Source of the DNA: a virus
Length of the DNA: 64,000 nt
Virus record (IMG/VR): IMGVR_UViG_3300032093_000089
Location: 1 to 64,000 of that record
Strand: one strand, 5' to 3'
This document shows, one piece after another, positions 1-64,000 of the stretch. Both the position numbers and the translations under genes were made by a program. Within the stretch, counting starts at the first letter, position 1. Each line of letters begins with the position of its first letter. Under the pieces are notes generated by a model. That model saw nothing but the letters and a program-made list of their open reading frames with translations, was not told where the DNA came from and did no database searches.

Positions 1-269
1 CCCCCGCCGCGCAGGCGGTGTTGGATGCCGCCAACAACAGCAGCGCCTATGGCCCAGAAGATTGCCTCAACGAAGCTCGACAGATAGCCGCCGCCGCCCT
101 TCGCGCTGTTGCGGATCAGGTGGTGCCGGATGAACCCCGGGCACCACGAAGGGGCATGAGACCCGGTGGCACAGGTGCTTTGACACCTAAAGAAGGTGCA
201 GAGGATCAGCGGGCCGCCACTCGCCGCCGATTTCTCGCCATCGCCGCCGAGCTAGAGGGTGCGCGATGA
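1..269 (+). CDS. Partial small protein with IAAAALRA signature (5' end outside window)
   Basis: The frame is open to the left edge, so the gene starts outside the window. A GTG at 18 is only an internal codon, because the upstream codons (PAAQAV) still match the complete paralog at 1382-1579 (SPAAQVV). The two share the block YGPEDCLNEARQIAAAALRA and a final AIAAELE motif. I associate this family with picocyanobacteria and their phages; its function is unknown. This copy carries a 30-residue Pro/Arg/Gly-rich insert between the two conserved blocks. Its stop overlaps the next start. Confidence 0.75.
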   Translation, partial: PAAQAVLDAANNSSAYGPEDCLNEARQIAAAALRAVADQVVPDEPRAPRRGMRPGGTGALTPKEGAEDQRAATRRRFLAIAAELEGAR

Positions 270-466
270 CTGACCTCAGTCCTCGACAGCGATTGCTAGA
301 GGATCTCACCGACAGGCTCGACGCTGCCATTCAAAGCGACTTGGAGAATGGTGTTAGGTCGTTGAACGCAAAAGCTGCCGAGTCATTCAAATGCAGTTAT
401 CCGGCGCTTAATGAAGTAATCAACTGGATTCATGATCTTTACATAGAGGAAATGCCCGATGACTGA
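266..466 (+). CDS. Small hypothetical protein, 66 aa
   Basis: Its start overlaps the previous stop in an ATGA arrangement and its end overlaps the next start by 8 nt, so it is translationally coupled in an early operon. The product is a soluble, acidic, mostly helical protein (MTDLSPRQRLLEDLTDRLD at the start). I do not recognise the family. Confidence 0.65.
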   Translation: MTDLSPRQRLLEDLTDRLDAAIQSDLENGVRSLNAKAAESFKCSYPALNEVINWIHDLYIEEMPDD

Positions 467-809
467 CTTCCGAGCACTGTGCGCTGAGCTTCACGCTGCC
501 TTTAACACCTACGCAGTGGATATGAAGCACCATGACTTACTGGAACGTGCCCGCGCACTGCTGGCCGAGCCAGATGGGCCGGCTGTGTCTGACGACAGGG
601 AACCGGCCTCTGCCACTGACCAGATTACTCATCAGCTTCACCGTCGAGCCACAGTCCTTCTGATCCGTAAGGTGATTGATCAAGCCATCCGCGATACTGC
701 TTCAGTTCAGTGGCGCGTTGCTGATACTGGTGAGCAGCTTGTCCGTGCCAGCGATCTGGTGGCATGGGCGGATCACATGGAAAAACAAATGGCTCAACTT
801 AGTGACTAA
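459..809 (+). CDS. Small protein with DFRALCAEL / RARALLAEP signature
   Basis: The 116-residue product begins MTDFRALCAEL and contains ERARALLAEPDGP. This N-terminal module recurs in the gene at 849-1367 and, to my knowledge, in many picocyanobacterial and cyanophage proteins of unknown role. The remainder is helical and charged. The gene overlaps its upstream neighbour by 8 nt. Confidence 0.7.
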   Translation: MTDFRALCAELHAAFNTYAVDMKHHDLLERARALLAEPDGPAVSDDREPASATDQITHQLHRRATVLLIRKVIDQAIRDTASVQWRVADTGEQLVRASDLVAWADHMEKQMAQLSD

Positions 810-848
810 CACAAACCTCAAGCCCACATGTCAACATCACTAAACACC

Positions 849-1367
849 ATGACTGATTTCAAACAACTGTGCGCTGAGTTGGTTGCCGCTTGGGATGACC
901 TCCCTTGGCAGTACAACTGGAGAGGCGACCTCACCGGCATAGACGGCTGTCCACCTGACGACAGCGCTGTTGAACGCGCTCGCGCTGCCTTGGCTGAGCC
1001 CGAGCCGGAGGGGCCGACTGACGCAGAGCTACTGGAGTTAGCGGAAGAGTGGCCTTGCACCACAGGAGAGCGCCATGACTTGCCTGGCTGTCCCGAAGTG
1101 CCGCTCTTTTCCGTTTTTAAAGACGAGCTGATTGAGTTTGCCCGAGCCGTTCTCGTTCGCTGGGGCAACCATCCGGGATCTCCAGATAGTTCAACGCCGC
1201 AGCCGGTGCCGGAGCCCGTGGCTTGGATGTACCAAGGTGAACCGAGTTTTGATGGGACTGACTGGCAAGAGACCTGGGAGGTAACCACGGACAAGCGCCT
1301 TGCGGAATTCAAGGCAACACCGGATCAGCCGATCCCCTTGTTTTGTAACTTGCCCCAACCCTCTTAG
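849..1367 (+). CDS. Paralog of 459-809 with an extra C-terminal domain
   Basis: The product is 172 residues from the ATG at 849. I chose that start because MTDFKQLCAEL aligns with the start of the paralog; an in-frame ATG at 828 would add seven residues. The N-terminal module is followed by an acidic stretch. The C-terminal part has a pattern PVAWMYQ...W..TWEVTTDKRLAEF...QPIPLF, which looks like a small conserved domain of phage accessory proteins. Function is unknown. The stop codon TAG is the first part of a 14-bp sequence repeated after the next gene. Confidence 0.7.
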   Translation: MTDFKQLCAELVAAWDDLPWQYNWRGDLTGIDGCPPDDSAVERARAALAEPEPEGPTDAELLELAEEWPCTTGERHDLPGCPEVPLFSVFKDELIEFARAVLVRWGNHPGSPDSSTPQPVPEPVAWMYQGEPSFDGTDWQETWEVTTDKRLAEFKATPDQPIPLFCNLPQPS

Positions 1368-1590
1368 TCCGATCAACTCCTATGTCTAAACTTTCACCCG
1401 CTGCTCAGGTCGTACTGTCTGCTGCCAATGGCGCTTGCTGCTATGGCCCGGATGACGTGCTCAATGATTCTCAATGGATTGCTGCCGCCGCCCTTCGCGC
1501 TGTTACAAAAGAACTTAAATACTTTGGCATCACTGAGAAAAACATCCTGGCCATCGCCGCCGAACTTGAGGCCCAGTAGTCCGATCAACT
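1365..1590 (+). repeat. 14-bp direct repeat TAGTCCGATCAACT bracketing the small paralog gene
   Basis: TAGTCCGATCAACT occurs at 1365-1378 and at 1577-1590. In each copy the first three bases are the stop codon of a gene. The 65-aa gene therefore sits as a cassette between two identical junctions. Confidence 0.75.
1382..1579 (+). CDS. Small IAAAALRA-signature protein, complete paralog of first gene
   Basis: The 65-residue product (MSKLSPAAQVVLSAANG..., then YGPDDVLNDSQWIAAAALRA, ending AIAAELEAQ) is the compact form of the family seen truncated at the window start. Function is unknown. The 14-bp sequence at its stop (1577-1590) is identical to that at the stop of the preceding gene. Confidence 0.7.
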   Translation: MSKLSPAAQVVLSAANGACCYGPDDVLNDSQWIAAAALRAVTKELKYFGITEKNILAIAAELEAQ

Positions 1591-1611
1591 AATATTCCTG
1601 AACGGGAAGAT

Positions 1612-1633
1612 GGACCTGAGCACGTCCTAAAAC
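1612..1633 (+). promoter_or_regulatory. Upstream element, divergent copy 1
   Basis: This 22-mer (GGACCTGAGCACGTCCTAAAAC) matches the element at 8558-8579 at 16 of 22 positions without gaps. It lies 62 nt before the start of the GP88-like gene, 14 nt further than in the other copies. It is the weakest member of the set. A small inverted repeat ATAAGC-TAC-GCTTAT follows at 1639-1653. Confidence 0.4.
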
Positions 1634-1673
1634 TACTCATAAGCTACGCTTATCAATCAATTCAATTCAACCC

Positions 1674-2444
1674 ATGAAACTCCTTAAGTTTTCTACAGGC
1701 AACGGCAAGCTCAAGAATCGGTTGATCTTCTCGCTGCCAGCAGGGTATGCCTGCCCTCATGCTGGGGTATGCAAGACCTTTGCTGATCGCACCACCGGTT
1801 CCATTACAGACCTGCCTCAGTACACAGGTGTAGAAGCAACCGATGACTACCGTTGCTTTGCTGCTATGGCAGAGGTCAGGCCTAACGTACGCGAAGCCCG
1901 TTGGCACAACTGGGATCTGTTGCGTGAAACCATTCACATGAATGGGAACCAGGCCAAGCTTCTCCGTGATCTGATTGACCTATCACTGCTGATGCACCCA
2001 CCCAAGCAACTGGTTCGCATCCATGAATCAGGTGATTTTTGGACTGAGAACTACATGAAAGCTTGGATGATGGTGGCACAAGAACGACCCCACCAACAGT
2101 TCTATGCATTTACAAAATCATTAGGCATGTGGTTGTCACTGCAAGAGCACATCCCAACTAACTTCTATCTCACTGCATCCTTCGGTGGTACGCTTGACTA
2201 CCTCATTTCCAAGTATCCCAAGGTGTTCCAGCGTGTGGCTCACGTTGTCTACACAGAAGAAGATGCAGCTGCTCAAGGATTGGAGATTGATCATGATGAC
2301 AGCCACTGCCTTGGCGACAAACCGTTTGCACTTCTGGTGCATGGCAGCCAGCGAGCTGGATCAGATGCAATGAAAGCGTTAACACAACGTAAAAAAGAAG
2401 GTGGCTTTATTGGATACGGTAAATCAAATCCACATAAATCTTGA
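1674..2444 (+). CDS. GP88-like phage protein
   Basis: The 256-residue product resembles the phage gene-product-88 family. It has FSLPAGYACPHAGVCKTFAD near residues 18-37, a third Cys at about residue 61, then RIHESGDFWTENYMKAW and FYAFTKS in the middle. The spaced N-terminal cysteines and the SGDF motif suggest a metal or Fe-S site, but no activity is established for the family as far as I know. The leader before the ATG (CAATTCAATTCAACCC) has no Shine-Dalgarno. A hairpin follows the gene at 2462-2487. Confidence 0.6.
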   Translation: MKLLKFSTGNGKLKNRLIFSLPAGYACPHAGVCKTFADRTTGSITDLPQYTGVEATDDYRCFAAMAEVRPNVREARWHNWDLLRETIHMNGNQAKLLRDLIDLSLLMHPPKQLVRIHESGDFWTENYMKAWMMVAQERPHQQFYAFTKSLGMWLSLQEHIPTNFYLTASFGGTLDYLISKYPKVFQRVAHVVYTEEDAAAQGLEIDHDDSHCLGDKPFALLVHGSQRAGSDAMKALTQRKKEGGFIGYGKSNPHKS

Positions 2445-2461
2445 AGGTACTTGCATGCAAT

Positions 2462-2487
2462 GACGGATAGGATATCATCTATCCGTC
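2462..2487 (+). terminator. Hairpin between the GP88-like gene and the next gene
   Basis: GACGGATAG and CTATCCGTC form a perfect 9-bp stem around an 8-nt loop. It is followed by TTACATCTTTTAT, a weak T-rich tail. It could be a weak terminator or a 5' UTR structure of the gene at 2501. Confidence 0.45.
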
Positions 2488-2500
2488 TTACATCTTTTAT

Positions 2501-2734
2501 ATGTCTTACGTCATTGCTACCTGGAAAGACGATAGGCCATACGCCATTACAGCTTGCCCTGACCCTAAACAATTTCAACTAATTCCGTTAGATTCAGAAG
2601 TAGCTTTAAACAAGATCTTCTCTCATCCCTACCGGGCTGGTGCTCAGAATATCTTGTCTTGGATTAATAAAAATGACAAACAACTTGCCCGTGAAGAACT
2701 CTCAATTCAAGATGAAGCCCGTTTCAGAAAATGA
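2501..2734 (+). CDS. Small hypothetical protein, 77 aa
   Basis: The frame begins MSYVIATWKDDRPYAIT and ends inside the start region of the DNA polymerase gene, overlapping it by 23 nt from the 2712 start. The overlap suggests coupled translation with the polymerase. No family is recognised. Confidence 0.6.
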   Translation: MSYVIATWKDDRPYAITACPDPKQFQLIPLDSEVALNKIFSHPYRAGAQNILSWINKNDKQLAREELSIQDEARFRK

Positions 2735-4532
2735 AACATGGTTGATTTTTGATATCGAATCGGATGGGTTGTATGACAAAGTTACGAAAATTTTTTGCAT
2801 TGTCATCTATGACATTACACGAGCAAAAACTTTTACTTATGGGCCTGATTGCATTAACGCTGCTCTTGCTCATTTGGCAACCGCTGACGTACTCATTGGC
2901 CACAATGTAATCTTTTATGACCTACCGGTTCTGCAAAAACTACATTCATTTGACAGCAAATCATGCATTATCGACACGCTTATTTGCACCAGATTGATCT
3001 GGCCAAAGGAAGTATTGGAGGAGTTGGACATTGAACAATATCCGCAAGTTCCGGCAAAGAACAGGGGAACCGCTTCTCTTAAAAGCTGGGGATGGCGCTT
3101 GGCCGACCACAAGATTGAGTTCAAGGACTTCTCCCAATATTCTCAAGAGATGTTGGATTACTGTGTCCAAGACGTTAACGTCACAACAAAACTCTGGCAG
3201 TTCATTGCATCACAAAACTATCCAGCCCCAGCCCTCAAATTGGAACATGACTTTGCCTTGGCAATTAACCGACAAATTCGAGCAGGTTTTCCTTTTGATA
3301 TTGATGCATGCCTTGATCTTGTGGATGTTCTTAGAGCAAAGCAAGCAGAGCTTGAGGTCCACCTAAAAGAATTGTTTCCACCAATACGGCATGAAGAAAC
3401 CTTTGTACCTAAAGTAAACAACAAAACGCGTGGCTATGTTAAAGGTCAACCCTTTACGAAGGTTCGCTTTGAGGAATTCAATCCAGGCTCTCGTCAACAA
3501 ATTGCAGACCGACTACGACAGAAGTACGGATGGACGCCTGAAAAAACAACGGAAAAAGGAAATCCAATACTTGACGATGATATACTCGCGGCTTTGCCTT
3601 ACCCCGAAGCACAACCCTTAGCTGAATACATGCTCATCAAGAAACGTCTGGGTCAAATCGCAGACGGTAACAATGCTTGGCTCAAGCTTGTTAACAATGA
3701 AGACCTATGTATGCACGGTGATGTAACAACCAACGGTTGTATTACAGGGCGTTGCAGCCATCGAAACCCCAACATGGGTCAGGTCCCTGCTTCTTACTCT
3801 GCTTATGGAAAGGAATGTCGTAATCTTTTTCACGCTCCTTATGGTTGGGATCTTATTGGGGTCGACGCTAAAGCTCTTGAGCTACGTTGTCTAGCTGGTT
3901 ACTTGGCCATCTGGGATGATGGTCAGTACGCCGAATTGGTAACGGATGAATCCATTGACATCCATACCTATAACCAAGAACAGTTTGGTGTGGAGTCCAG
4001 GGACATCAGCAAGCGTTTGCTTTATGGCATGCTCTATGGATGCGGTGCAGCCAAGGCTGGAACAATCATTGATCCGAATGAAAAAGATCCAGAGGTTCTA
4101 CGTCATAAAGGAAGTACTGCAATTAATTCATTCATGAATGGCGTGCCAGCTTTACGTGCACTAAAGAACAATCTGTCACTAACAATCCAATCCCGTGGTT
4201 ATCTGCGTGGATTAGATCAACGGGCATTGTTCTGTCGATCTGAATTCAAAGGATTGAACGTCCTCCTTCAAGCAGCAGGCGCTCTCATCATGAAACAGGT
4301 GGTGATTAACTTACATAACAATCTTGATGACATGGATTTAGTCCATGGCAAAGATTGGATTCAGCACGCCATGATTCACGATGAGGTCCAGCTGTCTTGC
4401 CCACCTGACCTAACAGAAACCGTAAGGGAGCAAGCCATCCGCGCATTCCCACAAGCCCAGGACTTCTTTGGATTCCGCTGTAAAATTGAGGGCGACTCAA
4501 GAGTGGGCGCCACCTGGGCGCAGACACACTAA
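2712..4532 (+). CDS. DNA polymerase, family A (T7 gp5-like) with 3'-5' exonuclease
   Basis: This is the replicative polymerase. The product is 606 residues from the ATG at 2712; an in-frame ATG at 2673 would add 13 residues. The N-terminal proofreading domain shows FDIESDG (about residues 13-19), IGHNVIFYDLP and SLKSWGWRL. The polymerase domain shows GRCSHRNPNMGQVP (about 346-359), motif A GVDAKALELRCL (about 383-394, catalytic Asp385), an O-helix-like RDISKRLLYGMLYG (about 430-443) and motif C HDEVQ (about 556-560). The order and spacing match T7 DNA polymerase. An SSB-like gene follows immediately, as expected for a replication module. Confidence 0.95.
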   Translation: MKPVSENETWLIFDIESDGLYDKVTKIFCIVIYDITRAKTFTYGPDCINAALAHLATADVLIGHNVIFYDLPVLQKLHSFDSKSCIIDTLICTRLIWPKEVLEELDIEQYPQVPAKNRGTASLKSWGWRLADHKIEFKDFSQYSQEMLDYCVQDVNVTTKLWQFIASQNYPAPALKLEHDFALAINRQIRAGFPFDIDACLDLVDVLRAKQAELEVHLKELFPPIRHEETFVPKVNNKTRGYVKGQPFTKVRFEEFNPGSRQQIADRLRQKYGWTPEKTTEKGNPILDDDILAALPYPEAQPLAEYMLIKKRLGQIADGNNAWLKLVNNEDLCMHGDVTTNGCITGRCSHRNPNMGQVPASYSAYGKECRNLFHAPYGWDLIGVDAKALELRCLAGYLAIWDDGQYAELVTDESIDIHTYNQEQFGVESRDISKRLLYGMLYGCGAAKAGTIIDPNEKDPEVLRHKGSTAINSFMNGVPALRALKNNLSLTIQSRGYLRGLDQRALFCRSEFKGLNVLLQAAGALIMKQVVINLHNNLDDMDLVHGKDWIQHAMIHDEVQLSCPPDLTETVREQAIRAFPQAQDFFGFRCKIEGDSRVGATWAQTH

Positions 4533-4537
4533 TCTTT

Positions 4538-4559
4538 CGTCCCAGGTATGACGTTAAAG
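4538..4559 (+). promoter_or_regulatory. Upstream element, copy 2 (before SSB-like gene)
   Basis: CGTCCCAGGTATGACGTTAAAG shares CGTCC and GACGTTAAA with the copies at 5674 and 8558. Its CGTCC lies 49 nt, and its GACGT 37 nt, before the ATG at 4587. The ATG inside the element (4548) is in frame with the gene, but the conserved spacing argues that the element is regulatory and that the gene begins at 4587. Confidence 0.55.
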
Positions 4560-4586
4560 TGCCTTAAACCAAACCTCCCGAACTCC

Positions 4587-5387
4587 ATGAACTTTGCATG
4601 CATGTACGCGTATCTGTCTGAAGATCCGCGTGAAGTATTTACCTCTGCAAATTCAACTGCCATGCGGTGTAGCGTTATGCTGCCACCTGTGGGCAACAAA
4701 GCTCCAACTCAACTCGACCTTAACATCTATGGCAAAAACGCTGATCGTTTCTCCAAACTTGGCAAAGGAACCTACGTCTACATTCACGGCGCCAAGCTAC
4801 GCTTTGACCTTGAGAGCAGAACACACTCGCTCCATGGCGGCACTGTTGTACAAGTCAATGATCAGTTCCCGATGCTTAACACTATCATCCTCAGCGGGCG
4901 TTGCGTTAAAGACATTGCTACAGACGATGCCCGGACATTTAAAACTACGGAAAGTGGGTTAATGATTTGTAATCAAACCCTATCTGTAAACACAGGTAGA
5001 AACCAAGCAGATCTGTTTAACTTCTATGCAATTAATACAGCAGAAGATAAACTTAACAATGCTGAACTCTTGGTAAATTTCACCAAGAAAGGTGTGGGCC
5101 TTACGATCCAGGGCAGGCTTGTTACTGATGCCTGGAAAGATAACAATGGTGAAAAAAAATCACAAGCTAAAATTCAACTGGTGTCTATGACTTTGGCACC
5201 TAAAGGTACGTCTGCTTCTACACAGGAGATTAAACCTTCTACCACATTGTCATCTGATACTGCTGCTCCATTGTGGGGTGGACGTGAAACATCAGAAGGA
5301 AATGATCCTTGGTCTGTAAATACTGTCTTGCCTGATTTGCCTGGTCAGTACGGCGCCGCACCCGAACTGGAAGAGGCTCCTTTCTAA
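4587..5387 (+). CDS. Putative ssDNA-binding protein with two OB-like domains
   Basis: The product is 266 residues from 4587 (279 from the in-frame ATG at 4548). Two SSB-like segments are visible: an N-terminal one (LDLNIYGKNADRF...GTYVYIHGAKL) and a second one (LLVNFTKKGVGLTIQGRL, then AKIQLVSMTLAP), each with the strand pattern of an OB fold. A Ser/Thr-rich linker leads to an acidic tip ending LEEAPF, which resembles the partner-binding tip of bacterial SSB (DDIPF). It sits directly after the DNA polymerase, consistent with a replication role. The SSB call is inferred from pattern, not from high identity. Confidence 0.65.
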   Translation: MNFACMYAYLSEDPREVFTSANSTAMRCSVMLPPVGNKAPTQLDLNIYGKNADRFSKLGKGTYVYIHGAKLRFDLESRTHSLHGGTVVQVNDQFPMLNTIILSGRCVKDIATDDARTFKTTESGLMICNQTLSVNTGRNQADLFNFYAINTAEDKLNNAELLVNFTKKGVGLTIQGRLVTDAWKDNNGEKKSQAKIQLVSMTLAPKGTSASTQEIKPSTTLSSDTAAPLWGGRETSEGNDPWSVNTVLPDLPGQYGAAPELEEAPF

Positions 5388-5686
5388 TGGAAAAAACAAC
5401 TGGTTTTGAATTAGTTCTTCTTGTTGGAGAAGAATTTCCTCATGATACTTATTATCTATTACATCAAGACGGCAATAGCCAAAACCTTTTAACATTCACA
5501 GAGGTATTTGCTGACAACATCATTCGTCATATGGTGGATTTCTTGCGGGGTTGTGGTCACTACGATGATGTGATTTATGGCTGCATGCAAGATATCTCTA
5601 AGGAGTATTTTGATTGTCAAGAAAAAAAACAAAAGCTTTTGACTCCTGATCCAGAGGAACTAGACTCTGGAACCGTCCTGGGATGA
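5387..5686 (+). CDS. Hypothetical protein, 99 aa
   Basis: The start codon shares one base with the previous stop (TAATG) and the end overlaps an upstream element. The protein is acidic and soluble, with three internal cysteines. I do not recognise the family. Its place between the SSB-like gene and the 366-aa gene suggests a replication or early function. Confidence 0.6.
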   Translation: MEKTTGFELVLLVGEEFPHDTYYLLHQDGNSQNLLTFTEVFADNIIRHMVDFLRGCGHYDDVIYGCMQDISKEYFDCQEKKQKLLTPDPEELDSGTVLG

Positions 5687-5695
5687 CGTTAAAAG
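5674..5695 (+). promoter_or_regulatory. Upstream element, copy 3
   Basis: CGTCCTGGGATGACGTTAAAAG lies 48 nt (from CGTCC) and 37 nt (from GACGT) before the ATG at 5722. These are the same distances as in copies 2 and 4. It overlaps the end of the preceding gene. Confidence 0.55.
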
Positions 5696-5721
5696 CACCA
5701 CTGTCTAACTCAGACCTAACC

Positions 5722-6822
5722 ATGACACAGGCTCCGACTGACATCATGACTGATCAGTGGCTGGATGAACTTGAATCCAAAACCACTTCTGCACCTTCTC
5801 TGAACACCTCTAACAAAATGACTGTGAAAAAAACTTCTGCTTTGGCAACCCGTGGACTGGAATCTTTCAAACTGTTTCAGTCCAAAGAATTTGTTTCTGG
5901 CTACCAGAATCTGGTAACCATCCAGCCTCTCAACAAATCCAAGACTCGTGGCTGGTTTGTTCGTAAATCCGATCTGGATACCTGCGGCTGGACTGCAACC
6001 GAAGATCAGTTCCCCAAAGGTTCTGTCATCTGGAATTACAAACAGACCTTTGGCATGGCACCTAATACTTCCATTGAAGAGGGCCTGAACTTTACTGAGC
6101 CTCGCCTGCAAATCCTGTTGCGTTCTCCTCTGATGGTAGAAGAAACCAGCGGAATGCGCCAAACAATCGGTACCTTTGACAACCCTGAAGTCAAGGCGTT
6201 GTTTGATGACGACAAAGTTGCATCAGATCTAGCCAACAGTAAAGGTGAAATGTACAAGCGCCGTTACAGCGTGCGTACCAAATACCTGGTGTACATTCTG
6301 ACGGAAGACAACAAGCGTGCCCACAAGATTCCTATGGTGCTAACCCTTAAGGGTTTGAATGGCACTGATGTATCTGAAAAGGTGCGCATGTATGAAAAGG
6401 AAATGTCCAAGTGTTTGAGCAAAGCATTGGACGCTGAAGTTCCCCTTAACTTCAATGAAAAGTTCTACGCTACTACCGTATTTGCTCCGGTACTTGCCAA
6501 CGAAATGCGTGGAGCCAACAACGTTGAGATCTGCGCAATTGAATCCTTTGACATCCCTGATTACAGCACTCAAGAAGACGCCATCGAATCATTGAATCGC
6601 ATGTCGATTCCTGATGAGGATCGTGAATCTACTTGGAAGTTCCAGGAACTGTTTAACGATTACATCAACCAACATGCAAAACAAGATGCTGAAAAGCTAA
6701 ACGGTGCTTATGGAATCAAAGATGGAGTAGAGATTCTTCCTGTATCTCGTACCTTTGATCCTGTTGACGTAAAAGCATTGCCTGCTCGTAATTCCATGAC
6801 TGGAGAAGACGATTCACTTTGA
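5722..6822 (+). CDS. Conserved hypothetical early protein (366 aa)
   Basis: A start at 5722 is preferred to the in-frame ATG at 5683 because that ATG lies inside the repeated upstream element. The protein has a Thr/Ser-rich N-terminus and then a folded domain with TRGWFVRKSDLDTCGW and EEGLNFTEPRLQILLRSPLMVE. The latter reminded me of cyanobacterial DUF5895-type proteins, but this is a weak resemblance. Function is unknown. It closes the polymerase/SSB block and converges with a small minus-strand gene. Confidence 0.7.
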   Translation: MTQAPTDIMTDQWLDELESKTTSAPSLNTSNKMTVKKTSALATRGLESFKLFQSKEFVSGYQNLVTIQPLNKSKTRGWFVRKSDLDTCGWTATEDQFPKGSVIWNYKQTFGMAPNTSIEEGLNFTEPRLQILLRSPLMVEETSGMRQTIGTFDNPEVKALFDDDKVASDLANSKGEMYKRRYSVRTKYLVYILTEDNKRAHKIPMVLTLKGLNGTDVSEKVRMYEKEMSKCLSKALDAEVPLNFNEKFYATTVFAPVLANEMRGANNVEICAIESFDIPDYSTQEDAIESLNRMSIPDEDRESTWKFQELFNDYINQHAKQDAEKLNGAYGIKDGVEILPVSRTFDPVDVKALPARNSMTGEDDSL

Positions 6823-7089
6823 TGAGAGATCCGGGTTAGTCAGGTCTTCTTGTTCAACTGCAACATTGTTAAAGATGAACATGTCTTGAACTAACCCACG
6901 AATTACACCTTGACGTTGAGTGGCGATCCTCGCTAAGAGGGTCGCCATTTCTTTCAAGGTACTTACCGAATTACATTCATCAATGGATCGTTTTATTTTT
7001 TCTTCCCAAAACTTATCCTCCATTGAAGGTTCAATTTGGAACTCACTAAGTGGAACGTACTTAATTTCCATTGGTACACCACTGAACAA
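6814..7089 (-). CDS. Hypothetical protein, 91 aa, lone antisense gene
   Basis: This minus-strand gene lies between two plus-strand genes and overlaps the end of the upstream one by 9 nt. The product (start MFSGVPMEIKYVPLSEF; an alternative start at 7071 gives MEIKYVPLSEF) has balanced composition, with helical segments EEKIKRSIDEC and LKEMATLLARIATQRQGV. That looks like a real globular protein rather than a shadow frame. No family is recognised. Confidence 0.55.
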   Translation of the reverse strand: MFSGVPMEIKYVPLSEFQIEPSMEDKFWEEKIKRSIDECNSVSTLKEMATLLARIATQRQGVIRGLVQDMFIFNNVAVEQEDLTNPDLSSK

Positions 7090-7113
7090 TTTATTTTAAT
7101 CCTAGCTAAACAA

Positions 7114-7320
7114 ATGAAACCTAAAGAAAAAGCTGCAATTGTTACAGCCGGTACTTTTGGTTTAATCGGTGCCGGTATTGTTGCAGTTGTGGGCAGCCCT
7201 GTTGCTTGGGGTGCACTTGCCTATGCAACTTATCGGATTGCTAAAAGTGCTTATGCCAAAGCCCCATCATCGGGTAAACTTAAAGGGCAAGGGGACCAGG
7301 ACACAGACCTCTTCATTTAA
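7114..7320 (+). CDS. Small membrane protein, 68 aa
   Basis: From the ATG at 7114 the product begins MKPKEKAAIVTAGTFGLIGA and has a Gly/Ala-rich hydrophobic region of about 35 residues (possible transmembrane hairpin), followed by a basic then acidic tail. A longer frame from 7036 would run over the antisense gene and is less likely. Function is unknown. Confidence 0.6.
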   Translation: MKPKEKAAIVTAGTFGLIGAGIVAVVGSPVAWGALAYATYRIAKSAYAKAPSSGKLKGQGDQDTDLFI

Positions 7321-7344
7321 TTCAAACTTAACTCAATTCAACTC

Positions 7345-8292
7345 ATGTCAAACCAAACGGTCCAAGACCTCAGCCAGGCACAGGCGTGCATCTACACGCG
7401 GACGAACCTCCGTCGTGCCTTTCAGGATTTTGACGACACTGACATCTCTGGCATTTATTTGCGAGATGATCTTTGCCTTGTGGCTCGGCGCGATGGTAGT
7501 GAGCAAACTTACAACCGGCAAATAATTGTATCTGCGTTTCAGCAGTACACCCATCGTCTTAAAGACTTCTTTTCTTACCTAGGTCCTAATTACAGGGGTC
7601 CAAGCATTTGGCATAACGGTGCCTACATTATGTTCAAAGGTTGGCACCATTCCCATGCCCTTGGACACACAACAGGTAGCGCACAACTGCAAACACATTG
7701 GGCAGACAAATTTATACATTTGTCAGACCGTGCCAAACTCATTGCTCTTTTACAATCAGATCAAACAGATCTTGGACATCTGGTAGCGCCGGACGGGCTT
7801 CGGTTGCCGAATCGGGGGGTTGACTTGGAGTCTGACCTGGAGGAAGAAACCTCAAGCGTATCGGCAATCAATGTTGAACCTTATTGTTCATGTGGGTCCT
7901 TTCAGCGTCAGCTTCTTAATGTTTCAGGATTTCAGCAGGAGATCCAAGGATTCAAACCCTGGTGTATCCATTTGACTTGGTTCCACAAGTACCGGGAGCT
8001 ACTGTGCAAGCGGACTGAAGCTCGCAACGCAAGCCCTGGTGGTACGCCTGATAAGTGTGTGGCATGGTGGTATGCGCCGCCTTCTGATGCCACTAGTGAT
8101 GGGCGTTTTGTTTTGCTACACACTAAGTCTGGTGCACAGGCACCGTTGACCCATTGGCGTACCTACAAACCAAAACAAACCTTTAACCAACAAGATGCAT
8201 GGGATTTATTTTTTAGTATGTTAGAGGCGGGTTATGTACCATTCCCTGGTATAGCGCTACCTCAACTGCAGGCTGCGGTTAAAAAATCATGA
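7345..8292 (+). CDS. SWIM zinc-finger-containing protein
   Basis: The 315-residue product contains a SWIM-type CxC...CxH metal motif: C181-S-C183 and, after 23 residues, C207-I-H209. SWIM domains bind DNA or proteins in several unrelated families. The rest, including His-rich FKGWHHSHALGH (about 98-108), is not recognised. The leader (ACTCAATTCAACTC) lacks a Shine-Dalgarno, as in several genes here. It is followed by a coupled 26-codon frame. Confidence 0.65.
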   Translation: MSNQTVQDLSQAQACIYTRTNLRRAFQDFDDTDISGIYLRDDLCLVARRDGSEQTYNRQIIVSAFQQYTHRLKDFFSYLGPNYRGPSIWHNGAYIMFKGWHHSHALGHTTGSAQLQTHWADKFIHLSDRAKLIALLQSDQTDLGHLVAPDGLRLPNRGVDLESDLEEETSSVSAINVEPYCSCGSFQRQLLNVSGFQQEIQGFKPWCIHLTWFHKYRELLCKRTEARNASPGGTPDKCVAWWYAPPSDATSDGRFVLLHTKSGAQAPLTHWRTYKPKQTFNQQDAWDLFFSMLEAGYVPFPGIALPQLQAAVKKS

Positions 8293-8369
8293 CCTCAGAT
8301 GCAGAGAAAGTATTAAAAGCACATGTTGAACACGAACTGGGTAAACAAACTACAGATCCAAGTAATTGA
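8289..8369 (+). CDS. Possible 26-aa coupled micro-ORF
   Basis: An ATGA overlap with the stop of the SWIM protein gene starts a 26-codon frame (MTSDAEKVLKAHVEHELGKQ, six further residues, then TGA). It overlaps the start of the next gene by 47 nt. It may be a real peptide or just a re-initiation bridge. Confidence 0.3.
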   Translation: MTSDAEKVLKAHVEHELGKQTTDPSN

Positions 8370-8538
8370 TGAGGAGAATGGTGGTTGCACCATTCAAATT
8401 GAATGGGATGACACCGATCCAGAGCTGGAAGAATGGACCAGCTGGGGAGAGGAAGGCCAACAACAATTCATTATTGATGCGTTGTACCAAGCCCTTGAGT
8501 GCTATCTGGATGATGACTTGACAGATCCGGTAGACTAA
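8323..8538 (+). CDS. Small acidic protein, 71 aa
   Basis: The product (QIQVIDEENGGCTIQIEWDD, then a helix FIIDALYQALECYL and an acidic tail) has the layout of small acidic early proteins common in cyanophages: two beta strands, then a helix. Function is unknown. Confidence 0.6.
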   Translation: MLNTNWVNKLQIQVIDEENGGCTIQIEWDDTDPELEEWTSWGEEGQQQFIIDALYQALECYLDDDLTDPVD

Positions 8539-8557
8539 CCCTGCTTGCAGGTAAAGC

Positions 8558-8579
8558 CGTCCTGGTCACGACGTAAAAC
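8558..8579 (+). promoter_or_regulatory. Upstream element, copy 4
   Basis: CGTCCTGGTCACGACGTAAAAC lies 48 nt (from CGTCC) and 36 nt (from GACGT) before the ATG at 8606. This copy is fully intergenic, which shows that the conservation is not due to coding. Confidence 0.55.
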
Positions 8580-8605
8580 TGACTACACCCAACACAACTC
8601 AACTT

Positions 8606-8725
8606 ATGTTTGAAGCCTTGGCATCAGTCGTACTTCCTTTCTTGAAGGATCTTCTTTGGACAGCAGCCGTAGCGCTGCTGGCCTACACACTCAACAAAGT
8701 TCAATCCCATTTCAACACCATTTGA
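8606..8725 (+). CDS. Tiny membrane peptide, 39 aa
   Basis: The frame reads MFEALASVVLPFLKDLLWTA, then a hydrophobic stretch AVALLAYTL and a short polar end, terminating two bases before the next start. It has one predicted transmembrane segment. The upstream element at the standard distance supports it as a real gene. Confidence 0.55.
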   Translation: MFEALASVVLPFLKDLLWTAAVALLAYTLNKVQSHFNTI

Positions 8726-8727
8726 TC

Positions 8728-9456
8728 ATGACTCAGATCACTCAAACTAAACTCAAAGAACTTAACGTCCTTCAGCTATACGAGCACTATGGTGCCCTGG
8801 AACGTTCTCTTCCTTTGCTTACTCCTGAGTCCCAGGACATGGCGCGAGCCGAGCTGGAAACTTGCGCCAAGCTACGGTCTGAAAAGATTGATCGTATCCA
8901 TTACGCGATGGCGTCCCATGAGGATGCAGTGGAGCGCGTTAAACAGGAGATTGAGCTGCTGAGCCAAGCCAGGCGGCATCACGAGGCACAACTCCGTGGC
9001 CTAAAAGGACTGCTGAGTTGGCTACGGCGAGCGCTGCCTAAAGACGAAAACAAAATCACAGGATGCAAATACCAGTTTGTCCTGGTTAAGAAAAAAGACC
9101 TAACGGTTGAGATCTCCAGTGATGTTGAGCAATGGCAGGCAGATGAGCGTATGCAATTCTGTATAGAACAAGAAGTAACCACAACCAAACAAACTGTGTT
9201 ACGTTCTATGGATGGAACGATTTTTGAAACCAAAATCGAACCTAAAACTAAAACCGAAATCATCCCAAATCTAGATGCCATCCGTAACGCGTATCAAACC
9301 GGCCAACCCATCCCCCATGGAGTCAAAGTCACCCAGGACTACAGCATCCGTACCAAACGAATCGTTGGCGAGCCCGGAGTGGATGAAGGCTTGGTTGCCG
9401 TGGAAACACCCGAACATTTGGGAGAAGTTTTACGAGAAGCTGGAACCTCCGACTGA
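8728..9456 (+). CDS. Siphovirus Gp157-like protein
   Basis: The product is 242 residues from 8728; an upstream TTG frame at 8656 would overlap the small peptide gene. The N-terminal half is a coiled coil with HEDAVERVKQEIELLSQARR followed by HEAQLRGLKGLLSWLRRAL. The second half has VLVKKKDLTVEIS and DAIRNAYQTGQPIPHGVKVTQ. This is the arrangement of the Gp157 family, linked in streptococcal phages to resistance or DNA metabolism, with no established biochemistry. Confidence 0.75.
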   Translation: MTQITQTKLKELNVLQLYEHYGALERSLPLLTPESQDMARAELETCAKLRSEKIDRIHYAMASHEDAVERVKQEIELLSQARRHHEAQLRGLKGLLSWLRRALPKDENKITGCKYQFVLVKKKDLTVEISSDVEQWQADERMQFCIEQEVTTTKQTVLRSMDGTIFETKIEPKTKTEIIPNLDAIRNAYQTGQPIPHGVKVTQDYSIRTKRIVGEPGVDEGLVAVETPEHLGEVLREAGTSD

Positions 9457-9478
9457 TCTAGAAGATGCTCACATCAAA

Positions 9479-9697
9479 ATGAGTTGCCACAACCATGCCG
9501 TTGATGATTGCAACTTGCAACTGCAAATCAATGAGCTAGAAACTTCTATGCTTTATGACGGCGATCAAGTTCCTCCATACCAAACCAGCAATGCTGAAGA
9601 TCTTGAATACAAGAAACTAAAGCTGTTGCAAGGCAAGCGCTTTCATCAAAATGCTGCTCGTGCCTATTGGTATTACATGGTACGTGCTGATAAATAA
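9479..9697 (+). CDS. Hypothetical protein, 72 aa
   Basis: I chose the ATG at 9479, after the Gp157 stop. The frame is open further upstream (ATG at 9383), and the upstream codons read plausibly (IWEKFYEKLEPPTDLEDAHI), so a start inside the Gp157 gene cannot be excluded. The protein is helical (LQLQINELETSM, YKKLKLLQGKRFHQNAARAY). Function is unknown. Confidence 0.6.
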   Translation: MSCHNHAVDDCNLQLQINELETSMLYDGDQVPPYQTSNAEDLEYKKLKLLQGKRFHQNAARAYWYYMVRADK

Positions 9698-9732
9698 CAA
9701 CTCATACAATAAATAGATAAGCAAGGAGTCCC

Positions 9733-9996
9733 ATGATTGACGGAAACGTTTCCAAACTATTGGCAGGGTTTACACATGATGGGACTCCCCTTGCAGCTAT
9801 TGTTGGCAGTAAGCAAGAATGGGGTGTCACAATTTTGTGTTCTTCTATGCTTGCTAATGAAAATTTAGCTGCACAAATGACAGCAGAAGAAATGGTAGAT
9901 GCTGCTATCAACTATTACAATGTGATTCAAGACCGCCTTGGGTACTACCAGCAACAACAAGCTCACTCTCTAGAACGCTTGATCAACAACCAATGA
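9733..9996 (+). CDS. Hypothetical protein, 87 aa
   Basis: The gene has a clear ribosome binding site (AAGGAGTCCC before the ATG), unlike many neighbours. The protein has a hydrophobic beta N-terminal half (LLAGFTHDGTPLAAIVG) and a C-terminal helix with Gln repeats (YYQQQQAHSLERL). No family is recognised. Confidence 0.65.
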   Translation: MIDGNVSKLLAGFTHDGTPLAAIVGSKQEWGVTILCSSMLANENLAAQMTAEEMVDAAINYYNVIQDRLGYYQQQQAHSLERLINNQ

Positions 9997-10083
9997 TTCT
10001 GCCAAAAGCTTGTTATGCACTTCTTAACAAAGTAAATTTAATTTAATTTTGCTGCTAACCTAAACAGGTCTTTATTTGAATCA

Positions 10084-10275
10084 ATGGATCCTATTGTTGT
10101 GCCAAAAGTAACCGTTTCTTTTGCGGTTGATGTGGAAGTTGAGTACGATCCGTTTGTTGGTAAAACCCCAACAGAAATGGCAGTTGCTCTCCAAGACGAA
10201 ATAGATGAGTTGCTTTTTGAAGCTAGCTCTGGCGTCGTTGGTGTTTTTACTTCCATTACTTCTATTGCGCAATGA
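10084..10275 (+). CDS. Small protein, 63 aa
   Basis: The frame begins MDPIVVPKVTVSFAVDVEVE and continues with a helix ALQDEIDELLFEA. The alternating pattern suggests a small alpha/beta fold common among cyanophage early proteins. It overlaps the next gene by ATGA. Confidence 0.6.
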   Translation: MDPIVVPKVTVSFAVDVEVEYDPFVGKTPTEMAVALQDEIDELLFEASSGVVGVFTSITSIAQ

Positions 10276-10514
10276 ACAATCTTATTGGCTGGGACATTCA
10301 AGAACAAGAAAAACGCATTGAATTCATGGAGCATATGTATAAATGCTCTGGACGCGAAGATTCAAACCATCCTCTGCACAGTAAATACACAGGGCTGTGG
10401 CAAGATTTCTGCCTTAAAGAAGCTGGTTATGCCATGAGGAACCGTTGGTTTGAAATGAAAGAAGCAGTTGAACGGTATGAAGCAGGTGAATTGGAACCTG
10501 TTTTTATTACTTAA
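10272..10514 (+). CDS. Hypothetical protein, 80 aa
   Basis: It is coupled to the previous gene (ATGA). The protein is helical and rich in charged and aromatic residues (MYKCSGREDSNHPLHSKYTG, then FEMKEAVERYEAGELEPV). A strong terminator follows. Confidence 0.6.
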   Translation: MNNLIGWDIQEQEKRIEFMEHMYKCSGREDSNHPLHSKYTGLWQDFCLKEAGYAMRNRWFEMKEAVERYEAGELEPVFIT

Positions 10515-10540
10515 GGTTTACAGTAAACACCAAACTCTTG

Positions 10541-10574
10541 AAAGGTGATTCAAAATAAATGAGTCACCTTTTTA
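10541..10574 (+). terminator. Rho-independent terminator
   Basis: AAAGGTGATTC and GAGTCACCTTT pair over 11 bp (one G-T) around a 9-nt A/T loop. The T-run (CCTTTTTA) overlaps the stem end. It ends the early operon. Confidence 0.75.
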
Positions 10575-10577
10575 CTT

Positions 10578-10925
10578 ATGTACAACAATCAACAACCAAT
10601 GGATACTATAAAAGCCTGGCAAAATTGGTACCACAAAAATCAACGAGTTTCATCCATGACAAAACCAATGGTTACTAAAGACAGTAAAGAGAAACTGCAC
10701 AATACTGTTGGCGTAGTTACTACTTTGATTGAAGCAGAAGCTATTAAAAAAGCAACAGAATATTTTGCTGACACAATTACTGAATATAGCTGTGAACTAG
10801 ACGGCGTTCAGCTTTACAACTGTTTGCTTACTGCAGCTCAAAATAATTTGAAACATACAGAAGAAGAATATAAAAAAGCAAAACAACTAATTGATTTACT
10901 ACAAAATCAAAACAATGAAAACTAA
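10578..10925 (+). CDS. Hypothetical protein, 115 aa
   Basis: The start at 10578 lies just past the terminator; ATGs at 10599 and 10656 are alternatives. The protein is helical, with a C-terminal coiled coil (NLKHTEEEYKKAKQLIDLLQ). Its stop overlaps the zinc-ribbon gene start. Function is unknown. Confidence 0.6.
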   Translation: MYNNQQPMDTIKAWQNWYHKNQRVSSMTKPMVTKDSKEKLHNTVGVVTTLIEAEAIKKATEYFADTITEYSCELDGVQLYNCLLTAAQNNLKHTEEEYKKAKQLIDLLQNQNNEN

Positions 10926-11118
10926 AACTAAATACCCTATTTGGGTTTGTAATGACTGTGGAATGCGTTGGGGTGCCTGGTATCAACCTGGAGCTGTAGC
11001 TCCTAAATCACACTGCTCTACCTGTCATTACGGTACTTGTGATGTATGTGGTGCCCAAGAAGTATCCGTAACTGAACCAAGGGATTATGGGCATCTTATT
11101 GATGGTTGGTCTCAGTAA
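10915..11118 (+). CDS. Small zinc-ribbon protein, 67 aa
   Basis: From the ATG at 10915 the product has three CxxC pairs: CNDCGMRW, CSTCHYG and CDVCGAQE. This indicates one or two structural zinc sites. Such small zinc ribbons in phages may bind nucleic acid or host polymerase, but no role can be assigned. Confidence 0.65.
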   Translation: MKTKTKYPIWVCNDCGMRWGAWYQPGAVAPKSHCSTCHYGTCDVCGAQEVSVTEPRDYGHLIDGWSQ

Positions 11119-11155
11119 ACGAATGAGATAATAAAAGAAACAAAAGTTACAAGTT

Positions 11156-12442
11156 ATGACGTTATATAGAGATCCAGCTAGCAATGGATTGTTTCACACA
11201 CATAAAGTTCAAACTTGTAGCGGACAACCACTTGAAGTAAAAACAATAGGTGTAGCTAATGATGCTTTTGGAAGGTTACGTATTTCAGACCCTTTTACTC
11301 TTTTTGATTCAAGTCATCGTTATCAAGACAATGGTCTTTGGAGCACAGCTACGGGCGTTAGTTCAGATGCAACATTCAATGCCAATGCAGGTCTTGTAGA
11401 CCTTAATGTAACAACTACATCTGGTGGTTATGTGACAAGAGAAACTAAACAAGTTTTTTCTTATCAACCAGGTAAATCACTGCTTGTGCTTAATACCTTT
11501 ACATTAGAGCCTGCTAAAACAAACTTGCGTCAACGTGTTGGTTACTTTAATGCATCTAATGGTTTATATATTGAACTTAATGGGGGAACTTTAAGTTTTG
11601 TTGAGCGCAGTTCAGTTACGGGAAGCGTAGCTGAAACAAGCGTTGCTCAAGCCCAATGGAATATTGATAAACTGGATGGCGCTGGTCCCTCTGGTAAAAC
11701 ACTTGATATCACCAAAGCACAAATCTTTTGGATGGATATTGAATGGCTTGGCCTTGGAACAGTGAGATTGGGTTTTGTTATTGATGGAGTTTTTATACAC
11801 TGTCATTCTTTTCACCATGCAAACTTAATTGAAGATACTTATATAACAACTGCAAGCTTGCCACTTCGTTATGAGATTATAAACCTTGGTACTACAGCAA
11901 GCAGCAGTACTCTCAAGCAAGTTTGTTCAACTGTTATATCGGAAGGCGGGTATGAATTGCGTGGTGATCAACGTGCAATTGGCACTTTAATTTCTGCTCC
12001 TTATGACTTAACTGCTACTGGTGTTCGATATCCTGTAGTTTCTATTCGTTTAAAAACAAGCCCAAATCGTTTAGATGCTATTGTTATTCCAACTGCACTC
12101 AGTGTGCTTGGAGATGGAAACAACGGAACTTATACATGGGAAGTGGTTCAAAATGCAACAACTTCTGGCGGCACTTGGTCAAGTGCAGGAAGTGATTCCG
12201 CTGTTGAATACAACATCAGTGGGTTAAGCACAAGTGGAGGAACTATTCTTGCAAAAGGTTATTTTTCTTCTACAACTTTAAGCAGTGTTTCCGTTGACAT
12301 CTTAAAAGAAGCATTGTTTGCTTTTCAACTTAGGCGTAATGGTTTGACCAATTCACCAGAAGAGTTTGGTCTTGTGGTTGAAAGTAAAGTTGCAGGACAT
12401 GATGTTTATGGTTCACTTGACTTTGAAGAGATTAGTCGTTGA
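11156..12442 (+). CDS. Virion structural / fibre-like protein
   Basis: The 428-residue product carries the motif NDAFGRLRISDPFTLFDSSH near residues 35-54, a signature I associate with structural proteins of cyanophages and other marine or freshwater phages. The rest is beta-rich, with repeated Gly/Ser/Thr stretches and no catalytic motif. It is transcribed on the + strand, apart from the main late block. A surface or fibre-associated role is inferred. Confidence 0.65.
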   Translation: MTLYRDPASNGLFHTHKVQTCSGQPLEVKTIGVANDAFGRLRISDPFTLFDSSHRYQDNGLWSTATGVSSDATFNANAGLVDLNVTTTSGGYVTRETKQVFSYQPGKSLLVLNTFTLEPAKTNLRQRVGYFNASNGLYIELNGGTLSFVERSSVTGSVAETSVAQAQWNIDKLDGAGPSGKTLDITKAQIFWMDIEWLGLGTVRLGFVIDGVFIHCHSFHHANLIEDTYITTASLPLRYEIINLGTTASSSTLKQVCSTVISEGGYELRGDQRAIGTLISAPYDLTATGVRYPVVSIRLKTSPNRLDAIVIPTALSVLGDGNNGTYTWEVVQNATTSGGTWSSAGSDSAVEYNISGLSTSGGTILAKGYFSSTTLSSVSVDILKEALFAFQLRRNGLTNSPEEFGLVVESKVAGHDVYGSLDFEEISR

Positions 12443-12468
12443 TAAACTAAAACTACTGATTAAATCTT

Positions 12469-13020
12469 ATGTATACTCCTGGTCCTGGTCAGCTCCAGCA
12501 GGCTCAAACCCCTCCGCTTCAGGCAGTTCCTCAACCGCAGGACAAACCCAAAACTCCTGGTAAATCAAAAAATGGTGATGTTGGGGCTTTTATCCAGCAG
12601 TGCATCTCCCTTTGTTCCTACCTGAAGGAACTTCAAACACAAGCCCATCTCATTCACTTGAATTACGAGGGATCTAACTTTCTCGGAGTGCACGGCTTCC
12701 TTGGAGACCAGTACGAGGCGCATCTTGGGCAGTTTGATAAGCTGGCTGAATTCATCCGCAGCATGGATTACCTAATGCCCATGTGCGCCAAGGGATTAGC
12801 AGATGCTGGCCCTGGTATCCAACATGTTACCAGCTACAAAGGATCTGATCAGCTTGCCACGTACTATAAAAACCTGGAGGAGTTGGGCATGAAGACCAAA
12901 AAGCTGGAGCCTATTGCCGCCAAGATTGGTGCTATTGACATCCAGAACTATATGGCTGAGCTGTGCGGGGAAGCCTTTAAGGCTGCTTGGTTTGTTAAGG
13001 CGACTCTTCGTAATGGGTAA
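12469..13020 (+). CDS. Dps-like mini-ferritin
   Basis: The 183-residue product has a Pro/Gln-rich tail (1-36) and then a four-helix Dps-like domain. Ferroxidase positions of Dps are matched by H63 (HLNYEGSNF), H75 (GVHGFL), D90 and E94 (QFDKLAEF), with the family spacing of 12, 15 and 4. The Asp normally four residues after the second His is Gly79 here, with Asp80 next to it. Dps proteins oxidise and store iron and protect DNA. Whether this one is catalytic is open. It converges with an HNH gene. Confidence 0.65.
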   Translation: MYTPGPGQLQQAQTPPLQAVPQPQDKPKTPGKSKNGDVGAFIQQCISLCSYLKELQTQAHLIHLNYEGSNFLGVHGFLGDQYEAHLGQFDKLAEFIRSMDYLMPMCAKGLADAGPGIQHVTSYKGSDQLATYYKNLEELGMKTKKLEPIAAKIGAIDIQNYMAELCGEAFKAAWFVKATLRNG

Positions 13021-13255
13021 GACGGTGGCAGTTGCAGCAGAGAGGAATACATTTTTCAATCTCTGTTTTTATTGTGCTCCAGGCGTAAGCACGACTTACC
13101 ATGAATGATACGTTTTTATCTTTATCACCAATGTGATGAAACTCTAACAAACGGTGATCATTTAGTCCGCACTCTTGGCATTCCAAGGTTTTTTTATAAT
13201 TTAAAAGCTTCTGTCTATTCTGATAGATGCGTTCTTTATCCTTAGACCAAGTCAT
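12995..13255 (-). CDS. HNH endonuclease-like protein
   Basis: The 86-residue product has CQECG (26-30), LEFHHIGDKDKN (38-49) and CCNCHRLTHY (73-82). This gives the paired zinc knuckles and the His-His centre of a small HNH nuclease. Free-standing HNH genes are common mobile elements in phages. It overlaps the end of the Dps-like gene by 26 nt and lies beside tRNA-Pro. Confidence 0.75.
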   Translation of the reverse strand: MTWSKDKERIYQNRQKLLNYKKTLECQECGLNDHRLLEFHHIGDKDKNVSFMVSRAYAWSTIKTEIEKCIPLCCNCHRLTHYEESP

Positions 13256-13309
13256 GTGTAACCGTTACTCGTATTTTTAATATACGCAGTTTATTAAGAA
13301 TGTGAATAA

Positions 13310-13383
13310 TCGGAGATGCAGGATTTGAACCTGCGGCCCTCTGCTCCCAAAGCAGATGCGCTACCAAACTGCGCTAATCCCCG
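13310..13383 (-). tRNA. tRNA-Pro (anticodon TGG)
   Basis: Read on the minus strand it folds into a full cloverleaf: a 7-bp acceptor stem (CGGGGAT/ATCTCCG with one G-T), D arm GCGC...GCGC, anticodon stem CTGCT/AGCAG with loop TTTGGGA, and T arm GCAGG-TTCAAAT-CCTGC. CCA is not encoded. Confidence 0.93.
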
Positions 13384-13532
13384 AGAATGAGGCCTCCTTC
13401 CAGGCTATCTGCCTGACGAGTACCCCATCTGACACCAGGAAAGGCTACCCACACCAAGATAACGGTGGACCTCAGAACTGGCCGCCTAGTTTCCCAGGAC
13501 TTAGTCCCGATCAAAAGAGAGCGGGAACTCCG

Positions 13533-14207
13533 TTATTCTACCTGCTCATTTGGTGTTTTCCAGAAGTAATCGTCCTGTTCTCCAAGGCGACCCCACTTCG
13601 GTGCTTGCTCTACATCAAAGTAACGGGTAGATACCTTGAAGTCAGGCGTCTTCAAGTTGTGATGGGTCAGTGATGGATCGCACATGCGACAACGGTTATT
13701 GGGATAAGCACCAATTTGACCGTTGTCCAGAGCCACGATGTTATGGGATTTGTGCTCATCGGGAAACTCCGCAAAGTAAAAGTCGGGTTCGTTCCTATGA
13801 GGATGATAGTTGTCAATCGTAAATAAATATGTGCCTTTCATTACACCGGCACTACGTGTCATAACTTGAAACTCCATATTAAAGATCAAGTTTTTCTCAA
13901 TGACCGTGAGCCCGTGATCAAACCCGTTCCAGAACTGCAGGTCAGTCAGCTCCAGGTCTGGGGTAGGTGGGTTGGGTTTGTCCGGGTAGTCAGAGTCCCA
14001 GGACAAGAACGCACTGATAGGAAGCTTGTCATACAGGGCACCGTACTCCGTCAGGTACGTCTCAAAGTACAAGGCACGCCCCGTAAGAGATTTACAGGAT
14101 ACCCAGTAACCAGGGGTGTACTCACCATGGCCATCATGTAGGTCACGCAAATACTCACGCCTGACCCACACCTTGACTGGTGGGACATTGGCAACCAGGG
14201 TTGTCAT
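13533..14207 (-). CDS. Conserved hypothetical protein, 224 aa
   Basis: The product starts MTTLVANVPPVKVWVRREYL and contains GALYDKLPISAFLSWDSD and a CRMC pair near residue 172. It reads as a well-folded soluble protein and seems familiar from cyanophages, but I cannot assign a function. It is flanked by the two tRNA-type elements. Confidence 0.7.
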   Translation of the reverse strand: MTTLVANVPPVKVWVRREYLRDLHDGHGEYTPGYWVSCKSLTGRALYFETYLTEYGALYDKLPISAFLSWDSDYPDKPNPPTPDLELTDLQFWNGFDHGLTVIEKNLIFNMEFQVMTRSAGVMKGTYLFTIDNYHPHRNEPDFYFAEFPDEHKSHNIVALDNGQIGAYPNNRCRMCDPSLTHHNLKTPDFKVSTRYFDVEQAPKWGRLGEQDDYFWKTPNEQVE

Positions 14208-14271
14208 CTCAAGTCCTAATGAACTCCTAATCTACTTCAAATTAGGAACAAATTAGAAGTTCGTTTGACAA

Positions 14272-14343
14272 TCGACCGGACTGGAATCGAACCAGCTATC
14301 CAACTCCCTTGTCGGGGTGTCCTTACCAATGGACTAACGGTCG
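14272..14343 (-). tRNA. tRNA-like element, isotype unassigned (irregular anticodon arm)
   Basis: The minus strand shows an acceptor stem CGACCG/CGGTCG (the seventh pair is mismatched), D arm GTCC-ATTGGTAA-GGAC, and T arm GCTGG-TTCGATT-CCAGT. The 22 nt between the D and T arms is the correct length. The expected 5-bp anticodon stem does not form; the best hairpin is CCC/GGG around CGACAA. It may be a degenerate tRNA. Confidence 0.6.
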
Positions 14344-14362
14344 GTCACTAAAAATCATAGCA

Positions 14363-14390
14363 AAAACCCCAGGCTCTCACACCCAGGGTT
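14363..14390 (-). terminator. Terminator of the minus-strand sugar/small-basic-protein operon
   Basis: On the minus strand AACCCTGGG pairs with CCTGGGGTT (two G-T pairs) around an 8-nt loop and is followed by TTT. It lies about 50 nt after the stop of the last small gene of the cluster. Confidence 0.6.
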
Positions 14391-14436
14391 GTAAAACAAT
14401 ACCCGTTCCATCTGGGATGGACACTTGTATTCTAGA

Positions 14437-14604
14437 TTACTTTTTCTTAGCAGCAGCTTCTTTTTTCTTGGCGATCATCTCTTTAAACTTATCGCGTGCT
14501 GCAGTTTGTTTATCAGAGGCGCCTGCTTTACCTTTAGGAGGAACCGGTTTGCCTTTAGGCGGAACAGCTTTGCCTTTGGCAATAGGGGGTTTCTTGGCAA
14601 CCAT
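14437..14604 (-). CDS. Tiny Lys/Pro-rich protein, 55 aa
   Basis: The frame starts MVAKKPPIAKGKAVPPKGKP, has three PPKGK-type repeats, then a helix RDKFKEMIAKKKEAAAKKK to the stop. It has about 18 lysines in 55 residues, resembling a histone-H1-like tail. It is the last gene before the terminator. A nucleic-acid-binding role is plausible but inferred from charge only. Confidence 0.6.
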   Translation of the reverse strand: MVAKKPPIAKGKAVPPKGKPVPPKGKAGASDKQTAARDKFKEMIAKKKEAAAKKK

Positions 14605-14645
14605 GGTATCTAGTGGATGTTTAAGATCATCTTTTATATTCTAAA

Positions 14646-14846
14646 TTACTTTTTCTTAAGGGTTCTAGCTTTTTTGCTGGCTTTCTTTGCTGCTTCTGTG
14701 TTAGGTACAAACTGTTTACCTTGTTTGCTACCAGCTTTTTTCTTTGCGTCGGTCTTGGCACGTTCTTCTTTCGAGAGGGAGGCCCAAGCCTTCTCAGGTA
14801 AGTAACGTTTAGTTTGGCCTTTTTGAATTGCTTTGTCGGCTGGCAT
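14646..14846 (-). CDS. Small Lys-rich protein with RYLPEKAW motif
   Basis: The 66-residue product contains KRYLPEKAWASLSKEERAKT and KQGKQFVPNT. I recall this module from phages, algae and giant viruses, sometimes next to DUF5872-type sequences as here. It is highly basic. Function is unknown. Its ATG overlaps the stop of the upstream gene. Confidence 0.65.
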   Translation of the reverse strand: MPADKAIQKGQTKRYLPEKAWASLSKEERAKTDAKKKAGSKQGKQFVPNTEAAKKASKKARTLKKK

Positions 14847-15130
14847 TACTTTGACTCCTTGTATTTCTTGGCCGCAGACTTTGCTTTGGCTCGTTTTTCG
14901 TACTCATCTTTGGTGGACCACTTTTCCTTGCCCCACTTCTCTAAAGACTTTTGTTTCTCACCTTTACCACCTTTGTATCCACCACCTGCTTCTTTATATT
15001 CCTGCGCAACTAGTTGGGCCTTACGAGCACTCCATTGGCCTGGTTTGCCACCCTTAGAGCCAGCCATTACGCGATCTTTAATACTCTCGCGTAATCCAGG
15101 TTTGGAATATTTACTATCGTCTTGCGCCAT
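14846..15130 (-). CDS. DUF5872-like protein, 94 aa
   Basis: The product shows SKPGLRESIKDRV, GSKGGKPGQWSARKAQLVAQ, EYKEAGGGYKG and a final basic helix. The GGKPGQWSARK core with the GGGYKG motif is how I recognise DUF5872. The domain has no known function. It lies between the sugar genes and two other small basic genes. Confidence 0.75.
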   Translation of the reverse strand: MAQDDSKYSKPGLRESIKDRVMAGSKGGKPGQWSARKAQLVAQEYKEAGGGYKGGKGEKQKSLEKWGKEKWSTKDEYEKRAKAKSAAKKYKESK

Positions 15131-15152
15131 TTAACTATTACTTATCTGTTTA

Positions 15153-16130
15153 TTATAAACAACCTTTAATTAAATCTCTAATTCCATCTTTAAAATTATA
15201 TTGTGCACTCCAACCAAGCTTTTGAATCTTGTTTGGGTTGATGGCATATTTCAAATCATTGCCGGGCCTATCAGTTACATGTTGAATTAACCTTGAATGA
15301 GGCGCATGCTCCGGCCTTAACTCATCTAAAACACTGCAAATTGTGTACACAACTTCAATGTTGGTGAGTTCTCCGTCGCCGCCAATACAATACTGCTGAC
15401 CCACCAATCCTTTATCCATTACCAATAACAGGGCATTAACGTGATCTTCCACATGCAGCCAATCACGTATGTTCTCCCCTTTTCCATGAACCGTGATCGG
15501 TTTTTCCGCCAACGCATTGGTAATCGTCATTGGTATTAGCTTCTCTGGATGTTGACCAGGGCCATAGTTATTGCTGCAGTTTGTTATGACCGCAGGAAAC
15601 TTGTAGGTGTTGTGCCAGGCCATCACTAAATGGTCGCTGGCTGCTTTACTTGCTGAGTAGGGTGAGCGTGGGTTATATGGCGTAGTTTCTACAAAATAGG
15701 TTTCAATGTCGTCTGGACGCAAAGATCCAAATACCTCGTCGGTGCTTACATGAAGGAATTTAAAATCATCTTCCATGTATAAACGACAAGCTTCTAGTAA
15801 GTTAAATGTACCAACAATGTTGCTGTAAATAAAATCTTTGGGGTTGTGAATAGAATTATCAACATGACTTTCGGCGGCAAGGTGAAAAATTTTATCAGGT
15901 TGTAAAATACGAATCCACTCCTGAACAATAGTTTCATCGGTTAAGTTGTACGGCAATAATTGATATCGATTTTTAGCATCAGTATAAGTATTTAACTCAG
16001 CTGCATTACTGGCATAACCAAGTTTGTCAAAATTGTAAATAAATAAATTAGGAATTTTAAGGAGACGTTTAATTAAATGACGCCCAATAAATCCGGCACC
16101 GCCGGTAACAAGAATTTTTTCCATATTCAT
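15153..16130 (-). CDS. rmlB: dTDP-glucose 4,6-dehydratase
   Basis: The 325-residue product makes dTDP-4-keto-6-deoxyglucose from dTDP-glucose. It is an extended SDR enzyme with an NAD motif TGGAGFIG (about 9-16), the RmlB motif HLAAESHVD, STDEVFG containing the Thr-Asp-Glu catalytic residues, and YSASKAASDH with the catalytic Tyr and Lys. Length is typical for a compact family member. The start may be the ATG two codons downstream. It lies 3 nt after rmlC and provides the common intermediate for the sugar cluster. Confidence 0.92.
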   Translation of the reverse strand: MNMEKILVTGGAGFIGRHLIKRLLKIPNLFIYNFDKLGYASNAAELNTYTDAKNRYQLLPYNLTDETIVQEWIRILQPDKIFHLAAESHVDNSIHNPKDFIYSNIVGTFNLLEACRLYMEDDFKFLHVSTDEVFGSLRPDDIETYFVETTPYNPRSPYSASKAASDHLVMAWHNTYKFPAVITNCSNNYGPGQHPEKLIPMTITNALAEKPITVHGKGENIRDWLHVEDHVNALLLVMDKGLVGQQYCIGGDGELTNIEVVYTICSVLDELRPEHAPHSRLIQHVTDRPGNDLKYAINPNKIQKLGWSAQYNFKDGIRDLIKGCL

Positions 16131-16133
16131 ATA

Positions 16134-16802
16134 CTAATCAAAAACTTCTGCTTTTTTCAAGGGTGTTCCATGTTTATCTTTAATGGATAAAATAGGGTTT
16201 TTAAATTTTTTCCAACTGATATTTAAATCTTCATCAGACCAAAGCAATGTTCGTTCGTACTCTGGGTTATGTACTTGAGTTATTTTATACAACACGTCAG
16301 CTCGATCTCCTAGTACGCAATACCCATGAGCAAATCCAGGTGGAATCCATAGCATGTCATAAGGTCGTTTGTCTCCATTGAGGTAAACATTCAACCATTG
16401 ACCAAACGTTTCAGAAGATTTACGGATGTCCACAACAACATCTTGGATTTCACCACGAATACAACGGACTAGCTTCCCTTGTTGATGAGGCGGTAACTGG
16501 TAGTGCAATCCACGGAGAACGTTACGGTTTGAAATCACATAAGAATCTTGGCAAAATGTGTGGTCGCCAAAAATTTTTTTGTGTTTAACTTCATGCCAAT
16601 GATCGGAAAAGGTTCCACGTTCATCCTCATATCGATCAACCGTAATTAACTTCAAGCCATCCAGATGCAGTGGACAGACTTTCATGCGTGGTTCAAAACG
16701 ATTGGGGAAACCGGGTAGCACTGATTCCAAACTGGTAAAGTAACGCTTTAAACGTTCTTGTTCAGCTGAAACTTTATAGTTGTTGGTTTGAGGGGTGACC
16801 AA
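16134..16802 (-). CDS. rmlC: dTDP-4-dehydrorhamnose 3,5-epimerase-type cupin
   Basis: The product has the RmlC core: DERGTFSDHWHE, RNVLRGLHYQ (catalytic His), GKLVRCIRGEIQDVVVDIR and WIPPGFAHGYCVL. At 222 residues it is longer than the usual 180-190, mainly through an N-terminal extension of about 45 residues. It may act on the 4-keto product of the neighbouring RmlB. No RmlD or RmlA was found in the window, so the final sugar need not be rhamnose. Confidence 0.9.
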   Translation of the reverse strand: MVTPQTNNYKVSAEQERLKRYFTSLESVLPGFPNRFEPRMKVCPLHLDGLKLITVDRYEDERGTFSDHWHEVKHKKIFGDHTFCQDSYVISNRNVLRGLHYQLPPHQQGKLVRCIRGEIQDVVVDIRKSSETFGQWLNVYLNGDKRPYDMLWIPPGFAHGYCVLGDRADVLYKITQVHNPEYERTLLWSDEDLNISWKKFKNPILSIKDKHGTPLKKAEVFD

Positions 16803-16971
16803 ATTTTTCCATCAATGCGTCCATACATTCTAAAGATTCCAGACGCATCAGGATATCAGAAATTGCATTGATAGTAATTGGATGTTCAGCTCGTGCTGCA
16901 AAAGCTAAAGCATCACGAAGATTAGTGGTAGCAAGATGAACTGCTTCCTTAACTTGATTGGATAATGCCAT
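16774..16971 (-). CDS. Small helical protein, 65 aa
   Basis: I start it at MALSNQVKEAVHLATTN (16971); a longer frame from 17016 would run into the inverted repeat. It overlaps rmlC by 29 nt and so belongs to the operon. The sequence is amphipathic and helical. Function is unknown. Confidence 0.55.
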   Translation of the reverse strand: MALSNQVKEAVHLATTNLRDALAFAARAEHPITINAISDILMRLESLECMDALMEKFGHPSNQQL

Positions 16972-17003
16972 TTCAGAATGCCTTGGTCTTCTTACTATAA
17001 CGG

Positions 17004-17050
17004 CTGTGCCAAACATGCAGTTTAAAATCTCTGCTATTAGTTTGGCACAG
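17004..17050. repeat. Perfect 11-bp inverted repeat with nested stem
   Basis: CTGTGCCAAAC (17004-17014) and GTTTGGCACAG (17040-17050) are perfectly complementary, with a nested GCAG/CTGC pair inside. The repeat lies between two minus-strand sugar-operon genes. The T-rich tail (GTTTTTAAA) is on the + side, where no gene would use it. It may be an RNA processing or attenuation hairpin, or a protein-binding palindrome. Confidence 0.7.
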
Positions 17051-17079
17051 GTTTTTAAATTGGGTATTCGGTTGTTTTT

Positions 17080-18297
17080 TTATTTTTGTAGGGAATACTC
17101 TAATACAGTTGTTGAAATGTATTCAAGGTTTTCACGAGTAATTGTGGGGGCGGTGCCCAGGAAAAATACATGCTTTAACACTTGATAGGCATTTGGATAA
17201 TCTTTTGCATTGCCTAAGTGTCTGTACGCAGGATGAAGCAACAAATTACCGGCAAAATAATTGCGGGTTTGAATTCCGTTTTCTTCTAGATGCAACTGTA
17301 AAGTTTTCTTTACAAGTTCGTTATTGCAGATAATGGGGACTCCAAACCATGATGTTTCTGCTTCTGGTAGCTCTTGTACAACACGTACTGCGTCACCAAA
17401 AACTTCAAGAATTTTTTTAATTTGTGTGTAGTTAAACCGGCGCTTGGAATGGATCTCGTCAAACTTTTTTAATTGAACCTGACCCACTGCACCTTGCATG
17501 TCAATTGGTTTTAAGTTGTAACCAATCTGACTAAACACATATTTGTGATCTACGATTCCGTCGTAACCATCAAGCCATGTGTCAAAACGTTTGCCGCAAC
17601 TACCATTGATTAGCTGGTTGCAGGCACCAACGCAATAGCAGTCACGCCCCCACCAAGCAAACTGGCGTGCGAGTGTCACAACATCTGAAATGTTTGACGA
17701 CACCATTCCACCTTCCATTGTGGTGATGTGGTGCGCAGGATAAAAAGAACAAGATGCAGCAACGGCATGTTGTGTCAGATATTCATTTTTCCATTTGGAC
17801 CCAAGGGAATCACAATTATCTGCAACGTATTTAATTTCGTATTGATCACAGATGTTTAATAAACGATCCATGTTGTAACTGTTGCCTAACACTGGGCTGC
17901 TAAATACAGCAACAGTTTTAGGTGTAATAGCTTCTTCAACTCGATCAAGATCCCAATTCAAATCATCCCAAGTTATGTCTACAAATTTAGGGACAAGATT
18001 ATTTTGAATGATTGGGTTAATGGTGGTGGGAAAACCAACAACACTTACGATAATTTCAGAGCCATCTGGCCATTCAAAATATTTTTTAAGGGCAGCAATC
18101 ATTACAAGATTAGCGGAGCTACCACTATTAACCATTAAGGAATCAGAGAATCCAAAACGTTTAGAAAACTGTCGTTCAAATTTATCTACTTCTTTTCCAG
18201 CTGGGTACCAAGCACCTTCTTTCAAGCAAGCAATAGCTGCGTCAATTTCTGTTCCATCAAAGTACGGTCCGGAGTACAGAACTTTTGATTTAGACAT
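17080..18297 (-). CDS. E1-type CDP/NDP-4-keto-6-deoxyhexose 3-dehydrase (DegT family, PMP + 2Fe-2S)
   Basis: The 405-residue DegT/StrS-fold protein has the marks of RfbH/DdhC (E1). His189 (FYPAHHIT) replaces the PLP-binding Lys of aminotransferases. Cysteines fit the E1 [2Fe-2S] pattern: C162, 57 residues, C220, one residue, C222, then C234 after 11 residues (7 in classic E1). E1 removes the 3-OH of a 4-keto-6-deoxyhexose through PMP and Fe-S radical chemistry, giving 3,6-dideoxyhexoses. It normally needs an E3 reductase, which I do not see here. It overlaps the upstream epimerase gene by 76 nt. Confidence 0.85.
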   Translation of the reverse strand: MSKSKVLYSGPYFDGTEIDAAIACLKEGAWYPAGKEVDKFERQFSKRFGFSDSLMVNSGSSANLVMIAALKKYFEWPDGSEIIVSVVGFPTTINPIIQNNLVPKFVDITWDDLNWDLDRVEEAITPKTVAVFSSPVLGNSYNMDRLLNICDQYEIKYVADNCDSLGSKWKNEYLTQHAVAASCSFYPAHHITTMEGGMVSSNISDVVTLARQFAWWGRDCYCVGACNQLINGSCGKRFDTWLDGYDGIVDHKYVFSQIGYNLKPIDMQGAVGQVQLKKFDEIHSKRRFNYTQIKKILEVFGDAVRVVQELPEAETSWFGVPIICNNELVKKTLQLHLEENGIQTRNYFAGNLLLHPAYRHLGNAKDYPNAYQVLKHVFFLGTAPTITRENLEYISTTVLEYSLQK

Positions 18298-19088
18298 AGA
18301 TCTTGCAATCCTTTTTCAAAGGAAATGAGTGGTTTGAAGCCATGCGAAGCAAGCTTGCCACAGTTTAAACCAAAGTGAACGGCTTGGTTGTAGCCGCTTG
18401 GTACATTGTTACGCAACACATACCCTCTTGAATCAACAAGCTGCTTTGCGCTGTCAAGAGCATCACCCAATCTTGTGGAAACTCCTGTACCAATATTGTA
18501 GATACTGTTGCCATCACCGTTTTTACACAGGAACTGTAAGGCCCTACATGTATCTAAGATATGAATAAAGTCGCGAGAAACATCAATGTGTACACTGATG
18601 TCTTTATGGGTTTTTAAACGATTGACCAGGTAGTGTAATGCATTTCGTTTTTGGTTGCCAGTATCAGGTCCACCATAAACATTGCCCAACCTAAAGATTC
18701 GATAAGTAATACCAAAGGTTTCACAATATTCTTTTACAAGTTTTTCGGCTGCGTACTTAGTAATTGAATAAAAACCGTTTGGATCACAGAGGGCCTGCTC
18801 GTCTGGGTAAACATGGTTTGGTCCATATACAAACCAACTACTTACAAAATTAAAGGTATCAATCCCTGTTTTGCGGCACATCTCAAGACGCCTCATGAGC
18901 TGTACTAAATTTGTATCAATATCTACATGGCAATTTTCACGAAAAGTTTGATTGTCCGTTGTACTAATTAAGTACAGGACATTTTTTGTATTGGGCTCCA
19001 GCTGTGCTCGGGGTATGCAGAAAGAAGGGAATAAACCGTTGAAGTAAGTTCCGATAATTCCTGTGCTTCCGTACAGACTTAAATCCAT
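18222..19088 (-). CDS. NAD-dependent epimerase/dehydratase (extended SDR)
   Basis: The 288-residue SDR has a short, atypical nucleotide-binding start (LYGSTGIIGTYF), then FVSSWFVYG and YSITKYAAEKLV with the catalytic Tyr and Lys, followed by FRLGNVYG and RDFIHILD. The missing length at the N-terminus is unusual for a sugar epimerase. It probably reduces or epimerises a 4-keto sugar in the same pathway. It overlaps both neighbours, indicating one transcript. Confidence 0.8.
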   Translation of the reverse strand: MDLSLYGSTGIIGTYFNGLFPSFCIPRAQLEPNTKNVLYLISTTDNQTFRENCHVDIDTNLVQLMRRLEMCRKTGIDTFNFVSSWFVYGPNHVYPDEQALCDPNGFYSITKYAAEKLVKEYCETFGITYRIFRLGNVYGGPDTGNQKRNALHYLVNRLKTHKDISVHIDVSRDFIHILDTCRALQFLCKNGDGNSIYNIGTGVSTRLGDALDSAKQLVDSRGYVLRNNVPSGYNQAVHFGLNCGKLASHGFKPLISFEKGLQDLCLNQKFCTPDRTLMEQKLTQLLLA

Positions 19089-19813
19089 CGCTGCCTTTGG
19101 CTACGAACTGGATCATACAACCAGTAGTCAAGAGGAAGATCCATATCAAATGGTGTGGTGTACTTTTCTTGTCCAGGAAGACCGCCCCATTTCTCCACGT
19201 AGTAACGTCCATTTTCTTGGTACGTCATACGGTTTTTTGCATAAATTACAGGATCTCTTTTGATTGTGGCGCTAACAGTATGGTGATATTCCAGGGGCAG
19301 GTGCTCCCATTCAATGTCAGCCATCTTCATGCGGTAACGATGGTCGTTATCTTCGTAGTAAGCAGGGAAAAAATTTTCGTCCAAGTAACCAACTTCATAC
19401 AGAAGTTCCGGTGTAAAAATCATGGACGAATATCCGTTTTGTGTTTCATCACAAAGGATTCCAACAAACGGGGTCTCTAATCGCTGAGCAAGTTTTTTTA
19501 ATTCGCCTGGCTTGGGATGCCAATCAACTGACAGAATGCACCAATAGGGGCAGTCAATGTTCTGTTTAATGATTTGGTTGATAGCTCCGGAGAATCCAAC
19601 GTTCATAAAATTATGTACAACTTCAACATTTTTGACGTATTTACTACCACCTTTAATCTTGTCAATGGCCTGACGCACCTCAGGATCCTGGCCGATGGAG
19701 TTATCAAGAATGAAGTAACGGTTAACTGGATAATCAATTGAATTGAATTGTTGTAACAAGTCATCGGCTCCGTTGAGGATCATGGTGCCGATCATCTCAA
19801 TAGGTTTTGTCAT
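19079..19813 (-). CDS. Glycosyltransferase family 2-like
   Basis: The 244-residue product starts with a GT2-like strand-helix unit and has NFMNVGFSGAINQIIKQ and ILSVDWHP, then GYLDENFFPAYYEDNDHRYR, a typical GT2 acceptor motif (EDxD). It would transfer the sugar made by the neighbouring enzymes. It overlaps the epimerase by 10 nt. Confidence 0.8.
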   Translation of the reverse strand: MTKPIEMIGTMILNGADDLLQQFNSIDYPVNRYFILDNSIGQDPEVRQAIDKIKGGSKYVKNVEVVHNFMNVGFSGAINQIIKQNIDCPYWCILSVDWHPKPGELKKLAQRLETPFVGILCDETQNGYSSMIFTPELLYEVGYLDENFFPAYYEDNDHRYRMKMADIEWEHLPLEYHHTVSATIKRDPVIYAKNRMTYQENGRYYVEKWGGLPGQEKYTTPFDMDLPLDYWLYDPVRSQRQRWI

Positions 19814-19995
19814 AGATCAACTCGCAGGTACTCTTCGTCGTCAGCAATCAATCGTTGTTCCAGGAGATCTGCTTCTGTTGTTTCAACATCTTCGAAAGCA
19901 ATTCCGTTGCGAAGCTTGTAGTCTCGTTGTAAAAACTCAATAAGATTGATGTCAGATTCGCAATAGTAAAACCGCGTTAGATTACAAGACACCAA
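19810..19995 (-). CDS. Small hypothetical protein, 61 aa
   Basis: It is ATGA-coupled to the GT2 gene and overlaps the hli gene by 14 nt. The product has a Cys-containing N-terminus and an acidic C-terminal half (ETTEADLLEQRLIADDEEYL). No family is recognised. Confidence 0.55.
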   Translation of the reverse strand: MVSCNLTRFYYCESDINLIEFLQRDYKLRNGIAFEDVETTEADLLEQRLIADDEEYLRVDL

Positions 19996-20221
19996 TCAAT
20001 TCCCATACACTGACTTTATAGATCAATTCCAATTGGAGTATCAAGATGATACCAAACATTGCAAAGCGCCCATTCCAGCGTTCTGCGTAATGGATATAGT
20101 CATCCGGATGAAACGGGATTTTATTGAAATGCAAATCTACTAGGTACTCTTTCCACAGGGTTTTGAGTGCCCAAATAAAAAGATCTCGTAGAAACTCAAA
20201 CCAAAGTTGGATTTTTCTCAT
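19982..20221 (-). CDS. hli: High-light-inducible protein (Hli), chlorophyll-binding-like
   Basis: The 79-residue product contains AERWNGRFAMFGIILILQLE (46-65), the ExxNGRxAMxG chlorophyll-binding helix of Hlips, with an N-terminal helix of about 40 residues. Hlips bind chlorophyll and carotenoid at photosystem II and protect against excess light. They are typical host-derived genes of cyanophages. It stands near the head of the deoxysugar operon. Confidence 0.85.
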   Translation of the reverse strand: MRKIQLWFEFLRDLFIWALKTLWKEYLVDLHFNKIPFHPDDYIHYAERWNGRFAMFGIILILQLELIYKVSVWELIGVL

Positions 20222-20322
20222 GCTGCTAGGTGCAATCCACCAAATATAACAAACGTATCGACCACTGTAATCACAAGAATTGAAAAGAGCAGAAGCACAA
20301 TTGCCACCGTAAATCTTGTCAT
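20218..20322 (-). CDS. Single-span membrane peptide, 34 aa, coupled to hli
   Basis: The frame reads MTRFTVAIVLLLFSILVITV, then a second hydrophobic stretch to the TGA, which overlaps the hli ATG (ATGA). It is one transmembrane segment. Position and coupling suggest a thylakoid partner of Hli, but it matches no small photosystem subunit I know. Confidence 0.55.
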   Translation of the reverse strand: MTRFTVAIVLLLFSILVITVVDTFVIFGGLHLAA

Positions 20323-20386
20323 GGTTTACTTTTGCACGCTATGCTTTAAATAATATACAAAACCGTTAACGGTTGCTAAAGTTAAT
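20323..20386. promoter_or_regulatory. Divergent promoter region with 14-bp palindrome
   Basis: This 64-nt gap separates the minus sugar operon from the plus nuclease gene. AACCGTTAACGGTT at 20361-20374 is a perfect palindrome and could be an operator. A/T-rich -10-like sequences lie on both sides (TAAATAATATAC). Promoters are inferred. Confidence 0.5.
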
Positions 20387-21223
20387 ATGGCTGAACCTTG
20401 GATCCAGACCAAGAACGAGCAACCTGAAACAATGCGGGATCTAAACAAGACCGCAGCCAGAATTACGCTTAACGGAAAACGGCATTACACCACACCGTTG
20501 CCTACTGGGCCTGCGCCATCTGTAACTACAATCATTAGCGAGACAGCTTCCGAGGCAAATAAACGGAAGCTTGAAATGTGGTCAAAAGCTAACCCAGGCG
20601 TGAAAGAAGCTGCTGCCGAAAGGGGTACAGCTATTCACTATGGCATGGAGCAGTATCTTAAAGGGAATAAATCACCTGATATTCCTGATGGGTATAAAGA
20701 TTTTTGGGCGGGTATGCCTTCGATCCTTGATCAATTCCAAGAAATTTTATGGGCGGAATCGCCGGTTCTTGATAAATTTAACTTCACTATTGGCAGTGAT
20801 GACGTTGCTCGTGTGTGGGGTTGCGATGGTGACGGGAGAAGTTGGGCTGGCGCTCCCGACATCATTGCTGTGGCTAATAACAAGCTCACTCTGGCTGATT
20901 TAAAAACCAGTGTCAAACCTTATAGCCGCAAATGGCCTAAGGACTTAGATAAAGGATCACCGGAATGGCGTGATCTGTTGGGGGGTCATATGAAATTTAA
21001 AAAAACCTGCAAACAACTTGCCGCTTACGACATTGCGATCCAGCAAACACTAGGTATAAAAGTCCAGCAAGCAGCCATTCTTGTGTCTACGCCGGTACGC
21101 ACCCAGGTCTTTAAAATCTCCAGGCGGTTTCTGGATGTGCTGCATGAGGATTGGTATAAAATTGTTGCTGAATATTACGAACAGGTCGAGAACTGCACTG
21201 GTTATGATCCGAATCTTATTTAA
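20387..21223 (+). CDS. PD-(D/E)XK exonuclease (RecB/Cas4-like)
   Basis: The 278-residue product shows ERGTAIHYGMEQYL (78-91, His84), GAPDIIA (155-161, Asp158) and LADLKTS (169-175, Asp171 and Lys173). This is the H...D...DxK metal site of phage RecB-family nucleases. A role in recombination or host DNA degradation is likely. It opens the second replication block, upstream of the primase-helicase. Confidence 0.85.
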   Translation: MAEPWIQTKNEQPETMRDLNKTAARITLNGKRHYTTPLPTGPAPSVTTIISETASEANKRKLEMWSKANPGVKEAAAERGTAIHYGMEQYLKGNKSPDIPDGYKDFWAGMPSILDQFQEILWAESPVLDKFNFTIGSDDVARVWGCDGDGRSWAGAPDIIAVANNKLTLADLKTSVKPYSRKWPKDLDKGSPEWRDLLGGHMKFKKTCKQLAAYDIAIQQTLGIKVQQAAILVSTPVRTQVFKISRRFLDVLHEDWYKIVAEYYEQVENCTGYDPNLI

Positions 21224-21473
21224 AGATATTGTTGCTGCCATTGCTGAATGGTGGAAAAAACTTTGGTTTGAATCCAGGCTGAAGGCCCGTCTCAAGATGA
21301 TTGAACTTGAGAATCAAATTGAATCTGAGATAGAAAGAGAGAAGGCCGCTAGGCCGATGTATACCGAACACCCTATTGATCCTGCGCTACAGACAGGGGA
21401 ATCTCAAAAACTCGGTGGGGCCATGCAACTCACAGCACCCTGGTACAAAAATGACTGCATGGACGCCCGATAA
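21204..21473 (+). CDS. Hypothetical protein, 89 aa
   Basis: From the ATG at 21204 (MIRILFKDIVAAIAEWWKKL) the protein has an amphipathic aromatic N-terminal helix, then a charged coil (MIELENQIESEIEREKAA). It overlaps the nuclease gene by 20 nt. A longer frame from 21081 lies wholly inside the nuclease gene and is unlikely. Confidence 0.55.
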   Translation: MIRILFKDIVAAIAEWWKKLWFESRLKARLKMIELENQIESEIEREKAARPMYTEHPIDPALQTGESQKLGGAMQLTAPWYKNDCMDAR

Positions 21474-21663
21474 TCAGAAGGTTTCTTGGAGTAAAACGGA
21501 TCCGGAGGAGCAACGCCGCCGGGTTGCTTGGTCTGTAGCTACGTCTTGCGCAATTGAGACAGGTGAGTCTCCAGTTGACATCTACAACCGCCTATTAAAG
21601 AAATTTCAAGATGTAAATGCCTACGGACACATGGCTCTAGATGAGTCCAATGAGTCTAAGTAA
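21451..21663 (+). CDS. Hypothetical protein, 70 aa
   Basis: I start it at the ATG at 21451 (MTAWTPDNQKVSWSKTD), overlapping the previous gene by 23 nt. It is soluble, with a helical C-terminal half (VDIYNRLLKKFQDVNAYG). Function is unknown. Confidence 0.55.
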   Translation: MTAWTPDNQKVSWSKTDPEEQRRRVAWSVATSCAIETGESPVDIYNRLLKKFQDVNAYGHMALDESNESK

Positions 21664-21733
21664 TTCCGGAAAATTGTAAGGGTCTGGTTGGATTGGTCGC
21701 CGTAGGATAAGAAAACACTCAGTTCCGCCCCAG

Positions 21734-21919
21734 ATGGAAATTCACATTTCCCTGGGAGAGTGGATAAATACTCTCCAGATCCGCATGACTAATGCGGTGG
21801 ATGGGGATTGTTTTTATCTGCCCTCTCCTATGCATTTACATGCATTTCAACTGGTGAAGGACGCCTCATTTCCTGATCGAAACTTTAGAGTAGAACTTAA
21901 AGAAGAAAGTAAAGCATGA
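21734..21919 (+). CDS. Small hypothetical protein, 61 aa
   Basis: It begins MEIHISLGEWINTLQIRM and ends with an ATGA overlap with the primase-helicase, so it is part of that transcript. It reads as a small alpha/beta protein. No family is recognised. Confidence 0.55.
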   Translation: MEIHISLGEWINTLQIRMTNAVDGDCFYLPSPMHLHAFQLVKDASFPDRNFRVELKEESKA

Positions 21920-24555
21920 CCAACCAGAACCAGCAGGCCCTTCGCCCAGGGGAAATTAATCTCGCCTATATCCCCATGGATTGGCCTCTCACTCCTCTGG
22001 GTGCCAAGAAAGATCCTTACATCAACGGGTGGCAGAACAAACCGTTTAGTGTCCGTGAGATTGAAGAGGAAATCGTAACAGGCAAATGCCGTGCCATTGG
22101 TCTGTTAGGTGGTCCCGTCTACAACCATCCTTACGGCTTGGTCTGGGTTGATATTGATGGTCCCAGCGTGTACAAGCTGGTGGAGGGCATCTCGGATATG
22201 CCCCTGCTCCAGGCATTGCCGCCAACACTCACCATCATGAGTGGCAAGGTTGGCCGCGAACGTAAGCTCTACAAGCTCAATCGCGACAAGCACAAGCACT
22301 TCGTCAGGAATAAATACACCTGGCATGCGGAAGAAGAAAAAGAAAAACTCGAAATCTTATGGCAACGTCACCAAGGCGTGCTCATGGGTTTGCACCCAGA
22401 AACCGAAGGCTACTTTACAGCTGAATGCCAGGGCTTTGAGTGGGTGGATGAGCTGCCGGAATTTCCGGACTGGCTTCTGAATGCCATCATCAACAAAAAT
22501 GTTCGTCAGGGTACACCTGCTAAAGAGCGTACTCGATTCGTTGGCCCTGGCTTTGCCATCAACGCTGAGGTGTCCTTAGAGCGGGACATGAAGCTGGCAA
22601 CAGAAGCCATGTGGGCACTGCCGCCGGAAGCAACAGATGACTACGACATCTGGATCACGATTGGTCAGACGCTCCACAGCTTGGACGAATCTCTGCTTGA
22701 GCAGTGGGATGAATGGTCCAAGCAATCAGAAAAGTATAGGGATGGTGAGTGCCACAAGCGGTGGCGATCCTTCTCAAAAAACGGCGGTCGGGGACTTGGG
22801 TCTCTCATTCATATCGCTCAAGAGCATGGCTGGAAGCCTTCTCAGGAGCATCGTGCGATGAATGTAGACGATGACACGCTAGAGCACGTATCCAAATTGT
22901 TGGCTGAATTAGAAGAGGATTTACAGATGGCACCGGAAGTTCTTGAGGAAACCACTGCTCCCATTGTTGCTCCGCCGATGTGGACGAAACGGCAAAAGCC
23001 GGTGTCATCAGACAAGTCAGGCAAAGACCAACGAACGCGAAACCCTTCATCAAACGTCGTTACCGATGTGGTGTTGGACCTGTATAAAGGAAATCTGCTT
23101 TTTAGTCAACCACACGGGCAATTCTTCATGTACGAGAAAGAAGCTCGTGGTCTGTGGTCTGCCCTGACCAAGATCGAAGTCATGGGTGACATCCGATCCA
23201 AGCTGCAGCAACTGGGGGACTTCCTTCCTAATGGTTTCAGCACCAACCTGATGACCGATGTCTGCGCACAACTGCAGTCAGTGCTTGCTTTTGAGGAGTG
23301 GTATGACGGTACTGAACTACTGTTGTTTACCAATGGGGTATTGAACGTTTCAAATCGAGAGCTGATTGGTTTTAGTCGAGAGATGCATCTGGTTCAACAG
23401 ATGCCATACCCTTACGATCCGTCCGCTACTTGTGAAGAAATTATTAAATGGCTGAAGAATACGCAACACGATAGCTGGGAACGCACTCAGGTTCTGCGGG
23501 CCTGGCTACGGGCAACCCTGCTTGGCCGTTACGAAACTCAAAAGTTTGTTGAAATCGTGGGTCCCGGCAAGTCGGGGAAATCTACTTATGCCAACCTGGC
23601 CGTAGCACTTGTAGGTAAAAGTAATACGTACTCCACGGACTTTGAAAACCTGGAGAAAAATCGCTTTGAAGCAGCTGCCTATATGGGTAAAAAGCTTCTG
23701 TTGTTTCAGGATGCAGACCGTTGGGGTGGTTCGGTTTCCAGGCTGAAAGCTATTACAGGTAATGATTGGATCCGTAGTGAACGCAAGTATCAAGGCGAAG
23801 GGTTGGATCCTTTTCAGTACCACGGGGTAGTGATGATTACGGCAAACGAAGCCATTCAGTCCACTGACTATACCTCTGGTCTTGCTCGTCGTCGCCTTAC
23901 CATTCCGTTCGACCGTCCGTTCACGGGCGGACCAAATGAACAAAAGGAACTGATTAAGTTCAACTCCAAGGGGGAGCCACAAGGTGTGTTCTCACCTCTA
24001 CTGCCAGGGCTTGTGAACTGGCTTTTGGATATGACAGAAGATGAGATGCGTGAATATCTAATGGAAACTTCCAAGAAAGTGAAGTTCTTCCAGAAATACG
24101 AGAAGATGCAAAACCTTCGGTCTAATCCGTTACTGGACTGGATGGAACATAAGGTGATCTACGACCCAGGTATCAGCTCAGCAGTAGGCTTTACCAAGAA
24201 TGCGCCGATGGGATCATCTCATATTTACGCTAATCAAGACAAATGGTTGTACGCCAGCTACGCAGAGTTCTGTCGTCAATGCAACGTAGGCATCATGTCG
24301 CGTAATCGATTTGAACCTCTATTTATTGATATCTGTAAGCACCAGCTAAAAATCAATGCCTTCCCCATGCGTAATACCAGGGGGATGAGGGTTGTAAATG
24401 TAGCGGTCAGAGAGTCCAGCCCAAAATATGAAGGTTGGCCATCCATCGTTGAAGTGTCATCTGATAAAGAGAAATACAAGGAATTCTATGGTATGTCGCT
24501 AGAAGTAAACCTTGATGCGACAATAGAAGATGAACTTGAAACTGCAGATGTCTAA
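21916..24555 (+). CDS. Bifunctional primase (prim-pol) and SF3/D5-type helicase
   Basis: The product is 879 residues. The N-terminal prim-pol domain has the metal motif VWVDIDG (76-82) and GRERKLYKL. A PriCT-like segment follows (DDYDIWITIGQTLHSL...W..WS). The C-terminal helicase has Walker A VGPGKSGKST (548-557), KKLLLFQDADRWGG as the Walker B region, then MITANEAIQST and an Arg-rich ARRRLTIPFD sensor/finger. This fusion primes and unwinds DNA at the fork and would work with the polymerase and SSB-like protein of the first block. Confidence 0.92.
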   Translation: MTNQNQQALRPGEINLAYIPMDWPLTPLGAKKDPYINGWQNKPFSVREIEEEIVTGKCRAIGLLGGPVYNHPYGLVWVDIDGPSVYKLVEGISDMPLLQALPPTLTIMSGKVGRERKLYKLNRDKHKHFVRNKYTWHAEEEKEKLEILWQRHQGVLMGLHPETEGYFTAECQGFEWVDELPEFPDWLLNAIINKNVRQGTPAKERTRFVGPGFAINAEVSLERDMKLATEAMWALPPEATDDYDIWITIGQTLHSLDESLLEQWDEWSKQSEKYRDGECHKRWRSFSKNGGRGLGSLIHIAQEHGWKPSQEHRAMNVDDDTLEHVSKLLAELEEDLQMAPEVLEETTAPIVAPPMWTKRQKPVSSDKSGKDQRTRNPSSNVVTDVVLDLYKGNLLFSQPHGQFFMYEKEARGLWSALTKIEVMGDIRSKLQQLGDFLPNGFSTNLMTDVCAQLQSVLAFEEWYDGTELLLFTNGVLNVSNRELIGFSREMHLVQQMPYPYDPSATCEEIIKWLKNTQHDSWERTQVLRAWLRATLLGRYETQKFVEIVGPGKSGKSTYANLAVALVGKSNTYSTDFENLEKNRFEAAAYMGKKLLLFQDADRWGGSVSRLKAITGNDWIRSERKYQGEGLDPFQYHGVVMITANEAIQSTDYTSGLARRRLTIPFDRPFTGGPNEQKELIKFNSKGEPQGVFSPLLPGLVNWLLDMTEDEMREYLMETSKKVKFFQKYEKMQNLRSNPLLDWMEHKVIYDPGISSAVGFTKNAPMGSSHIYANQDKWLYASYAEFCRQCNVGIMSRNRFEPLFIDICKHQLKINAFPMRNTRGMRVVNVAVRESSPKYEGWPSIVEVSSDKEKYKEFYGMSLEVNLDATIEDELETADV

Positions 24556-24910
24556 TGGGCGTCACTTAATTCTGGATTTGTATGAATGCGATCCAGAAGC
24601 ATTGGATGATTACGACCTGCTGGAAGAGTGGTTGGAAGCTGCTCTTCTGATGTCAAAAGCAACCATCATCCGAATCTTTGGTGAGAAGTTTCAGCCCCAA
24701 GGAGTCACCCTACTGGCCTTGTTAGCTGAATCCCATGCGTCCATTCATACTTGGCCGGAGATGGGATACGCCGCCATTGACCTCTACACCTGCGGGGATA
24801 CGACCAACACCCACAAGGCTGCCCAGTTCTTGAAGCACAAGCTTAAAGCAAACGTAGCGGAAGAACGGGAGCTACTACGTTCTGTTACTCCAACAGCAGA
24901 TAAGAAATAA
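24548..24910 (+). CDS. speD: S-adenosylmethionine decarboxylase proenzyme
   Basis: The 120-residue product is the short bacterial type. The self-cleavage site LAESHASIHTWPE gives the pyruvoyl Ser62 and His67, and YTCGD supplies Cys82. The enzyme makes decarboxylated SAM for spermidine synthesis. speD is a recurrent metabolic gene in cyanophages. I chose the start MSNGRHLILD (24548), which overlaps the helicase end by 8 nt; a start six codons earlier (24530) is also open. A terminator follows. Confidence 0.93.
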   Translation: MSNGRHLILDLYECDPEALDDYDLLEEWLEAALLMSKATIIRIFGEKFQPQGVTLLALLAESHASIHTWPEMGYAAIDLYTCGDTTNTHKAAQFLKHKLKANVAEERELLRSVTPTADKK

Positions 24911-24927
24911 AAAATTAATAAAAGTTT

Positions 24928-24953
24928 ACCCTTGTTTCGGCAAGGGTTTTTTT
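24928..24953 (+). terminator. Rho-independent terminator after speD
   Basis: ACCCTTG and CAAGGGT form a 7-bp stem around TTTCGG and are followed by six further Ts. Confidence 0.9.
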
Positions 24954-25040
24954 GTGCCGCACGAACGTACTAAGGCACGAACGGAAGCAGTACAGGAATA
25001 CCAAAATCTTAATGTGGGACTCGTTTGTTGGTGCAGAGAT

Positions 25041-25186
25041 GCAGACTTTGGGGGGGTTTCAATCCTTACATGATGTAAATGACACTATCAGTCAAAGTGT
25101 CATTTAGCTCTAATAAAGATAAAAAAGGGGGTAAAGTCTGCAAGTCTGCACGGGCAAATGACAAAGCGACCCCCTAGAATGTCATT
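25041..25186. promoter_or_regulatory. Inverted-repeat-rich non-coding block (candidate origin or operator)
   Basis: The 24954-25206 gap holds nested repeats. GCAGACTTT (25041-25049) pairs with AAAGTCTGC (25133-25141). Inside lies AAATGACACT (25077-25086) with AGTGTCATTT (25096-25105). A further AATGACA/TGTCATT pair lies at 25157-25163 and 25180-25186. AATGACA thus occurs four times in alternating orientation. G-runs (25050-25056) and a C-run near 25169 are also present. It follows the primase-helicase and speD, so an origin or a repressor site is plausible. Confidence 0.5.
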
Positions 25187-25206
25187 GGTTCCCTGAGAAG
25201 CCAGTC

Positions 25207-25896
25207 GTGGCAAGCGTTGTCAAAAAGCTCCAGCAAATCGAAAGGGATTTCGGGCAGCCCAACTTCCGGCACGTCCAGGGGATCGAGAACCTGGAGGAAG
25301 AAAACCTGAACAAACTGGGTTACTACCGGGGGTTCGCATGCCCTCACGGTCATCTCATCCGAGACTCAGAACGCCACTGGTGCTATGAGTGCGCCAAGAA
25401 AATCCTGAGCAACGTCTGTGGGTTTGATATGAACTACCTACATAAGGACTACAAACACAAGTACGCCAAACTCTGGAAGATGGTGAAGGTCTGCTTCCCG
25501 GAAGACTGCTGGGATATGGAGATTCCTGGTGGTGGTACGCCCAAGAGGGTGTGCTTACCCTCGTATCGGTCGGGCTACAGCAAGCAAAAGTCCGAAAACG
25601 TCAACATCCACAAAGCGATCTACCAGTGTGCATGGGGGGACGTGGGGGCTCTGGTGGTGACCAGGCTGTGCAGCAACCCTAAATGCGCCAACCCCTTACA
25701 TATGGTTTCCAGTTTTAATCGCAACTTTCCGCCTGCAAGCGTTACTCCTTTAGAACTGGAGTTTAAAGCTGAAAAGCTAATGTTATTTAATCGGCAGTCT
25801 CAACATGAGTCTGGTATGCAACCAGTAATACAGCAAGAGTACAAAAATGTTATTACACATCCAGAATACGTAAAAGAACAAAAGGAAGAAAGTTAA
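25207..25896 (+). CDS. Zinc-binding HNH-like protein
   Basis: The 229-residue product starts at a GTG. It has CPHGHLIRDSERHWCYECAK (45-64), a zinc-ribbon pattern, and later RLCSNPKCANPLHM (about 153-166), which matches the C-NP-C-NP-H tail of phage HNH-type endonucleases. The upstream catalytic His pair is not obvious, so nuclease activity is uncertain. It follows the inverted-repeat block. Confidence 0.6.
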   Translation: MASVVKKLQQIERDFGQPNFRHVQGIENLEEENLNKLGYYRGFACPHGHLIRDSERHWCYECAKKILSNVCGFDMNYLHKDYKHKYAKLWKMVKVCFPEDCWDMEIPGGGTPKRVCLPSYRSGYSKQKSENVNIHKAIYQCAWGDVGALVVTRLCSNPKCANPLHMVSSFNRNFPPASVTPLELEFKAEKLMLFNRQSQHESGMQPVIQQEYKNVITHPEYVKEQKEES

Positions 25897-25947
25897 ACGG
25901 ATTCCCAGGCTATCTGTAAATTTTCTTTTTATTGTCAAGAAAATTAG

Positions 25948-25953
25948 TATACT
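25948..25953 (+). promoter_or_regulatory. Possible -10 box (TATACT) before the glycosyltransferase gene
   Basis: TATACT lies 27 nt before the ATG at 25975, in an A/T-rich 78-nt gap. No good -35 box at 17 nt is seen. Confidence 0.3.
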
Positions 25954-25974
25954 GATCTCAGTTAAGTTGTAAAA

Positions 25975-27219
25975 ATGACTGACAACAAGCCCAAATTGCT
26001 TTGGATTGGAGATATTGTTGCAACTACGGGCTTTGCTCGTGTTACCGAAAATGTCCTTAGCCGCCTAAAAGATCGGTATGAAATTCATGTACTTGGTTGC
26101 AATTGGCATGGTGATTACACTCCTCTTCAAAATGAGTACTTTTTATACCCGGCGTCTAACCGCTTTCAGCAGGCACCGTTTGGAGAAGATCGTATTCGGG
26201 AATTGGTAGAGCGTATCCGCCCTGATGTTGTCCTTACAATTAACGACAGCTGGATTATCAATGAACAATGGCGACGAATTGCTGATTTGCGCGATCAATT
26301 GAATTTTAAATTCGTGGGTTATTATCCCATGGATTCATATGAATGGTATGGAGCACTTCTTGATACCCTCAACGATTGGGATGCGGCCATTTGCTATACA
26401 GAATTTGGCGCACAAGAAACAATCAATGCTGGATCCAAGGTTCCAATTACCGTCATTCCTCATGGAATGACTAAAAATCAATTTTATCCAACGGATAAGA
26501 AAAAAGCCAGAGAAGAGCTTGGCCTTAATCCAGACGATTTTATTGTTTTTAATGGTAATCGTAATCAATTCCGCAAACGAATTGACATTACAATCAGTGC
26601 GTTTGCCAAGTTTGCTGTTGATCGCCCTGATACAAAACTTTATCTCCACATGGGGATGAAGGATCAGGGTTGGGACATCATGCCGTTATTCGCCAGGGAA
26701 ATGGTGCGGCAGGGTCTTGATCCCAACAACAGAATTATTATGACAACTCCGCATTCAAACCCTCCTTCAGTCCCGGTAGAGCTATTGAATACAATTTATA
26801 ACGTTGCAGACGTTGGTGTTAACACATGTAAAGGTGAGGGTTGGGGACTTGTTAATTTTGAACACGCTGCTTGCCGCGTTGCTCAAGTAGTGCCTAATCA
26901 CACTTCTTGTAAAGAAATCTTTGATGGCACTGGAGAACTTATTCGTTCTCTGCATGGTGATGTAGACGTTAATTTTGGCCGGATTATGCCATGCCCGGAT
27001 GACAATCATCTAGCACAGATCTTGGGAGAGCTTTATGAAAATCGTAACAAACTTGATCAAGTTGCTCAGGCTTGTTACGACCGTGTAACGGATACCTGTT
27101 TTGATTGGAGTACGGTGTCCGATCAATTTGATGAAGTGTTTCAGGAAGTTCTTTCCAAGAAAGAAGAAAAAATCCCACAAATTGTAAAACCAAAAGCTCG
27201 AAAAAAAGCTAAAAAATAA
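25975..27219 (+). CDS. Glycosyltransferase family 4-like
   Basis: The 414-residue GT-B enzyme has an N-terminal domain with GFARVTENVLSRL and a C-terminal donor-binding domain with FNGNRNQFRKRID (the usual xRxxKxxD segment) and the GT4 motif GEGWGLVNFEHAAC (EX7E-like). A Lys-rich tail (PKARKKAKK) ends the protein. It sits alone between a possible promoter and a terminator. It may glycosylate a virion or surface component. Confidence 0.88.
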   Translation: MTDNKPKLLWIGDIVATTGFARVTENVLSRLKDRYEIHVLGCNWHGDYTPLQNEYFLYPASNRFQQAPFGEDRIRELVERIRPDVVLTINDSWIINEQWRRIADLRDQLNFKFVGYYPMDSYEWYGALLDTLNDWDAAICYTEFGAQETINAGSKVPITVIPHGMTKNQFYPTDKKKAREELGLNPDDFIVFNGNRNQFRKRIDITISAFAKFAVDRPDTKLYLHMGMKDQGWDIMPLFAREMVRQGLDPNNRIIMTTPHSNPPSVPVELLNTIYNVADVGVNTCKGEGWGLVNFEHAACRVAQVVPNHTSCKEIFDGTGELIRSLHGDVDVNFGRIMPCPDDNHLAQILGELYENRNKLDQVAQACYDRVTDTCFDWSTVSDQFDEVFQEVLSKKEEKIPQIVKPKARKKAKK

Positions 27220-27232
27220 TTAAACAATAAAG

Positions 27233-27255
27233 GCTCCGTTAATCGGAGCTTTTTT
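27233..27255 (+). terminator. Rho-independent terminator after the glycosyltransferase
   Basis: GCTCCG and CGGAGC form a 6-bp stem around TTAAT and are followed by six Ts. Confidence 0.88.
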
Positions 27256-27311
27256 ATGACACTGACTACTCAAATAATGAAGAGTAGAATGTTAAAAAGT
27301 TGATTATCATA

Positions 27312-28055
27312 ATGCGTGCTTCAACCCAACAAAGACAAAGAACCAAAGAAAATCCTTTAATCTTGGGTTCATTTGAACAGCTTTCTGTTAGGAGGTTGAC
27401 CGGAGCTTTGGGACCAAAAAATAAACTTGTTGGGCGCTCTGATACAAGCTTGACATCTAATGGAGGTTTTGGTGAAGGTACTTACAATCATTGGTTTCAA
27501 ATTAATTTATTATCTCCTGCCTGGATTATTCTTGCAAAAGGAGGTCCAAGGCCCAAGTATATAAACGTTTCTGCTTATGACTTGAATTTGACTCCAATTG
27601 AAGGACGTGCAATTTTTGATGTAGACAGCATTCCAGAAACTCGCAATGGGGATGTCTACCATCCTTATGTTGGTCATGTAATGAATAAACAATCAAACCT
27701 ATATAATTATTTTTTTCCAGAGCGTTTAGATAAAGGAGATGAAAGATACTACCCATTAGGTGTTGGTGGTTATTTATTGTGCGTATCCACTACTCGCAAT
27801 GAACCTTTGGATTACGAAGTATGTATTGTTGTGGAGTTTCCCACGACTACATTAGATATTGTTTTAGAAGATTATGCATATCTTTTATATGAAAATTTGG
27901 ATGAAAGTTTTGTAATTGCGGATACTGTTAGCGATTATGTTGAAACAGGTATTCATGCTCATTCGTTATCCGAATGGGATGATGCTTGGAAACGTGAGCA
28001 TCAACAAGGCGATCCCTTTCCTGCTCCGCTAGTGCCCCTGGCAACTCAACCTTAA
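27312..28055 (+). CDS. Hypothetical protein, 247 aa, possibly virion-associated
   Basis: I start it at MRASTQQRQRTKENP (27312); an upstream ATG at 27300 is in frame. The protein is beta-rich, with an aromatic middle (VGHVMNKQSNLYNYFFPERL) and an acidic C-terminal half. It lacks recognisable domains. Its composition resembles structural or fibre-associated proteins, but this is inference. A CTACTC/GAGTAG inverted repeat lies just upstream (27268-27289). Confidence 0.6.
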   Translation: MRASTQQRQRTKENPLILGSFEQLSVRRLTGALGPKNKLVGRSDTSLTSNGGFGEGTYNHWFQINLLSPAWIILAKGGPRPKYINVSAYDLNLTPIEGRAIFDVDSIPETRNGDVYHPYVGHVMNKQSNLYNYFFPERLDKGDERYYPLGVGGYLLCVSTTRNEPLDYEVCIVVEFPTTTLDIVLEDYAYLLYENLDESFVIADTVSDYVETGIHAHSLSEWDDAWKREHQQGDPFPAPLVPLATQP

Positions 28056-28136
28056 TTAAAACTACGCTAAACTCGGGCTTATTAAATTTGATGCAATATA
28101 AAAAGGATGTCATTTCGGACAAAACGGCGGAAAAAA

Positions 28137-28169
28137 ACCGGAAAACTTTCTTTGCCGACCGGGTTTTTT
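28137..28169 (+). terminator. Possible terminator
   Basis: An imperfect ACCGG/CCGGGT stem around a 17-nt loop is followed by six Ts. It lies 80 nt after the 247-aa gene and before the likely ATG at 28230. Confidence 0.4.
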
Positions 28170-28229
28170 GTGAAGGTACGACTTATCCCTTGGGTCAAGA
28201 CCCAGAATGGTTGTGTGTGGTTAGCCAGC

Positions 28230-28544
28230 ATGGCCGCATCCAAGTCAGACCGTCAGGTGAACGATTGGCTGGATCGAAGAAGAAACCATCGTGTCCGCCG
28301 GATGGATATGAATTTGACCGGTAAGCACGGAAACCAGCTTCAGGTGTTAGCTGTTCGCTTTACTCGTCAAATGGAAATATTGATTCCACAGGGTGACTCT
28401 GTATTTTTTATATGCGAGTCAGCCAAGCCCGATAAACAATTTCGCGTTTGGAAAAAATGGTTTCTTAAACATGAAAACAATCAATGGGAGTTTGATGAAA
28501 AAAACAAAGGATTTTTCTTTTATAGAAGTAAAGATTTAGAATAA
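28230..28544 (+). CDS. Hypothetical basic protein, 104 aa
   Basis: I start it at MAASKSDRQVNDWLDRRRNH (28230), because the frame upstream (ATG-like start 28107) would run through the terminator-like hairpin. The protein is Arg/Lys-rich, with a beta-rich middle (LQVLAVRFTRQMEILIPQGD). A nucleic-acid-binding role is possible. Confidence 0.5.
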   Translation: MAASKSDRQVNDWLDRRRNHRVRRMDMNLTGKHGNQLQVLAVRFTRQMEILIPQGDSVFFICESAKPDKQFRVWKKWFLKHENNQWEFDEKNKGFFFYRSKDLE

Positions 28545-28564
28545 AAAAAACAGGGATAAACCCA

Positions 28565-28729
28565 ATGGACAAACTCAATCAGTATTTAGAAGTTGCACTT
28601 GCTGTTCATGCAACTGCTTCTGTAATTGTTGCGTTAACACCGACACCCTCTGATGATAAATTGGTTGGTAAGTTTTATAAACTTATCGAGATCCTAGCTC
28701 TTGTTGTTGGGCGTGCCAAGCAACGTTAA
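28565..28729 (+). CDS. Holin-like small membrane protein, 54 aa
   Basis: The frame begins MDKLNQYLEVALAVHATASV, continues with a hydrophobic stretch IVALTPTP, then a second one (IEILALVVG) and a basic end. Two short hydrophobic segments with a charged tail fit a small holin. It converges with the endolysin gene, overlapping it by 4 nt, which supports a lysis role. The call is inferred from topology and neighbourhood. Confidence 0.55.
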   Translation: MDKLNQYLEVALAVHATASVIVALTPTPSDDKLVGKFYKLIEILALVVGRAKQR

Positions 28730-29754
28730 TAATTCCAGCGAATTTTTTGTTTGGTTGCGCGTATTCCTAAATGCACAAACCCCTTGGGAGCACCGTATCC
28801 AAGTGAGGCGGGCCAGTGTTTATCACAGTATTTTTCAACTTCGTAAATACTGGCCCCTTTGATGTAAAAATCAATGGCTCCTACGTTGGGAGCATTATAT
28901 AGGTGCTCAGAAGAAGAAGCGCCTCCAACAGAACGATTAATGGCGGGAGGGCGATATCCACTTGTGATAATTACAGGTTTGCCTCCAAAGTTTTTGCGAA
29001 CTTGTTCAATAAATCTACACAATTCAATTGCAGTGTCACATTGATATTTTTGTGTAAAACGACGTGCTTCTTGGTTTAAACAAATTTCACCATAAGTAAT
29101 GTTAGGTGTTACTTTGTATTCAAAAGGGCTGTTAGGTAAAAAAGGATTTGCTGCTGGCACTGAATCAGGCTTTGATAAAACAGGGATCGTTTTGATTTGA
29201 CGATCCATAATTTGAATCAATTTTATTGCGTAATTAGGATCTGTAGCATATTTTTCTTTTACCAATAACTCTGCACATTCATTCCTATTTTCGGCGCGAT
29301 TGACACCTTTATATTGACCAAAATCTTTGTACCACCGATCCACTAAGTAATGGACACATGTTGTTAAATCAGGAAAATCAAGAAACCCCGCTTTAATTAG
29401 GATCCAGTTACCGTTAATAAATTCTTGAGTACTGACATTAGAGCCCGATCCTTTTAATCCAAAAAAATTATTAACACCAGAGGTATGTTCTCCCCAGCCC
29501 GACTCTAATGCCCATTGTGCTGCTACACATTCAGGAAATCTTGCACCTGCTTTTTTAGCAGCAGCAAAAACGCCTTCCCATGTATTAGAAAAAAGTTCTT
29601 GCGGAAGTTTATGTTTTTCTTCGTTATTACGATAGCGTTCGGCAAAACCGTCTAACTGCTCAAGTGTTAGCTGTTTTTGTAGCCAGTCCCAGGCTTCATT
29701 TTGATGCTTTAATTTGTTGTAGTGCTCGGCTGCATCACGTAGTTTTATTGGCAT
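28726..29754 (-). CDS. Two-domain endolysin: glucosaminidase + M15 peptidase
   Basis: The 342-residue product has an N-terminal FlgJ-type glucosaminidase-like domain (AAQWALESGWGEH, putative catalytic Glu84; then NNFFGLKG) and a C-terminal M15_3 D,D-carboxypeptidase-like domain (ITSGYRPPAIN, SSSEHLYN with His284, GAIDF with Asp295, GFVHLG with His328). It would cut glycan strands and peptide stems of the cyanobacterial wall. It overlaps a glycosyltransferase gene upstream by 20 nt. Confidence 0.88.
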   Translation of the reverse strand: MPIKLRDAAEHYNKLKHQNEAWDWLQKQLTLEQLDGFAERYRNNEEKHKLPQELFSNTWEGVFAAAKKAGARFPECVAAQWALESGWGEHTSGVNNFFGLKGSGSNVSTQEFINGNWILIKAGFLDFPDLTTCVHYLVDRWYKDFGQYKGVNRAENRNECAELLVKEKYATDPNYAIKLIQIMDRQIKTIPVLSKPDSVPAANPFLPNSPFEYKVTPNITYGEICLNQEARRFTQKYQCDTAIELCRFIEQVRKNFGGKPVIITSGYRPPAINRSVGGASSSEHLYNAPNVGAIDFYIKGASIYEVEKYCDKHWPASLGYGAPKGFVHLGIRATKQKIRWNY

Positions 29755-30445
29755 TGTCCAACAACTGTTTGAAATTGCCTACATATACTTTAGGTCCAAC
29801 ATGCATACATGTAGACGTGGTATTAATCCAAATATCAAACCCTAACTGTTTTAATTTTTCGCAAAGATAAATATCCTCGCCCATAAAATGTTCGCCAATA
29901 AAATCGTACTGACAGATATTAAACAGTTGTTTACCACGAAATTCAGTTAGGGTGCTGTTGTCCGCCAATGCTTTCAAGGCTTTTCGGCCCAGCTTTAAAC
30001 AGCTGGTGCTTACCCTGTCCGCCTTTACCCAATTTCCTTCTTGCTTGGGTTCGCCTGCAAAAGAGATGTCGTAACTTTCAATATCAGTTTTTTTGACTGT
30101 AGGGATAGCCACTACATCTCGTGCATCGGTAATAACATCCAAAAAAGATTGAGCGTTACAAAAAACGTCGGAGTCAATAAAGATAAGGTTGTCAAAATCA
30201 CCCTTAATGGCAGCTGTCAACAGTTCGTTTCGGGCCATGGGGAGGATGCTCTCATAAGACAAAAGAATCATCTGAACATCAATACCCTTCATCTGACAAA
30301 GCTTTGTGATCTCATGGATGGCGTAGCTGTACCAGGCATCAACACGGCCGTCGAGAGCAGGAGTCCCAATCAGTACACGCTTTGGTTGTTTCTGAGATTG
30401 TTTAAAAGTTTTTGCCACTGGGAAAACCTTTTTTGCCATGTCCAA
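29735..30445 (-). CDS. GT-A fold glycosyltransferase
   Basis: The 236-residue product has RVLIGTPALDGRVDAWYSYA near the N-terminus, the DxD motif FIDSDVF (about residue 91) and a C-terminal GEDIYLCEKLKQLG motif, typical of a GT-A enzyme. It overlaps the GT4 gene upstream by 76 nt. It belongs to the sugar-transfer cluster next to the tail fibre. Confidence 0.8.
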   Translation of the reverse strand: MDMAKKVFPVAKTFKQSQKQPKRVLIGTPALDGRVDAWYSYAIHEITKLCQMKGIDVQMILLSYESILPMARNELLTAAIKGDFDNLIFIDSDVFCNAQSFLDVITDARDVVAIPTVKKTDIESYDISFAGEPKQEGNWVKADRVSTSCLKLGRKALKALADNSTLTEFRGKQLFNICQYDFIGEHFMGEDIYLCEKLKQLGFDIWINTTSTCMHVGPKVYVGNFKQLLDNANKTT

Positions 30446-31293
30446 TGTTTATTGTAAAATTTTGTTTGATCAGCTAAATTCTGTTGATTTTCTGGTGACC
30501 AATAATTGTCAATGACCCTGTTCAAAAGAATAGCGTAATTTTGTGCCAATCGTTCATAATTACTGTCGTAACTTATAAAGTCAGCGTATTCACCACAGGT
30601 TTCAAACAATGCACCGTAATTAGTGACCACTGCTTGGCATCCAGCGCACATTGCTTCTATTGCTGAAATGCAAGAAGTTTCTTCAAATATGCTGGGATAA
30701 GCAAAAATATGAGCGTCTTGAAGGGCGGAACGGATCTCTTCGTTTGGCGCGTATCCTTTAACATTAATTCCAGGGGTGTTTTTTAATTCTGCAAACAGCT
30801 GATCAAACTGTCCCTCCAAGGATTTAGCAAACGACTTGCCGTAAATAATTGTTGAAGAATATACGTCCAGTTCAATGTCATCTCTGTTGAGAATTTGAAA
30901 AGCACGCAATAATACATGCAGTCCGCGCCAGGGGGTTGATGTGTAGATCAACTTGAGCTTACCTTTAGGTTTATGTTTTAGCTCAAAAGCTGTCGTTGCA
31001 TTTTTAATAACAACTGACTTCCAGGCTGGCGTGTTGAATTTTTCCCTAAATTTTTCATAACACCAATGAGAGTCATAAATAAAACAATCAATTTTATCAA
31101 CAAAATTAGGGCTCTTCATGCCCTGTACATTTTCTTGGTCGTAACTCAATTCTTGTAAAAGAATGTTTTTTTTACCTGGAACAATCAATTCAGGCCTGCA
31201 TACAGAAACAATCAAGTTAATTCCGGAGAAATTTAACTTGCTTTTTAATGTTTCAACAAGGATTTCTGTGCCGCCTTTTGGTTGATCAGGCAT
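30370..31293 (-). CDS. Glycosyltransferase family 4-like
   Basis: The product is 307 residues from MPDQPKGGTEILVETLKSK (31293); a longer frame from 31341 would overlap the FkbM gene more deeply. GT-B features are LKLIYTSTPWRGLHVLLRAF, GYAPNEEIRSALQDAHIFAY and the EX7E region FEETSCISAIEAMCAGC. It overlaps the FkbM gene by 8 nt. Confidence 0.85.
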   Translation of the reverse strand: MPDQPKGGTEILVETLKSKLNFSGINLIVSVCRPELIVPGKKNILLQELSYDQENVQGMKSPNFVDKIDCFIYDSHWCYEKFREKFNTPAWKSVVIKNATTAFELKHKPKGKLKLIYTSTPWRGLHVLLRAFQILNRDDIELDVYSSTIIYGKSFAKSLEGQFDQLFAELKNTPGINVKGYAPNEEIRSALQDAHIFAYPSIFEETSCISAIEAMCAGCQAVVTNYGALFETCGEYADFISYDSNYERLAQNYAILLNRVIDNYWSPENQQNLADQTKFYNKHWTWQKRFSQWQKLLNNLRNNQSVY

Positions 31294-31891
31294 TACATTC
31301 AAACAGGAAATCAACCTGGAGTAACTGATTGTTCCGATCATAGATATTATCGATGATGTCTCGCAAGTAGTATCCTTTTTTATCCAAGTAGCTGATTACA
31401 CTTCCTGCTAAAGGAGCACCATGATTGTATTGCTGGACTGATGTTTCCAAGAGCAGATATCGTGGTCGTGTTTGTTTGAAGTATTTTTTGCCGCCTTTCA
31501 AAATGTCAAGTTCAGCGCCTTGTACATCAAGCTTAATTAAATCAAATGATGGAAAGTTTAAATCATCTATTGCATACATCCACTTTTTGAGCACCACGGG
31601 ATTGGTGTAGTAGATCGTGTTCTCACGATAGATGGAACTTCCGGTTGTGCAGCTTTCCTCCGGAAGCGTGTAGAAATCTACTTGTTTAGTTTCTTTGCCA
31701 AGTAGATAAAAATCTGTGTTAAACGCTTGAAGGAATGGCGCCTGTCGTTCGTCTCCCTCAATACATTTGATGCGTGCACCAGGAAACAACTGATGGGCTA
31801 GGCGTGCAAACTCGCCGCGATAAGCTCCAACATCTAAAACACTTGTGACAGGGTGCTCTAGATGCTGGAGGCGCTGTCGAAACCGATCCAT
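31286..31891 (-). CDS. FkbM-family methyltransferase
   Basis: The 201-residue product has the SAM-binding start VTSVLDVGAYRGEFARLA (GxxxG), CIEGDERQ, and the FkbM motif DLIKLDVQGAELDILKG. FkbM enzymes O-methylate sugars or other glycoconjugates. Its place beside two glycosyltransferases suggests methylation of the transferred sugar. Confidence 0.85.
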   Translation of the reverse strand: MDRFRQRLQHLEHPVTSVLDVGAYRGEFARLAHQLFPGARIKCIEGDERQAPFLQAFNTDFYLLGKETKQVDFYTLPEESCTTGSSIYRENTIYYTNPVVLKKWMYAIDDLNFPSFDLIKLDVQGAELDILKGGKKYFKQTRPRYLLLETSVQQYNHGAPLAGSVISYLDKKGYYLRDIIDNIYDRNNQLLQVDFLFECNA

Positions 31892-31898
31892 TGAGGGA

Positions 31899-32210
31899 TC
31901 AGCTCAGAGAGGTAATGTCAAAATCGTTAATTTTTTCTTCCGTAGGGGTTCCGGTCATGCTGCCGTAGAAGCTATCAAAAACCATGTCCAGATGCACGGT
32001 ATTGCAAAAATCCAACAGCTCAGCTTTAGTGAAATCAGCGGGCTCTTTATCTAAATACTCAACATCTGCTCCACGATCAAAATTTTTGATCAAACCATTG
32101 CAGCTGTATACAACGGTAAGATCCCAACTTTTTACTTTACCGTTAGTTTTAACAGTGGGGATAGCCCTGGAAAGTGCCTTGGTAGCACCGATAGCGTTAA
32201 TAAAAGCCAT
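31899..32210 (-). CDS. Hypothetical protein, 103 aa
   Basis: The product (MAFINAIGATKALSRAIPTV...; WDLTVVYSCNGLIK; FTKAELLDFCN) lies between the tail fibre and the FkbM gene. It is a small alpha/beta protein with no recognised domain. It may be a fibre accessory protein. Confidence 0.6.
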   Translation of the reverse strand: MAFINAIGATKALSRAIPTVKTNGKVKSWDLTVVYSCNGLIKNFDRGADVEYLDKEPADFTKAELLDFCNTVHLDMVFDSFYGSMTGTPTEEKINDFDITSLS

Positions 32211-32252
32211 TGTAAAAAACCTTACTCAATTAATTTTAACAGTTTTTTTGTA

Positions 32253-35200
32253 TTAATTTACTTTGTCCTCTAATAAAGCAAGTCGTTCAGAAAGTTCTTG
32301 CACGGCTTTAACCAAAATTGGATATGTCTTCATGGGATCAGCTTCCCACATGTTTGGGTTGTCCTTATGAACAAGGCGTGTGTACTCACTACAGTTAAAC
32401 GTTTGTTCAACTTGGTCCAGCTCTTGGGCGATAAAACCAAAATCTTTTCTACCTTTTTTGGAGCCGTCTCTGGTCGCCCAATCAAACTGAACAGGGCGCA
32501 GAGCCTGAATAAAAGTGACGCCAAAAGGTAAATTTTGAATATTTGTTTTATCTCGAACGTCTGAAAGCGTAGAAATTGTAGTATCAGCACAGCGAAGGTT
32601 TACAACATCCGCATTTCCAAGGGTGAATTCACCGGTTACAGTTGCTGCGCTTGCTTGAGCATTATTACCAATACAGGTATTGTTAACCCCAGTTGTTAAA
32701 GTGTTTCCTGCATTGTTACCAACTGCAGTGTTACCAGTGGCTATTGTATTGGCAATTAAAGTACCAAAACCAACTGCAACGTTACTACTGCCTGTTGTAT
32801 TAGCACCTAAACCGCTAACACCAACTGCAACGTTGGCAGCGCCTGTTGTATTACCAATTAAAGCACGGTAACCAATTGCAGTGTTGTTATTGGCTATTGT
32901 ATTAGCAAGTAAAGCAAAACTACCAACTGCAACGTTTTGAGTGCCTGTTGTATTAGCACCTAAAGCACCATAACCAACTGCAGTGTTGTTACTGGCTGTT
33001 GTATTAACATCTAAAGCACTGTCACCAACTGCAGTGTTTTGAGAGCCTGTTGTATTAGCATTTAAAGCAAGGTAACCAAATGCCGTGTTGAAACTGGCTG
33101 TTGTATTAGAACCTAAAGCACTATAACCAACTGCTGTGTTGTTATCGCCTGTTGTATTAGCATCTAAAGCAATATCACCAACTGCGGTATTACCAGCGCC
33201 TATTGTATTACTGTCTAAACATTGAAAACCAACTGCAGTATTATCAGCGCCTGTTGTATTAGCAGTTAAAGCATCGTCACCAATTGCAGTGTTACCAGTG
33301 GCTGTTGTATTAGAACCTAAAGCACTGATACCAACTGCAGTGTTACTAGAGCCTACTGTATTGGCATCTAAAGCATTGTCACCAACCGCAACGTTATCAA
33401 TGCCTGTTGTATTAAGAAGTAAGGCATTTTCACCAATTGCAACGTTATTAGCGCCTGTTGTATTGGCATCTAAAGCGTTATGACCAACTGCAGTGTTACC
33501 AGCGCCTGTTGTATTGGTAGCTAAAGCATTGACACCAACTGCAGTGTTACGGGAGCCTACTGTATTAGCAACTAAACCACTAACACCAACTGCAGTGTTA
33601 CCAGCGCCTGTTGTATTGGCAGCTAAAGCAGCACGACCAACTGCAGTGTTACCAGAGGCTGTTGTATTAGAAGTTAAAGCACTGGAACCAATTGCGGTGT
33701 TACTAACACCTGTTGTATTGACATCTAAAGCATTGTAACCAACAGCAGTGTTATTGTTGCCTGTTGTATTAGCTTTACCTACTTGATAGCCAATAAACGT
33801 ATTGTTAATTCCTGTATTAACTAAACCAGCTTCAAAACCAAGACTGGTTTCAAATGGTGTAACGCTATCCGTCTGGCCGGATAAATTAGCTGAAGCCGAA
33901 ACAGAGGCCCAGGTTGTAGTGCCATCTGAGTTTGTCTGTAAATATGTACCAGAAATTCCCGTTGTTGCTGGAAAGCTGAACAGACCATATGGACGAATAT
34001 CACCGGAGCCACTGACAATTAAAACACCACCACTGGCGTAATAGGCACTACCAGAGATAACACCGCTTGTAAATACACCGCTACCAAAATATCCACTGCC
34101 GCTAACACTGATGCTACCTGTTGTAGTTTGTGTAAAGTTAGCAACTGTAAAGTTACCGGTTACTGCATTAACGGTTACAGCCTCAACTGTGGCGCCAGTA
34201 ATGTACGTACCAGAAATACGAGTAAAGTTACCAGTTGCGACTGTTAGGTTACCAAATAAACCTGTATTACCAGTTACTGTGCCACCAGAAATGGTCACAC
34301 TTTCTACCCTGGTAGTGCCGGTAATAAAACCAAATGTTGCGTTATCACCAACAACACTTTGCCCAGAAAGTTGCGTTGTAAATACACCACTTACACCACT
34401 GATTAATGTGCCGTTAAGTCTTGTAAAGTTACCAGTTGCGCCCGTTAGATTGTCAAATAAACCAGTATTACCCGTTACTGTGTTACCGGAAACAGTTCCG
34501 CCTTCTACTCGGGTAATACCTGTGACGTAGTTAAAAACCGCGTTCTCACCAACAAAATTTTCTCCAGAAACCTCTGTTGTAAATACGCCGCTTACGCCTG
34601 TAATGTTCGTAAAGTTGCCTGCGGTTCCTGTAATGGTTGCGCCAGAAATCTGAGATGTAAATACCCCACTAATTCCTGTAACTGTACCAAAATTACCAAC
34701 AGCGCCCGTGACAATTGCACCAGAAATACTGGTGGTAAAAACACCAGAAACACCAGTGATATTGCTGAAACGGCCCGCATCTCCTGTAATGATTGCACCA
34801 GAGATTCGATCTGTGAATGCCCCGCTTACTGCATTGACGTTTGCAAAGGAACCTGTAATGCCTGTTATAACAGCGCCTGAAAGTTGAGAAGTAAAGACAC
34901 CAGAGATACCCGTAATGAGAGTAAAACGCCCTGCATTGCCTGTAATAACAGAACCAGAAACTGAATTAAAAATGCCAGTGACAAAATTACCAGTTGTTGC
35001 GTTGATGGTATTACCAGTGACAGTTGCACCACTCAGGGTAGTGGTAAAGACTCCACTAACAGCTGTAACCCTGGTAAAGGAGCCAGATACACCTGTAATT
35101 GTGGCGCCAGAAATACTGGTCAGCCCGTAAATTTCGTTACCAGTCAAGATAGCAAAACCACCAGTTGCACCTGTAACTGTGGTGCCAGACAGTGTTCCGC

Positions 35201-36419
35201 TGACCGTAAGGCCAGATGAAATGGTTCCGTTACCGCTGATAATCAGGTTTCCGCCAGCAATAATGTTGCCTGTCGTGGTGATTGTTGGAATAGAAAGAGT
35301 TTCAACAAAAACGCCAGTCAGAGCTTCGATTCGTTGGAATAACCCACTTACTCCAGTAATTGTTAAACCAGAAACACGAGAAGTAAAGACGCCCGTTGTA
35401 CCGGTAATTGAAGTAAACCTTCCAACATTACCCGTGATAATGGCGCCGGATACGTCACTAGTGAATACACCTGATACGCCAGTAACAACCGTTGCGTTAA
35501 CAGATGTACCAGTAATTGCAGCGCCCGATAATTGAGTAGTGAAAGCTCCGAAAGATCCGGTAAAGTTCGTAAAGGCACCCGTTGCGCCAGTAATGGTTGT
35601 TCCTGAAAGTTGGGATGTAAAAGCACCCGAAACTCCAGTTAATGTTGCAAATAAACCAGTAGCTCCGGTGATAGTTAAACCAGAGAGCCGTGTAGTGAAT
35701 GTGCCACTAACACCTGTGGTGTTTGTACTAAGAATCGCGTCACCAGTAATGATCGCGCCAGATAAACGGGTTGTGAAGACACCGCTAACCCCCGTAATAT
35801 TGCTAAAGCGTCCTGCGTCACCGGTAACAACGGCACCTGAAATTTGAGTCGTAAAGACCCCATTTACACCCGTAACGTTTGTACCACTGATATTTGAAAA
35901 AATACCGGTTGCACTGTTAACGGTTTGTCCGGATATGTTGTTAAATAAACCTGTTGTACCAGTAATTGTTACCGCATTGACACGGGTAAAATTACCAGTA
36001 CCAACTGTTTCCGTACCGACCGTTAATGTTGTGATATTTCCGGTTGTGGCATTAACGTTTAAACCGTTAATTTGAATACCAGTTATCGTCGCACCACTTA
36101 AAACATTTTGTACCTGTGCGTTACCAGTAACAACTAGGTGAGCAAAAGTACCAGTGCCACTAACGTTGAGTACGTTGGGGTTAAAAATTCCGCTAACTGT
36201 TAAATTGTTGGCAACAACCAGGGAGCCGCCAATTGTGATATCTCCGGTTGTGGAGTTAAGGTAGTAATTGTTTAAATATTGCTTTATATTGGCAAAATTT
36301 AATTTTTTATTCTTTAAACCGGGGTCTATTTCTGCAACGTCAACGACCATCAGCAAGTCGTCATCATTGATTGATGACGACAAAATTGCTGGCAGCTCTG
36401 TTATACGCCTATTAGCCAC
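32253..36419 (-). CDS. Repetitive tail fibre with S74 intramolecular chaperone
   Basis: The 1388-residue product starts MANRRITELPAILSSSINDD, a phage fibre N-terminus. Residues ~110-830 hold about 26-residue repeats (TGVSGVFTTQLSGAVITG-like), and ~884-1257 hold about 21 repeats of 17 residues (NTTGAGNTAVGHNALDA-like). The C-terminus is a peptidase S74 domain, with the autocleavage site SDVRDK (Ser1286, Lys1291) and FGFIAQEL. S74 chaperones trimerise the fibre and cut themselves off. It is probably a host-recognition fibre. Confidence 0.93.
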   Translation of the reverse strand: MANRRITELPAILSSSINDDDLLMVVDVAEIDPGLKNKKLNFANIKQYLNNYYLNSTTGDITIGGSLVVANNLTVSGIFNPNVLNVSGTGTFAHLVVTGNAQVQNVLSGATITGIQINGLNVNATTGNITTLTVGTETVGTGNFTRVNAVTITGTTGLFNNISGQTVNSATGIFSNISGTNVTGVNGVFTTQISGAVVTGDAGRFSNITGVSGVFTTRLSGAIITGDAILSTNTTGVSGTFTTRLSGLTITGATGLFATLTGVSGAFTSQLSGTTITGATGAFTNFTGSFGAFTTQLSGAAITGTSVNATVVTGVSGVFTSDVSGAIITGNVGRFTSITGTTGVFTSRVSGLTITGVSGLFQRIEALTGVFVETLSIPTITTTGNIIAGGNLIISGNGTISSGLTVSGTLSGTTVTGATGGFAILTGNEIYGLTSISGATITGVSGSFTRVTAVSGVFTTTLSGATVTGNTINATTGNFVTGIFNSVSGSVITGNAGRFTLITGISGVFTSQLSGAVITGITGSFANVNAVSGAFTDRISGAIITGDAGRFSNITGVSGVFTTSISGAIVTGAVGNFGTVTGISGVFTSQISGATITGTAGNFTNITGVSGVFTTEVSGENFVGENAVFNYVTGITRVEGGTVSGNTVTGNTGLFDNLTGATGNFTRLNGTLISGVSGVFTTQLSGQSVVGDNATFGFITGTTRVESVTISGGTVTGNTGLFGNLTVATGNFTRISGTYITGATVEAVTVNAVTGNFTVANFTQTTTGSISVSGSGYFGSGVFTSGVISGSAYYASGGVLIVSGSGDIRPYGLFSFPATTGISGTYLQTNSDGTTTWASVSASANLSGQTDSVTPFETSLGFEAGLVNTGINNTFIGYQVGKANTTGNNNTAVGYNALDVNTTGVSNTAIGSSALTSNTTASGNTAVGRAALAANTTGAGNTAVGVSGLVANTVGSRNTAVGVNALATNTTGAGNTAVGHNALDANTTGANNVAIGENALLLNTTGIDNVAVGDNALDANTVGSSNTAVGISALGSNTTATGNTAIGDDALTANTTGADNTAVGFQCLDSNTIGAGNTAVGDIALDANTTGDNNTAVGYSALGSNTTASFNTAFGYLALNANTTGSQNTAVGDSALDVNTTASNNTAVGYGALGANTTGTQNVAVGSFALLANTIANNNTAIGYRALIGNTTGAANVAVGVSGLGANTTGSSNVAVGFGTLIANTIATGNTAVGNNAGNTLTTGVNNTCIGNNAQASAATVTGEFTLGNADVVNLRCADTTISTLSDVRDKTNIQNLPFGVTFIQALRPVQFDWATRDGSKKGRKDFGFIAQELDQVEQTFNCSEYTRLVHKDNPNMWEADPMKTYPILVKAVQELSERLALLEDKVN
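32649..33770 (-). repeat. 51-bp coding tandem repeat in the tail fibre gene
   Basis: About 21 units of 51 bp (17 codons) plus one degenerate unit. On the + strand the recurring words are TGTTGTATTAGC and ACCAACTGCAGTGTT. The encoded unit consensus is NTTGxxNTAVGxxALxA. Confidence 0.85.
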
Positions 36420-36470
36420 TACACAAACACGAGCTTTATAAAGTAAATTATAAAAGACCTGTGTTTAGCT

Positions 36471-36860
36471 TTATTTCATTCTAATTTCAACCCTGGGCAA
36501 AATATTGGTTGCAAAATACCAGGTACCTTGGGCGCCCAAAACCAAGCCACAGGCCATTGCAAAAACTAAAATTAATTCTGCAATGGTTAAATTGCGTCGC
36601 ACATAAACAACTTGAGGGTTTTGTTGAATTGGAACTTGAAAACTGGTTTGTGCCTTTTGTGGAGGAGTGGAATATTCCTCTTGTGCAGGACGAAATTCTT
36701 GAGCCTGATCCTGACGTTGAAGCATGGTTATCCGGATCGCTTCTTGACGCGCCCGCTCTTTCAGGGACTCAAGCATTGCCGGATCAAGCGTCCCAGGAAG
36801 AGGGTTTTGAGGCGGAGTGGTGATTTGAGGTGGGGTGCTGTAAGGAACCTGGTCTTCCAT
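36471..36860 (-). CDS. Pro/Gln-rich single-span membrane protein
   Basis: From the ATG at 36860 (MEDQVPYSTPPQITTPPQ) the 129-residue protein has a Pro/Gln-rich head, a helix rich in Arg and Gln, then one transmembrane segment (IAELILVFAMACGLVLG) and a short basic end. It lies upstream of the fibre gene, separated by about 50 nt. Function is unknown. Confidence 0.6.
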   Translation of the reverse strand: MEDQVPYSTPPQITTPPQNPLPGTLDPAMLESLKERARQEAIRITMLQRQDQAQEFRPAQEEYSTPPQKAQTSFQVPIQQNPQVVYVRRNLTIAELILVFAMACGLVLGAQGTWYFATNILPRVEIRMK

Positions 36861-36914
36861 AATCATGCAGAAAACTAATTTACACCCTAACATCTAAAGA
36901 GATCGTTTGAAGCA

Positions 36915-37322
36915 ATGTCATCAATTGGTATCAGAAAAGGATTAGAAGACATTGCCCATGAGCTGAAGGGTGTGCGAAACATCCTGGCATCCATGTGGCA
37001 TAGCCGGTATCAAACCGAAGAAACAGACAGGTTAAATCCACAGGCTTTTACTGATGAGTACATATCCACTGAAGAATGCTCTCGTCGCCTGGCAGTTTCT
37101 GATCAAACCATTCGAAACTGGATTGCAGTCGGAAAAAAACAACCAGAAAAAGGTTGGACTGAAGGATTGCATTACGTCAACATTGCTCCGGATCCAGGTA
37201 AAAAAGCGGTTATCCGTATTCCTTGGAACTATTTGGTAATGTCCTTTTCCAAGAATAAGGAAATTAGCTTGTCCGATTTCTATGGAAACAAATATAAAAG
37301 TACTCAGGAAAAACTTGAATAA
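36915..37322 (+). CDS. Helix-turn-helix DNA-binding protein
   Basis: The 135-residue product has a MerR/excisionase-like HTH at 50-71 (ISTEECSRRLAVSDQTIRNW) followed by a wing-like GLHYVNIAPD. It begins a short + operon that contains the Dam-like gene and dcd, and is divergent from the membrane protein. It may regulate this operon. Confidence 0.7.
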   Translation: MSSIGIRKGLEDIAHELKGVRNILASMWHSRYQTEETDRLNPQAFTDEYISTEECSRRLAVSDQTIRNWIAVGKKQPEKGWTEGLHYVNIAPDPGKKAVIRIPWNYLVMSFSKNKEISLSDFYGNKYKSTQEKLE

Positions 37323-37819
37323 TGACTAACCGATTCCAAGATATTGATTTATTTAATCTCACAGTTAAGAACTGTTTTGAATATTTACCTGAATCCTTGT
37401 TTAATCAGGTTCAGGAATTTTTGCCGCCTTCTGGTTCTTTTGATGATGGGTGCTTAAGACGTTATTTAGAAAACATTAAAAATTATGAAGAAGAAGATGT
37501 CAACTCTGGAATGACATTGGCGAACAGGTTGCGAATTGCTTTTGTTGATATGAATCCAGATACTATTTGTGGTAAATTTCCACAGGCGGAACTTCCTCTG
37601 AAGCGCCGATTAAGATGCGTTGCAGAATACTTAATTCGTTCCGGGGAATTCGATAAACTCCGTGATGAAAATAACAAGCTTATTAAAAAACGAGGCAACC
37701 TAGGCAAGCTAGTGGTCATTTACAAACCATTACCAAAACTTCTAGAATCTCTTACAAAGCAGGGATTGATTCCAAATGAACCGTCGAGAAAAGTTGATTC
37801 ACTCTGCGTTGCAGGGTGA
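37322..37819 (+). CDS. Hypothetical protein, 165 aa
   Basis: It overlaps the HTH gene by one base (TAATG) and the next gene by 44 nt. It is helical, with a basic C-terminal half (RDENNKLIKKRGNLGKLVVI). No family is recognised. Confidence 0.6.
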   Translation: MTNRFQDIDLFNLTVKNCFEYLPESLFNQVQEFLPPSGSFDDGCLRRYLENIKNYEEEDVNSGMTLANRLRIAFVDMNPDTICGKFPQAELPLKRRLRCVAEYLIRSGEFDKLRDENNKLIKKRGNLGKLVVIYKPLPKLLESLTKQGLIPNEPSRKVDSLCVAG

Positions 37820-38159
37820 TGTAGATGAAACTAAAGCCAAGATGCTTGGCCAGACGGTTGATTTTATTTTGGGTGACATGGGTGAAATGTACTACCGTTT
37901 CTGGCAGGCCGCTGGTCCTGGTGTGATTTGTTTTCAACCAAAACAGGAACGCGGGGTGTTTTATATGTCGTTAGAGGAAATAAACAGTGCAAAAGAAGCG
38001 TTTGAGCGGGATAACAACCACGATCTGGTAGAAACGTTCCGTCGAATTCTGGAGGCCGCCCAAAAAATTGATCCCGAAGAAAAGGCAGGTTACATCATTA
38101 ATGATGATGAAGGGATTCGTTATTTGGAAATCGATTACAACAAGGTAGTGGACGTATGA
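37776..38159 (+). CDS. Hypothetical protein, 127 aa
   Basis: The product (MNRREKLIHSALQGDVDETK...) is a soluble acidic protein with an MGEMYYRFWQAAGPGV segment. Its end overlaps the Dam-like gene by ATGA. No family is recognised. Confidence 0.6.
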   Translation: MNRREKLIHSALQGDVDETKAKMLGQTVDFILGDMGEMYYRFWQAAGPGVICFQPKQERGVFYMSLEEINSAKEAFERDNNHDLVETFRRILEAAQKIDPEEKAGYIINDDEGIRYLEIDYNKVVDV

Positions 38160-38743
38160 GCATTCGTCGCGTTACCGGCAGACGCGAAGATCTTGAATTG
38201 ATAACGCCCACGGAGTTGGTACAGGCTGCCAATATTGTCATGGGTAGCATCAATCTAGATCCCGCCAGCTCTAAAGTAGCTCAAAACTATGTGCAAGCTG
38301 ATGAGTTTTTCAGCCCACAGCAAGATGGGCTTAACATGCAACAGTGGTTTGGAAAAGTGTATCTCTTTCCTCCCAGTGGTTGCTACTACTTTGATAAAAA
38401 GTTAGATAAATGGAAGATGACCAGGGCTTCATCTCCGACCCTGGTATCGTCTCACGCTGTGTGGTTTCGTCAACTGTACCGAAAGTGGTTAGCCGACGAA
38501 GTGGAACAAGGTATATATTTCACCAACTGTCCTGACATGATTCGATACGAACAAAAAATCTTTGATTTTCCTATCTGTTTTCTGAAGACAGTACCAACGT
38601 TAATCAAAAATACTAGCGAAGGAATCGGACAGCACAAGACCTGTAGCTCATTTGTGGTGTATCTACAACCAAAAAGTAATTCCGGCGCTGCAACTATGAA
38701 ATTTATTGAAACATACGAGCAATTTGGCCGCGTTATCTACTGA
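38156..38743 (+). CDS. Dam-like phage N6-adenine methyltransferase, variant catalytic motif
   Basis: The 195-residue product follows the phage Dam family layout: ITPTELVQAA, NLDPASSKVAQNYVQADEFF (33-52), DGLNMQQWFGKVYLFPPS. In active members the last motif is NPPY or DPPY; here it is FPPS (71-74) followed by an insertion. The fold is likely but methylation is doubtful. It sits between unknown genes and dcd. Confidence 0.7.
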   Translation: MSIRRVTGRREDLELITPTELVQAANIVMGSINLDPASSKVAQNYVQADEFFSPQQDGLNMQQWFGKVYLFPPSGCYYFDKKLDKWKMTRASSPTLVSSHAVWFRQLYRKWLADEVEQGIYFTNCPDMIRYEQKIFDFPICFLKTVPTLIKNTSEGIGQHKTCSSFVVYLQPKSNSGAATMKFIETYEQFGRVIY

Positions 38744-38767
38744 GTTCTGTATAGTTAAAGACGATTG

Positions 38768-39364
38768 ATGGAATCCATGGGAATCCTTTGCGACACTGAA
38801 ATTAAAGCATTTGCCCTGAACCAGGGAATGATCAAGCCGTTTACTGATCGTTTGGTAAACGAAGAAAGTGGACGCCGTATTTTGAGCTATGGACTTAGCT
38901 CATATGGTTATGACATTCGTCTTTCACCTAAACAGTGTTTAATCTTTGGGCGCATCCAGGAAGGAGTGTCCGATCCAAAAGATTTCAATCCCAAAATTCT
39001 TTCAGATTCTGAACTTTTAGAAGATGAGAAGGGGCAGTATTTTCTTCTGCCGCCTTATGGCTACTGTTTAGCGGTAGCAGAAGAACGTCTTCAGCTGCCT
39101 CAAGACGTGACTGTGATCGCCATGGGCAAGAGCAGCTATGCACGTTCTGGCATTATCGCTAACATTACTCCGGCAGAGGCTGGCTGGGAAGGTTATCTAA
39201 CCTTAGAAATCAGTAATGCTACGGGTCAATTCAATCGCATCTACGCCAACGAGGGCATCATTCAGCTGTTGTTCCTACGTGGCACCCCCTGTGAGGTCTC
39301 GTACCAAGACCGGAAGGGTAAGTACCAGAACCAGGCACAAGAAGTCGTTTACTCCAAGGCCTGA
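38768..39364 (+). CDS. dcd: dCTP deaminase (dUTP-forming family)
   Basis: The 198-residue product has SSYGYDIRLSP, the phosphate-binding GKSSYARSGI, and the catalytic AGWEGYLTLEISN (Glu in WEGYLTLE). It converts dCTP to dUTP to feed dTTP synthesis. The start could be the TTG at 38765 or the ATG at 38780. It is close to the DUF3310 gene. Confidence 0.9.
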   Translation: MESMGILCDTEIKAFALNQGMIKPFTDRLVNEESGRRILSYGLSSYGYDIRLSPKQCLIFGRIQEGVSDPKDFNPKILSDSELLEDEKGQYFLLPPYGYCLAVAEERLQLPQDVTVIAMGKSSYARSGIIANITPAEAGWEGYLTLEISNATGQFNRIYANEGIIQLLFLRGTPCEVSYQDRKGKYQNQAQEVVYSKA

Positions 39365-39366
39365 GC

Positions 39367-39573
39367 ATGAATCGCGATAACCTTGAGCAGAGGATGGATG
39401 TCCTTGAGATCTTGGAAAAACAAGTTGTGTTTCTTGAGAACCAAGAACTATCCTCTGCTCTGGCGCGGTTCCGACCAGAGAATACTCAGTGGGTTTTGAA
39501 TATGCTTCAGGACTTACTCGGCCAGATGCAAGACGCCCTTGATTCTGAAGACTTTAGCCAAAATTGGAATTAA
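39367..39573 (+). CDS. Small acidic coiled-coil protein, 68 aa
   Basis: The product (MNRDNLEQRMDVLEILEKQV...) is a leucine-rich amphipathic helix with an acidic end, starting 2 nt after dcd. Function is unknown. It converges with a minus-strand gene, overlapping by 4 nt. Confidence 0.6.
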   Translation: MNRDNLEQRMDVLEILEKQVVFLENQELSSALARFRPENTQWVLNMLQDLLGQMQDALDSEDFSQNWN

Positions 39574-39950
39574 TTAAAACCGTAGAAAGCACCTGATTGA
39601 GATCTTGGTTTTTTAGCGTATCCAACACTGCCTACAGTTCCGTATTCATCACCCATACTGGGAACTTCAACACCCCCAATCGTTGCTTCTGATCGTGGAG
39701 TTTCACCCCGTAACGTAGGTTCGTCAATAGATGCTTTCTGTCGAAATTTATTGGACGCCTTGGCGGCAGTAATGAAACGCCTAATGCGTGTTTGATCGTC
39801 ATTAATTTCTGCAACGCCAGGACGCTCTTCTTCCGAAATACGCCGTAAGTCCGTATCGTAATTACGTTCGGGGTTAAGATCGGTTACTTCCGAACCAGAA
39901 CTTCCTGAGTCCTGTCTTGGGTCGTAAGTAGGGTCAAAGAATCTTGGCAT
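39570..39950 (-). CDS. Hypothetical protein, 126 aa, possibly virion-associated
   Basis: I start it at MPRFFDPTYDPRQDSGSSGS (39950), since the longer frame crosses the divergent + gene. It is Ser/Gly/Arg-rich and disordered, ending YAKKPRSQSGAFYGFN. Its composition resembles minor proteins of the late block. Confidence 0.55.
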   Translation of the reverse strand: MPRFFDPTYDPRQDSGSSGSEVTDLNPERNYDTDLRRISEEERPGVAEINDDQTRIRRFITAAKASNKFRQKASIDEPTLRGETPRSEATIGGVEVPSMGDEYGTVGSVGYAKKPRSQSGAFYGFN

Positions 39951-39986
39951 AGTATTATTGTAAGAGGAGTAACTCAAGTACTGAAT

Positions 39987-40334
39987 ATGATGCATAACGC
40001 AGCATCGTTCTTGGATGCGTTTGTACAAGATGAAGTAAAGTCACGTTGTCTTACGGAAGAAGACTTCGGTCAGCCTCTCGCAAATGAAGAAAATGATGTA
40101 CCCTTATATGACATGTACAACCGAGGATTAGCGGCATGTCAGGAAGGGAACGAGAGGCAAAATCTTTCACTAGCAGAGGGTCAACGTCCTGGTCTGACAG
40201 GTTATATCCCCTCAGCGGAAGAGGGCTCAATGATGGGAGCCAGCCCGAAACCCAAAACTCTGGTGATGGAACTGGAAGCAGTACCGGAGGGGGAGAGGGA
40301 CCTTTCCGCCAAACGTCGTGGTTTGCGCCGGTAG
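39987..40334 (+). CDS. Hypothetical protein, 115 aa, overlapping the DUF3310 gene
   Basis: The N-terminal part (ASFLDAFVQDEVKSRCLTEE...DVPLYDMYNRGLAA) reads as a genuine protein. The last 65 residues share 199 nt with the next gene in another frame. Either both are translated or one of the frames is read only partly. Confidence 0.5.
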   Translation: MMHNAASFLDAFVQDEVKSRCLTEEDFGQPLANEENDVPLYDMYNRGLAACQEGNERQNLSLAEGQRPGLTGYIPSAEEGSMMGASPKPKTLVMELEAVPEGERDLSAKRRGLRR

Positions 40335-40711
40335 AAGACGATATCCCCTCCGACGTTGTTGGGCTTGATGAGTGTAAAGACGGTATTTGCCCTGTACCCT
40401 GGGCAAAAGCTGTTGACCTGTTGGAGAATTCAGAATTCCCTAAAGGTTTTGGAGAAAGCACTATTGAGTCTACGCTTCAGGGGCCTCCCGTGATTCAGGA
40501 AGATCCTGTAAACCATCCCTCTCATTACACTGATGGGGGCATTGAATGCATCGAAGCCATTGAGGCGGCTTTAACCATCGAAGAATTTCGTGGTTACTGC
40601 AAGGGAAATTGCATGAAGTATATTTGGCGTGAGCGCCATAAAGGCGGGACAGAATCACTGAAGAAGGCACAGTGGTATCTCAACCGGTTAATTGAATTAG
40701 GTGACGCTTAA
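40136..40711 (+). CDS. DUF3310 (SaV-like) nucleotide-kinase-type protein
   Basis: The 191-residue product has a Gly/Ser-rich disordered N-terminal 90 residues. The DUF3310 domain follows: NHPSHYTDGGIECIEAIEA, then EEFRGYCKGNCMKYIWRERH and SLKKAQWYLNRLIEL. The family is common in phages, often near nucleotide metabolism genes, and has no proven reaction. It converges with the NblA-like gene. Confidence 0.75.
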   Translation: MSGREREAKSFTSRGSTSWSDRLYPLSGRGLNDGSQPETQNSGDGTGSSTGGGEGPFRQTSWFAPVEDDIPSDVVGLDECKDGICPVPWAKAVDLLENSEFPKGFGESTIESTLQGPPVIQEDPVNHPSHYTDGGIECIEAIEAALTIEEFRGYCKGNCMKYIWRERHKGGTESLKKAQWYLNRLIELGDA

Positions 40712-41013
40712 AAAGGTTGTAGCTCATCTTCATCATCGTCGCCGTCTTCGTAAAACGCGCAGGCGGCGGCAAGTTCTTCCAGTTCGAGGTCGGTGGGTAC
40801 GTCAAAATCCAGTTGGATATTTTCGTCCGCCAGAATTTCTTTAACTGCTTGCCATTCCATTAAACGTTGATGATAAAGATTCAATAGGGCTGAGTAAAGT
40901 TCATCCCATGTCATCTCCATGGCAACGATCTCAGCCTTACGCATTGAAAATTGGAGTTCCAGGGGCAGCTCAAACTCCCGTGGCTCTACTGATTTCTCCA
41001 TTGCGTTTTTCAT
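40708..41013 (-). CDS. Possible NblA-like phycobilisome degradation protein
   Basis: Residues 14-61 (FELPLELQFSMRK..., ...ALLNLYHQRLMEW..., VKEIL) align without gaps to my recollection of NblA (TELSLEQEFKIRV..., LLMLYEQMM, YKEFL): EL.LE..F..R..E, M, then LL.LY.Q and KE.L. NblA directs phycobilisomes to proteolysis and is known in freshwater cyanophages. The product is 101 residues against the usual 60, because of a very acidic tail. The identification is tentative. Confidence 0.45.
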   Translation of the reverse strand: MKNAMEKSVEPREFELPLELQFSMRKAEIVAMEMTWDELYSALLNLYHQRLMEWQAVKEILADENIQLDFDVPTDLELEELAAACAFYEDGDDDEDELQPF

Positions 41014-41037
41014 GGCTTTGATGAAACTATTTTAAGG

Positions 41038-41691
41038 CTAACCGGCAAATAACGATTCAATGGCATCTGTTTCTGAAAATACCCAGGGATCTTCATCGAT
41101 TGCGAAGGAGTTGGCAAACTCCGCCAAAACGTATGGATTGATGTTCTCTTCCAACTGTCGTATGGCACGTACTTGGTTGGGAGCAGCGGTGTAATTACGA
41201 AAAGCTCTCATTAAAACTTCAGTTGAAAGCCAGGGGTTTTCGTTGATCTCGTGCAGAAAAAGTTCAACTTCCTCGCGACGCCTATCAATAAGGCCACCAA
41301 TGACCCTATGGCTTTCATCAAAGATCCAATGCGTCATTTCTTCTGCTACAGCAGCCCAGTCTTCCTGTTGGATGCAATCAACAATGGGGCTGTAAAGAAA
41401 CGGTTTCCAGCCTACCGAGTGAACAAAAGAAATCAAGCCCTGTTCCGTTAATCCATGCAGATGAATATCCAGATCTGCTAGAAGACCACGGATAGCTTTG
41501 ACTTCACAGAACAGGTATTCCAGTGCTTTTTCCTTGGTGCACCATTGCCCTTTCTTAACGGGAGAACCGTCCGGATAATATTGGGTACCATACCCAATCG
41601 CGTAAGTACCCGCCTCATCTGCAGAAAACGCCTTCTCATTGAATCCTTCGTATTTACGAATTAAAGCAACAGCTTCTCGCAGATCAGACAT
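41038..41691 (-). CDS. GH24 (T4-type) lysozyme-like protein
   Basis: The N-terminal half has the GH24 pattern ALIRKYEGFNEKAF (catalytic Glu15), AD (Asp25) and YAIGYGTQ. The Thr that usually precedes IGYG is Ala31 here. A C-terminal extension of about 70 residues (from about 150) is unrecognised. It may be a second endolysin or a virion-associated muramidase. A hairpin abuts its start codon. Confidence 0.8.
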   Translation of the reverse strand: MSDLREAVALIRKYEGFNEKAFSADEAGTYAIGYGTQYYPDGSPVKKGQWCTKEKALEYLFCEVKAIRGLLADLDIHLHGLTEQGLISFVHSVGWKPFLYSPIVDCIQQEDWAAVAEEMTHWIFDESHRVIGGLIDRRREEVELFLHEINENPWLSTEVLMRAFRNYTAAPNQVRAIRQLEENINPYVLAEFANSFAIDEDPWVFSETDAIESLFAG

Positions 41692-41712
41692 GGGAGTACA
41701 ACAAGTACTCCC
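41692..41712 (-). promoter_or_regulatory. Hairpin abutting the lysozyme start codon
   Basis: GGGAGTAC and GTACTCCC form a perfect 8-bp stem with a 5-nt loop. On the minus strand the stem ends directly before the ATG at 41691 and would occlude the ribosome binding site. Confidence 0.6.
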
Positions 41713-41738
41713 ATATTACACATATAAAAATACAGTTG

Positions 41739-41864
41739 TTATCGACCTTGGCCACGCATTTTTTTACGGCCATGGCTAGGCAAGCTATTTTGCCCTTGTC
41801 CTTGACGCGTTTTCTTAGGCTTGGACTCAAGTTTGACGCTTGTTACTGCTTTGGGTTTAGCCAT
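41739..41864 (-). CDS. Tiny basic protein, 41 aa
   Basis: The frame begins MAKPKAVTSVKLESKPKKTR and ends GRKKMRGQGR. It is Lys/Arg/Gln-rich. I recall similar short KPKK...RGQG proteins in cyanophages. Function is unknown. Confidence 0.6.
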   Translation of the reverse strand: MAKPKAVTSVKLESKPKKTRQGQGQNSLPSHGRKKMRGQGR

Positions 41865-41899
41865 GACGGGATTGAATTGGCGTTACCACTTTACCTCAT

Positions 41900-42199
41900 C
41901 TACCATTTCACGCGGTGACTCCAGTACCTAGCAGACATGATTCCTGGATTTGAATCCTGGGCATTATGCCTTGCGTAATATGACTTTTTCCTGGCTTTAT
42001 CTTTTTCTGTGGTTGGGTTCTTACCCGCACCTTCTACACCTTGCTGACCAAAACGGATAATCTTTTCCTCACCGCCTTTACATGCTTTTACTACATGCGA
42101 TTTAGTTGCATGGCCAGGGGTACGACGTGGTTTGTTGCACGCCATTTTGTCTTTAGCAATCTTGGCTGCTGTTGCAGCTTTTTTTCTTTTATCTGACAT
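41900..42199 (-). CDS. DUF6321-like protein, 99 aa
   Basis: The product has KIIRFGQQGVEGAGKNP, ARKKSYYARH and a C-terminal MSARYWSHRVKW. This RFGQQG...ARH...YW..KVKW pattern is one I recall as DUF6321, found in phages and bacteria with no known function. It overlaps the large virion gene by one base. Confidence 0.7.
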   Translation of the reverse strand: MSDKRKKAATAAKIAKDKMACNKPRRTPGHATKSHVVKACKGGEEKIIRFGQQGVEGAGKNPTTEKDKARKKSYYARHNAQDSNPGIMSARYWSHRVKW

Positions 42200-45100
42200 T
42201 AGAGGCCCTTAAACATCGAAGCGAATTCACCGAGAAATGCTTGGCCAGTAGCGGAGTTAGGCGCTTCTTCCTCGTCATCATCTTTACCAATTCTAAAATA
42301 GTTTGTATAAAAATCTTTTGCTGTTTCTTTAGAAGTTTTTTCATCAACTTTTTTTTCCTCTTCCGGAAAGAAACCTTCAATCGTTCCAAGGGAGGCAAAT
42401 GGATCTGATAGATCTAAACCATAAGTTTTCAACGCCTCATTTTTACCTGATTTAGTAAGCAATACCTGCTCGTTTCGATCTAGGTCAGGGAACATGTTGG
42501 TATAAAATTCATCCTCTGTTCCTTGGTATCCGGATTTTTGAAAAATAGAATATAACTCTGTTGTTGGTTTTGCTAAGTCATCTTTGTAATCTTCTGGACG
42601 ATCAATGTACGTTACGCCAAGAATTTCTTGAGTTGGTTTTTCACGTTTTTCATTTAAGTACTTAAGCTGTTCTCTAATATCTTGAGCAGAACCGCTGCGT
42701 AAAGTTTCGATAATAAACTGTTTAACGTCATCAAGAGTACCGTCAACCTCAGAGATACCGTAACGATCTAGTACTTCTTTCCATGCTTCGGGTGTTTTTT
42801 CAGGATCCAAACCCTGAAGTATCTCATCAGCAAATTCTTCTGGTGTAATAAATCGACCAAAAACGGTATCTAATTTGAAAGCTTCTTCTTTCATGACCGG
42901 AACAACGGTCTCATAAAGATAGTTTTTAATTTTACTAGCATTTGTAATGTCATCAGCTGCATCGTATCCTTGACCTTGTCCTTTAACTTCAAAGTGCATA
43001 CGTGCAAATGCTGCTTTGTTGTTAACGTCAATGCCAAAACGATAAATCTGGGAATTCCAATAAGGATCACCTGCTTTTGCTTTGGCCCAATCTTCTTCTA
43101 CAGTTTGTTTTTGTTTGGCGTAATCCGTGGTGCGTGATTCGTCACCTGTTGGATTAAAGTAGAAATTTGGATCAAAAGAGCGAGACTCTTGTTGTTTGAT
43201 TTCGTCAAGATATTTTTTACTATACAAGTTACCTAACGTTTTGACAGCGTCATAAGTATCTTGTGTTTGGAATGGGTTTTTTTCTTCCTGACGAACATCG
43301 AGATACTCAACAAATTCATCCATTGAACGTGCTGTATTAAATCGTGGCATTAAGTATTCATCAATATAGTTTCTGGCAAATTGTGCTTCAATATTCATCA
43401 TTTCAGTTTTATCGCCAACTTGATAAGAAGTTGCAATGCCACGCTCTTTGGCGTCATCTAGGGTTCTGATGTCAGCTTCTAGGCGTGATTGAATTGGAAC
43501 CAGTATGGATTTTGCGTCTTCACCTGGGTCGCCTTTGATTGCGTCAAGTATTGTTTTCCCTTCTTCTCCCTGTGCTTCTAAAAAAGTAACAAGCTTTTCA
43601 GTGGTATCAAATCCAGCTGATTTTAAAAACCCATCGTTAAATTTCCCTGTTGTTGCATCAAAAGGCTTTTTATCAGTAGAAGTAAAAGCGGAAATAATAT
43701 CTTTTTTTTCTTCCAGGGGTTCAAATATTGAATAATCAATGCTGTATTTTTCTTTAATTGCTTTGTCAAACCACTGTTGCCAGTTGTAACCAACATTACT
43801 GCGCATACCAGTGACATTCTGAAGGGCGCCCAAAAGATCTTCTTCTGCTTTATCAGCAGACGTATAGGAAAGGATGCCACCAACACCAGTGTCTCCCAGA
43901 AGGCTGTTGGCAAGTTGTTTATTAATATCCAGAACTTCTGAAAAACCTGAGAAGCCACGGTAAAAACTCATTACCTCTTGCTCAGCTCGAACCTTTTTCA
44001 TCTGTTGAATTGTATCTTTAAGTATGGTTTGATTAAGAGCTGCAAACTTTTTCGTATCAACCTGCGCTTTGGCGCCAATTAATTCATTAATGGCTTCCTC
44101 AAGTTGAGTGATGCCAGTGCCAGTATTAACGTTGTATGTCAGTGATATTTGTTTATCTTCAGGACGCTCTGACAGACGAAAAAGAGCTGCAAATTCATCT
44201 GCTTTTGTTGGGTCTAAATATTTTTCTTTTGCAAGTTGAGTCCAATAAGAATCGCCCTGGCGGGCTTTAGTCCATTCATTGGAAACTTCTGGGATATTTA
44301 ATAAACGCTCAGTAATTGTGTCGGAATCAATCCCGAGTTGAAGATCTCGAATGTCTTGAATTTCTTTATCAGTTAAAACATTTTCTGTATATATGTTTGC
44401 CGCAATGATATCTTCTTCCTTGTTACCGCGCAGATTTTGCGCTTTGCCTGTGGTTGTATAGTGCTGCCAATAGTAATTATTTTCACCATAACGTTCAGTA
44501 ATATCGATATCATCAGCAGCAACAGCTTTATTCCAGGCTGCGTTGACCGTTGGGTTTTGATTTTTGTAATAAGCGGGATCAAACGTACCGTGAGGAGGTG
44601 TCGCTCCAAGAGAGCTGTCCCATGGAATGAGTTTTTCTGTTTGATAAAAAAGTTTATAGTTATCTTTTGCATTGTCAATTACGGTTTGTGCATCTTTTGC
44701 ACTCAAACCCGCCTTTATTAAATCTCCCGTAAAAAGTTGATCCCTATTGCTGACATAATCCCCGCCTTTGGTGGTAGAAGCAAGAGAAACGGTTTTGGAA
44801 TAAACGTTATTTATTGCAGTATTTTGAGTGTTCTGCTTTAAATTATCAGCATTTAACTTAATATTGTTTGCGTTTAATTTTCTAGCTTCTTCGTTTAAGC
44901 GGTAATTTTCTTCATTTAATGCTTTATTCGCTGTGTTTGTAGTAGTATTTTGTGCGTTTAATGCTGTATTTGTTTGTCGTGTTTTTTCTATTTCTATATT
45001 TTTTTCTGCGTTATCTAAATTCTTTTGATAGTTAGTTTCGTTTAACTCTCTGTTTATTTTATTTGTCTTAGTGTTATTTTTATTCGTATCTTCATTGATA

Positions 45101-45417
45101 TCATTTTGAATTTGTATTCTATCCCAAGCAATTTTATCAGTTGTATAAGTCCCGCCCGGCTGTCCAAAAACTCCAGTCGGATAGTCTGCAGGGTTTGGTG
45201 CAGGAGTATTGTCTATTGGGTAGTCTGTACGCAGTATGGGATAATCAATTTTGTAATTAGTAAATAAAAGATTGGGGACAGGATAATTTGTTTTTAAATT
45301 TGTAGGATGTTTTGTAAACCTGGAAGTGTCGTTATCAGTTTTAAAAGTTGTTGGGTAATCTGCTTTTTCATTAGTAACAACCCATGAACGTTGTGCCGCA
45401 TCGTAACGAATGGCCAT
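42199..45417 (-). CDS. Large virion protein with YP repeats and Asn-rich coil
   Basis: The product is 1072 residues. Residues 15-85 contain five to six (D/N)YP units. Residues ~105-205 are an Asn/Leu-rich heptad-like coil (ALNEENYRLNEEARKLNANN and similar). The remainder is helical, with repeats of YNxNPxxNAAW-type segments. No enzymatic motif is seen. Size and place suggest an internal virion or tail protein. Confidence 0.65.
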   Translation of the reverse strand: MAIRYDAAQRSWVVTNEKADYPTTFKTDNDTSRFTKHPTNLKTNYPVPNLLFTNYKIDYPILRTDYPIDNTPAPNPADYPTGVFGQPGGTYTTDKIAWDRIQIQNDINEDTNKNNTKTNKINRELNETNYQKNLDNAEKNIEIEKTRQTNTALNAQNTTTNTANKALNEENYRLNEEARKLNANNIKLNADNLKQNTQNTAINNVYSKTVSLASTTKGGDYVSNRDQLFTGDLIKAGLSAKDAQTVIDNAKDNYKLFYQTEKLIPWDSSLGATPPHGTFDPAYYKNQNPTVNAAWNKAVAADDIDITERYGENNYYWQHYTTTGKAQNLRGNKEEDIIAANIYTENVLTDKEIQDIRDLQLGIDSDTITERLLNIPEVSNEWTKARQGDSYWTQLAKEKYLDPTKADEFAALFRLSERPEDKQISLTYNVNTGTGITQLEEAINELIGAKAQVDTKKFAALNQTILKDTIQQMKKVRAEQEVMSFYRGFSGFSEVLDINKQLANSLLGDTGVGGILSYTSADKAEEDLLGALQNVTGMRSNVGYNWQQWFDKAIKEKYSIDYSIFEPLEEKKDIISAFTSTDKKPFDATTGKFNDGFLKSAGFDTTEKLVTFLEAQGEEGKTILDAIKGDPGEDAKSILVPIQSRLEADIRTLDDAKERGIATSYQVGDKTEMMNIEAQFARNYIDEYLMPRFNTARSMDEFVEYLDVRQEEKNPFQTQDTYDAVKTLGNLYSKKYLDEIKQQESRSFDPNFYFNPTGDESRTTDYAKQKQTVEEDWAKAKAGDPYWNSQIYRFGIDVNNKAAFARMHFEVKGQGQGYDAADDITNASKIKNYLYETVVPVMKEEAFKLDTVFGRFITPEEFADEILQGLDPEKTPEAWKEVLDRYGISEVDGTLDDVKQFIIETLRSGSAQDIREQLKYLNEKREKPTQEILGVTYIDRPEDYKDDLAKPTTELYSIFQKSGYQGTEDEFYTNMFPDLDRNEQVLLTKSGKNEALKTYGLDLSDPFASLGTIEGFFPEEEKKVDEKTSKETAKDFYTNYFRIGKDDDEEEAPNSATGQAFLGEFASMFKGL

Positions 45418-45450
45418 TATTACAAACCTTTTTTAATATCTTACCAACAA

Positions 45451-45819
45451 TTAAACCGCAATATTTGGCTGCAAATTAAAATAACTTTCTTGAAAAAGGT
45501 CAACCAACTCTTGGGAAGTCCAGGCTTTAATCCTATCCAGTTGGATTTGTTCAAAAAATTCTTGTTGTAGATACCACTCTTCCATCTTTGTACTTGCTTT
45601 ATTTGTGTTACACCTTCTGCACGCAGGGACCAGATTATTTCTGTTGTTAGATCCAGACTTAAACCTTGGAATTACGTGATCCAAACTTGTTGCTTCTGCC
45701 TTGCAATAAGCGCATTGGTTATCCCAAGCTTCGTAAATGGATTGTCGATAGCGTCTCTTGGCTAGTTTGGGAGTTAATTCAATGAGCAGGGCGAGGGGTT
45801 CCTGTTCACTATTGAACAT
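45451..45819 (-). CDS. HNH endonuclease
   Basis: The 122-residue product has CAYC (36-39), LDHVIPRFKSGSNNRNNLVP (46-65; His48 catalytic) and CRRCNTNKAS (67-76), a complete HNH site with its zinc knuckles. It is probably a free-standing homing-type nuclease. It is divergent from the HTH gene. Confidence 0.85.
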   Translation of the reverse strand: MFNSEQEPLALLIELTPKLAKRRYRQSIYEAWDNQCAYCKAEATSLDHVIPRFKSGSNNRNNLVPACRRCNTNKASTKMEEWYLQQEFFEQIQLDRIKAWTSQELVDLFQESYFNLQPNIAV

Positions 45820-45956
45820 GCTCTTTAGTAGCTGTTAAACCATTTTAATTTCCCCTTACATGTATCAACACGTAACAAAAATCTAAAACAAAGCTTAAGG
45901 AGCTTGTGGGTTGTGGCTGGAGCGTTATCCTATCAGTGTACACGTTTTTGTGCGTC

Positions 45957-46175
45957 ATGATCAAAGCAAATGGGTGGGTCACCATCCAAAAGGCCGAAGA
46001 GCTTCTTGGGCTTGATCGAAAGACACTTTTCAAATACCGCGACAACGGTACGTTAAAACTAGGGCCGCATTACGCCGCTTTCCCTGAAACACGCTCTCGC
46101 GATACCTATCGTTGGAATGTTTCAGCTGTCAGGCAACAGCTGAAAAAACACGAGAAAGCTGCTTCTCTGGTTTGA
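45957..46175 (+). CDS. Excisionase-like HTH protein, 72 aa
   Basis: From the ATG at 45957 (MIKANGWVTIQKAEELLGLD) the protein has an HTH (TIQKAEELLGLDRKTLFKYR) followed by a beta wing and YRWNVSAVRQQLKKH. The arrangement is AlpA/Xis-like. It converges with an integrase-like relic. Confidence 0.6.
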   Translation: MIKANGWVTIQKAEELLGLDRKTLFKYRDNGTLKLGPHYAAFPETRSRDTYRWNVSAVRQQLKKHEKAASLV

Positions 46176-46551
46176 AGGGACGAGTATGATCTTTACGGAT
46201 GCGATGCGCGAGCAAAAGATCAGTTATGTTTAACTGAGTTTCTTGATAAGCCATGGCTCTGTATAAGGAAAAAGACAGGAAATCCCAACGGCTCTGTAGT
46301 TTGCAGGGCTGTTTTTTTTTGAGTTCAAAAAGTAAAACCCACTGTGGATGCAGTGGGTGGATCATACGTTTTTTACCGGGAACACAAATAGAATCGTCAT
46401 CACTCCAATGGAAATCAATTAACTGATCTGGTTTGATTCCAAAGGTGGCAACCATGGCATAGAGCCACGCTACATCTTTTGTTTTTTTATGAGAAGCCAG
46501 CTGAAAGTACTCATCTACAATCCGCTGATCAACAGGCGGTGCTTGAGACAT
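46129..46551 (-). CDS. Tyrosine-recombinase-like protein, probably degenerate
   Basis: From the ATG at 46551 the 140-residue product resembles the catalytic half of phage integrases as I recall them in cyanobacteria: AWLYAMVATFGIKPDQL (the usual GLRPxE has Arg; here Lys40), a turn PGKKRMIHPLHPQWV, and AHRIR (115-119). No catalytic Tyr is seen near the end. It may be a remnant or a re-used DNA-binding fold. Confidence 0.5.
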   Translation of the reverse strand: MSQAPPVDQRIVDEYFQLASHKKTKDVAWLYAMVATFGIKPDQLIDFHWSDDDSICVPGKKRMIHPLHPQWVLLFELKKKQPCKLQSRWDFLSFSLYRAMAYQETQLNITDLLLAHRIRKDHTRPFKPEKQLSRVFSAVA

Positions 46552-46623
46552 GGCTGAGATGAGTTGGATGACCAAATCCTAAGAAGGCGTGGTTTCCACT
46601 CGCAAGTAATAAAAAATTTCTTA

Positions 46624-46642
46624 ATCAGTCCTGCTGGACTAA
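46624..46642 (-). terminator. Weak terminator-like hairpin after the structural gene
   Basis: On the minus strand TTAGTCC pairs with GGACTGA around AGCA. A run of six Ts follows about 11 nt later. It is a possible transcript end of the late block. Confidence 0.35.
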
Positions 46643-46659
46643 TACAAGTTTACATTATA

Positions 46660-46884
46660 TTACTCTGGTCCAACACCACTTGAGAAGGCTCCCCAGGCCA
46701 ACCCAACTGCTTCCATGGTAGATAGCTCGCCTGATGTATAGGGAAGGTGTACAACATCTCCTGGGGTGTACACAATGGGGCTCCCGCTAAAGAATACGGG
46801 ACTAAAACCAAACTGGCTACGGCTTAACTGTTCTTCTGATGTTACGTACCGTGTCTCAACCACGTCACCAAATTCAACGCTCAT
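46660..46884 (-). CDS. Small virion-type protein, 74 aa
   Basis: The product (MSVEFGDVVETRYVTSEEQL...) is beta-rich and ATGA-coupled to the structural gene upstream. It likely belongs to the same virion module. Confidence 0.6.
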   Translation of the reverse strand: MSVEFGDVVETRYVTSEEQLSRSQFGFSPVFFSGSPIVYTPGDVVHLPYTSGELSTMEAVGLAWGAFSSGVGPE

Positions 46885-48338
46885 GTGAAAGAACCATCCT
46901 TATTTTGAAGGGAAAAGTTTTCCAACCTAATAAAGCTAGTTGGAATGTTTAAAAGTTTTTGAAGCATTGGCAACATTTGTGGCGATTGTAGATTCTTGGG
47001 TGGCATATCCATGTACGACAAGCCTTTAATAGAATTCATGTAGTTGATATTGTTTTTTACATTTGCCAGCTCCCTTGTTAAACGTTGTTCCCAGGCCACG
47101 ATTCCCTCGTCCATTTCTACAGGTAAGTCAGATGGTTCAGGTAAAAGAATCCCTTCCTGGAAACGGAGGGCGTAAATGTGTTTGCAGTAACGCATCTCTT
47201 CTAACAATGGACTCCAGTAGTCACTAAAGGAGATGATCTGATTGTCCTTAGCTTTGTAGTCGACAAACGTGGAGGGGCCTTCTGATGCGCCAGGAGAACT
47301 TGTGTTCCTCAAGTAGCGGCCACCAAACTCGCGGAATAAACCTGGGTTATCTATAGACTCAAAGGTTAGCTCAAGATTTCTATTGTTAGTAAGCTCTGTG
47401 TCAACGTTGTTGTTTACGTTGCCAAAAGAGTCGGTTAAGATTTCATGCCGACCAAATTTCAAACCCGCAGGCCTGGTATATGGGAATCTTTTTGTTGTTT
47501 GATTTTCATTGCGTTTACTAAAATCAGCGTAACTACGACGACTAAAATCTTGGCAAGTGCAGGAGTATCTACTGCCAAGAATCAAGAAACGATTAAAAGC
47601 AGGCGGCCTAGTAGCAGGGGTAACAAAAACTCCATCAATGGTTGCCTCAAAGGATCCATTTTTCTGTAGCTTCAGGATTCCATTGTCCTGATCGATGTCT
47701 ATCAAAAGGGACTGCACGTACCCATATTTGGTATCAGTAGCAGGATTGAGTGATGCCGCAGTAATAGGAATACCTTCTGCTGTTAAAACGCGATCTTCCA
47801 CAACCTCGCCAATAAGAGGTTTAAGGTTGGGACCACCACCAACCCCTGGTATATATAAAGGAGGGGGAAGTGGGTTGGCCGAAGACCAACTCCCCGCAAG
47901 TTTTACATACCAGTAGTCGGCGTCTTCTGTATAAGAGTCGACGCTGGCCCTTGTTCCCGTGCTATCAAATACATTATCAAAACGAAGAAGAGCACTTACA
48001 CGGCACCCTGTCCAATGAATGCCAAATTCACGGTTTGATGTAGGGAATCCTTGTAGAACACCAATAATTACTGGGTCATTACCAGGGGGCAACGAAGTTC
48101 CTGCTGGTACAGGTAGTGTGTAACGAAAAGGAAAGTTATATGATTTTTGAATACCTACTGCGACAGCAATCTCATAACCACGTCTCCATCGTGCCCAGGC
48201 AGACTCGCGGTCCATGGCAACGATAGAATTTGGTACCGAACTCCTGGAGAATTCAGTGGTAATTGGTTTTATGGCACCCAGCTTGTAATCTGTGCGGTTG
48301 TTAAAGGTACCAAATTGACCTCCAACTTTCTGCGCCAT
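46881..48338 (-). CDS. Virion protein with split SWIM-like CxC/CxH motif
   Basis: The 485-residue product contains SRYSCTCQDFSRRSYADF (C260, C262) and, 120 residues later, YCKHIYALRF (C385, H387). These match the two halves of a SWIM zinc finger (CxCxDF...CKHxxAL), separated by an unusually long insertion. The rest is beta-rich. It lies in the late block with minor virion genes. The structural role is inferred from context. Confidence 0.65.
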   Translation of the reverse strand: MAQKVGGQFGTFNNRTDYKLGAIKPITTEFSRSSVPNSIVAMDRESAWARWRRGYEIAVAVGIQKSYNFPFRYTLPVPAGTSLPPGNDPVIIGVLQGFPTSNREFGIHWTGCRVSALLRFDNVFDSTGTRASVDSYTEDADYWYVKLAGSWSSANPLPPPLYIPGVGGGPNLKPLIGEVVEDRVLTAEGIPITAASLNPATDTKYGYVQSLLIDIDQDNGILKLQKNGSFEATIDGVFVTPATRPPAFNRFLILGSRYSCTCQDFSRRSYADFSKRNENQTTKRFPYTRPAGLKFGRHEILTDSFGNVNNNVDTELTNNRNLELTFESIDNPGLFREFGGRYLRNTSSPGASEGPSTFVDYKAKDNQIISFSDYWSPLLEEMRYCKHIYALRFQEGILLPEPSDLPVEMDEGIVAWEQRLTRELANVKNNINYMNSIKGLSYMDMPPKNLQSPQMLPMLQKLLNIPTSFIRLENFSLQNKDGSFT

Positions 48339-48340
48339 TT

Positions 48341-49120
48341 TTAATAGAAACCGCCTTGTGCGTAAACGTGTGCGCCTGGGGTATAACCAGAAACGTTGGG
48401 ACCGTCCGCAAATACACCAACATAAATACGGTCGCCACGCTCTAAGTAAATACCACGGTTACGAAGAGGCACACCGTTAGCCAGATCAGTAGTATTACCT
48501 GCGGCCACAGTTGGAGCAGTTAGTTGTGGCATTACATCTGAACAATCAACACGTTGAGTGTTGGCTGGCACTTGTTTAGCGAATAAAAGTCTGTAATCTC
48601 CAGACGCAGGGATGGGGGTTGTGGTACCACGGGTGTGATAGAACACGAAAGTAACTTCTGGCTGATTGCCATAGCTGACACCGTTGTAGTTAAAACCGCT
48701 TGAAGTGCCACCTGAATATACCAAGTTAGTATTAATTCCTGTCAGGGTAGTTGCACCGGTATATGTGTAATAACCAAAACCACTGGCAGAAGGATTGGCG
48801 AGAACACCGGTTTGAGATACAAATACTATTTGACCACTGGTCAAAGAAATCACAGTGCCAGAAGTGCCGCTTGAGACGACGTAATCAGCATCACGATAAT
48901 AATCGTTGCGGACAATACTGATCGAATCAATCACGCCACCATTATTATTATCTTCCTCCAGGGGCGCATCCATGTCCACCAAGATGGAAGGGGCCTGACC
49001 ACCCTGCACAAAAATTGTATTGCCGGCCTGATTACCCACGGTTTGAGTTGTGACACGCACAGAATCAAACAGTGGGCGGTCAATCAGGAGGGGCTGCTTA
49101 TTCGTAGAAGTGCTGGCCAC
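48341..49120 (-). CDS. Virion structural protein, 259 aa
   Basis: The product is Gly/Thr/Ser/Asn-rich and beta-rich (GTSGTVISLTSGQIVFVSQT), with NRGIYLERGDRIYVGVFADG near the end. Such composition is typical of capsid decoration or tail proteins. It is 2 nt from the next gene downstream. Confidence 0.65.
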   Translation of the reverse strand: MASTSTNKQPLLIDRPLFDSVRVTTQTVGNQAGNTIFVQGGQAPSILVDMDAPLEEDNNNGGVIDSISIVRNDYYRDADYVVSSGTSGTVISLTSGQIVFVSQTGVLANPSASGFGYYTYTGATTLTGINTNLVYSGGTSSGFNYNGVSYGNQPEVTFVFYHTRGTTTPIPASGDYRLLFAKQVPANTQRVDCSDVMPQLTAPTVAAGNTTDLANGVPLRNRGIYLERGDRIYVGVFADGPNVSGYTPGAHVYAQGGFY

Positions 49121-49156
49121 GTCTTTGCTTTACTTTTTTCTCATTATAAAGGACTG

Positions 49157-49399
49157 TTATGCCCTTGGTGTTAAACCAAACTCAGTCATGAAAGACATGT
49201 AGTCAGTAAACCCTTTTGGATATTTGACAGCTTCATTGAATAAACTTTCAGGATTCCTCTGAAGATTGAGGAATCGCTGAAAGGATTCACTGTCCATCGT
49301 TGTTTCAGTATTAGGAGCAAACCGAAAACGATTAGATCCATACACTGAACGATAGTATTCGCCAGGGCTGTACTTATCCGCATAATCAGCGTATGACAT
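49157..49399 (-). CDS. Hypothetical virion-block protein, 80 aa
   Basis: The product (MSYADYADKYSPGEYYRSVY...) is Tyr/Phe/Arg-rich. It overlaps the lytic transglycosylase-like gene by one base. Function is unknown. Confidence 0.6.
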   Translation of the reverse strand: MSYADYADKYSPGEYYRSVYGSNRFRFAPNTETTMDSESFQRFLNLQRNPESLFNEAVKYPKGFTDYMSFMTEFGLTPRA

Positions 49400-50082
49400 C
49401 AGTAAAGGCCTCCAAGTGGACCTAAGCCCATCGTGCCGAACACATCTGGGACACTAGGGAATGCCCGTTGCATCAAGCCTTCCATCAGACCCGCCTTAAC
49501 CGTATCCAACAGTGAGGTTGCCTTCCGCTTCCGAAGAGCGGTTGTCAACGCCTCTGTTGAAATTTGCGGTTCGATTGCAGGTGCAGGTGCAGGCCTAGAT
49601 ACCGGAGCAGCCGCAACCGGCGTTCCAACAGGAGGTATATCCCCAAGCACACGACGTGCGTTGTTATAAAGATCACCTCCTTTGCGGAAACGTGGCAAAG
49701 CACCCGAAACAGAAGTTCCAAAAGAATCCTTTTGATTTAAAGAAACATTTGGATTTCCACCAAGGACAGTGGCATAAGCACGACCAATACCCATGCCAGG
49801 CCGGTAGCCACGGTCTTCAAAATAACGGAGAACAGCAGGCATCTGACCAGCTCTGGTCTGTGGACCTGAGATGCCATACATCTGTTGCTCATTCTGTCCA
49901 AATTGAATTAGGCCTTTGTGGCGTCCACCAGCACCCCCAACAATATTGGGGTCCATATTGGCGCCAGACTCCAAAGATAGGAAGGCACCAAACTCATAGG
50001 GGTCCAGGCCAAGTTTCCTAGCGCCTTGGATAATTGCCATGCGTTCTTCTTGTGGAAGAATACCAACGCGTGCGGGAGCCAT
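49399..50082 (-). CDS. Lytic transglycosylase-like virion protein
   Basis: From the ATG at 50082 the 227-residue product has an SLT-type domain: LDPYEFGAFLSLESGANMDP (catalytic Glu38) and GGRHKGLIQFG. A Pro/Ala-rich linker and a C-terminal helix with LLDTVKAGLMEGLMQRAF follow; a similar tail occurs in the M23-like protein at 52041. It is probably virion-carried and opens the wall during entry. Confidence 0.75.
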   Translation of the reverse strand: MAPARVGILPQEERMAIIQGARKLGLDPYEFGAFLSLESGANMDPNIVGGAGGRHKGLIQFGQNEQQMYGISGPQTRAGQMPAVLRYFEDRGYRPGMGIGRAYATVLGGNPNVSLNQKDSFGTSVSGALPRFRKGGDLYNNARRVLGDIPPVGTPVAAAPVSRPAPAPAIEPQISTEALTTALRKRKATSLLDTVKAGLMEGLMQRAFPSVPDVFGTMGLGPLGGLY

Positions 50083-50084
50083 CT

Positions 50085-51545
50085 TTACCGGTTCCTCCCT
50101 TTCAGGCGTTGTAGTTCGCGGTAAGCAAGACCGGGATTCGCTTGAGCCCATTGCATCAGGGCTTCTGGTTGCATCCCCATAGCACCACCAAGATCCTTCA
50201 GCTGGCGCTGTAGCTCTCCAGTCTGTTCCATACTCCTACCCAGTTGCTGCTGGCCCGCATAGAAGGAAGGAAGGGAGACACCTGCAGGAGCAGCGTACTG
50301 CTGAGCAGCATTAAGTACTTCTTGAGAGAGTTGGCGTTGTTGGACATTTTGACGTTGTGCGGGAACACCGGCCCCAGTAGACATGCCAGCCCCGCCATAG
50401 GTAGGGCCACCTGCAAATGATCCACCAATGGGAACATCTGAGGCAATGGGTGTCTGTTGTCCGGCTTGTGCTCCAGAACTACTTACACCCGGAGGTGGCG
50501 GCAGAGGAGGAGCAGGAGGCGGTGGAGAACCACCACCGCCAAAAGATTGGCTTGCAGGAATAAATATATTATCAGGAGGATTTAACGCTCTGCCTGTTTT
50601 GTAATCATAAGTAATCCCATTAACTGTATAGTTTTGACCAATATCTCTTAGAGCATTGGATTGACGAATAAGCTCAGATTCATCTTTTGGTCCTGCCGGG
50701 GTTGCACCAAATATAGTTGTGACGCCAAGTTTAGGAATTACTCCGCCGGGTGTATAAGCAAAAAGCTCGGCATTGCCTCTATTAACATCATTTTCAGGAA
50801 AGAAAGCAGAAATTGCACCGCCCGCAAGATATGCTCCTGCATTAAGAGGGTTTAAAGGATTAAAAAGCTTACCTGTTTTTCCCAATAAAGTTGTGGGTGT
50901 TCTGGTTGCTAATGGGTTCAAAGCCGTAGGGCCAATCCCTTGAAGATTCCTCATCAGGCTGCCCACCTGACCAAAGTTGATCCCACCACCACCGGCTAAA
51001 GTACGCGCAGCCTTCTCAGATGTTCCACCAAATTGCTTTAGGAACTCACGACGCAAAGCGGGATCTCTAGCAAACTGACCACCCGTTTGAATTGCGGTTT
51101 GCAGAGGGCTAGTAACTACAGCTTGTCCAGTGCGAATAACATCTCCGATAACAGGAGCTTTTAATGCACCGGTTGCGTACTGTTGCGCACCACGCGCCAG
51201 CTGTGGGACAGCACCTGCAGCTTCTTGGATAGCACGGTTAACCATCCCTGCCTGAGCAGAACGCTGAATACCGGCTGGCATACCAGCCACGTCGCTAATT
51301 AACCCTGTAAAACGTGCGGGAATATTACCAAAGTTGGGGCCGGCAAACTGACCGGGTAGTCCACGCTGGAGCACATTTTCAGCTTTGGATGCCAGTGCGC
51401 GATACGTTTGCGGATTGGTGACAGTATCAGCAACCTGTCTAACAGCTTGAGGTGCTGCTTTGGCACCAAAACCTTTTACTGCGCGAAGAGCGGCTGGAGC
51501 GCTTCGCATGAACATCTGCAGGAATGTATTACCCATTAGCGCCAA
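50085..51545 (-). CDS. Internal/minor virion protein, Ala/Gly/Pro-rich
   Basis: The 486-residue product has an Ala-rich amphipathic N-terminal half, a PPPPAPPLPPPP tract near residue 346 and a Gln-rich helical end. No domain is recognised. It sits 2 nt upstream of the transglycosylase gene, consistent with an internal or ejection protein. Confidence 0.6.
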   Translation of the reverse strand: MALMGNTFLQMFMRSAPAALRAVKGFGAKAAPQAVRQVADTVTNPQTYRALASKAENVLQRGLPGQFAGPNFGNIPARFTGLISDVAGMPAGIQRSAQAGMVNRAIQEAAGAVPQLARGAQQYATGALKAPVIGDVIRTGQAVVTSPLQTAIQTGGQFARDPALRREFLKQFGGTSEKAARTLAGGGGINFGQVGSLMRNLQGIGPTALNPLATRTPTTLLGKTGKLFNPLNPLNAGAYLAGGAISAFFPENDVNRGNAELFAYTPGGVIPKLGVTTIFGATPAGPKDESELIRQSNALRDIGQNYTVNGITYDYKTGRALNPPDNIFIPASQSFGGGGSPPPPAPPLPPPPGVSSSGAQAGQQTPIASDVPIGGSFAGGPTYGGAGMSTGAGVPAQRQNVQQRQLSQEVLNAAQQYAAPAGVSLPSFYAGQQQLGRSMEQTGELQRQLKDLGGAMGMQPEALMQWAQANPGLAYRELQRLKGRNR

Positions 51546-51997
51546 ACCTCATGAAGATAAATACGAGAACCCACTGCAGTATCAGCTGGCCCAGGTAAAG
51601 CCTGAATAAACTCTGCACCTGATCGTTCATAACGATATCGTGCCTGAAAAGGATCCTTGTAGTTTGGAACGTACAAGATATTTGCTAAACGATTAGTTTC
51701 GTAGAGATAAATTTCATCCCAAACTTTAAGAGCTTCTTTGGCGTTGCTAGAACGAATTGTACGATCAACGTCGCCAATGATGCTTTCTAACCGAGTAGAA
51801 GGAGAAGTTGCGACTTCTGTTTTCTTTTCAGCCGTATCACAACGGCCGATTTGAATAACAATTTTGTCATAGAAATATGAATCTGGTACGGTATTCATGG
51901 CTTCTTCCAAACGGGCGTAGTCCCCCGCTGGCACGGAAACCGTGAAATAGCCCAGGTGATACCTGACCCTACTTTTGTCAAAGTCAGATAACTGCAC
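51536..51997 (-). CDS. Virion-block protein, 153 aa
   Basis: The product (MQLSDFDKSRVRYHLGYFTV...) is a mixed alpha/beta protein overlapping the next gene by 10 nt. Size and place would fit a head-completion or connector protein, but no family is recognised. Confidence 0.6.
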   Translation of the reverse strand: MQLSDFDKSRVRYHLGYFTVSVPAGDYARLEEAMNTVPDSYFYDKIVIQIGRCDTAEKKTEVATSPSTRLESIIGDVDRTIRSSNAKEALKVWDEIYLYETNRLANILYVPNYKDPFQARYRYERSGAEFIQALPGPADTAVGSRIYLHEVWR

Positions 51998-52040
51998 TTC
52001 TAACTTCCAGTATCAATTAATTATAGTTCTAGAAAATCAA

Positions 52041-52802
52041 TCATAATCCAAAAAATTGACTTGTCGCATACTGTTGACCCTGAAGGTAAGGGTCGGAACC
52101 CGTGAACTGAGAAAGAAAGTTTCTAGGTGTTAATGCTTGCTGAAGTGCACCACCAATCAATCCTTCCTTCAGCTGCTCCATCAGGGGCTTAGGTTTTTCT
52201 TTTTCGCCAATCACATTGATGAGTGCATCAATCAGTTTGCCTTGTTGCGTTTGGTTTTCAATTTGATTCTGGACATACGCTTGAGCCCAGACCTCTGGCG
52301 TAACGTCAGTTGTGGTTCCTGTTGCGCTTGTAGCGGCCTCGTTGCGCCGTGTAGTAGCCGCCTGGGGCAACTCACTTAAATGGAACGTTTGTAGCTCGTA
52401 GGGGCCAGTACGTAATGCAGATACATTACCTGCAGTGCCTTGGCCTGAATGTGTTGAAACAGATCCCTGACCAAGAAAGCGAAGTGCAGTTCCTTCCGGA
52501 AAGCCGTAATCTTCACCTTTATGATCTGTAGAAGCGCCAGGAGAAGGAGCAGTCCTTAATCCCATGGGACTGGTGATTGTTGCAGCTGGATTTAAACGGA
52601 ACCCCTGGGACTCAGGGCTATAAAGTTGCTGCCAGTTCTCTTGGTTAGGTAAACGAAACTGAAGAAACTGTCCAATATCTTTACGAGCTTTAGAAAGAGG
52701 AAAACGTTTCCCATCCTTCATGACTTCCCAATGAGCATGAGGGCCAGTGGACGTACCTCCAGTGGCACCAACTTTGCCCAAGAATAACGCTGGCCCTGCC
52801 AT
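52041..52802 (-). CDS. Circularly permuted M23-like peptidase
   Basis: The 253-residue product has the M23 C-terminal signature at its N-terminus: GATGGTSTGPHAHWEV, H22-x-H24. It then has the N-terminal signature (ITSPMGLR; H94-K-G-E-D98) and finally FHLSEL (His141). All zinc ligands and the third His are present but in rotated order. An in-frame stop just upstream of the ATG excludes a longer normal version. A C-terminal coil (MEQLKEGLIGGALQQAL) resembles the transglycosylase protein. It is likely a virion peptidase. Confidence 0.7.
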   Translation of the reverse strand: MAGPALFLGKVGATGGTSTGPHAHWEVMKDGKRFPLSKARKDIGQFLQFRLPNQENWQQLYSPESQGFRLNPAATITSPMGLRTAPSPGASTDHKGEDYGFPEGTALRFLGQGSVSTHSGQGTAGNVSALRTGPYELQTFHLSELPQAATTRRNEAATSATGTTTDVTPEVWAQAYVQNQIENQTQQGKLIDALINVIGEKEKPKPLMEQLKEGLIGGALQQALTPRNFLSQFTGSDPYLQGQQYATSQFFGL

Positions 52803-52828
52803 CTCTTTTTCTTTTTATTTTAAAACTA

Positions 52829-52854
52829 AAAAACCCCCCAGTTTCCCAGGGGGT
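52829..52854 (-). terminator. Rho-independent terminator
   Basis: On the minus strand CCCCCTGGGAAACTGGGGGG is followed by six Ts. It lies between the HhH gene and the M23-like gene. Confidence 0.85.
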
Positions 52855-52876
52855 AGAAATTGTGCGTTAGAAAAAG

Positions 52877-53305
52877 TTACACACGAATTAAATTAGCTGC
52901 CAGGACGGCATCCCAGTCAACACGTTTGATCTGCCTGAGCTGCTCTAAGTTGTTGAACCTTTCACCCGATAAGGACATTTGAAGGTCTTTAATTTCTCGG
53001 GCAGTTTTAAGACCAATGCCTTTAATGTGATCAGCGATCATTTGGGCAGTGGCACCGTTAATGTTCAACCGTGTTTCCGGAGGAAAAGAACGGGGTTCTT
53101 CCTGTGCAGCCTTGTCTTTAACTTGAAGAGTTTTAACCTTTTTTGTTGCCTCTTCATCGGGCATCAGTTCGGTTTTGTAAGCGGTGTAAAGGAGACCGTC
53201 TTGGTCTTCAACCATGAACCAATCACCGTTGTCCCATTCACTTACAACCTTTACTCGTGCACCTGTTTTTTTATGCTGATACAGCATTGCGGCAACGGTA
53301 GACAT
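52877..53305 (-). CDS. Helix-hairpin-helix protein, 142 aa
   Basis: The C-terminal half has LNINGATAQMIADHIKGIGL and KTAREIKDLQ, a ComEA-type HhH with non-specific DNA-binding potential. The N-terminal half has a small SH3-like beta domain (ARVKVVSEWDNGDWFMVEDQ). It lies between capsid genes and the peptidase gene, after a start-abutting hairpin. Confidence 0.7.
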   Translation of the reverse strand: MSTVAAMLYQHKKTGARVKVVSEWDNGDWFMVEDQDGLLYTAYKTELMPDEEATKKVKTLQVKDKAAQEEPRSFPPETRLNINGATAQMIADHIKGIGLKTAREIKDLQMSLSGERFNNLEQLRQIKRVDWDAVLAANLIRV

Positions 53306-53306
53306 A

Positions 53307-53327
53307 GGACCAGAGCATTTCTGGTCC
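53307..53327 (-). promoter_or_regulatory. Hairpin abutting the HhH gene start
   Basis: GGACCAGA and TCTGGTCC form a perfect 8-bp stem with a 5-nt loop. On the minus strand the stem ends one base before the ATG at 53305. No T-run follows, so it is not a simple terminator. Confidence 0.6.
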
Positions 53328-53340
53328 TAGTTTAACTCAA

Positions 53341-54138
53341 TCAGCTGACAGTGCGGCCAAGTAAATAGCCGTCAATATCCTCGTAACCAGGAGCTTCATC
53401 CGGTTGGATGTAGCAGACTTCCACAACCAGGTAACCGACACGGCCTGCGACAGAATCGGCATCTGAAATGTAGATGCCACCCGAAGTACTGGTGTCATTA
53501 GCAGCACCCTTAGCAAACACCTTCAGGGTGGTGCCAGTGGTAGCGGCGTAGTTAAGAGTACCGCCAGACACGCCAGCGGCGCCAGTAGCAGTAAGGAAGG
53601 GGTTGGTGCCATATGCAGCACTGCCACCAGCGAAATAAATCTTGGTAGCGGCGTCACCGGACACAGTAGAAGTCAGGTTGGCCTGAATGGGGCCTTCACC
53701 CACGCCAGAAGCAGCAGTAGGACCGCTGGAATCGCGACCAAAGGAGATCACGTTACCGGTAGCGGCGAACACACCAGAAGCAACACGGCCATCGCCCCAG
53801 CCAGAAGCCACTGAGATCGCGGCGCGATACACATAGGCGGGCAGGGTTGTGGTGCCAGAGATCACCATTCCGGTGATGTCGGGGCGCGTGTCGTCCTGGC
53901 GATAAGGTGAAGGAACGATTACGTTTCCGGTTGCCAGAGGAGAACCAGAAGTTTGGGTAACCGCGACATAACCGCGTTGTTGGAAGTAACGGTAACCAGG
54001 AACAGCCAACACAGAGGTGGGGCCGCCTTTCGAAGCGTTATTAACGCCGTCGTCGTTGGTATCAATATTCTTGTACCAACCGTTCAGGGGCTCTGCCCAG
54101 TTACCTGGGTAGATTTTCTTAGCGGACAAATAGGTCAT
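53341..54138 (-). CDS. Capsid-associated protein, Gly/Thr/Ala-rich
   Basis: The 265-residue product is beta-rich, with many Gly, Thr, Ala and Ser residues, few cysteines and an N-terminus MTYLSAKKIYPGNWAEPLNG. It follows the major capsid gene by 34 nt, where a decoration or second capsid protein is often encoded. It uses GC-rich codons like the capsid gene, suggesting high expression. Confidence 0.6.
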   Translation of the reverse strand: MTYLSAKKIYPGNWAEPLNGWYKNIDTNDDGVNNASKGGPTSVLAVPGYRYFQQRGYVAVTQTSGSPLATGNVIVPSPYRQDDTRPDITGMVISGTTTLPAYVYRAAISVASGWGDGRVASGVFAATGNVISFGRDSSGPTAASGVGEGPIQANLTSTVSGDAATKIYFAGGSAAYGTNPFLTATGAAGVSGGTLNYAATTGTTLKVFAKGAANDTSTSGGIYISDADSVAGRVGYLVVEVCYIQPDEAPGYEDIDGYLLGRTVS

Positions 54139-54172
54139 TTATTTTTTCCTATGTTTGTATGTAATTTAATTA

Positions 54173-55336
54173 TCAAACAGTGCCGTCGTCTTGAACGAAG
54201 CTGTAGGCGGTGGTCACGAAGTCCTTGTTCAGGATTTCGAAGCCAGCGTACAGTTGCCAGATCAAGATGATGAAGCGGCTGAAGTCGTCGTTGTTGTTGA
54301 TCAACACCTGAGCATTCGGGCCACCGATACCAACACCCACAGACTGAGGACCAAAGAAGAAACCTTGGGCAACTTCCTTGGCGCTGTAGCTAGAGCCAGC
54401 GTCGAAAGAAGCCTGGATATTCTTAATCGGGAAGTTGGTTGACTCGAAGAACTTCACGCCTTCAAACTGGACGCCAGTAGGCATCACGGGCTCACCAGCC
54501 AGGAAGTAGCCCTGACCAGCTTGGGGACCCATGTAGAAGCTGGCGTTGTTAGGCATCATGGGGTTACCCATGTACATGCCTTGGCCAGGGTTGCCGGCGT
54601 AACGAGCGATCTCGCGGAAGTCGGGGTCACGACGCAGGTGCATCATGAAAGTAGGATCGCAAATGCAGCGATACAGACCATCAGAGAAGGTCGGCACGTT
54701 GCGCTTACGCAGATCCTTCACCACGTTCAGCAGGTCAGTACGCACCGAGAACTGCTGGAGGTCAGCGGTGTACTCAGTGCTGCTGTAGGTGATTTGACCA
54801 GAAGCATTCTTGGTCTTGCTACCAGGGAAGAAGTAACCACCCTGAGTAGTAGATGCAGCACCGTTAGCTTCAGCTTTGGAGAGTTCGTCAATGAACACGC
54901 GGTCGCGCCAACGACGATAGTCATCGAGCAGCGTCAGGCTACCGATGGACTGGTGGAACATGTTAAGGTTCCCGGTGTCCAGCAGCAGACGCTGAGCAGT
55001 GATCAGAGTCTCGCGAGCAATCTTGAAGGTGCTGGGCTGGGTCGGATCACCCGGGTCTGCAGGGCCAGTGTATTCCTTAAGCACCACCAGGACTTTCTCC
55101 TTGGTGATGTTACGGCTGTTAGCAGTACCAATAGTCTGGTCGGACACGCGCTCACGGCTGTCCTTGGTACCAGGGGTACCCCAGAACTTATAGCGGTCTA
55201 ACTGAACGGTTTGACCAGGCTGACGAGTGAAGTCATGAACGACCACAGGCTCGACTGCCATTTCTGCAATGTAGGCAGGATGGGGACGGTAAAGTTCCGC
55301 ACCCAAGATTTTTGGAAAATCGTTATCAATGAACAC
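54173..55336 (-). CDS. Major capsid protein
   Basis: The 387-residue product begins at a GTG with a strong site (GGAGG) 10 nt upstream. It follows the scaffold-like and portal genes, and has an N-terminal arm then KFWGTPGTKDSRERVSDQTI, DDYRRWRDRVFIDEL and CICDPTFMMHLRRDPDFREI, consistent with an HK97-type capsid. The identification rests on order, length and expression signals more than on a specific motif. Confidence 0.8.
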   Translation of the reverse strand: MFIDNDFPKILGAELYRPHPAYIAEMAVEPVVVHDFTRQPGQTVQLDRYKFWGTPGTKDSRERVSDQTIGTANSRNITKEKVLVVLKEYTGPADPGDPTQPSTFKIARETLITAQRLLLDTGNLNMFHQSIGSLTLLDDYRRWRDRVFIDELSKAEANGAASTTQGGYFFPGSKTKNASGQITYSSTEYTADLQQFSVRTDLLNVVKDLRKRNVPTFSDGLYRCICDPTFMMHLRRDPDFREIARYAGNPGQGMYMGNPMMPNNASFYMGPQAGQGYFLAGEPVMPTGVQFEGVKFFESTNFPIKNIQASFDAGSSYSAKEVAQGFFFGPQSVGVGIGGPNAQVLINNNDDFSRFIILIWQLYAGFEILNKDFVTTAYSFVQDDGTV

Positions 55337-55388
55337 TTTTTGTTATCCTCCAGAGTCTCAGGAAGGTAGGTTATCGGGTGAAAGATTT

Positions 55389-55450
55389 AGACATTTATAT
55401 GTCTTATCTAACACAAATTTTAGCAGTCGGTAATTTATTCAATTACCGAC
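55389..55450 (-). promoter_or_regulatory. Two hairpins between scaffold and capsid genes
   Basis: GTCGGTAATT and AATTACCGAC (55426-55450) form a perfect 10-bp stem with a 5-nt loop. AGACAT and ATGTCT (55389-55404) form a 6-bp stem. The minus strand shows no T-run after either. They may be RNA processing or stabilising structures in the capsid 5' UTR. Confidence 0.6.
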
Positions 55451-55456
55451 AAACTA

Positions 55457-56419
55457 TCACTCCATTACGAATAATTTATTCGCAACAACTTGGGGCTGAG
55501 CGTGATTCAGAACACGCCAGGCATTCTGGGGATCACGAGCCAGGGTTTCGTTAAAATCTCCCCAGAAATTACCGGGTTGCTGAGGAGCAGCAGCAGCCGG
55601 AGGAGCGGGCATGAAACCCAGTTCAGGTTGTTGAATCTGCTGGGTGGGATAACCAGGGGTTTCCAATTGGGCCTCGCTTTCGTACACAGGATAAGGACCT
55701 TCCGGACCAAAGAACTTCAGCGTGTAATCGCTGAGCACGTCAGGGTTGGTCAGAATTTCGTTATAAGCGAGGTTCTCTTGGTGCTCGTTTACAGAAAATT
55801 CAGCGTAACCCTTGACCGCCTCACTTGCGCGGTTTCCCCATGCGACGGCGCTGTCCAGCATTGTTTCCAGCTGGAGTGCGTAGTTGTTCAGGATTGACGG
55901 GGCCTCGATCCCGAACGCGTCCATCACCTGGCGGGACTCCTGGCTCATTCCCACCAGGTCCGCGATTGCCTCCAATGATGGAGTCGAGGAGGTTTGGGAA
56001 GAGCTGGGCGAGTATGCCTGGCTGGGATATGAGGTCGGCGGAGCCGATTGTGGCGTAGCTTGGGGGCTGGTCAACCCGTAGTTTGCCGGGGTATAGGTCG
56101 TCGGTGCCGACTGTTGACCCTGGAACGGGGATTGAACTGGTGCGCTCAGAAGGTTCACCACCTTGTTGAACGCCGATTCCCACGGACTCGAGATTGATTC
56201 CGCCGTCTGGACCGAGGGGGATTGGGGGGCGTACTGAGACGGCGCGAATTGGTAATTGGGGCTCGCCTGGGGCACTGCTTGGGGGTAACTGGTACCCACC
56301 TGATAAGCCACTGGAGCCGCCTGCACCTGAGGTGCTGCCACCACGTAGCTGCTTGGAGCTACCGCTACGGGCGACGGTTGGCTCGTCTGTGGGATCGATT
56401 GGACGGTAGCGTCCTGCAT
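55457..56419 (-). CDS. Scaffold-like protein, overprinted on the portal gene
   Basis: The 320-residue product starts at an ATG with a strong Shine-Dalgarno (AAAGGAGAT, 7 nt spacing). The first 200 residues are Pro/Gln/Ser/Ala-rich, then come helices (LEAIADLVGMSQESRQVMDA, ALQLETMLDSAVAWGNRASE). The C-terminal 120 residues lie past the portal stop. Location between portal and capsid, low complexity and helices fit a scaffolding protein. Positions 55821-56419 are shared with the portal frame. Confidence 0.7.
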   Translation of the reverse strand: MQDATVQSIPQTSQPSPVAVAPSSYVVAAPQVQAAPVAYQVGTSYPQAVPQASPNYQFAPSQYAPQSPSVQTAESISSPWESAFNKVVNLLSAPVQSPFQGQQSAPTTYTPANYGLTSPQATPQSAPPTSYPSQAYSPSSSQTSSTPSLEAIADLVGMSQESRQVMDAFGIEAPSILNNYALQLETMLDSAVAWGNRASEAVKGYAEFSVNEHQENLAYNEILTNPDVLSDYTLKFFGPEGPYPVYESEAQLETPGYPTQQIQQPELGFMPAPPAAAAPQQPGNFWGDFNETLARDPQNAWRVLNHAQPQVVANKLFVME

Positions 56420-58169
56420 AACTCATCTCCTTTTGTAGAGCTTCTAAAGTTCGATACAGATATGGAGTTAAATCCAATCTTGGATCCGCAGCCATCGGAA
56501 GATCCGGTGATTGCGGGTGGGGGGTCTGCATCATTCCTCCCACTAAGCGAGCAAACTGAGAGTATGCACTCTGTAGTTCGTTCACCATCCTGAACGGGAA
56601 CCCAGATAACATCTCGGCCCGTTCCTCATCCGTTTTAGACGGAAAGAGGTACTTCAGTGCTTCAATGCTATCAACACCTAATTCTTGTAGATTTCGAACA
56701 ACAATGGAGTTGTTCAAAATATCTTGTGTTGAATCCTCGTAAACAGGACCCATCCATCTCCAAAGAATCGTTACGTCCCCATCTGGAATCAAACCAGTAA
56801 CACCAGGTGGGATCTGTTGGGTTTGAACAGAAGCAAGCATTAACTGCTTGATTTGTTCATTAAAGCCGTCAAGTGCGGCTTCGTACAAATCCAATTCATC
56901 TTGGCTTGCTCCTTCTGCTGGATCAATTGGTTTTTCAATGCCAGCGGCAGCGGCCAATGTTTCTCGGAACATGCGTTCCTCTTGAAAAATAATTAATTCC
57001 AGGCATCGACTGATGCCGTGGGTATAAATAGAATTTGCTTTTTTCTTAGATGTTGCTGCAACTCGCCCAAACAAAGATTTGTATTCAGTAGCAGTGACGC
57101 CAGCAGAAATAGATAGCTCATCTACGCCACCAAGAGCGGTACGAATTTCTTCTCTGTATTGACGGGCAAAAGCATTTTGATCACCCGTAATAGCATCAGG
57201 GACAATATAACCAACACGGTCGTTTGGTTCCAGGTTTGCAATTACGCGTGGCACACGAATCTGACCGTCAACACCCCGAGTAATTGGATCTTGTTTAAAC
57301 GTAGAACGACTATAAGAACTTAAGCTGCCAAAACCAGAGTTCGCGGCAATTGACGGACGTTGTACCGCACCATCAGTACCCGACTCCATTAGGTCCGTCT
57401 TAGGACGAGACGACAGAAGAGTAGGGTTACCAAAGAAAGTAACGTTCTTCCGCATGGTGCGAACCAAGTCATCGTGCGTCACGATATGGTTGGCAACTGC
57501 ATCAAACTCGCCATAGCCTTCCATGGCAAATCCCTTCGGGTTGTTGAAGATCTCAACGCAAGGGATAAAACCTAAGGAGTTTTTAAAAGTTTTGGTTTTT
57601 CCAGGATTAGCAAAAGAAGGCATCTCGAAAGACATCTCTCCTTCCGAGTGCGTTTCTTCAATCTGTTTAGCTTTAATTGAAAGTTTGATATAACGTTTAG
57701 CGCCTTGATCTGCAGTCGTTGCACTGCCGGTTACGTTTGTGACATTGATATTATCACCAAAACCAAAACCACGACGCACCTTGTAGCTGTAGATGATGAT
57801 CACTTCCTCCAGCTCACCATCTACGTTGTAGAAGCTGCGATATTCGTGCTCACGGAAATAATAAAGCCTGTAATTCTGTTTGGTTGGACGGATATAAAAC
57901 AACCCTTTGCCGTCACATAAAAAGTAATCCCAAATGGAATCCAAACGGGTATCGAGCTGGTTGTATTTCAGTACGCGATCAATGAAATCTTTACGCTGAT
58001 TACCAAAGTTATCTTGACCAGGAAAAAATTCAACACCCTGACGAATGCCAAACAATTTCATTTGCGCCAGGTGGGAGGCAACAACGCTCGTGTCAACAAT
58101 AGCGTTACCATCTTTCTCGATATACGCGTTGACAATTTCTTGCAGTCTGGCGCTAGAGCTAGTTGCCAT
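55821..58169 (-). CDS. Portal protein
   Basis: The 782-residue product is the portal by position (after terminase, before scaffold and capsid) and by size. Segments such as FFPGQDNFGNQRKDFIDRVL, YYFREHEYRSFYNVDGELEE and ATEYKSLFGRVAATSKKKAN fit a portal of the podovirus-like, head-tail connector type. The core ends near residue 580. The last 200 residues are Gly/Pro/Ser-rich and share their DNA with the scaffold-like gene. Confidence 0.85.
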   Translation of the reverse strand: MATSSSARLQEIVNAYIEKDGNAIVDTSVVASHLAQMKLFGIRQGVEFFPGQDNFGNQRKDFIDRVLKYNQLDTRLDSIWDYFLCDGKGLFYIRPTKQNYRLYYFREHEYRSFYNVDGELEEVIIIYSYKVRRGFGFGDNINVTNVTGSATTADQGAKRYIKLSIKAKQIEETHSEGEMSFEMPSFANPGKTKTFKNSLGFIPCVEIFNNPKGFAMEGYGEFDAVANHIVTHDDLVRTMRKNVTFFGNPTLLSSRPKTDLMESGTDGAVQRPSIAANSGFGSLSSYSRSTFKQDPITRGVDGQIRVPRVIANLEPNDRVGYIVPDAITGDQNAFARQYREEIRTALGGVDELSISAGVTATEYKSLFGRVAATSKKKANSIYTHGISRCLELIIFQEERMFRETLAAAAGIEKPIDPAEGASQDELDLYEAALDGFNEQIKQLMLASVQTQQIPPGVTGLIPDGDVTILWRWMGPVYEDSTQDILNNSIVVRNLQELGVDSIEALKYLFPSKTDEERAEMLSGFPFRMVNELQSAYSQFARLVGGMMQTPHPQSPDLPMAADPRLDLTPYLYRTLEALQKEMSYAGRYRPIDPTDEPTVARSGSSKQLRGGSTSGAGGSSGLSGGYQLPPSSAPGEPQLPIRAVSVRPPIPLGPDGGINLESVGIGVQQGGEPSERTSSIPVPGSTVGTDDLYPGKLRVDQPPSYATIGSADLISQPGILAQLFPNLLDSIIGGNRGPGGNEPGVPPGDGRVRDRGPVNPEQLRTPAGNNAGQRRRMGKPRK

Positions 58170-58317
58170 TCACTTGTTGCTCCGTTTCTTTTTTAATCTT
58201 AGCAGTTTTTTTATCTTCTTTTTTCTTCTGAAGCCAACGACCAAAAAAGGTTAACTCAGCCGGAGTGTATAGCTCCGGATGCTTAAGCGCTTGTTTGATC
58301 AGCTTCTTTGTTTTCAC
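58159..58317 (-). CDS. Small basic protein, 52 aa (GTG start)
   Basis: The GTG start overlaps the previous stop (GTGA) and the end overlaps the portal ATG by 11 nt. The product (MKTKKLIKQALKHPELYTPA, then ELTFFGRWLQKKKEDKK...) resembles small cyanophage proteins with an LKHPELxTxAEL motif. Function is unknown. Confidence 0.6.
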   Translation of the reverse strand: MKTKKLIKQALKHPELYTPAELTFFGRWLQKKKEDKKTAKIKKETEQQVNGN

Positions 58318-58667
58318 ATTACGCCCCCAAAGTAGAGCCCTGCTTGGCCAAGTTGTGGCCCACGATAGAACTGTGAATTTGCCATACCTGCCATGTTGCC
58401 GATGGCATTAGGAAGATTACTGCTACCCATAGCCATTGGAAGGCCCAAGGGAGAAGTGCCTGGCATTGGTTGGGGGCCGGGGCGTCCGTACACATCTTCT
58501 ACTGCCTCCTTGCTTTCACCAGGAAGAACAGGTTGACCCCCTGGCTTTTTGCCAGGAATTTGAAAAGCTGACCCAAAAGGATTGCCCGCCATCATGGGAA
58601 GACGCATAGCACCTTCGTTACCCAGGCCACCGCCGTAAAACCCACCTGGTTGAGTTGTATAAAACAT
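58314..58667 (-). CDS. Gly/Pro/Met-rich hypothetical protein, 117 aa
   Basis: It is a low-complexity product (GGFYGGGLGNEGAMRLPMMA), likely disordered, ending LYFGGVM. It lies between the AbrB-like gene and the portal. It may be a virion or assembly factor. Confidence 0.55.
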   Translation of the reverse strand: MFYTTQPGGFYGGGLGNEGAMRLPMMAGNPFGSAFQIPGKKPGGQPVLPGESKEAVEDVYGRPGPQPMPGTSPLGLPMAMGSSNLPNAIGNMAGMANSQFYRGPQLGQAGLYFGGVM

Positions 58668-58692
58668 TTACTTCCGTATCAATTTTTTTATT

Positions 58693-58878
58693 TTACTCGT
58701 CTTCTTCTACTTCATACAAAGATGGATCAGCAACTTTTGAGATGTGGATGCCATCACCTTGCATATCCCAGTTCACAATATCTCCTTCTTTCCAACCGAG
58801 TTCTTCCATTAACTCATCTGGGAAAGTGATAAATTGCTCACCGTTTTCGTCTTCTTCCACCTCAAGAATGTAGCTCAT
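58693..58878 (-). CDS. AbrB/SpoVT-like small protein, 61 aa
   Basis: The product has FITFPDELMEELGWKEGDIV and a two-strand end (NWDMQGDGIHISKV), matching the AbrB/MazE swapped-hairpin pattern. It may bind DNA as a regulator, or be an orphan antitoxin-type protein. It is ATGA-coupled to the gene upstream. Confidence 0.65.
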   Translation of the reverse strand: MSYILEVEEDENGEQFITFPDELMEELGWKEGDIVNWDMQGDGIHISKVADPSLYEVEEDE

Positions 58879-59168
58879 TTTGTCAAAAGCTTTTCCATTA
58901 GCTTATCAAGTTTGTTATTAATTTCGCGAAAATTATCATGCATTTCTTGAATTTCTCTTAAGAAGTCCACCTTTAAAACGTAGTCCAAAGGCATTCGATT
59001 GATTTGATCTTCCAAGATATCAATCCTCCGTTTCTGTGAATTTGTGTAATCAAAAGCTTGTTGAATATCTTTGTTTTGGCGAGCTAAAATTTTATTAGCA
59101 ACCCAAGTCCCGCTGCTAACCGCAGAAACAACAGCAGTAAAAGCTAATGCCAAGTATTCAGGACCCAC
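58875..59168 (-). CDS. Membrane-anchored coiled-coil protein, 97 aa
   Basis: An N-terminal transmembrane segment (YLALAFTAVVSAVSSGTWVA) is followed by a long charged coil to the end (REIQEMHDNFREINNKLDKL). This topology fits a holin-like or spanin-like protein near the terminase, as seen in other phages. Not certain. Confidence 0.6.
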   Translation of the reverse strand: MGPEYLALAFTAVVSAVSSGTWVANKILARQNKDIQQAFDYTNSQKRRIDILEDQINRMPLDYVLKVDFLREIQEMHDNFREINNKLDKLMEKLLTK

Positions 59169-59200
59169 GGTTTAAACTTACTTTTCTTCTAATTCTAAAT

Positions 59201-60730
59201 TTAAAAATCAAGATGGAGTTGCCCTTTCCTAGCTAAACCTGTTACTAACCATACCAACGCATCCACACAATCGTCATGGCTACTGACGCCGAAATTCGTG
59301 AGTTCCTCGAAGAGATTTGTGAAATTCCTGAAGCGGTTGAAGATGATTTTTCGATCTTCAAACATGCCAATGATCCCCCTAAACCGTGCCAACTTGTCCG
59401 CACGGAATCCTTTAACGGGATGCCAAATCAAATTGTAGAGACCTTCGTTATTCAAACAAACCCGTTTAAAGTCGGCTTCCAAAGATGCTTGGTACTGGAC
59501 GGCTTCTGACCAAATATCACACGTAGAGTAAGTCGGGAAATAGTTATCGTTAGCATCTTTACCAATGATGGACCAGTCATTGAGTAACTCTTTCATGGCG
59601 TCTAGTTTTTCCAGATTACCCATGACCCGGATACGACGGTAATCAATGATATGAATACGATCTCCGATGCGACCGCCTAAAATCATTACCGTGTAATCGT
59701 TTTTTTCTTTTACGCCTGCAGATAAGTCAACACCAATTCCAAGTGTATCGAATTCAGTTGAGATCTCTGCTTTAACAATTAATTCTGGTGCCAGAGATAG
59801 TTCGTTCTGTCGAACGACTTGATTCATATATTGAAACGAAAAAGCGATTGGCGCTTGGCGTTTCTTTTCTTTTAAATAATCCAACGACCACATTTCTGGC
59901 CAGTAAGATTCCTCATCACCAGTAACCGGATCAGTTTGGATGGCAGAAAGAACAATCTGTGTCCAATTGTTTTGTTCATTAAATGTAGTGGAGTGAATAT
60001 CATCATGCCTAAAGCGGGTGCCAAGGCATATAGCCCTGCCTCCTTCGAACATGGTAGGTGCGATCACCGCGTTCCAATTATCCTGCATCATTTTCCGGAT
60101 GTCAGGGTTGGAGATATCCGCAGCTGATTTGATGGCGTCATCAATCATGACCAGATGCGAACGCTTAGAGGTCACCGAACCTTTTAGACCAGCAGCGCAG
60201 AGCGTGAATTGTTCATCACCGGTTACGTCAATACCAGCAAACTTATGGTCAATAGACCAATACTCATTACTGGTGACATTTTTTAGTAACCGAACAGTAG
60301 GGAAAATTTCTTGATATTTTTTGCTTTCAATAATCCGTTTAATTGTTGCGGACTTAGAACGTGCAATATCAACCGTATAGGAAAGATAAAGAATCTGTAG
60401 AGGAAGCTTGGCTTGTGCGTGAACACCAATCGCCCACGCAGTTAACAAACCAAGAACTGTACTTTTGGCTGAGCCCCGTGGAGCAAGTAGATCAACGTTG
60501 GGACCAGCAATTTTAATTAAACAGTTGCTGTCCTCCCCTGTAATGAAATGGCGGTGCCAATCCAAATGATGTTTAGCAGGTTTCTTTTTTTCATCCATGT
60601 ACTCACAGAAGTAACTGAAATCTTCTCGAGCACGTTCAATTAAATCTAAATTTTTCTGTGGCTTAACGTTGTATTTTTGCGCAGCAGCTTTTGCATTACG
60701 CCTATACGCAAGATGAACGTAAGAGGGCAC
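59201..60730 (-). CDS. terL: Terminase large subunit
   Basis: The 509-residue product has an ATPase domain with Walker A PRGSAKST (84-91) and Walker B LVMIDD (193-198), and a C-terminal nuclease domain with GVDLSAG (333-339, Asp335) and HDDCVDALVWL (about 485-495). It cleaves and pumps DNA into the head through the portal. It heads the packaging module. Confidence 0.95.
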   Translation of the reverse strand: MPSYVHLAYRRNAKAAAQKYNVKPQKNLDLIERAREDFSYFCEYMDEKKKPAKHHLDWHRHFITGEDSNCLIKIAGPNVDLLAPRGSAKSTVLGLLTAWAIGVHAQAKLPLQILYLSYTVDIARSKSATIKRIIESKKYQEIFPTVRLLKNVTSNEYWSIDHKFAGIDVTGDEQFTLCAAGLKGSVTSKRSHLVMIDDAIKSAADISNPDIRKMMQDNWNAVIAPTMFEGGRAICLGTRFRHDDIHSTTFNEQNNWTQIVLSAIQTDPVTGDEESYWPEMWSLDYLKEKKRQAPIAFSFQYMNQVVRQNELSLAPELIVKAEISTEFDTLGIGVDLSAGVKEKNDYTVMILGGRIGDRIHIIDYRRIRVMGNLEKLDAMKELLNDWSIIGKDANDNYFPTYSTCDIWSEAVQYQASLEADFKRVCLNNEGLYNLIWHPVKGFRADKLARFRGIIGMFEDRKIIFNRFRNFTNLFEELTNFGVSSHDDCVDALVWLVTGLARKGQLHLDF

Positions 60731-60800
60731 AGGATTAAATCGGAGTATTCCTAAATACTAACCGAAAGCTTTAATCATGAAAGGGATTTCACTAAACCCT

Positions 60801-60959
60801 TTACTTTGTCTTCTTGCGTTTCTGTTCTTGGTATTTACGAGCTTTATCTAACGCTGACCGACGTTTTTCTTTATCGGACATCTCAGAGCCGTCTTCGTTT
60901 TTGGCTTCTCGTTTCTTGAAGTGCTCAAGAAGTTCAGGAGGCATTTTATTTTTAGACAT
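60801..60959 (-). CDS. Small basic protein, 52 aa
   Basis: The frame begins MSKNKMPPELLEHFKKREAK and ends with a Lys/Arg-rich helix. I recall similar MPPELLxxFKK proteins in cyanophages. It is upstream of the terminase. An AAAGGG/CCCTTT inverted repeat follows the stop without a T-run. Confidence 0.6.
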   Translation of the reverse strand: MSKNKMPPELLEHFKKREAKNEDGSEMSDKEKRRSALDKARKYQEQKRKKTK

Positions 60960-60971
60960 TATTTATCAACT

Positions 60972-61403
60972 CTACCGAAGACCACGGGCACGTTGTATGA
61001 GTTGCTGATACTCAGGGCTACCTGGTTCGGGCATACGAGTACTGCGACCAGGACCAAAAGCAATGCCAGAACGCAAACCTCGAGCCGGACCTTGACCAGT
61101 ACCGCCAAAGGGCGCACCAAAAACTGTTGCACCACGTTCCACAGCGCCGCCTGGGGTTACTTCTGCAGTCTGACCTGTGCCGCTTTGCAGATCACGGAAA
61201 ATCTCTTCTCTACGCCCGGTACGGTCCCGCTCACGAGTGATTTCACCACGGCGGAAAGATGATTCTTCCAGGCCGGGAGGAAGTGGTGTACTGCCACCGG
61301 GGGCTTCCCTTGGGAACATGGAAGCTTTACCTGTTTGACGCGAACGCATCTGCGCTTCGGCTGCACTATTAGCTAAACCTCGATTCTGTGTTGTAGCGCC
61401 CAT
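60972..61403 (-). CDS. Gly/Arg-rich hypothetical protein, 143 aa
   Basis: It is a disordered product rich in Gly, Arg, Thr and Pro (EGEITRERDRTG-like stretches and a GFGPGR-like end). It lies in the packaging region. Function is unknown. Confidence 0.55.
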   Translation of the reverse strand: MGATTQNRGLANSAAEAQMRSRQTGKASMFPREAPGGSTPLPPGLEESSFRRGEITRERDRTGRREEIFRDLQSGTGQTAEVTPGGAVERGATVFGAPFGGTGQGPARGLRSGIAFGPGRSTRMPEPGSPEYQQLIQRARGLR

Positions 61404-61443
61404 AGCTATCGTTTTATTAAGTAATATTTTAGGCGAATTAGCC

Positions 61444-61977
61444 TTACTCTTCTAGTTGCATTCTAGCCCATACACTCATCGAAGCTTCTTGCAAAGGACC
61501 CTCAATAGGATCATCCTTGAAAATAAACATTAGTTCGCGAATTGCTCTATCAGCACCAGCCATTAATAATCCTTTACGATCTCTAGAGGCGGTGAACTGA
61601 TCGATTTGTGCAATAGCACCACGTAGTTCCTTTTGCATGCTAGCAATACGTGCTACACCTGCATCACGCTTAACTACTTCTAGTTCAACAGCATCCCGTA
61701 ATTTGTGAATGTCCTCTTGCATTTTTTCAATTTCATACAAGAGGGTTTTACGGTGATCTGCTTTTTTATAATTGTCGTTAATCCAAAGATCACACGCAAC
61801 AATACTTCCCGTATACCCAAGGAAGCGGGCATACAGGAAGCACTCGATAATTGAATTGTTCTCTTTAACAAAAGAACAAAAAGATTCTTGAATAGAAGAA
61901 TCAAGGTCGTCGACCCACTGGTCGAAAATTTTAATATCGATAAGCTCGTTGGGCCTGACCGTAGTCACGCTCTTCAT
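61444..61977 (-). CDS. Hypothetical protein, 177 aa; candidate small terminase subunit
   Basis: I start it at MKSVTTVRPNELIDIK (61977), because the longer frame runs deeper into the next gene. The product is helical, with a central coiled coil (LLYEIEKMQEDIHKLRDAVE). It is transcribed before terL, where the small subunit often lies, but has no specific motif. The TerS role is a guess. Confidence 0.55.
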   Translation of the reverse strand: MKSVTTVRPNELIDIKIFDQWVDDLDSSIQESFCSFVKENNSIIECFLYARFLGYTGSIVACDLWINDNYKKADHRKTLLYEIEKMQEDIHKLRDAVELEVVKRDAGVARIASMQKELRGAIAQIDQFTASRDRKGLLMAGADRAIRELMFIFKDDPIEGPLQEASMSVWARMQLEE

Positions 61978-62188
61978 CCTGTTGGCGGAATCGTTGTTGT
62001 TGCTCAGCAGAACCTCGTTGTTCTGCCGCGCCTTTACCGATGGTTTCTCGTTCTTGAGCACCTGATTCCTCCATTTTCTTCTTTGAGAACTCGTAAGCTA
62101 CACCAGCTGCCTGGCGATATTTGTCGATATCAAACCAGTCATCTGTGCTGTAAGTATCGCTGATATCGCTAGAAGTTGTTGCAGCCAT
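61931..62188 (-). CDS. Small Gln/Glu/Arg-rich protein, 85 aa
   Basis: The product has STDDWFDIDKYRQAA near the N-terminus, then a charged low-complexity coil (EQQQRFRQQDEERD). The DD(W/Y)FDI motif is shared with the next small gene. It overlaps the gene at 61444 by 47 nt. Confidence 0.6.
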   Translation of the reverse strand: MAATTSSDISDTYSTDDWFDIDKYRQAAGVAYEFSKKKMEESGAQERETIGKGAAEQRGSAEQQQRFRQQDEERDYGQAQRAYRY

Positions 62189-62221
62189 TCTAGTAACTCA
62201 AATTAGAAGTTGGTCGTCATA

Positions 62222-62389
62222 TCAGAAATTACTCATCATGCCGGCCAGACCAGTGCTAAAGATGTCGCGACGGCCTTCAACGCTTTTTTGGCGCTGCTGA
62301 CGTTGTTTAGAAGCTTCCAGCCTTTCGAGCAGTTGCTCAAACTTGCTGATATCAAAATAATCGTCGTTGGTGTTGCCAGCAACAGTCAT
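62222..62389 (-). CDS. Small protein with DDYFDI motif, 55 aa
   Basis: The frame begins MTVAGNTNDDYFDISKFEQL, continues with LLERLEASKQRQQ and ends GMMSNF. It shares the DD(W/Y)FDI(D/S)K(Y/F) motif with its upstream neighbour, so the two may be duplicates. Confidence 0.6.
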   Translation of the reverse strand: MTVAGNTNDDYFDISKFEQLLERLEASKQRQQRQKSVEGRRDIFSTGLAGMMSNF

Positions 62390-62435
62390 GACAGTTCCAT
62401 AACTAATTAACTAATTAATTATAATAGGTATTTTC

Positions 62436-63569
62436 TTAGAAACTAAAAGAACCAACCAAGCTCTTATAGATGTCGCCCTGTGCAGCAATTTTTTGCACTT
62501 CTTTGGCGCCTTCGTTCTTAAGCTTTTGGGTTTCCTTATCAATTTCACCTTGAAGGTTAGTTAACCCAGCACCATACAGGAACTGACGTGAGTCACGTAC
62601 GTTCTGAAGTTGCTGTTCCACTTCTGCAGGAGTTCCTTCAAACTGATCCGCAAAATTTGGAAGAGTAACTTTTGTACGTGCTGCCAAATCCCCGCCATAA
62701 GTAGGCAACAAATTCTTATCAAATTTGAAATTGCGTTTACCAGTACCAACGCCTTCAGCGTCCTTAAGCTCGTCACCATACATGGTGTCATAGTAAGAGT
62801 CTAGATAGCTGCGATTAAATTTTTTCTGATACTCCTGACCTTTGTATAGGGATTCTTTAAGTTCATTAACCGTTTGGTAGTAACCCCCTTTAAATTTCTC
62901 CAAACCAGAAGCCATTTCTTCTTCACTGGCTTTACGACCTAAAACTTCTTCATATGCAGCACCCAATCCAGTTTCAAAACGTTTAGGTGCAATTTCTTCT
63001 GAGTACAGTTTGGCAAACTGATTAACATCACCTTCTTTACCAAACATGTCATATTTGGTTGTGTACTCACGCAAATAATCTTGAGCTTGACTAAAACCAA
63101 TTAAACCACTACGTAACTGTCCTTCAAGTGAAGCCTTAAAGGGATTATATCCAGATTCTGCAGATGCTTTACGAGCAGCTTCTGCAGCTGCTGCAGTTTG
63201 CTCTTTGGCAGTAATTCGTTCTTCTTCTCTGGTTGCTTTACTTCGATAAAACAAACGGTCGGCTTCTGCATACTCAAGTCCTTGTTTTTGAAGACCATAA
63301 AGCTCGGCGTCGCGTTTTGTTTGATATGCTAATTGTTGTTCCGCCAGTGTTCTATTAAACGATGCAGCGTCTGTAGCGCGAGCGTCGGCTTTAAGATCTA
63401 AAGCATTACGACGTTCATCTGCAATTCTTTGTTGTTCAAGTTGAGTTTTATAAAATGTTGCTTGACGAGCAGCTTCTTCTCGTTCAAACTGAAGTTCTTG
63501 AGCCCGAGTTGCAGCTTGAATTTGGGCTACTTTCTCTGAATTATCTTGAACCCTTCGTCCGCCACTCAT
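62436..63569 (-). CDS. Coiled-coil virion protein, 377 aa
   Basis: The N-terminal half is a long coil rich in Gln, Glu, Arg and Ala (ATRAQELQFEREEAARQATF). The C-terminal half is folded (GAAYEEVLGRKASEEEMASG and RSYLDSYYDTMYGDELKDAE). It is probably an internal or minor virion protein. Function is unknown. Confidence 0.6.
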   Translation of the reverse strand: MSGGRRVQDNSEKVAQIQAATRAQELQFEREEAARQATFYKTQLEQQRIADERRNALDLKADARATDAASFNRTLAEQQLAYQTKRDAELYGLQKQGLEYAEADRLFYRSKATREEERITAKEQTAAAAEAARKASAESGYNPFKASLEGQLRSGLIGFSQAQDYLREYTTKYDMFGKEGDVNQFAKLYSEEIAPKRFETGLGAAYEEVLGRKASEEEMASGLEKFKGGYYQTVNELKESLYKGQEYQKKFNRSYLDSYYDTMYGDELKDAEGVGTGKRNFKFDKNLLPTYGGDLAARTKVTLPNFADQFEGTPAEVEQQLQNVRDSRQFLYGAGLTNLQGEIDKETQKLKNEGAKEVQKIAAQGDIYKSLVGSFSF

Positions 63570-63608
63570 ATCTAATAAATGCTTGTTGTTTTTATTTTAA
63601 CTCAAGCT

Positions 63609-64000
63609 TTATCCATAAGAGCTAAAGCCAGCAGAATAGTTGCCAAACATCTTATCTAATACACCACGGTTAATGGCGACTGCTTCTTTAATGCGTCCTT
63701 GACGTTCTTTTTCTGAAAGCTGACGTGCTTCTGGTGACAAGGCAATACCAATGCCTTGACGTTGGCGATAACCTTGCTCAGCTGTTTCCATTGGATCTTG
63801 GAAAAATGCTTTAAATTTACCAGCGCGTTCGGCTAGTTGTTGGTTTTGAGTATTTAATAAACTGTTATTAGCAAACGCATTATCTGCTACACGCAAATTA
63901 TTACTGGTGTCAATAACGGAATTCAATGCATCCATTGATTTACCGGCAAGCCCGCCACGTATCTCACCGGCTTGGGCAATTAATCCGCGTTGAATATCGC
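63609..64000 (-). CDS. Partial virion-block protein, 5' end outside window
   Basis: The frame from an internal Met at 63935 continues without a stop to the right edge (upstream residues GLIAQAGEIRGGLAGKS), so the gene is truncated by the window. The visible part is helical and ends GNYSAGFSSYG. No family is recognised. Confidence 0.6.
   Translation of the reverse strand, partial: DIQRGLIAQAGEIRGGLAGKSMDALNSVIDTSNNLRVADNAFANNSLLNTQNQQLAERAGKFKAFFQDPMETAEQGYRQRQGIGIALSPEARQLSEKERQGRIKEAVAINRGVLDKMFGNYSAGFSSYG

Follow-up and report, generated by a model that had tools for sequence, protein, structure and literature searches.

A conserved out-of-frame overlap of about 600 nt between the portal gene and a scaffold-like gene in viruses of cyanobacteria

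The window analyzed here (64,000 nucleotides, positions 1 to 64,000 of IMG/VR virus record IMGVR_UViG_3300032093_000089) raises the question of whether one stretch of DNA encodes parts of two different head proteins. The portal gene (58169..55821, 782 aa; coordinates are on the minus strand unless another is given) and a scaffold-like gene (56419..55457, 320 aa), which is in the +1 frame relative to the portal, are both open from 56419 to 55821. The ORF coordinates thus confirm the original prediction of a 599-nt segment (55821..56419) shared by the portal 3′ end and the scaffold start. Beyond the portal stop the scaffold frame extends 364 nt, where about 360 nt had been predicted. The scaffold start region reads CTACAAAAGGAGATGAGTTATG. 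Its ATG (56417..56419) is made from the portal Tyr584 codon plus the next base (T/ATG), and a Shine-Dalgarno-like AAAGGAG (56433..56427) lies 7 nt ahead of it, in agreement with the well-spaced ribosome binding site proposed earlier.

The portal gene lies between terminase and capsid genes and matches the PHROG_20475 profile (head and packaging, virion structural protein; the S-EIV1-type portal family) over residues 3-741 (E=2e-284). A PHROG_64 portal profile matches it weakly (E=0.04), and a sequence search of the PDB returned no match for it. Upstream in the same packaging cassette is the terminase large subunit (59201..60730; PHROG_38, E=6e-78; PF17289), and the gene directly downstream of the scaffold-like gene encodes the major capsid protein (54173..55336; PHROG_1357 major head protein, E=1.5e-16). 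The portal assignment rests on PHROG_20475, the weak portal profiles and synteny, and is not proven. Between the terminase and portal genes there is also a gene for a small MazE/AbrB-like DNA-binding domain (58693-58878, minus strand; PF04014, E=3e-7). Elsewhere the window contains sugar-modification genes (15153-18297, minus strand; 25975-27219, plus strand; 30370-31341, minus strand), including GDP-mannose dehydratase/epimerase, DegT aminotransferase and glycosyltransferases.

The second product has no family match in Pfam, PHROGs or NCBIfam and no convincing PDB match by sequence. We name it scaffold-like because no known scaffold family or structure matched. The AF2 models of the two proteins are both of low confidence (pLDDT 37 and 44); the scaffold model places helices at residues 285-295, 297-306 and 309-316, within a C-terminal segment (residues 284-320; 55460..55570) that is encoded by scaffold-only DNA and conserved in sequence. 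Synteny, composition and this putative helical segment are the basis for the scaffold identity, which is not proven, and the function is inferred. Both frames could be coding without the product being a scaffold; it could instead be some other internal protein of the head, or a minor product of a portal frameshift. The missing family match and the poor structural model leave room for this explanation, as the only functional clues are position and composition. However, the order of portal, this gene and major capsid protein is the usual one for a scaffold and the window has no further gene between portal and capsid, while the conserved ATG, preceded in most loci by a Shine-Dalgarno sequence, speaks against a main role for frameshifting. 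We consider a non-scaffold product unlikely, though it cannot be set aside.

Open frames of this length might arise by chance, and GC content is 0.61 in the overlap versus 0.44 in the remainder of the portal gene. We held one protein fixed and drew codons from the other genes of the window for 20000 sequences. Fixing the scaffold protein left the portal frame open in 0/20000 (9.4 stops on average), and fixing the portal protein left the scaffold frame open in 48/20000. Across eight other gene stretches of the window, alternative frames on the same strand run open for at most 114 codons. Permutation of the overlap's own codons left the scaffold frame open in 7/20000 and the portal frame in 764/20000; because of the latter figure a single genome leaves some doubt, and we therefore examined relatives.

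Hundreds of relatives were drawn from IMG/VR, supplemented by profile searches of cyanobacterial genomes, and the overlap was counted only in those distinct loci whose sequence allows the portal stop to be read (n=199). The same +1 overlap is present at the portal 3′ end in 198 of these, with a length of 266-638 nt. This recurrence settles the matter: the overlap is neither a chance nor a local feature. The 198 loci span all five clades sampled (A to E), and their portals range from 100% down to ~24% identity to the window portal (109 loci at >=70%, 82 at 52-62%, and 3 at 45-52%). The most distant are two loci of the L160 type (about 35%; 34-39% for the L160 portal itself) and two of the L243 type (about 24-27%). 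L160 comes from a cyanobacterial genome contig that is also in IMG/VR; L243 and its relative L246 were found by the profile searches of cyanobacterial genomes and have still more distant portals (about 24-29%). The PHROG_20475 profile matches the portals of L160 and L243 too, and a PHROG_533 portal profile weakly matches that of L243 (E=0.02). Homology of the clade D scaffold to those of clades A-C is supported (hhalign 94.7%, E 6e-8). The clade E scaffold (L243) is matched weakly to the others (50.7%), and its frame, start site and composition agree with theirs. The single exception is L068, where a portal-frame TAG follows 61 tail residues (L068:6930), 12 nt from the contig end, and the scaffold frame stays open up to the end of the contig. 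The portal tail may be dispensable there, or a base may have been miscalled.

The original prediction would have been refuted if related portals stopped near residue 580, and those we examined do not. Judged from these sequence comparisons, the ancestor shared by the members of this portal family most likely had the overlap already, and the overlap is far older than was first assumed. The scaffold gene had also been described as overprinted on the portal gene. The shared DNA is borne out, and whether the scaffold is the younger layer is undecidable because every relative found has the overlap; our scans for an outgroup without it recovered none among the matches listed. The lineage itself is a widespread, little-studied group of viruses of cyanobacteria.

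The only matching record from a phage isolate is Synechococcus phage S-EIV1 (KJ410740), with 75% identity in the portal and 70% in the scaffold. It has the full scaffold frame, with the same Shine-Dalgarno sequence and ATG and the same overlap as the window. GenBank annotates the portal and only 133 residues after the portal stop, leaving the overlap unannotated; AHV82225 (L002:12327-12728) is annotated too short, and the scaffold frame begins at L002:11751, inside the S-EIV1 portal gene. Scaffold 5′ ends have been lost from annotation in this lineage because gene callers forbid long same-strand overlaps.

The start site is conserved. Four of the five clades (A, B, C and E) form the scaffold ATG from the homologous portal Tyr codon and the base after it, and CAAAAGGAGATGAGTTATGCAG at the Shine-Dalgarno-like site is invariant in the 65 near relatives listed. 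In clade D (L160 and L163) the start is shifted downstream behind a stop, and the overlap is 344-359 nt. A Shine-Dalgarno-like core is found in 109/109 near loci and 81/82 marine loci; clades C and D lack one, as does L243.

Conserved motifs occur in both proteins. Within the overlap, the scaffold motif WESAFNKVVNLLS (residues 80-92; 56144..56182) is near-invariant in the alignment, and similar W/LL segments occur in L160 (EWGQVTNRLLDMV) and L243 (SWYQQTISSLLG). Also inside the overlap is the portal tail motif IPVPGSTV (residues 680-687; 56109..56132). Its PxxG is kept through all clades, with P and G invariant in 16/16 aligned portals down to about 26% identity. A second portal tail motif in the overlap, SADLISQPGILAQLFPNLL (residues 710-728; 55986..56042), is conserved in clades A and B and recognizable in D. 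The most conserved part of the scaffold, AYNEILTNPDVLSDYTLKFFGPEGPYP (residues 218-244; 55688..55768), lies downstream of the overlap. A Prochlorococcus protein (L084:6894-8555) carries NEAYNEILTNPDILAEYTIKFFGEDGPY, closely like the phage scaffold motif, and one other cyanobacterial genome (L248) has a weak stretch similar to NEAYNEILTNPDILAEYTIKFFGEDGPY. We rejected L084 as a distant phage, as it is a GTPase-type protein with a similar short motif. Read from its sequence without a profile, it looks like a GTPase and response-regulator fusion.

Codon substitutions in relatives had been suggested as a check on dual coding. We classed substitutions by their effect in each frame for 24 disjoint pairs of dereplicated relatives and used single-coding DNA as controls. 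In the freshwater clade, to which the window belongs, omega over scaffold codons 0-150 is 0.53 [0.39-0.69] for the portal frame and 0.31 [0.24-0.41] for the scaffold frame. As controls, a pseudo-portal frame read from scaffold-only DNA gives 1.70 [1.26-2.32], and a pseudo-scaffold frame read from portal-only DNA gives 0.95 [0.81-1.12]. In the marine clade omega is 0.64 [0.48-0.81] for the portal frame versus a control of 1.61, and 0.37 [0.28-0.48] for the scaffold frame versus 1.06. Both frames of the overlap are therefore under purifying selection in two independent clades, apart from the last ~45 portal codons in the window's clade, which are without detectable constraint (omega 2.4 for the portal frame over scaffold codons 150-185). 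The more strongly constrained frame alternates: it is the scaffold over most of the overlap, including WESAFNKVVNLLS, and the portal near codons 120-150 (ADLISQPGILAQLFPN), with an omega of 0.30 for the portal and 0.56 for the scaffold in the SADLISQPGILAQLFPNLL region.

Forward simulations were started from the real sequences of the 24 pairs with one frame alone constrained. Constraint on the scaffold only produced about 32-44 portal-frame stops and an omega for the portal of about 1.0 (lowest replicate 0.81). Constraint on the portal only produced about 26-40 scaffold-frame stops and an omega for the scaffold of about 1.0 (lowest 0.76). In the same comparison the real pairs show no stop in the portal frame and keep the scaffold frame intact, with omega values of 0.55 and 0.61 for the portal and 0.33 and 0.37 for the scaffold.

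These results bear on two explanations in which only one frame of the overlap is functional. The first, implied by the GenBank annotation of KJ410740, is that translation is limited to the downstream 133-residue ORF and that the composition of the portal tail keeps the overlapping frame open by accident; GC-rich tails can by chance extend alternative frames, as the 48 open cases above illustrate. It is contradicted by the scaffold-frame constraint within the overlap in two clades, by scaffold frames that remain intact where dozens of stops are expected without constraint, by the invariant ATG and Shine-Dalgarno sequence of the near relatives listed and by the overlap in all five clades, and we give it almost no credence. 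The second is that only the scaffold is real there: the functional portal would stop at about residue 597, and the rest of its frame would be read-through junk tolerated over a scaffold gene. The unconstrained last ~45 portal codons of clade A and the L068 portal, cut at 61 tail residues, are compatible with this; the portal-frame omega well under the controls, the absence of portal stops in all 24 pairs and the conserved PxPG and ADLxxQPGxLxQLFPN motifs are not, and we regard it as very improbable. The comparative evidence (the 198 loci, selection in both frames and the simulations) upholds the prediction that both frames are real genes.

Selection is also unusual just upstream of the scaffold ATG. 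Portal codons 492-583 (56420..56696), where there is no other ORF, have strongly reduced synonymous change; over these ~270 nt position-3 diversity is 0.25-0.29 versus about 0.52 elsewhere. The signal is weaker in the same block of the marine clade (0.39-0.44 versus 0.50). Two sequences in the block, GTTGATAG and GCACTGAA, are nearly fixed in the freshwater and marine clades. A hidden third ORF was considered and rejected, as the other frames carry stops, mostly conserved. Folding of the block RNA gives a window z of -3.0, with an RNAalifold covariation term of only -3.2. Codon-preserving shuffles give a mean z of -3.2 (freshwater) and -2.0 (marine), compared with -2.3 and -0.8 for upstream controls, with wide scatter, and the block has no match in Rfam. 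The folding evidence is modest and an RNA structure is not established; the block could be a regulatory element or a recombination tract.

We are confident that the 599-nt stretch is a true, ancient dual-coding segment, with the scaffold most likely made by internal ribosome entry within the portal message. Reading of the message in the portal frame would yield a portal that ends in a long tail of low complexity. A separate ribosome start at the internal Shine-Dalgarno sequence and ATG, in the +1 frame, would yield the scaffold-like protein; its first ~200 residues would be encoded by the DNA of the portal tail, and its last ~120 by DNA of its own. Ordinary stop-start coupling is unlikely because portal ribosomes continue to a stop about 600 nt later. 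Double coding may be tolerable because both protein stretches are low in complexity. That both proteins are made, that they are a portal and a scaffold and that the scaffold acts inside the procapsid are inferences, without proteomics or ribosome profiling. By analogy with P22, the portal tail and the scaffold stretch may face the procapsid interior, which in P22 brings together 12 portals and about 250-300 copies of the scaffold (PMC12005531); the P22 scaffold acts with the portal to start the procapsid (PMC12005531). More speculatively, the overlap may be an obligate ancient design and not a tolerated accident. Co-production could then fix the ratio of portal to scaffold or seed the portal-scaffold nucleation complex, whether through the shared message, through contact of the nascent chains or through a conserved control element in the 270 nt before the scaffold ATG. 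We consider this possible but rather unlikely.

The cassette resembles those of P22 and T7 in its gene order of portal, scaffold-type gene and major capsid protein. It differs in that 599 nt are shared out of frame; we know of no long coding DNA common to the portal and scaffold genes of P22 and T7. In the nested protease-scaffold pair of lambda, C/Nu3, the scaffold is made by internal initiation in an upstream head gene. That nesting is in frame and gives protein sequence common to both products, whereas the window pair is read in different frames and gives unrelated proteins. Out-of-frame protein pairs with internal ribosome starts include phiX174 A/B and D/E and the Rz/Rz1 genes of tailed phages. 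However, phiX174 is a small ssDNA phage and Rz/Rz1 are lysis genes, while here both genes belong to head assembly, in a dsDNA phage whose record is at least 70 kb long. The +1 same-strand arrangement is common in dsDNA viruses, likewise found here. Overlaps in DNA viruses are mostly a few nt, with a median of 14 nt (IQR 8-26) for +1 overlaps (PMC8903798), so the 599 nt is unusually long, as had been claimed. The largest overlap common across phage families at 95% nucleotide similarity is 185 nt (PMC7017920). A search of the literature, open-access only and not exhaustive, found no earlier description of portal and scaffold genes that overlap out of frame. The length and the conservation of the overlap are both unusual for a tailed dsDNA phage.

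An overlap of ~600 nt that joins two head-assembly genes and is kept down to ~24% portal identity makes the origin and persistence of overlaps in large genomes directly testable, and an isolated phage exists for such tests. It also cautions that synonymous changes in the portal gene are not neutral.
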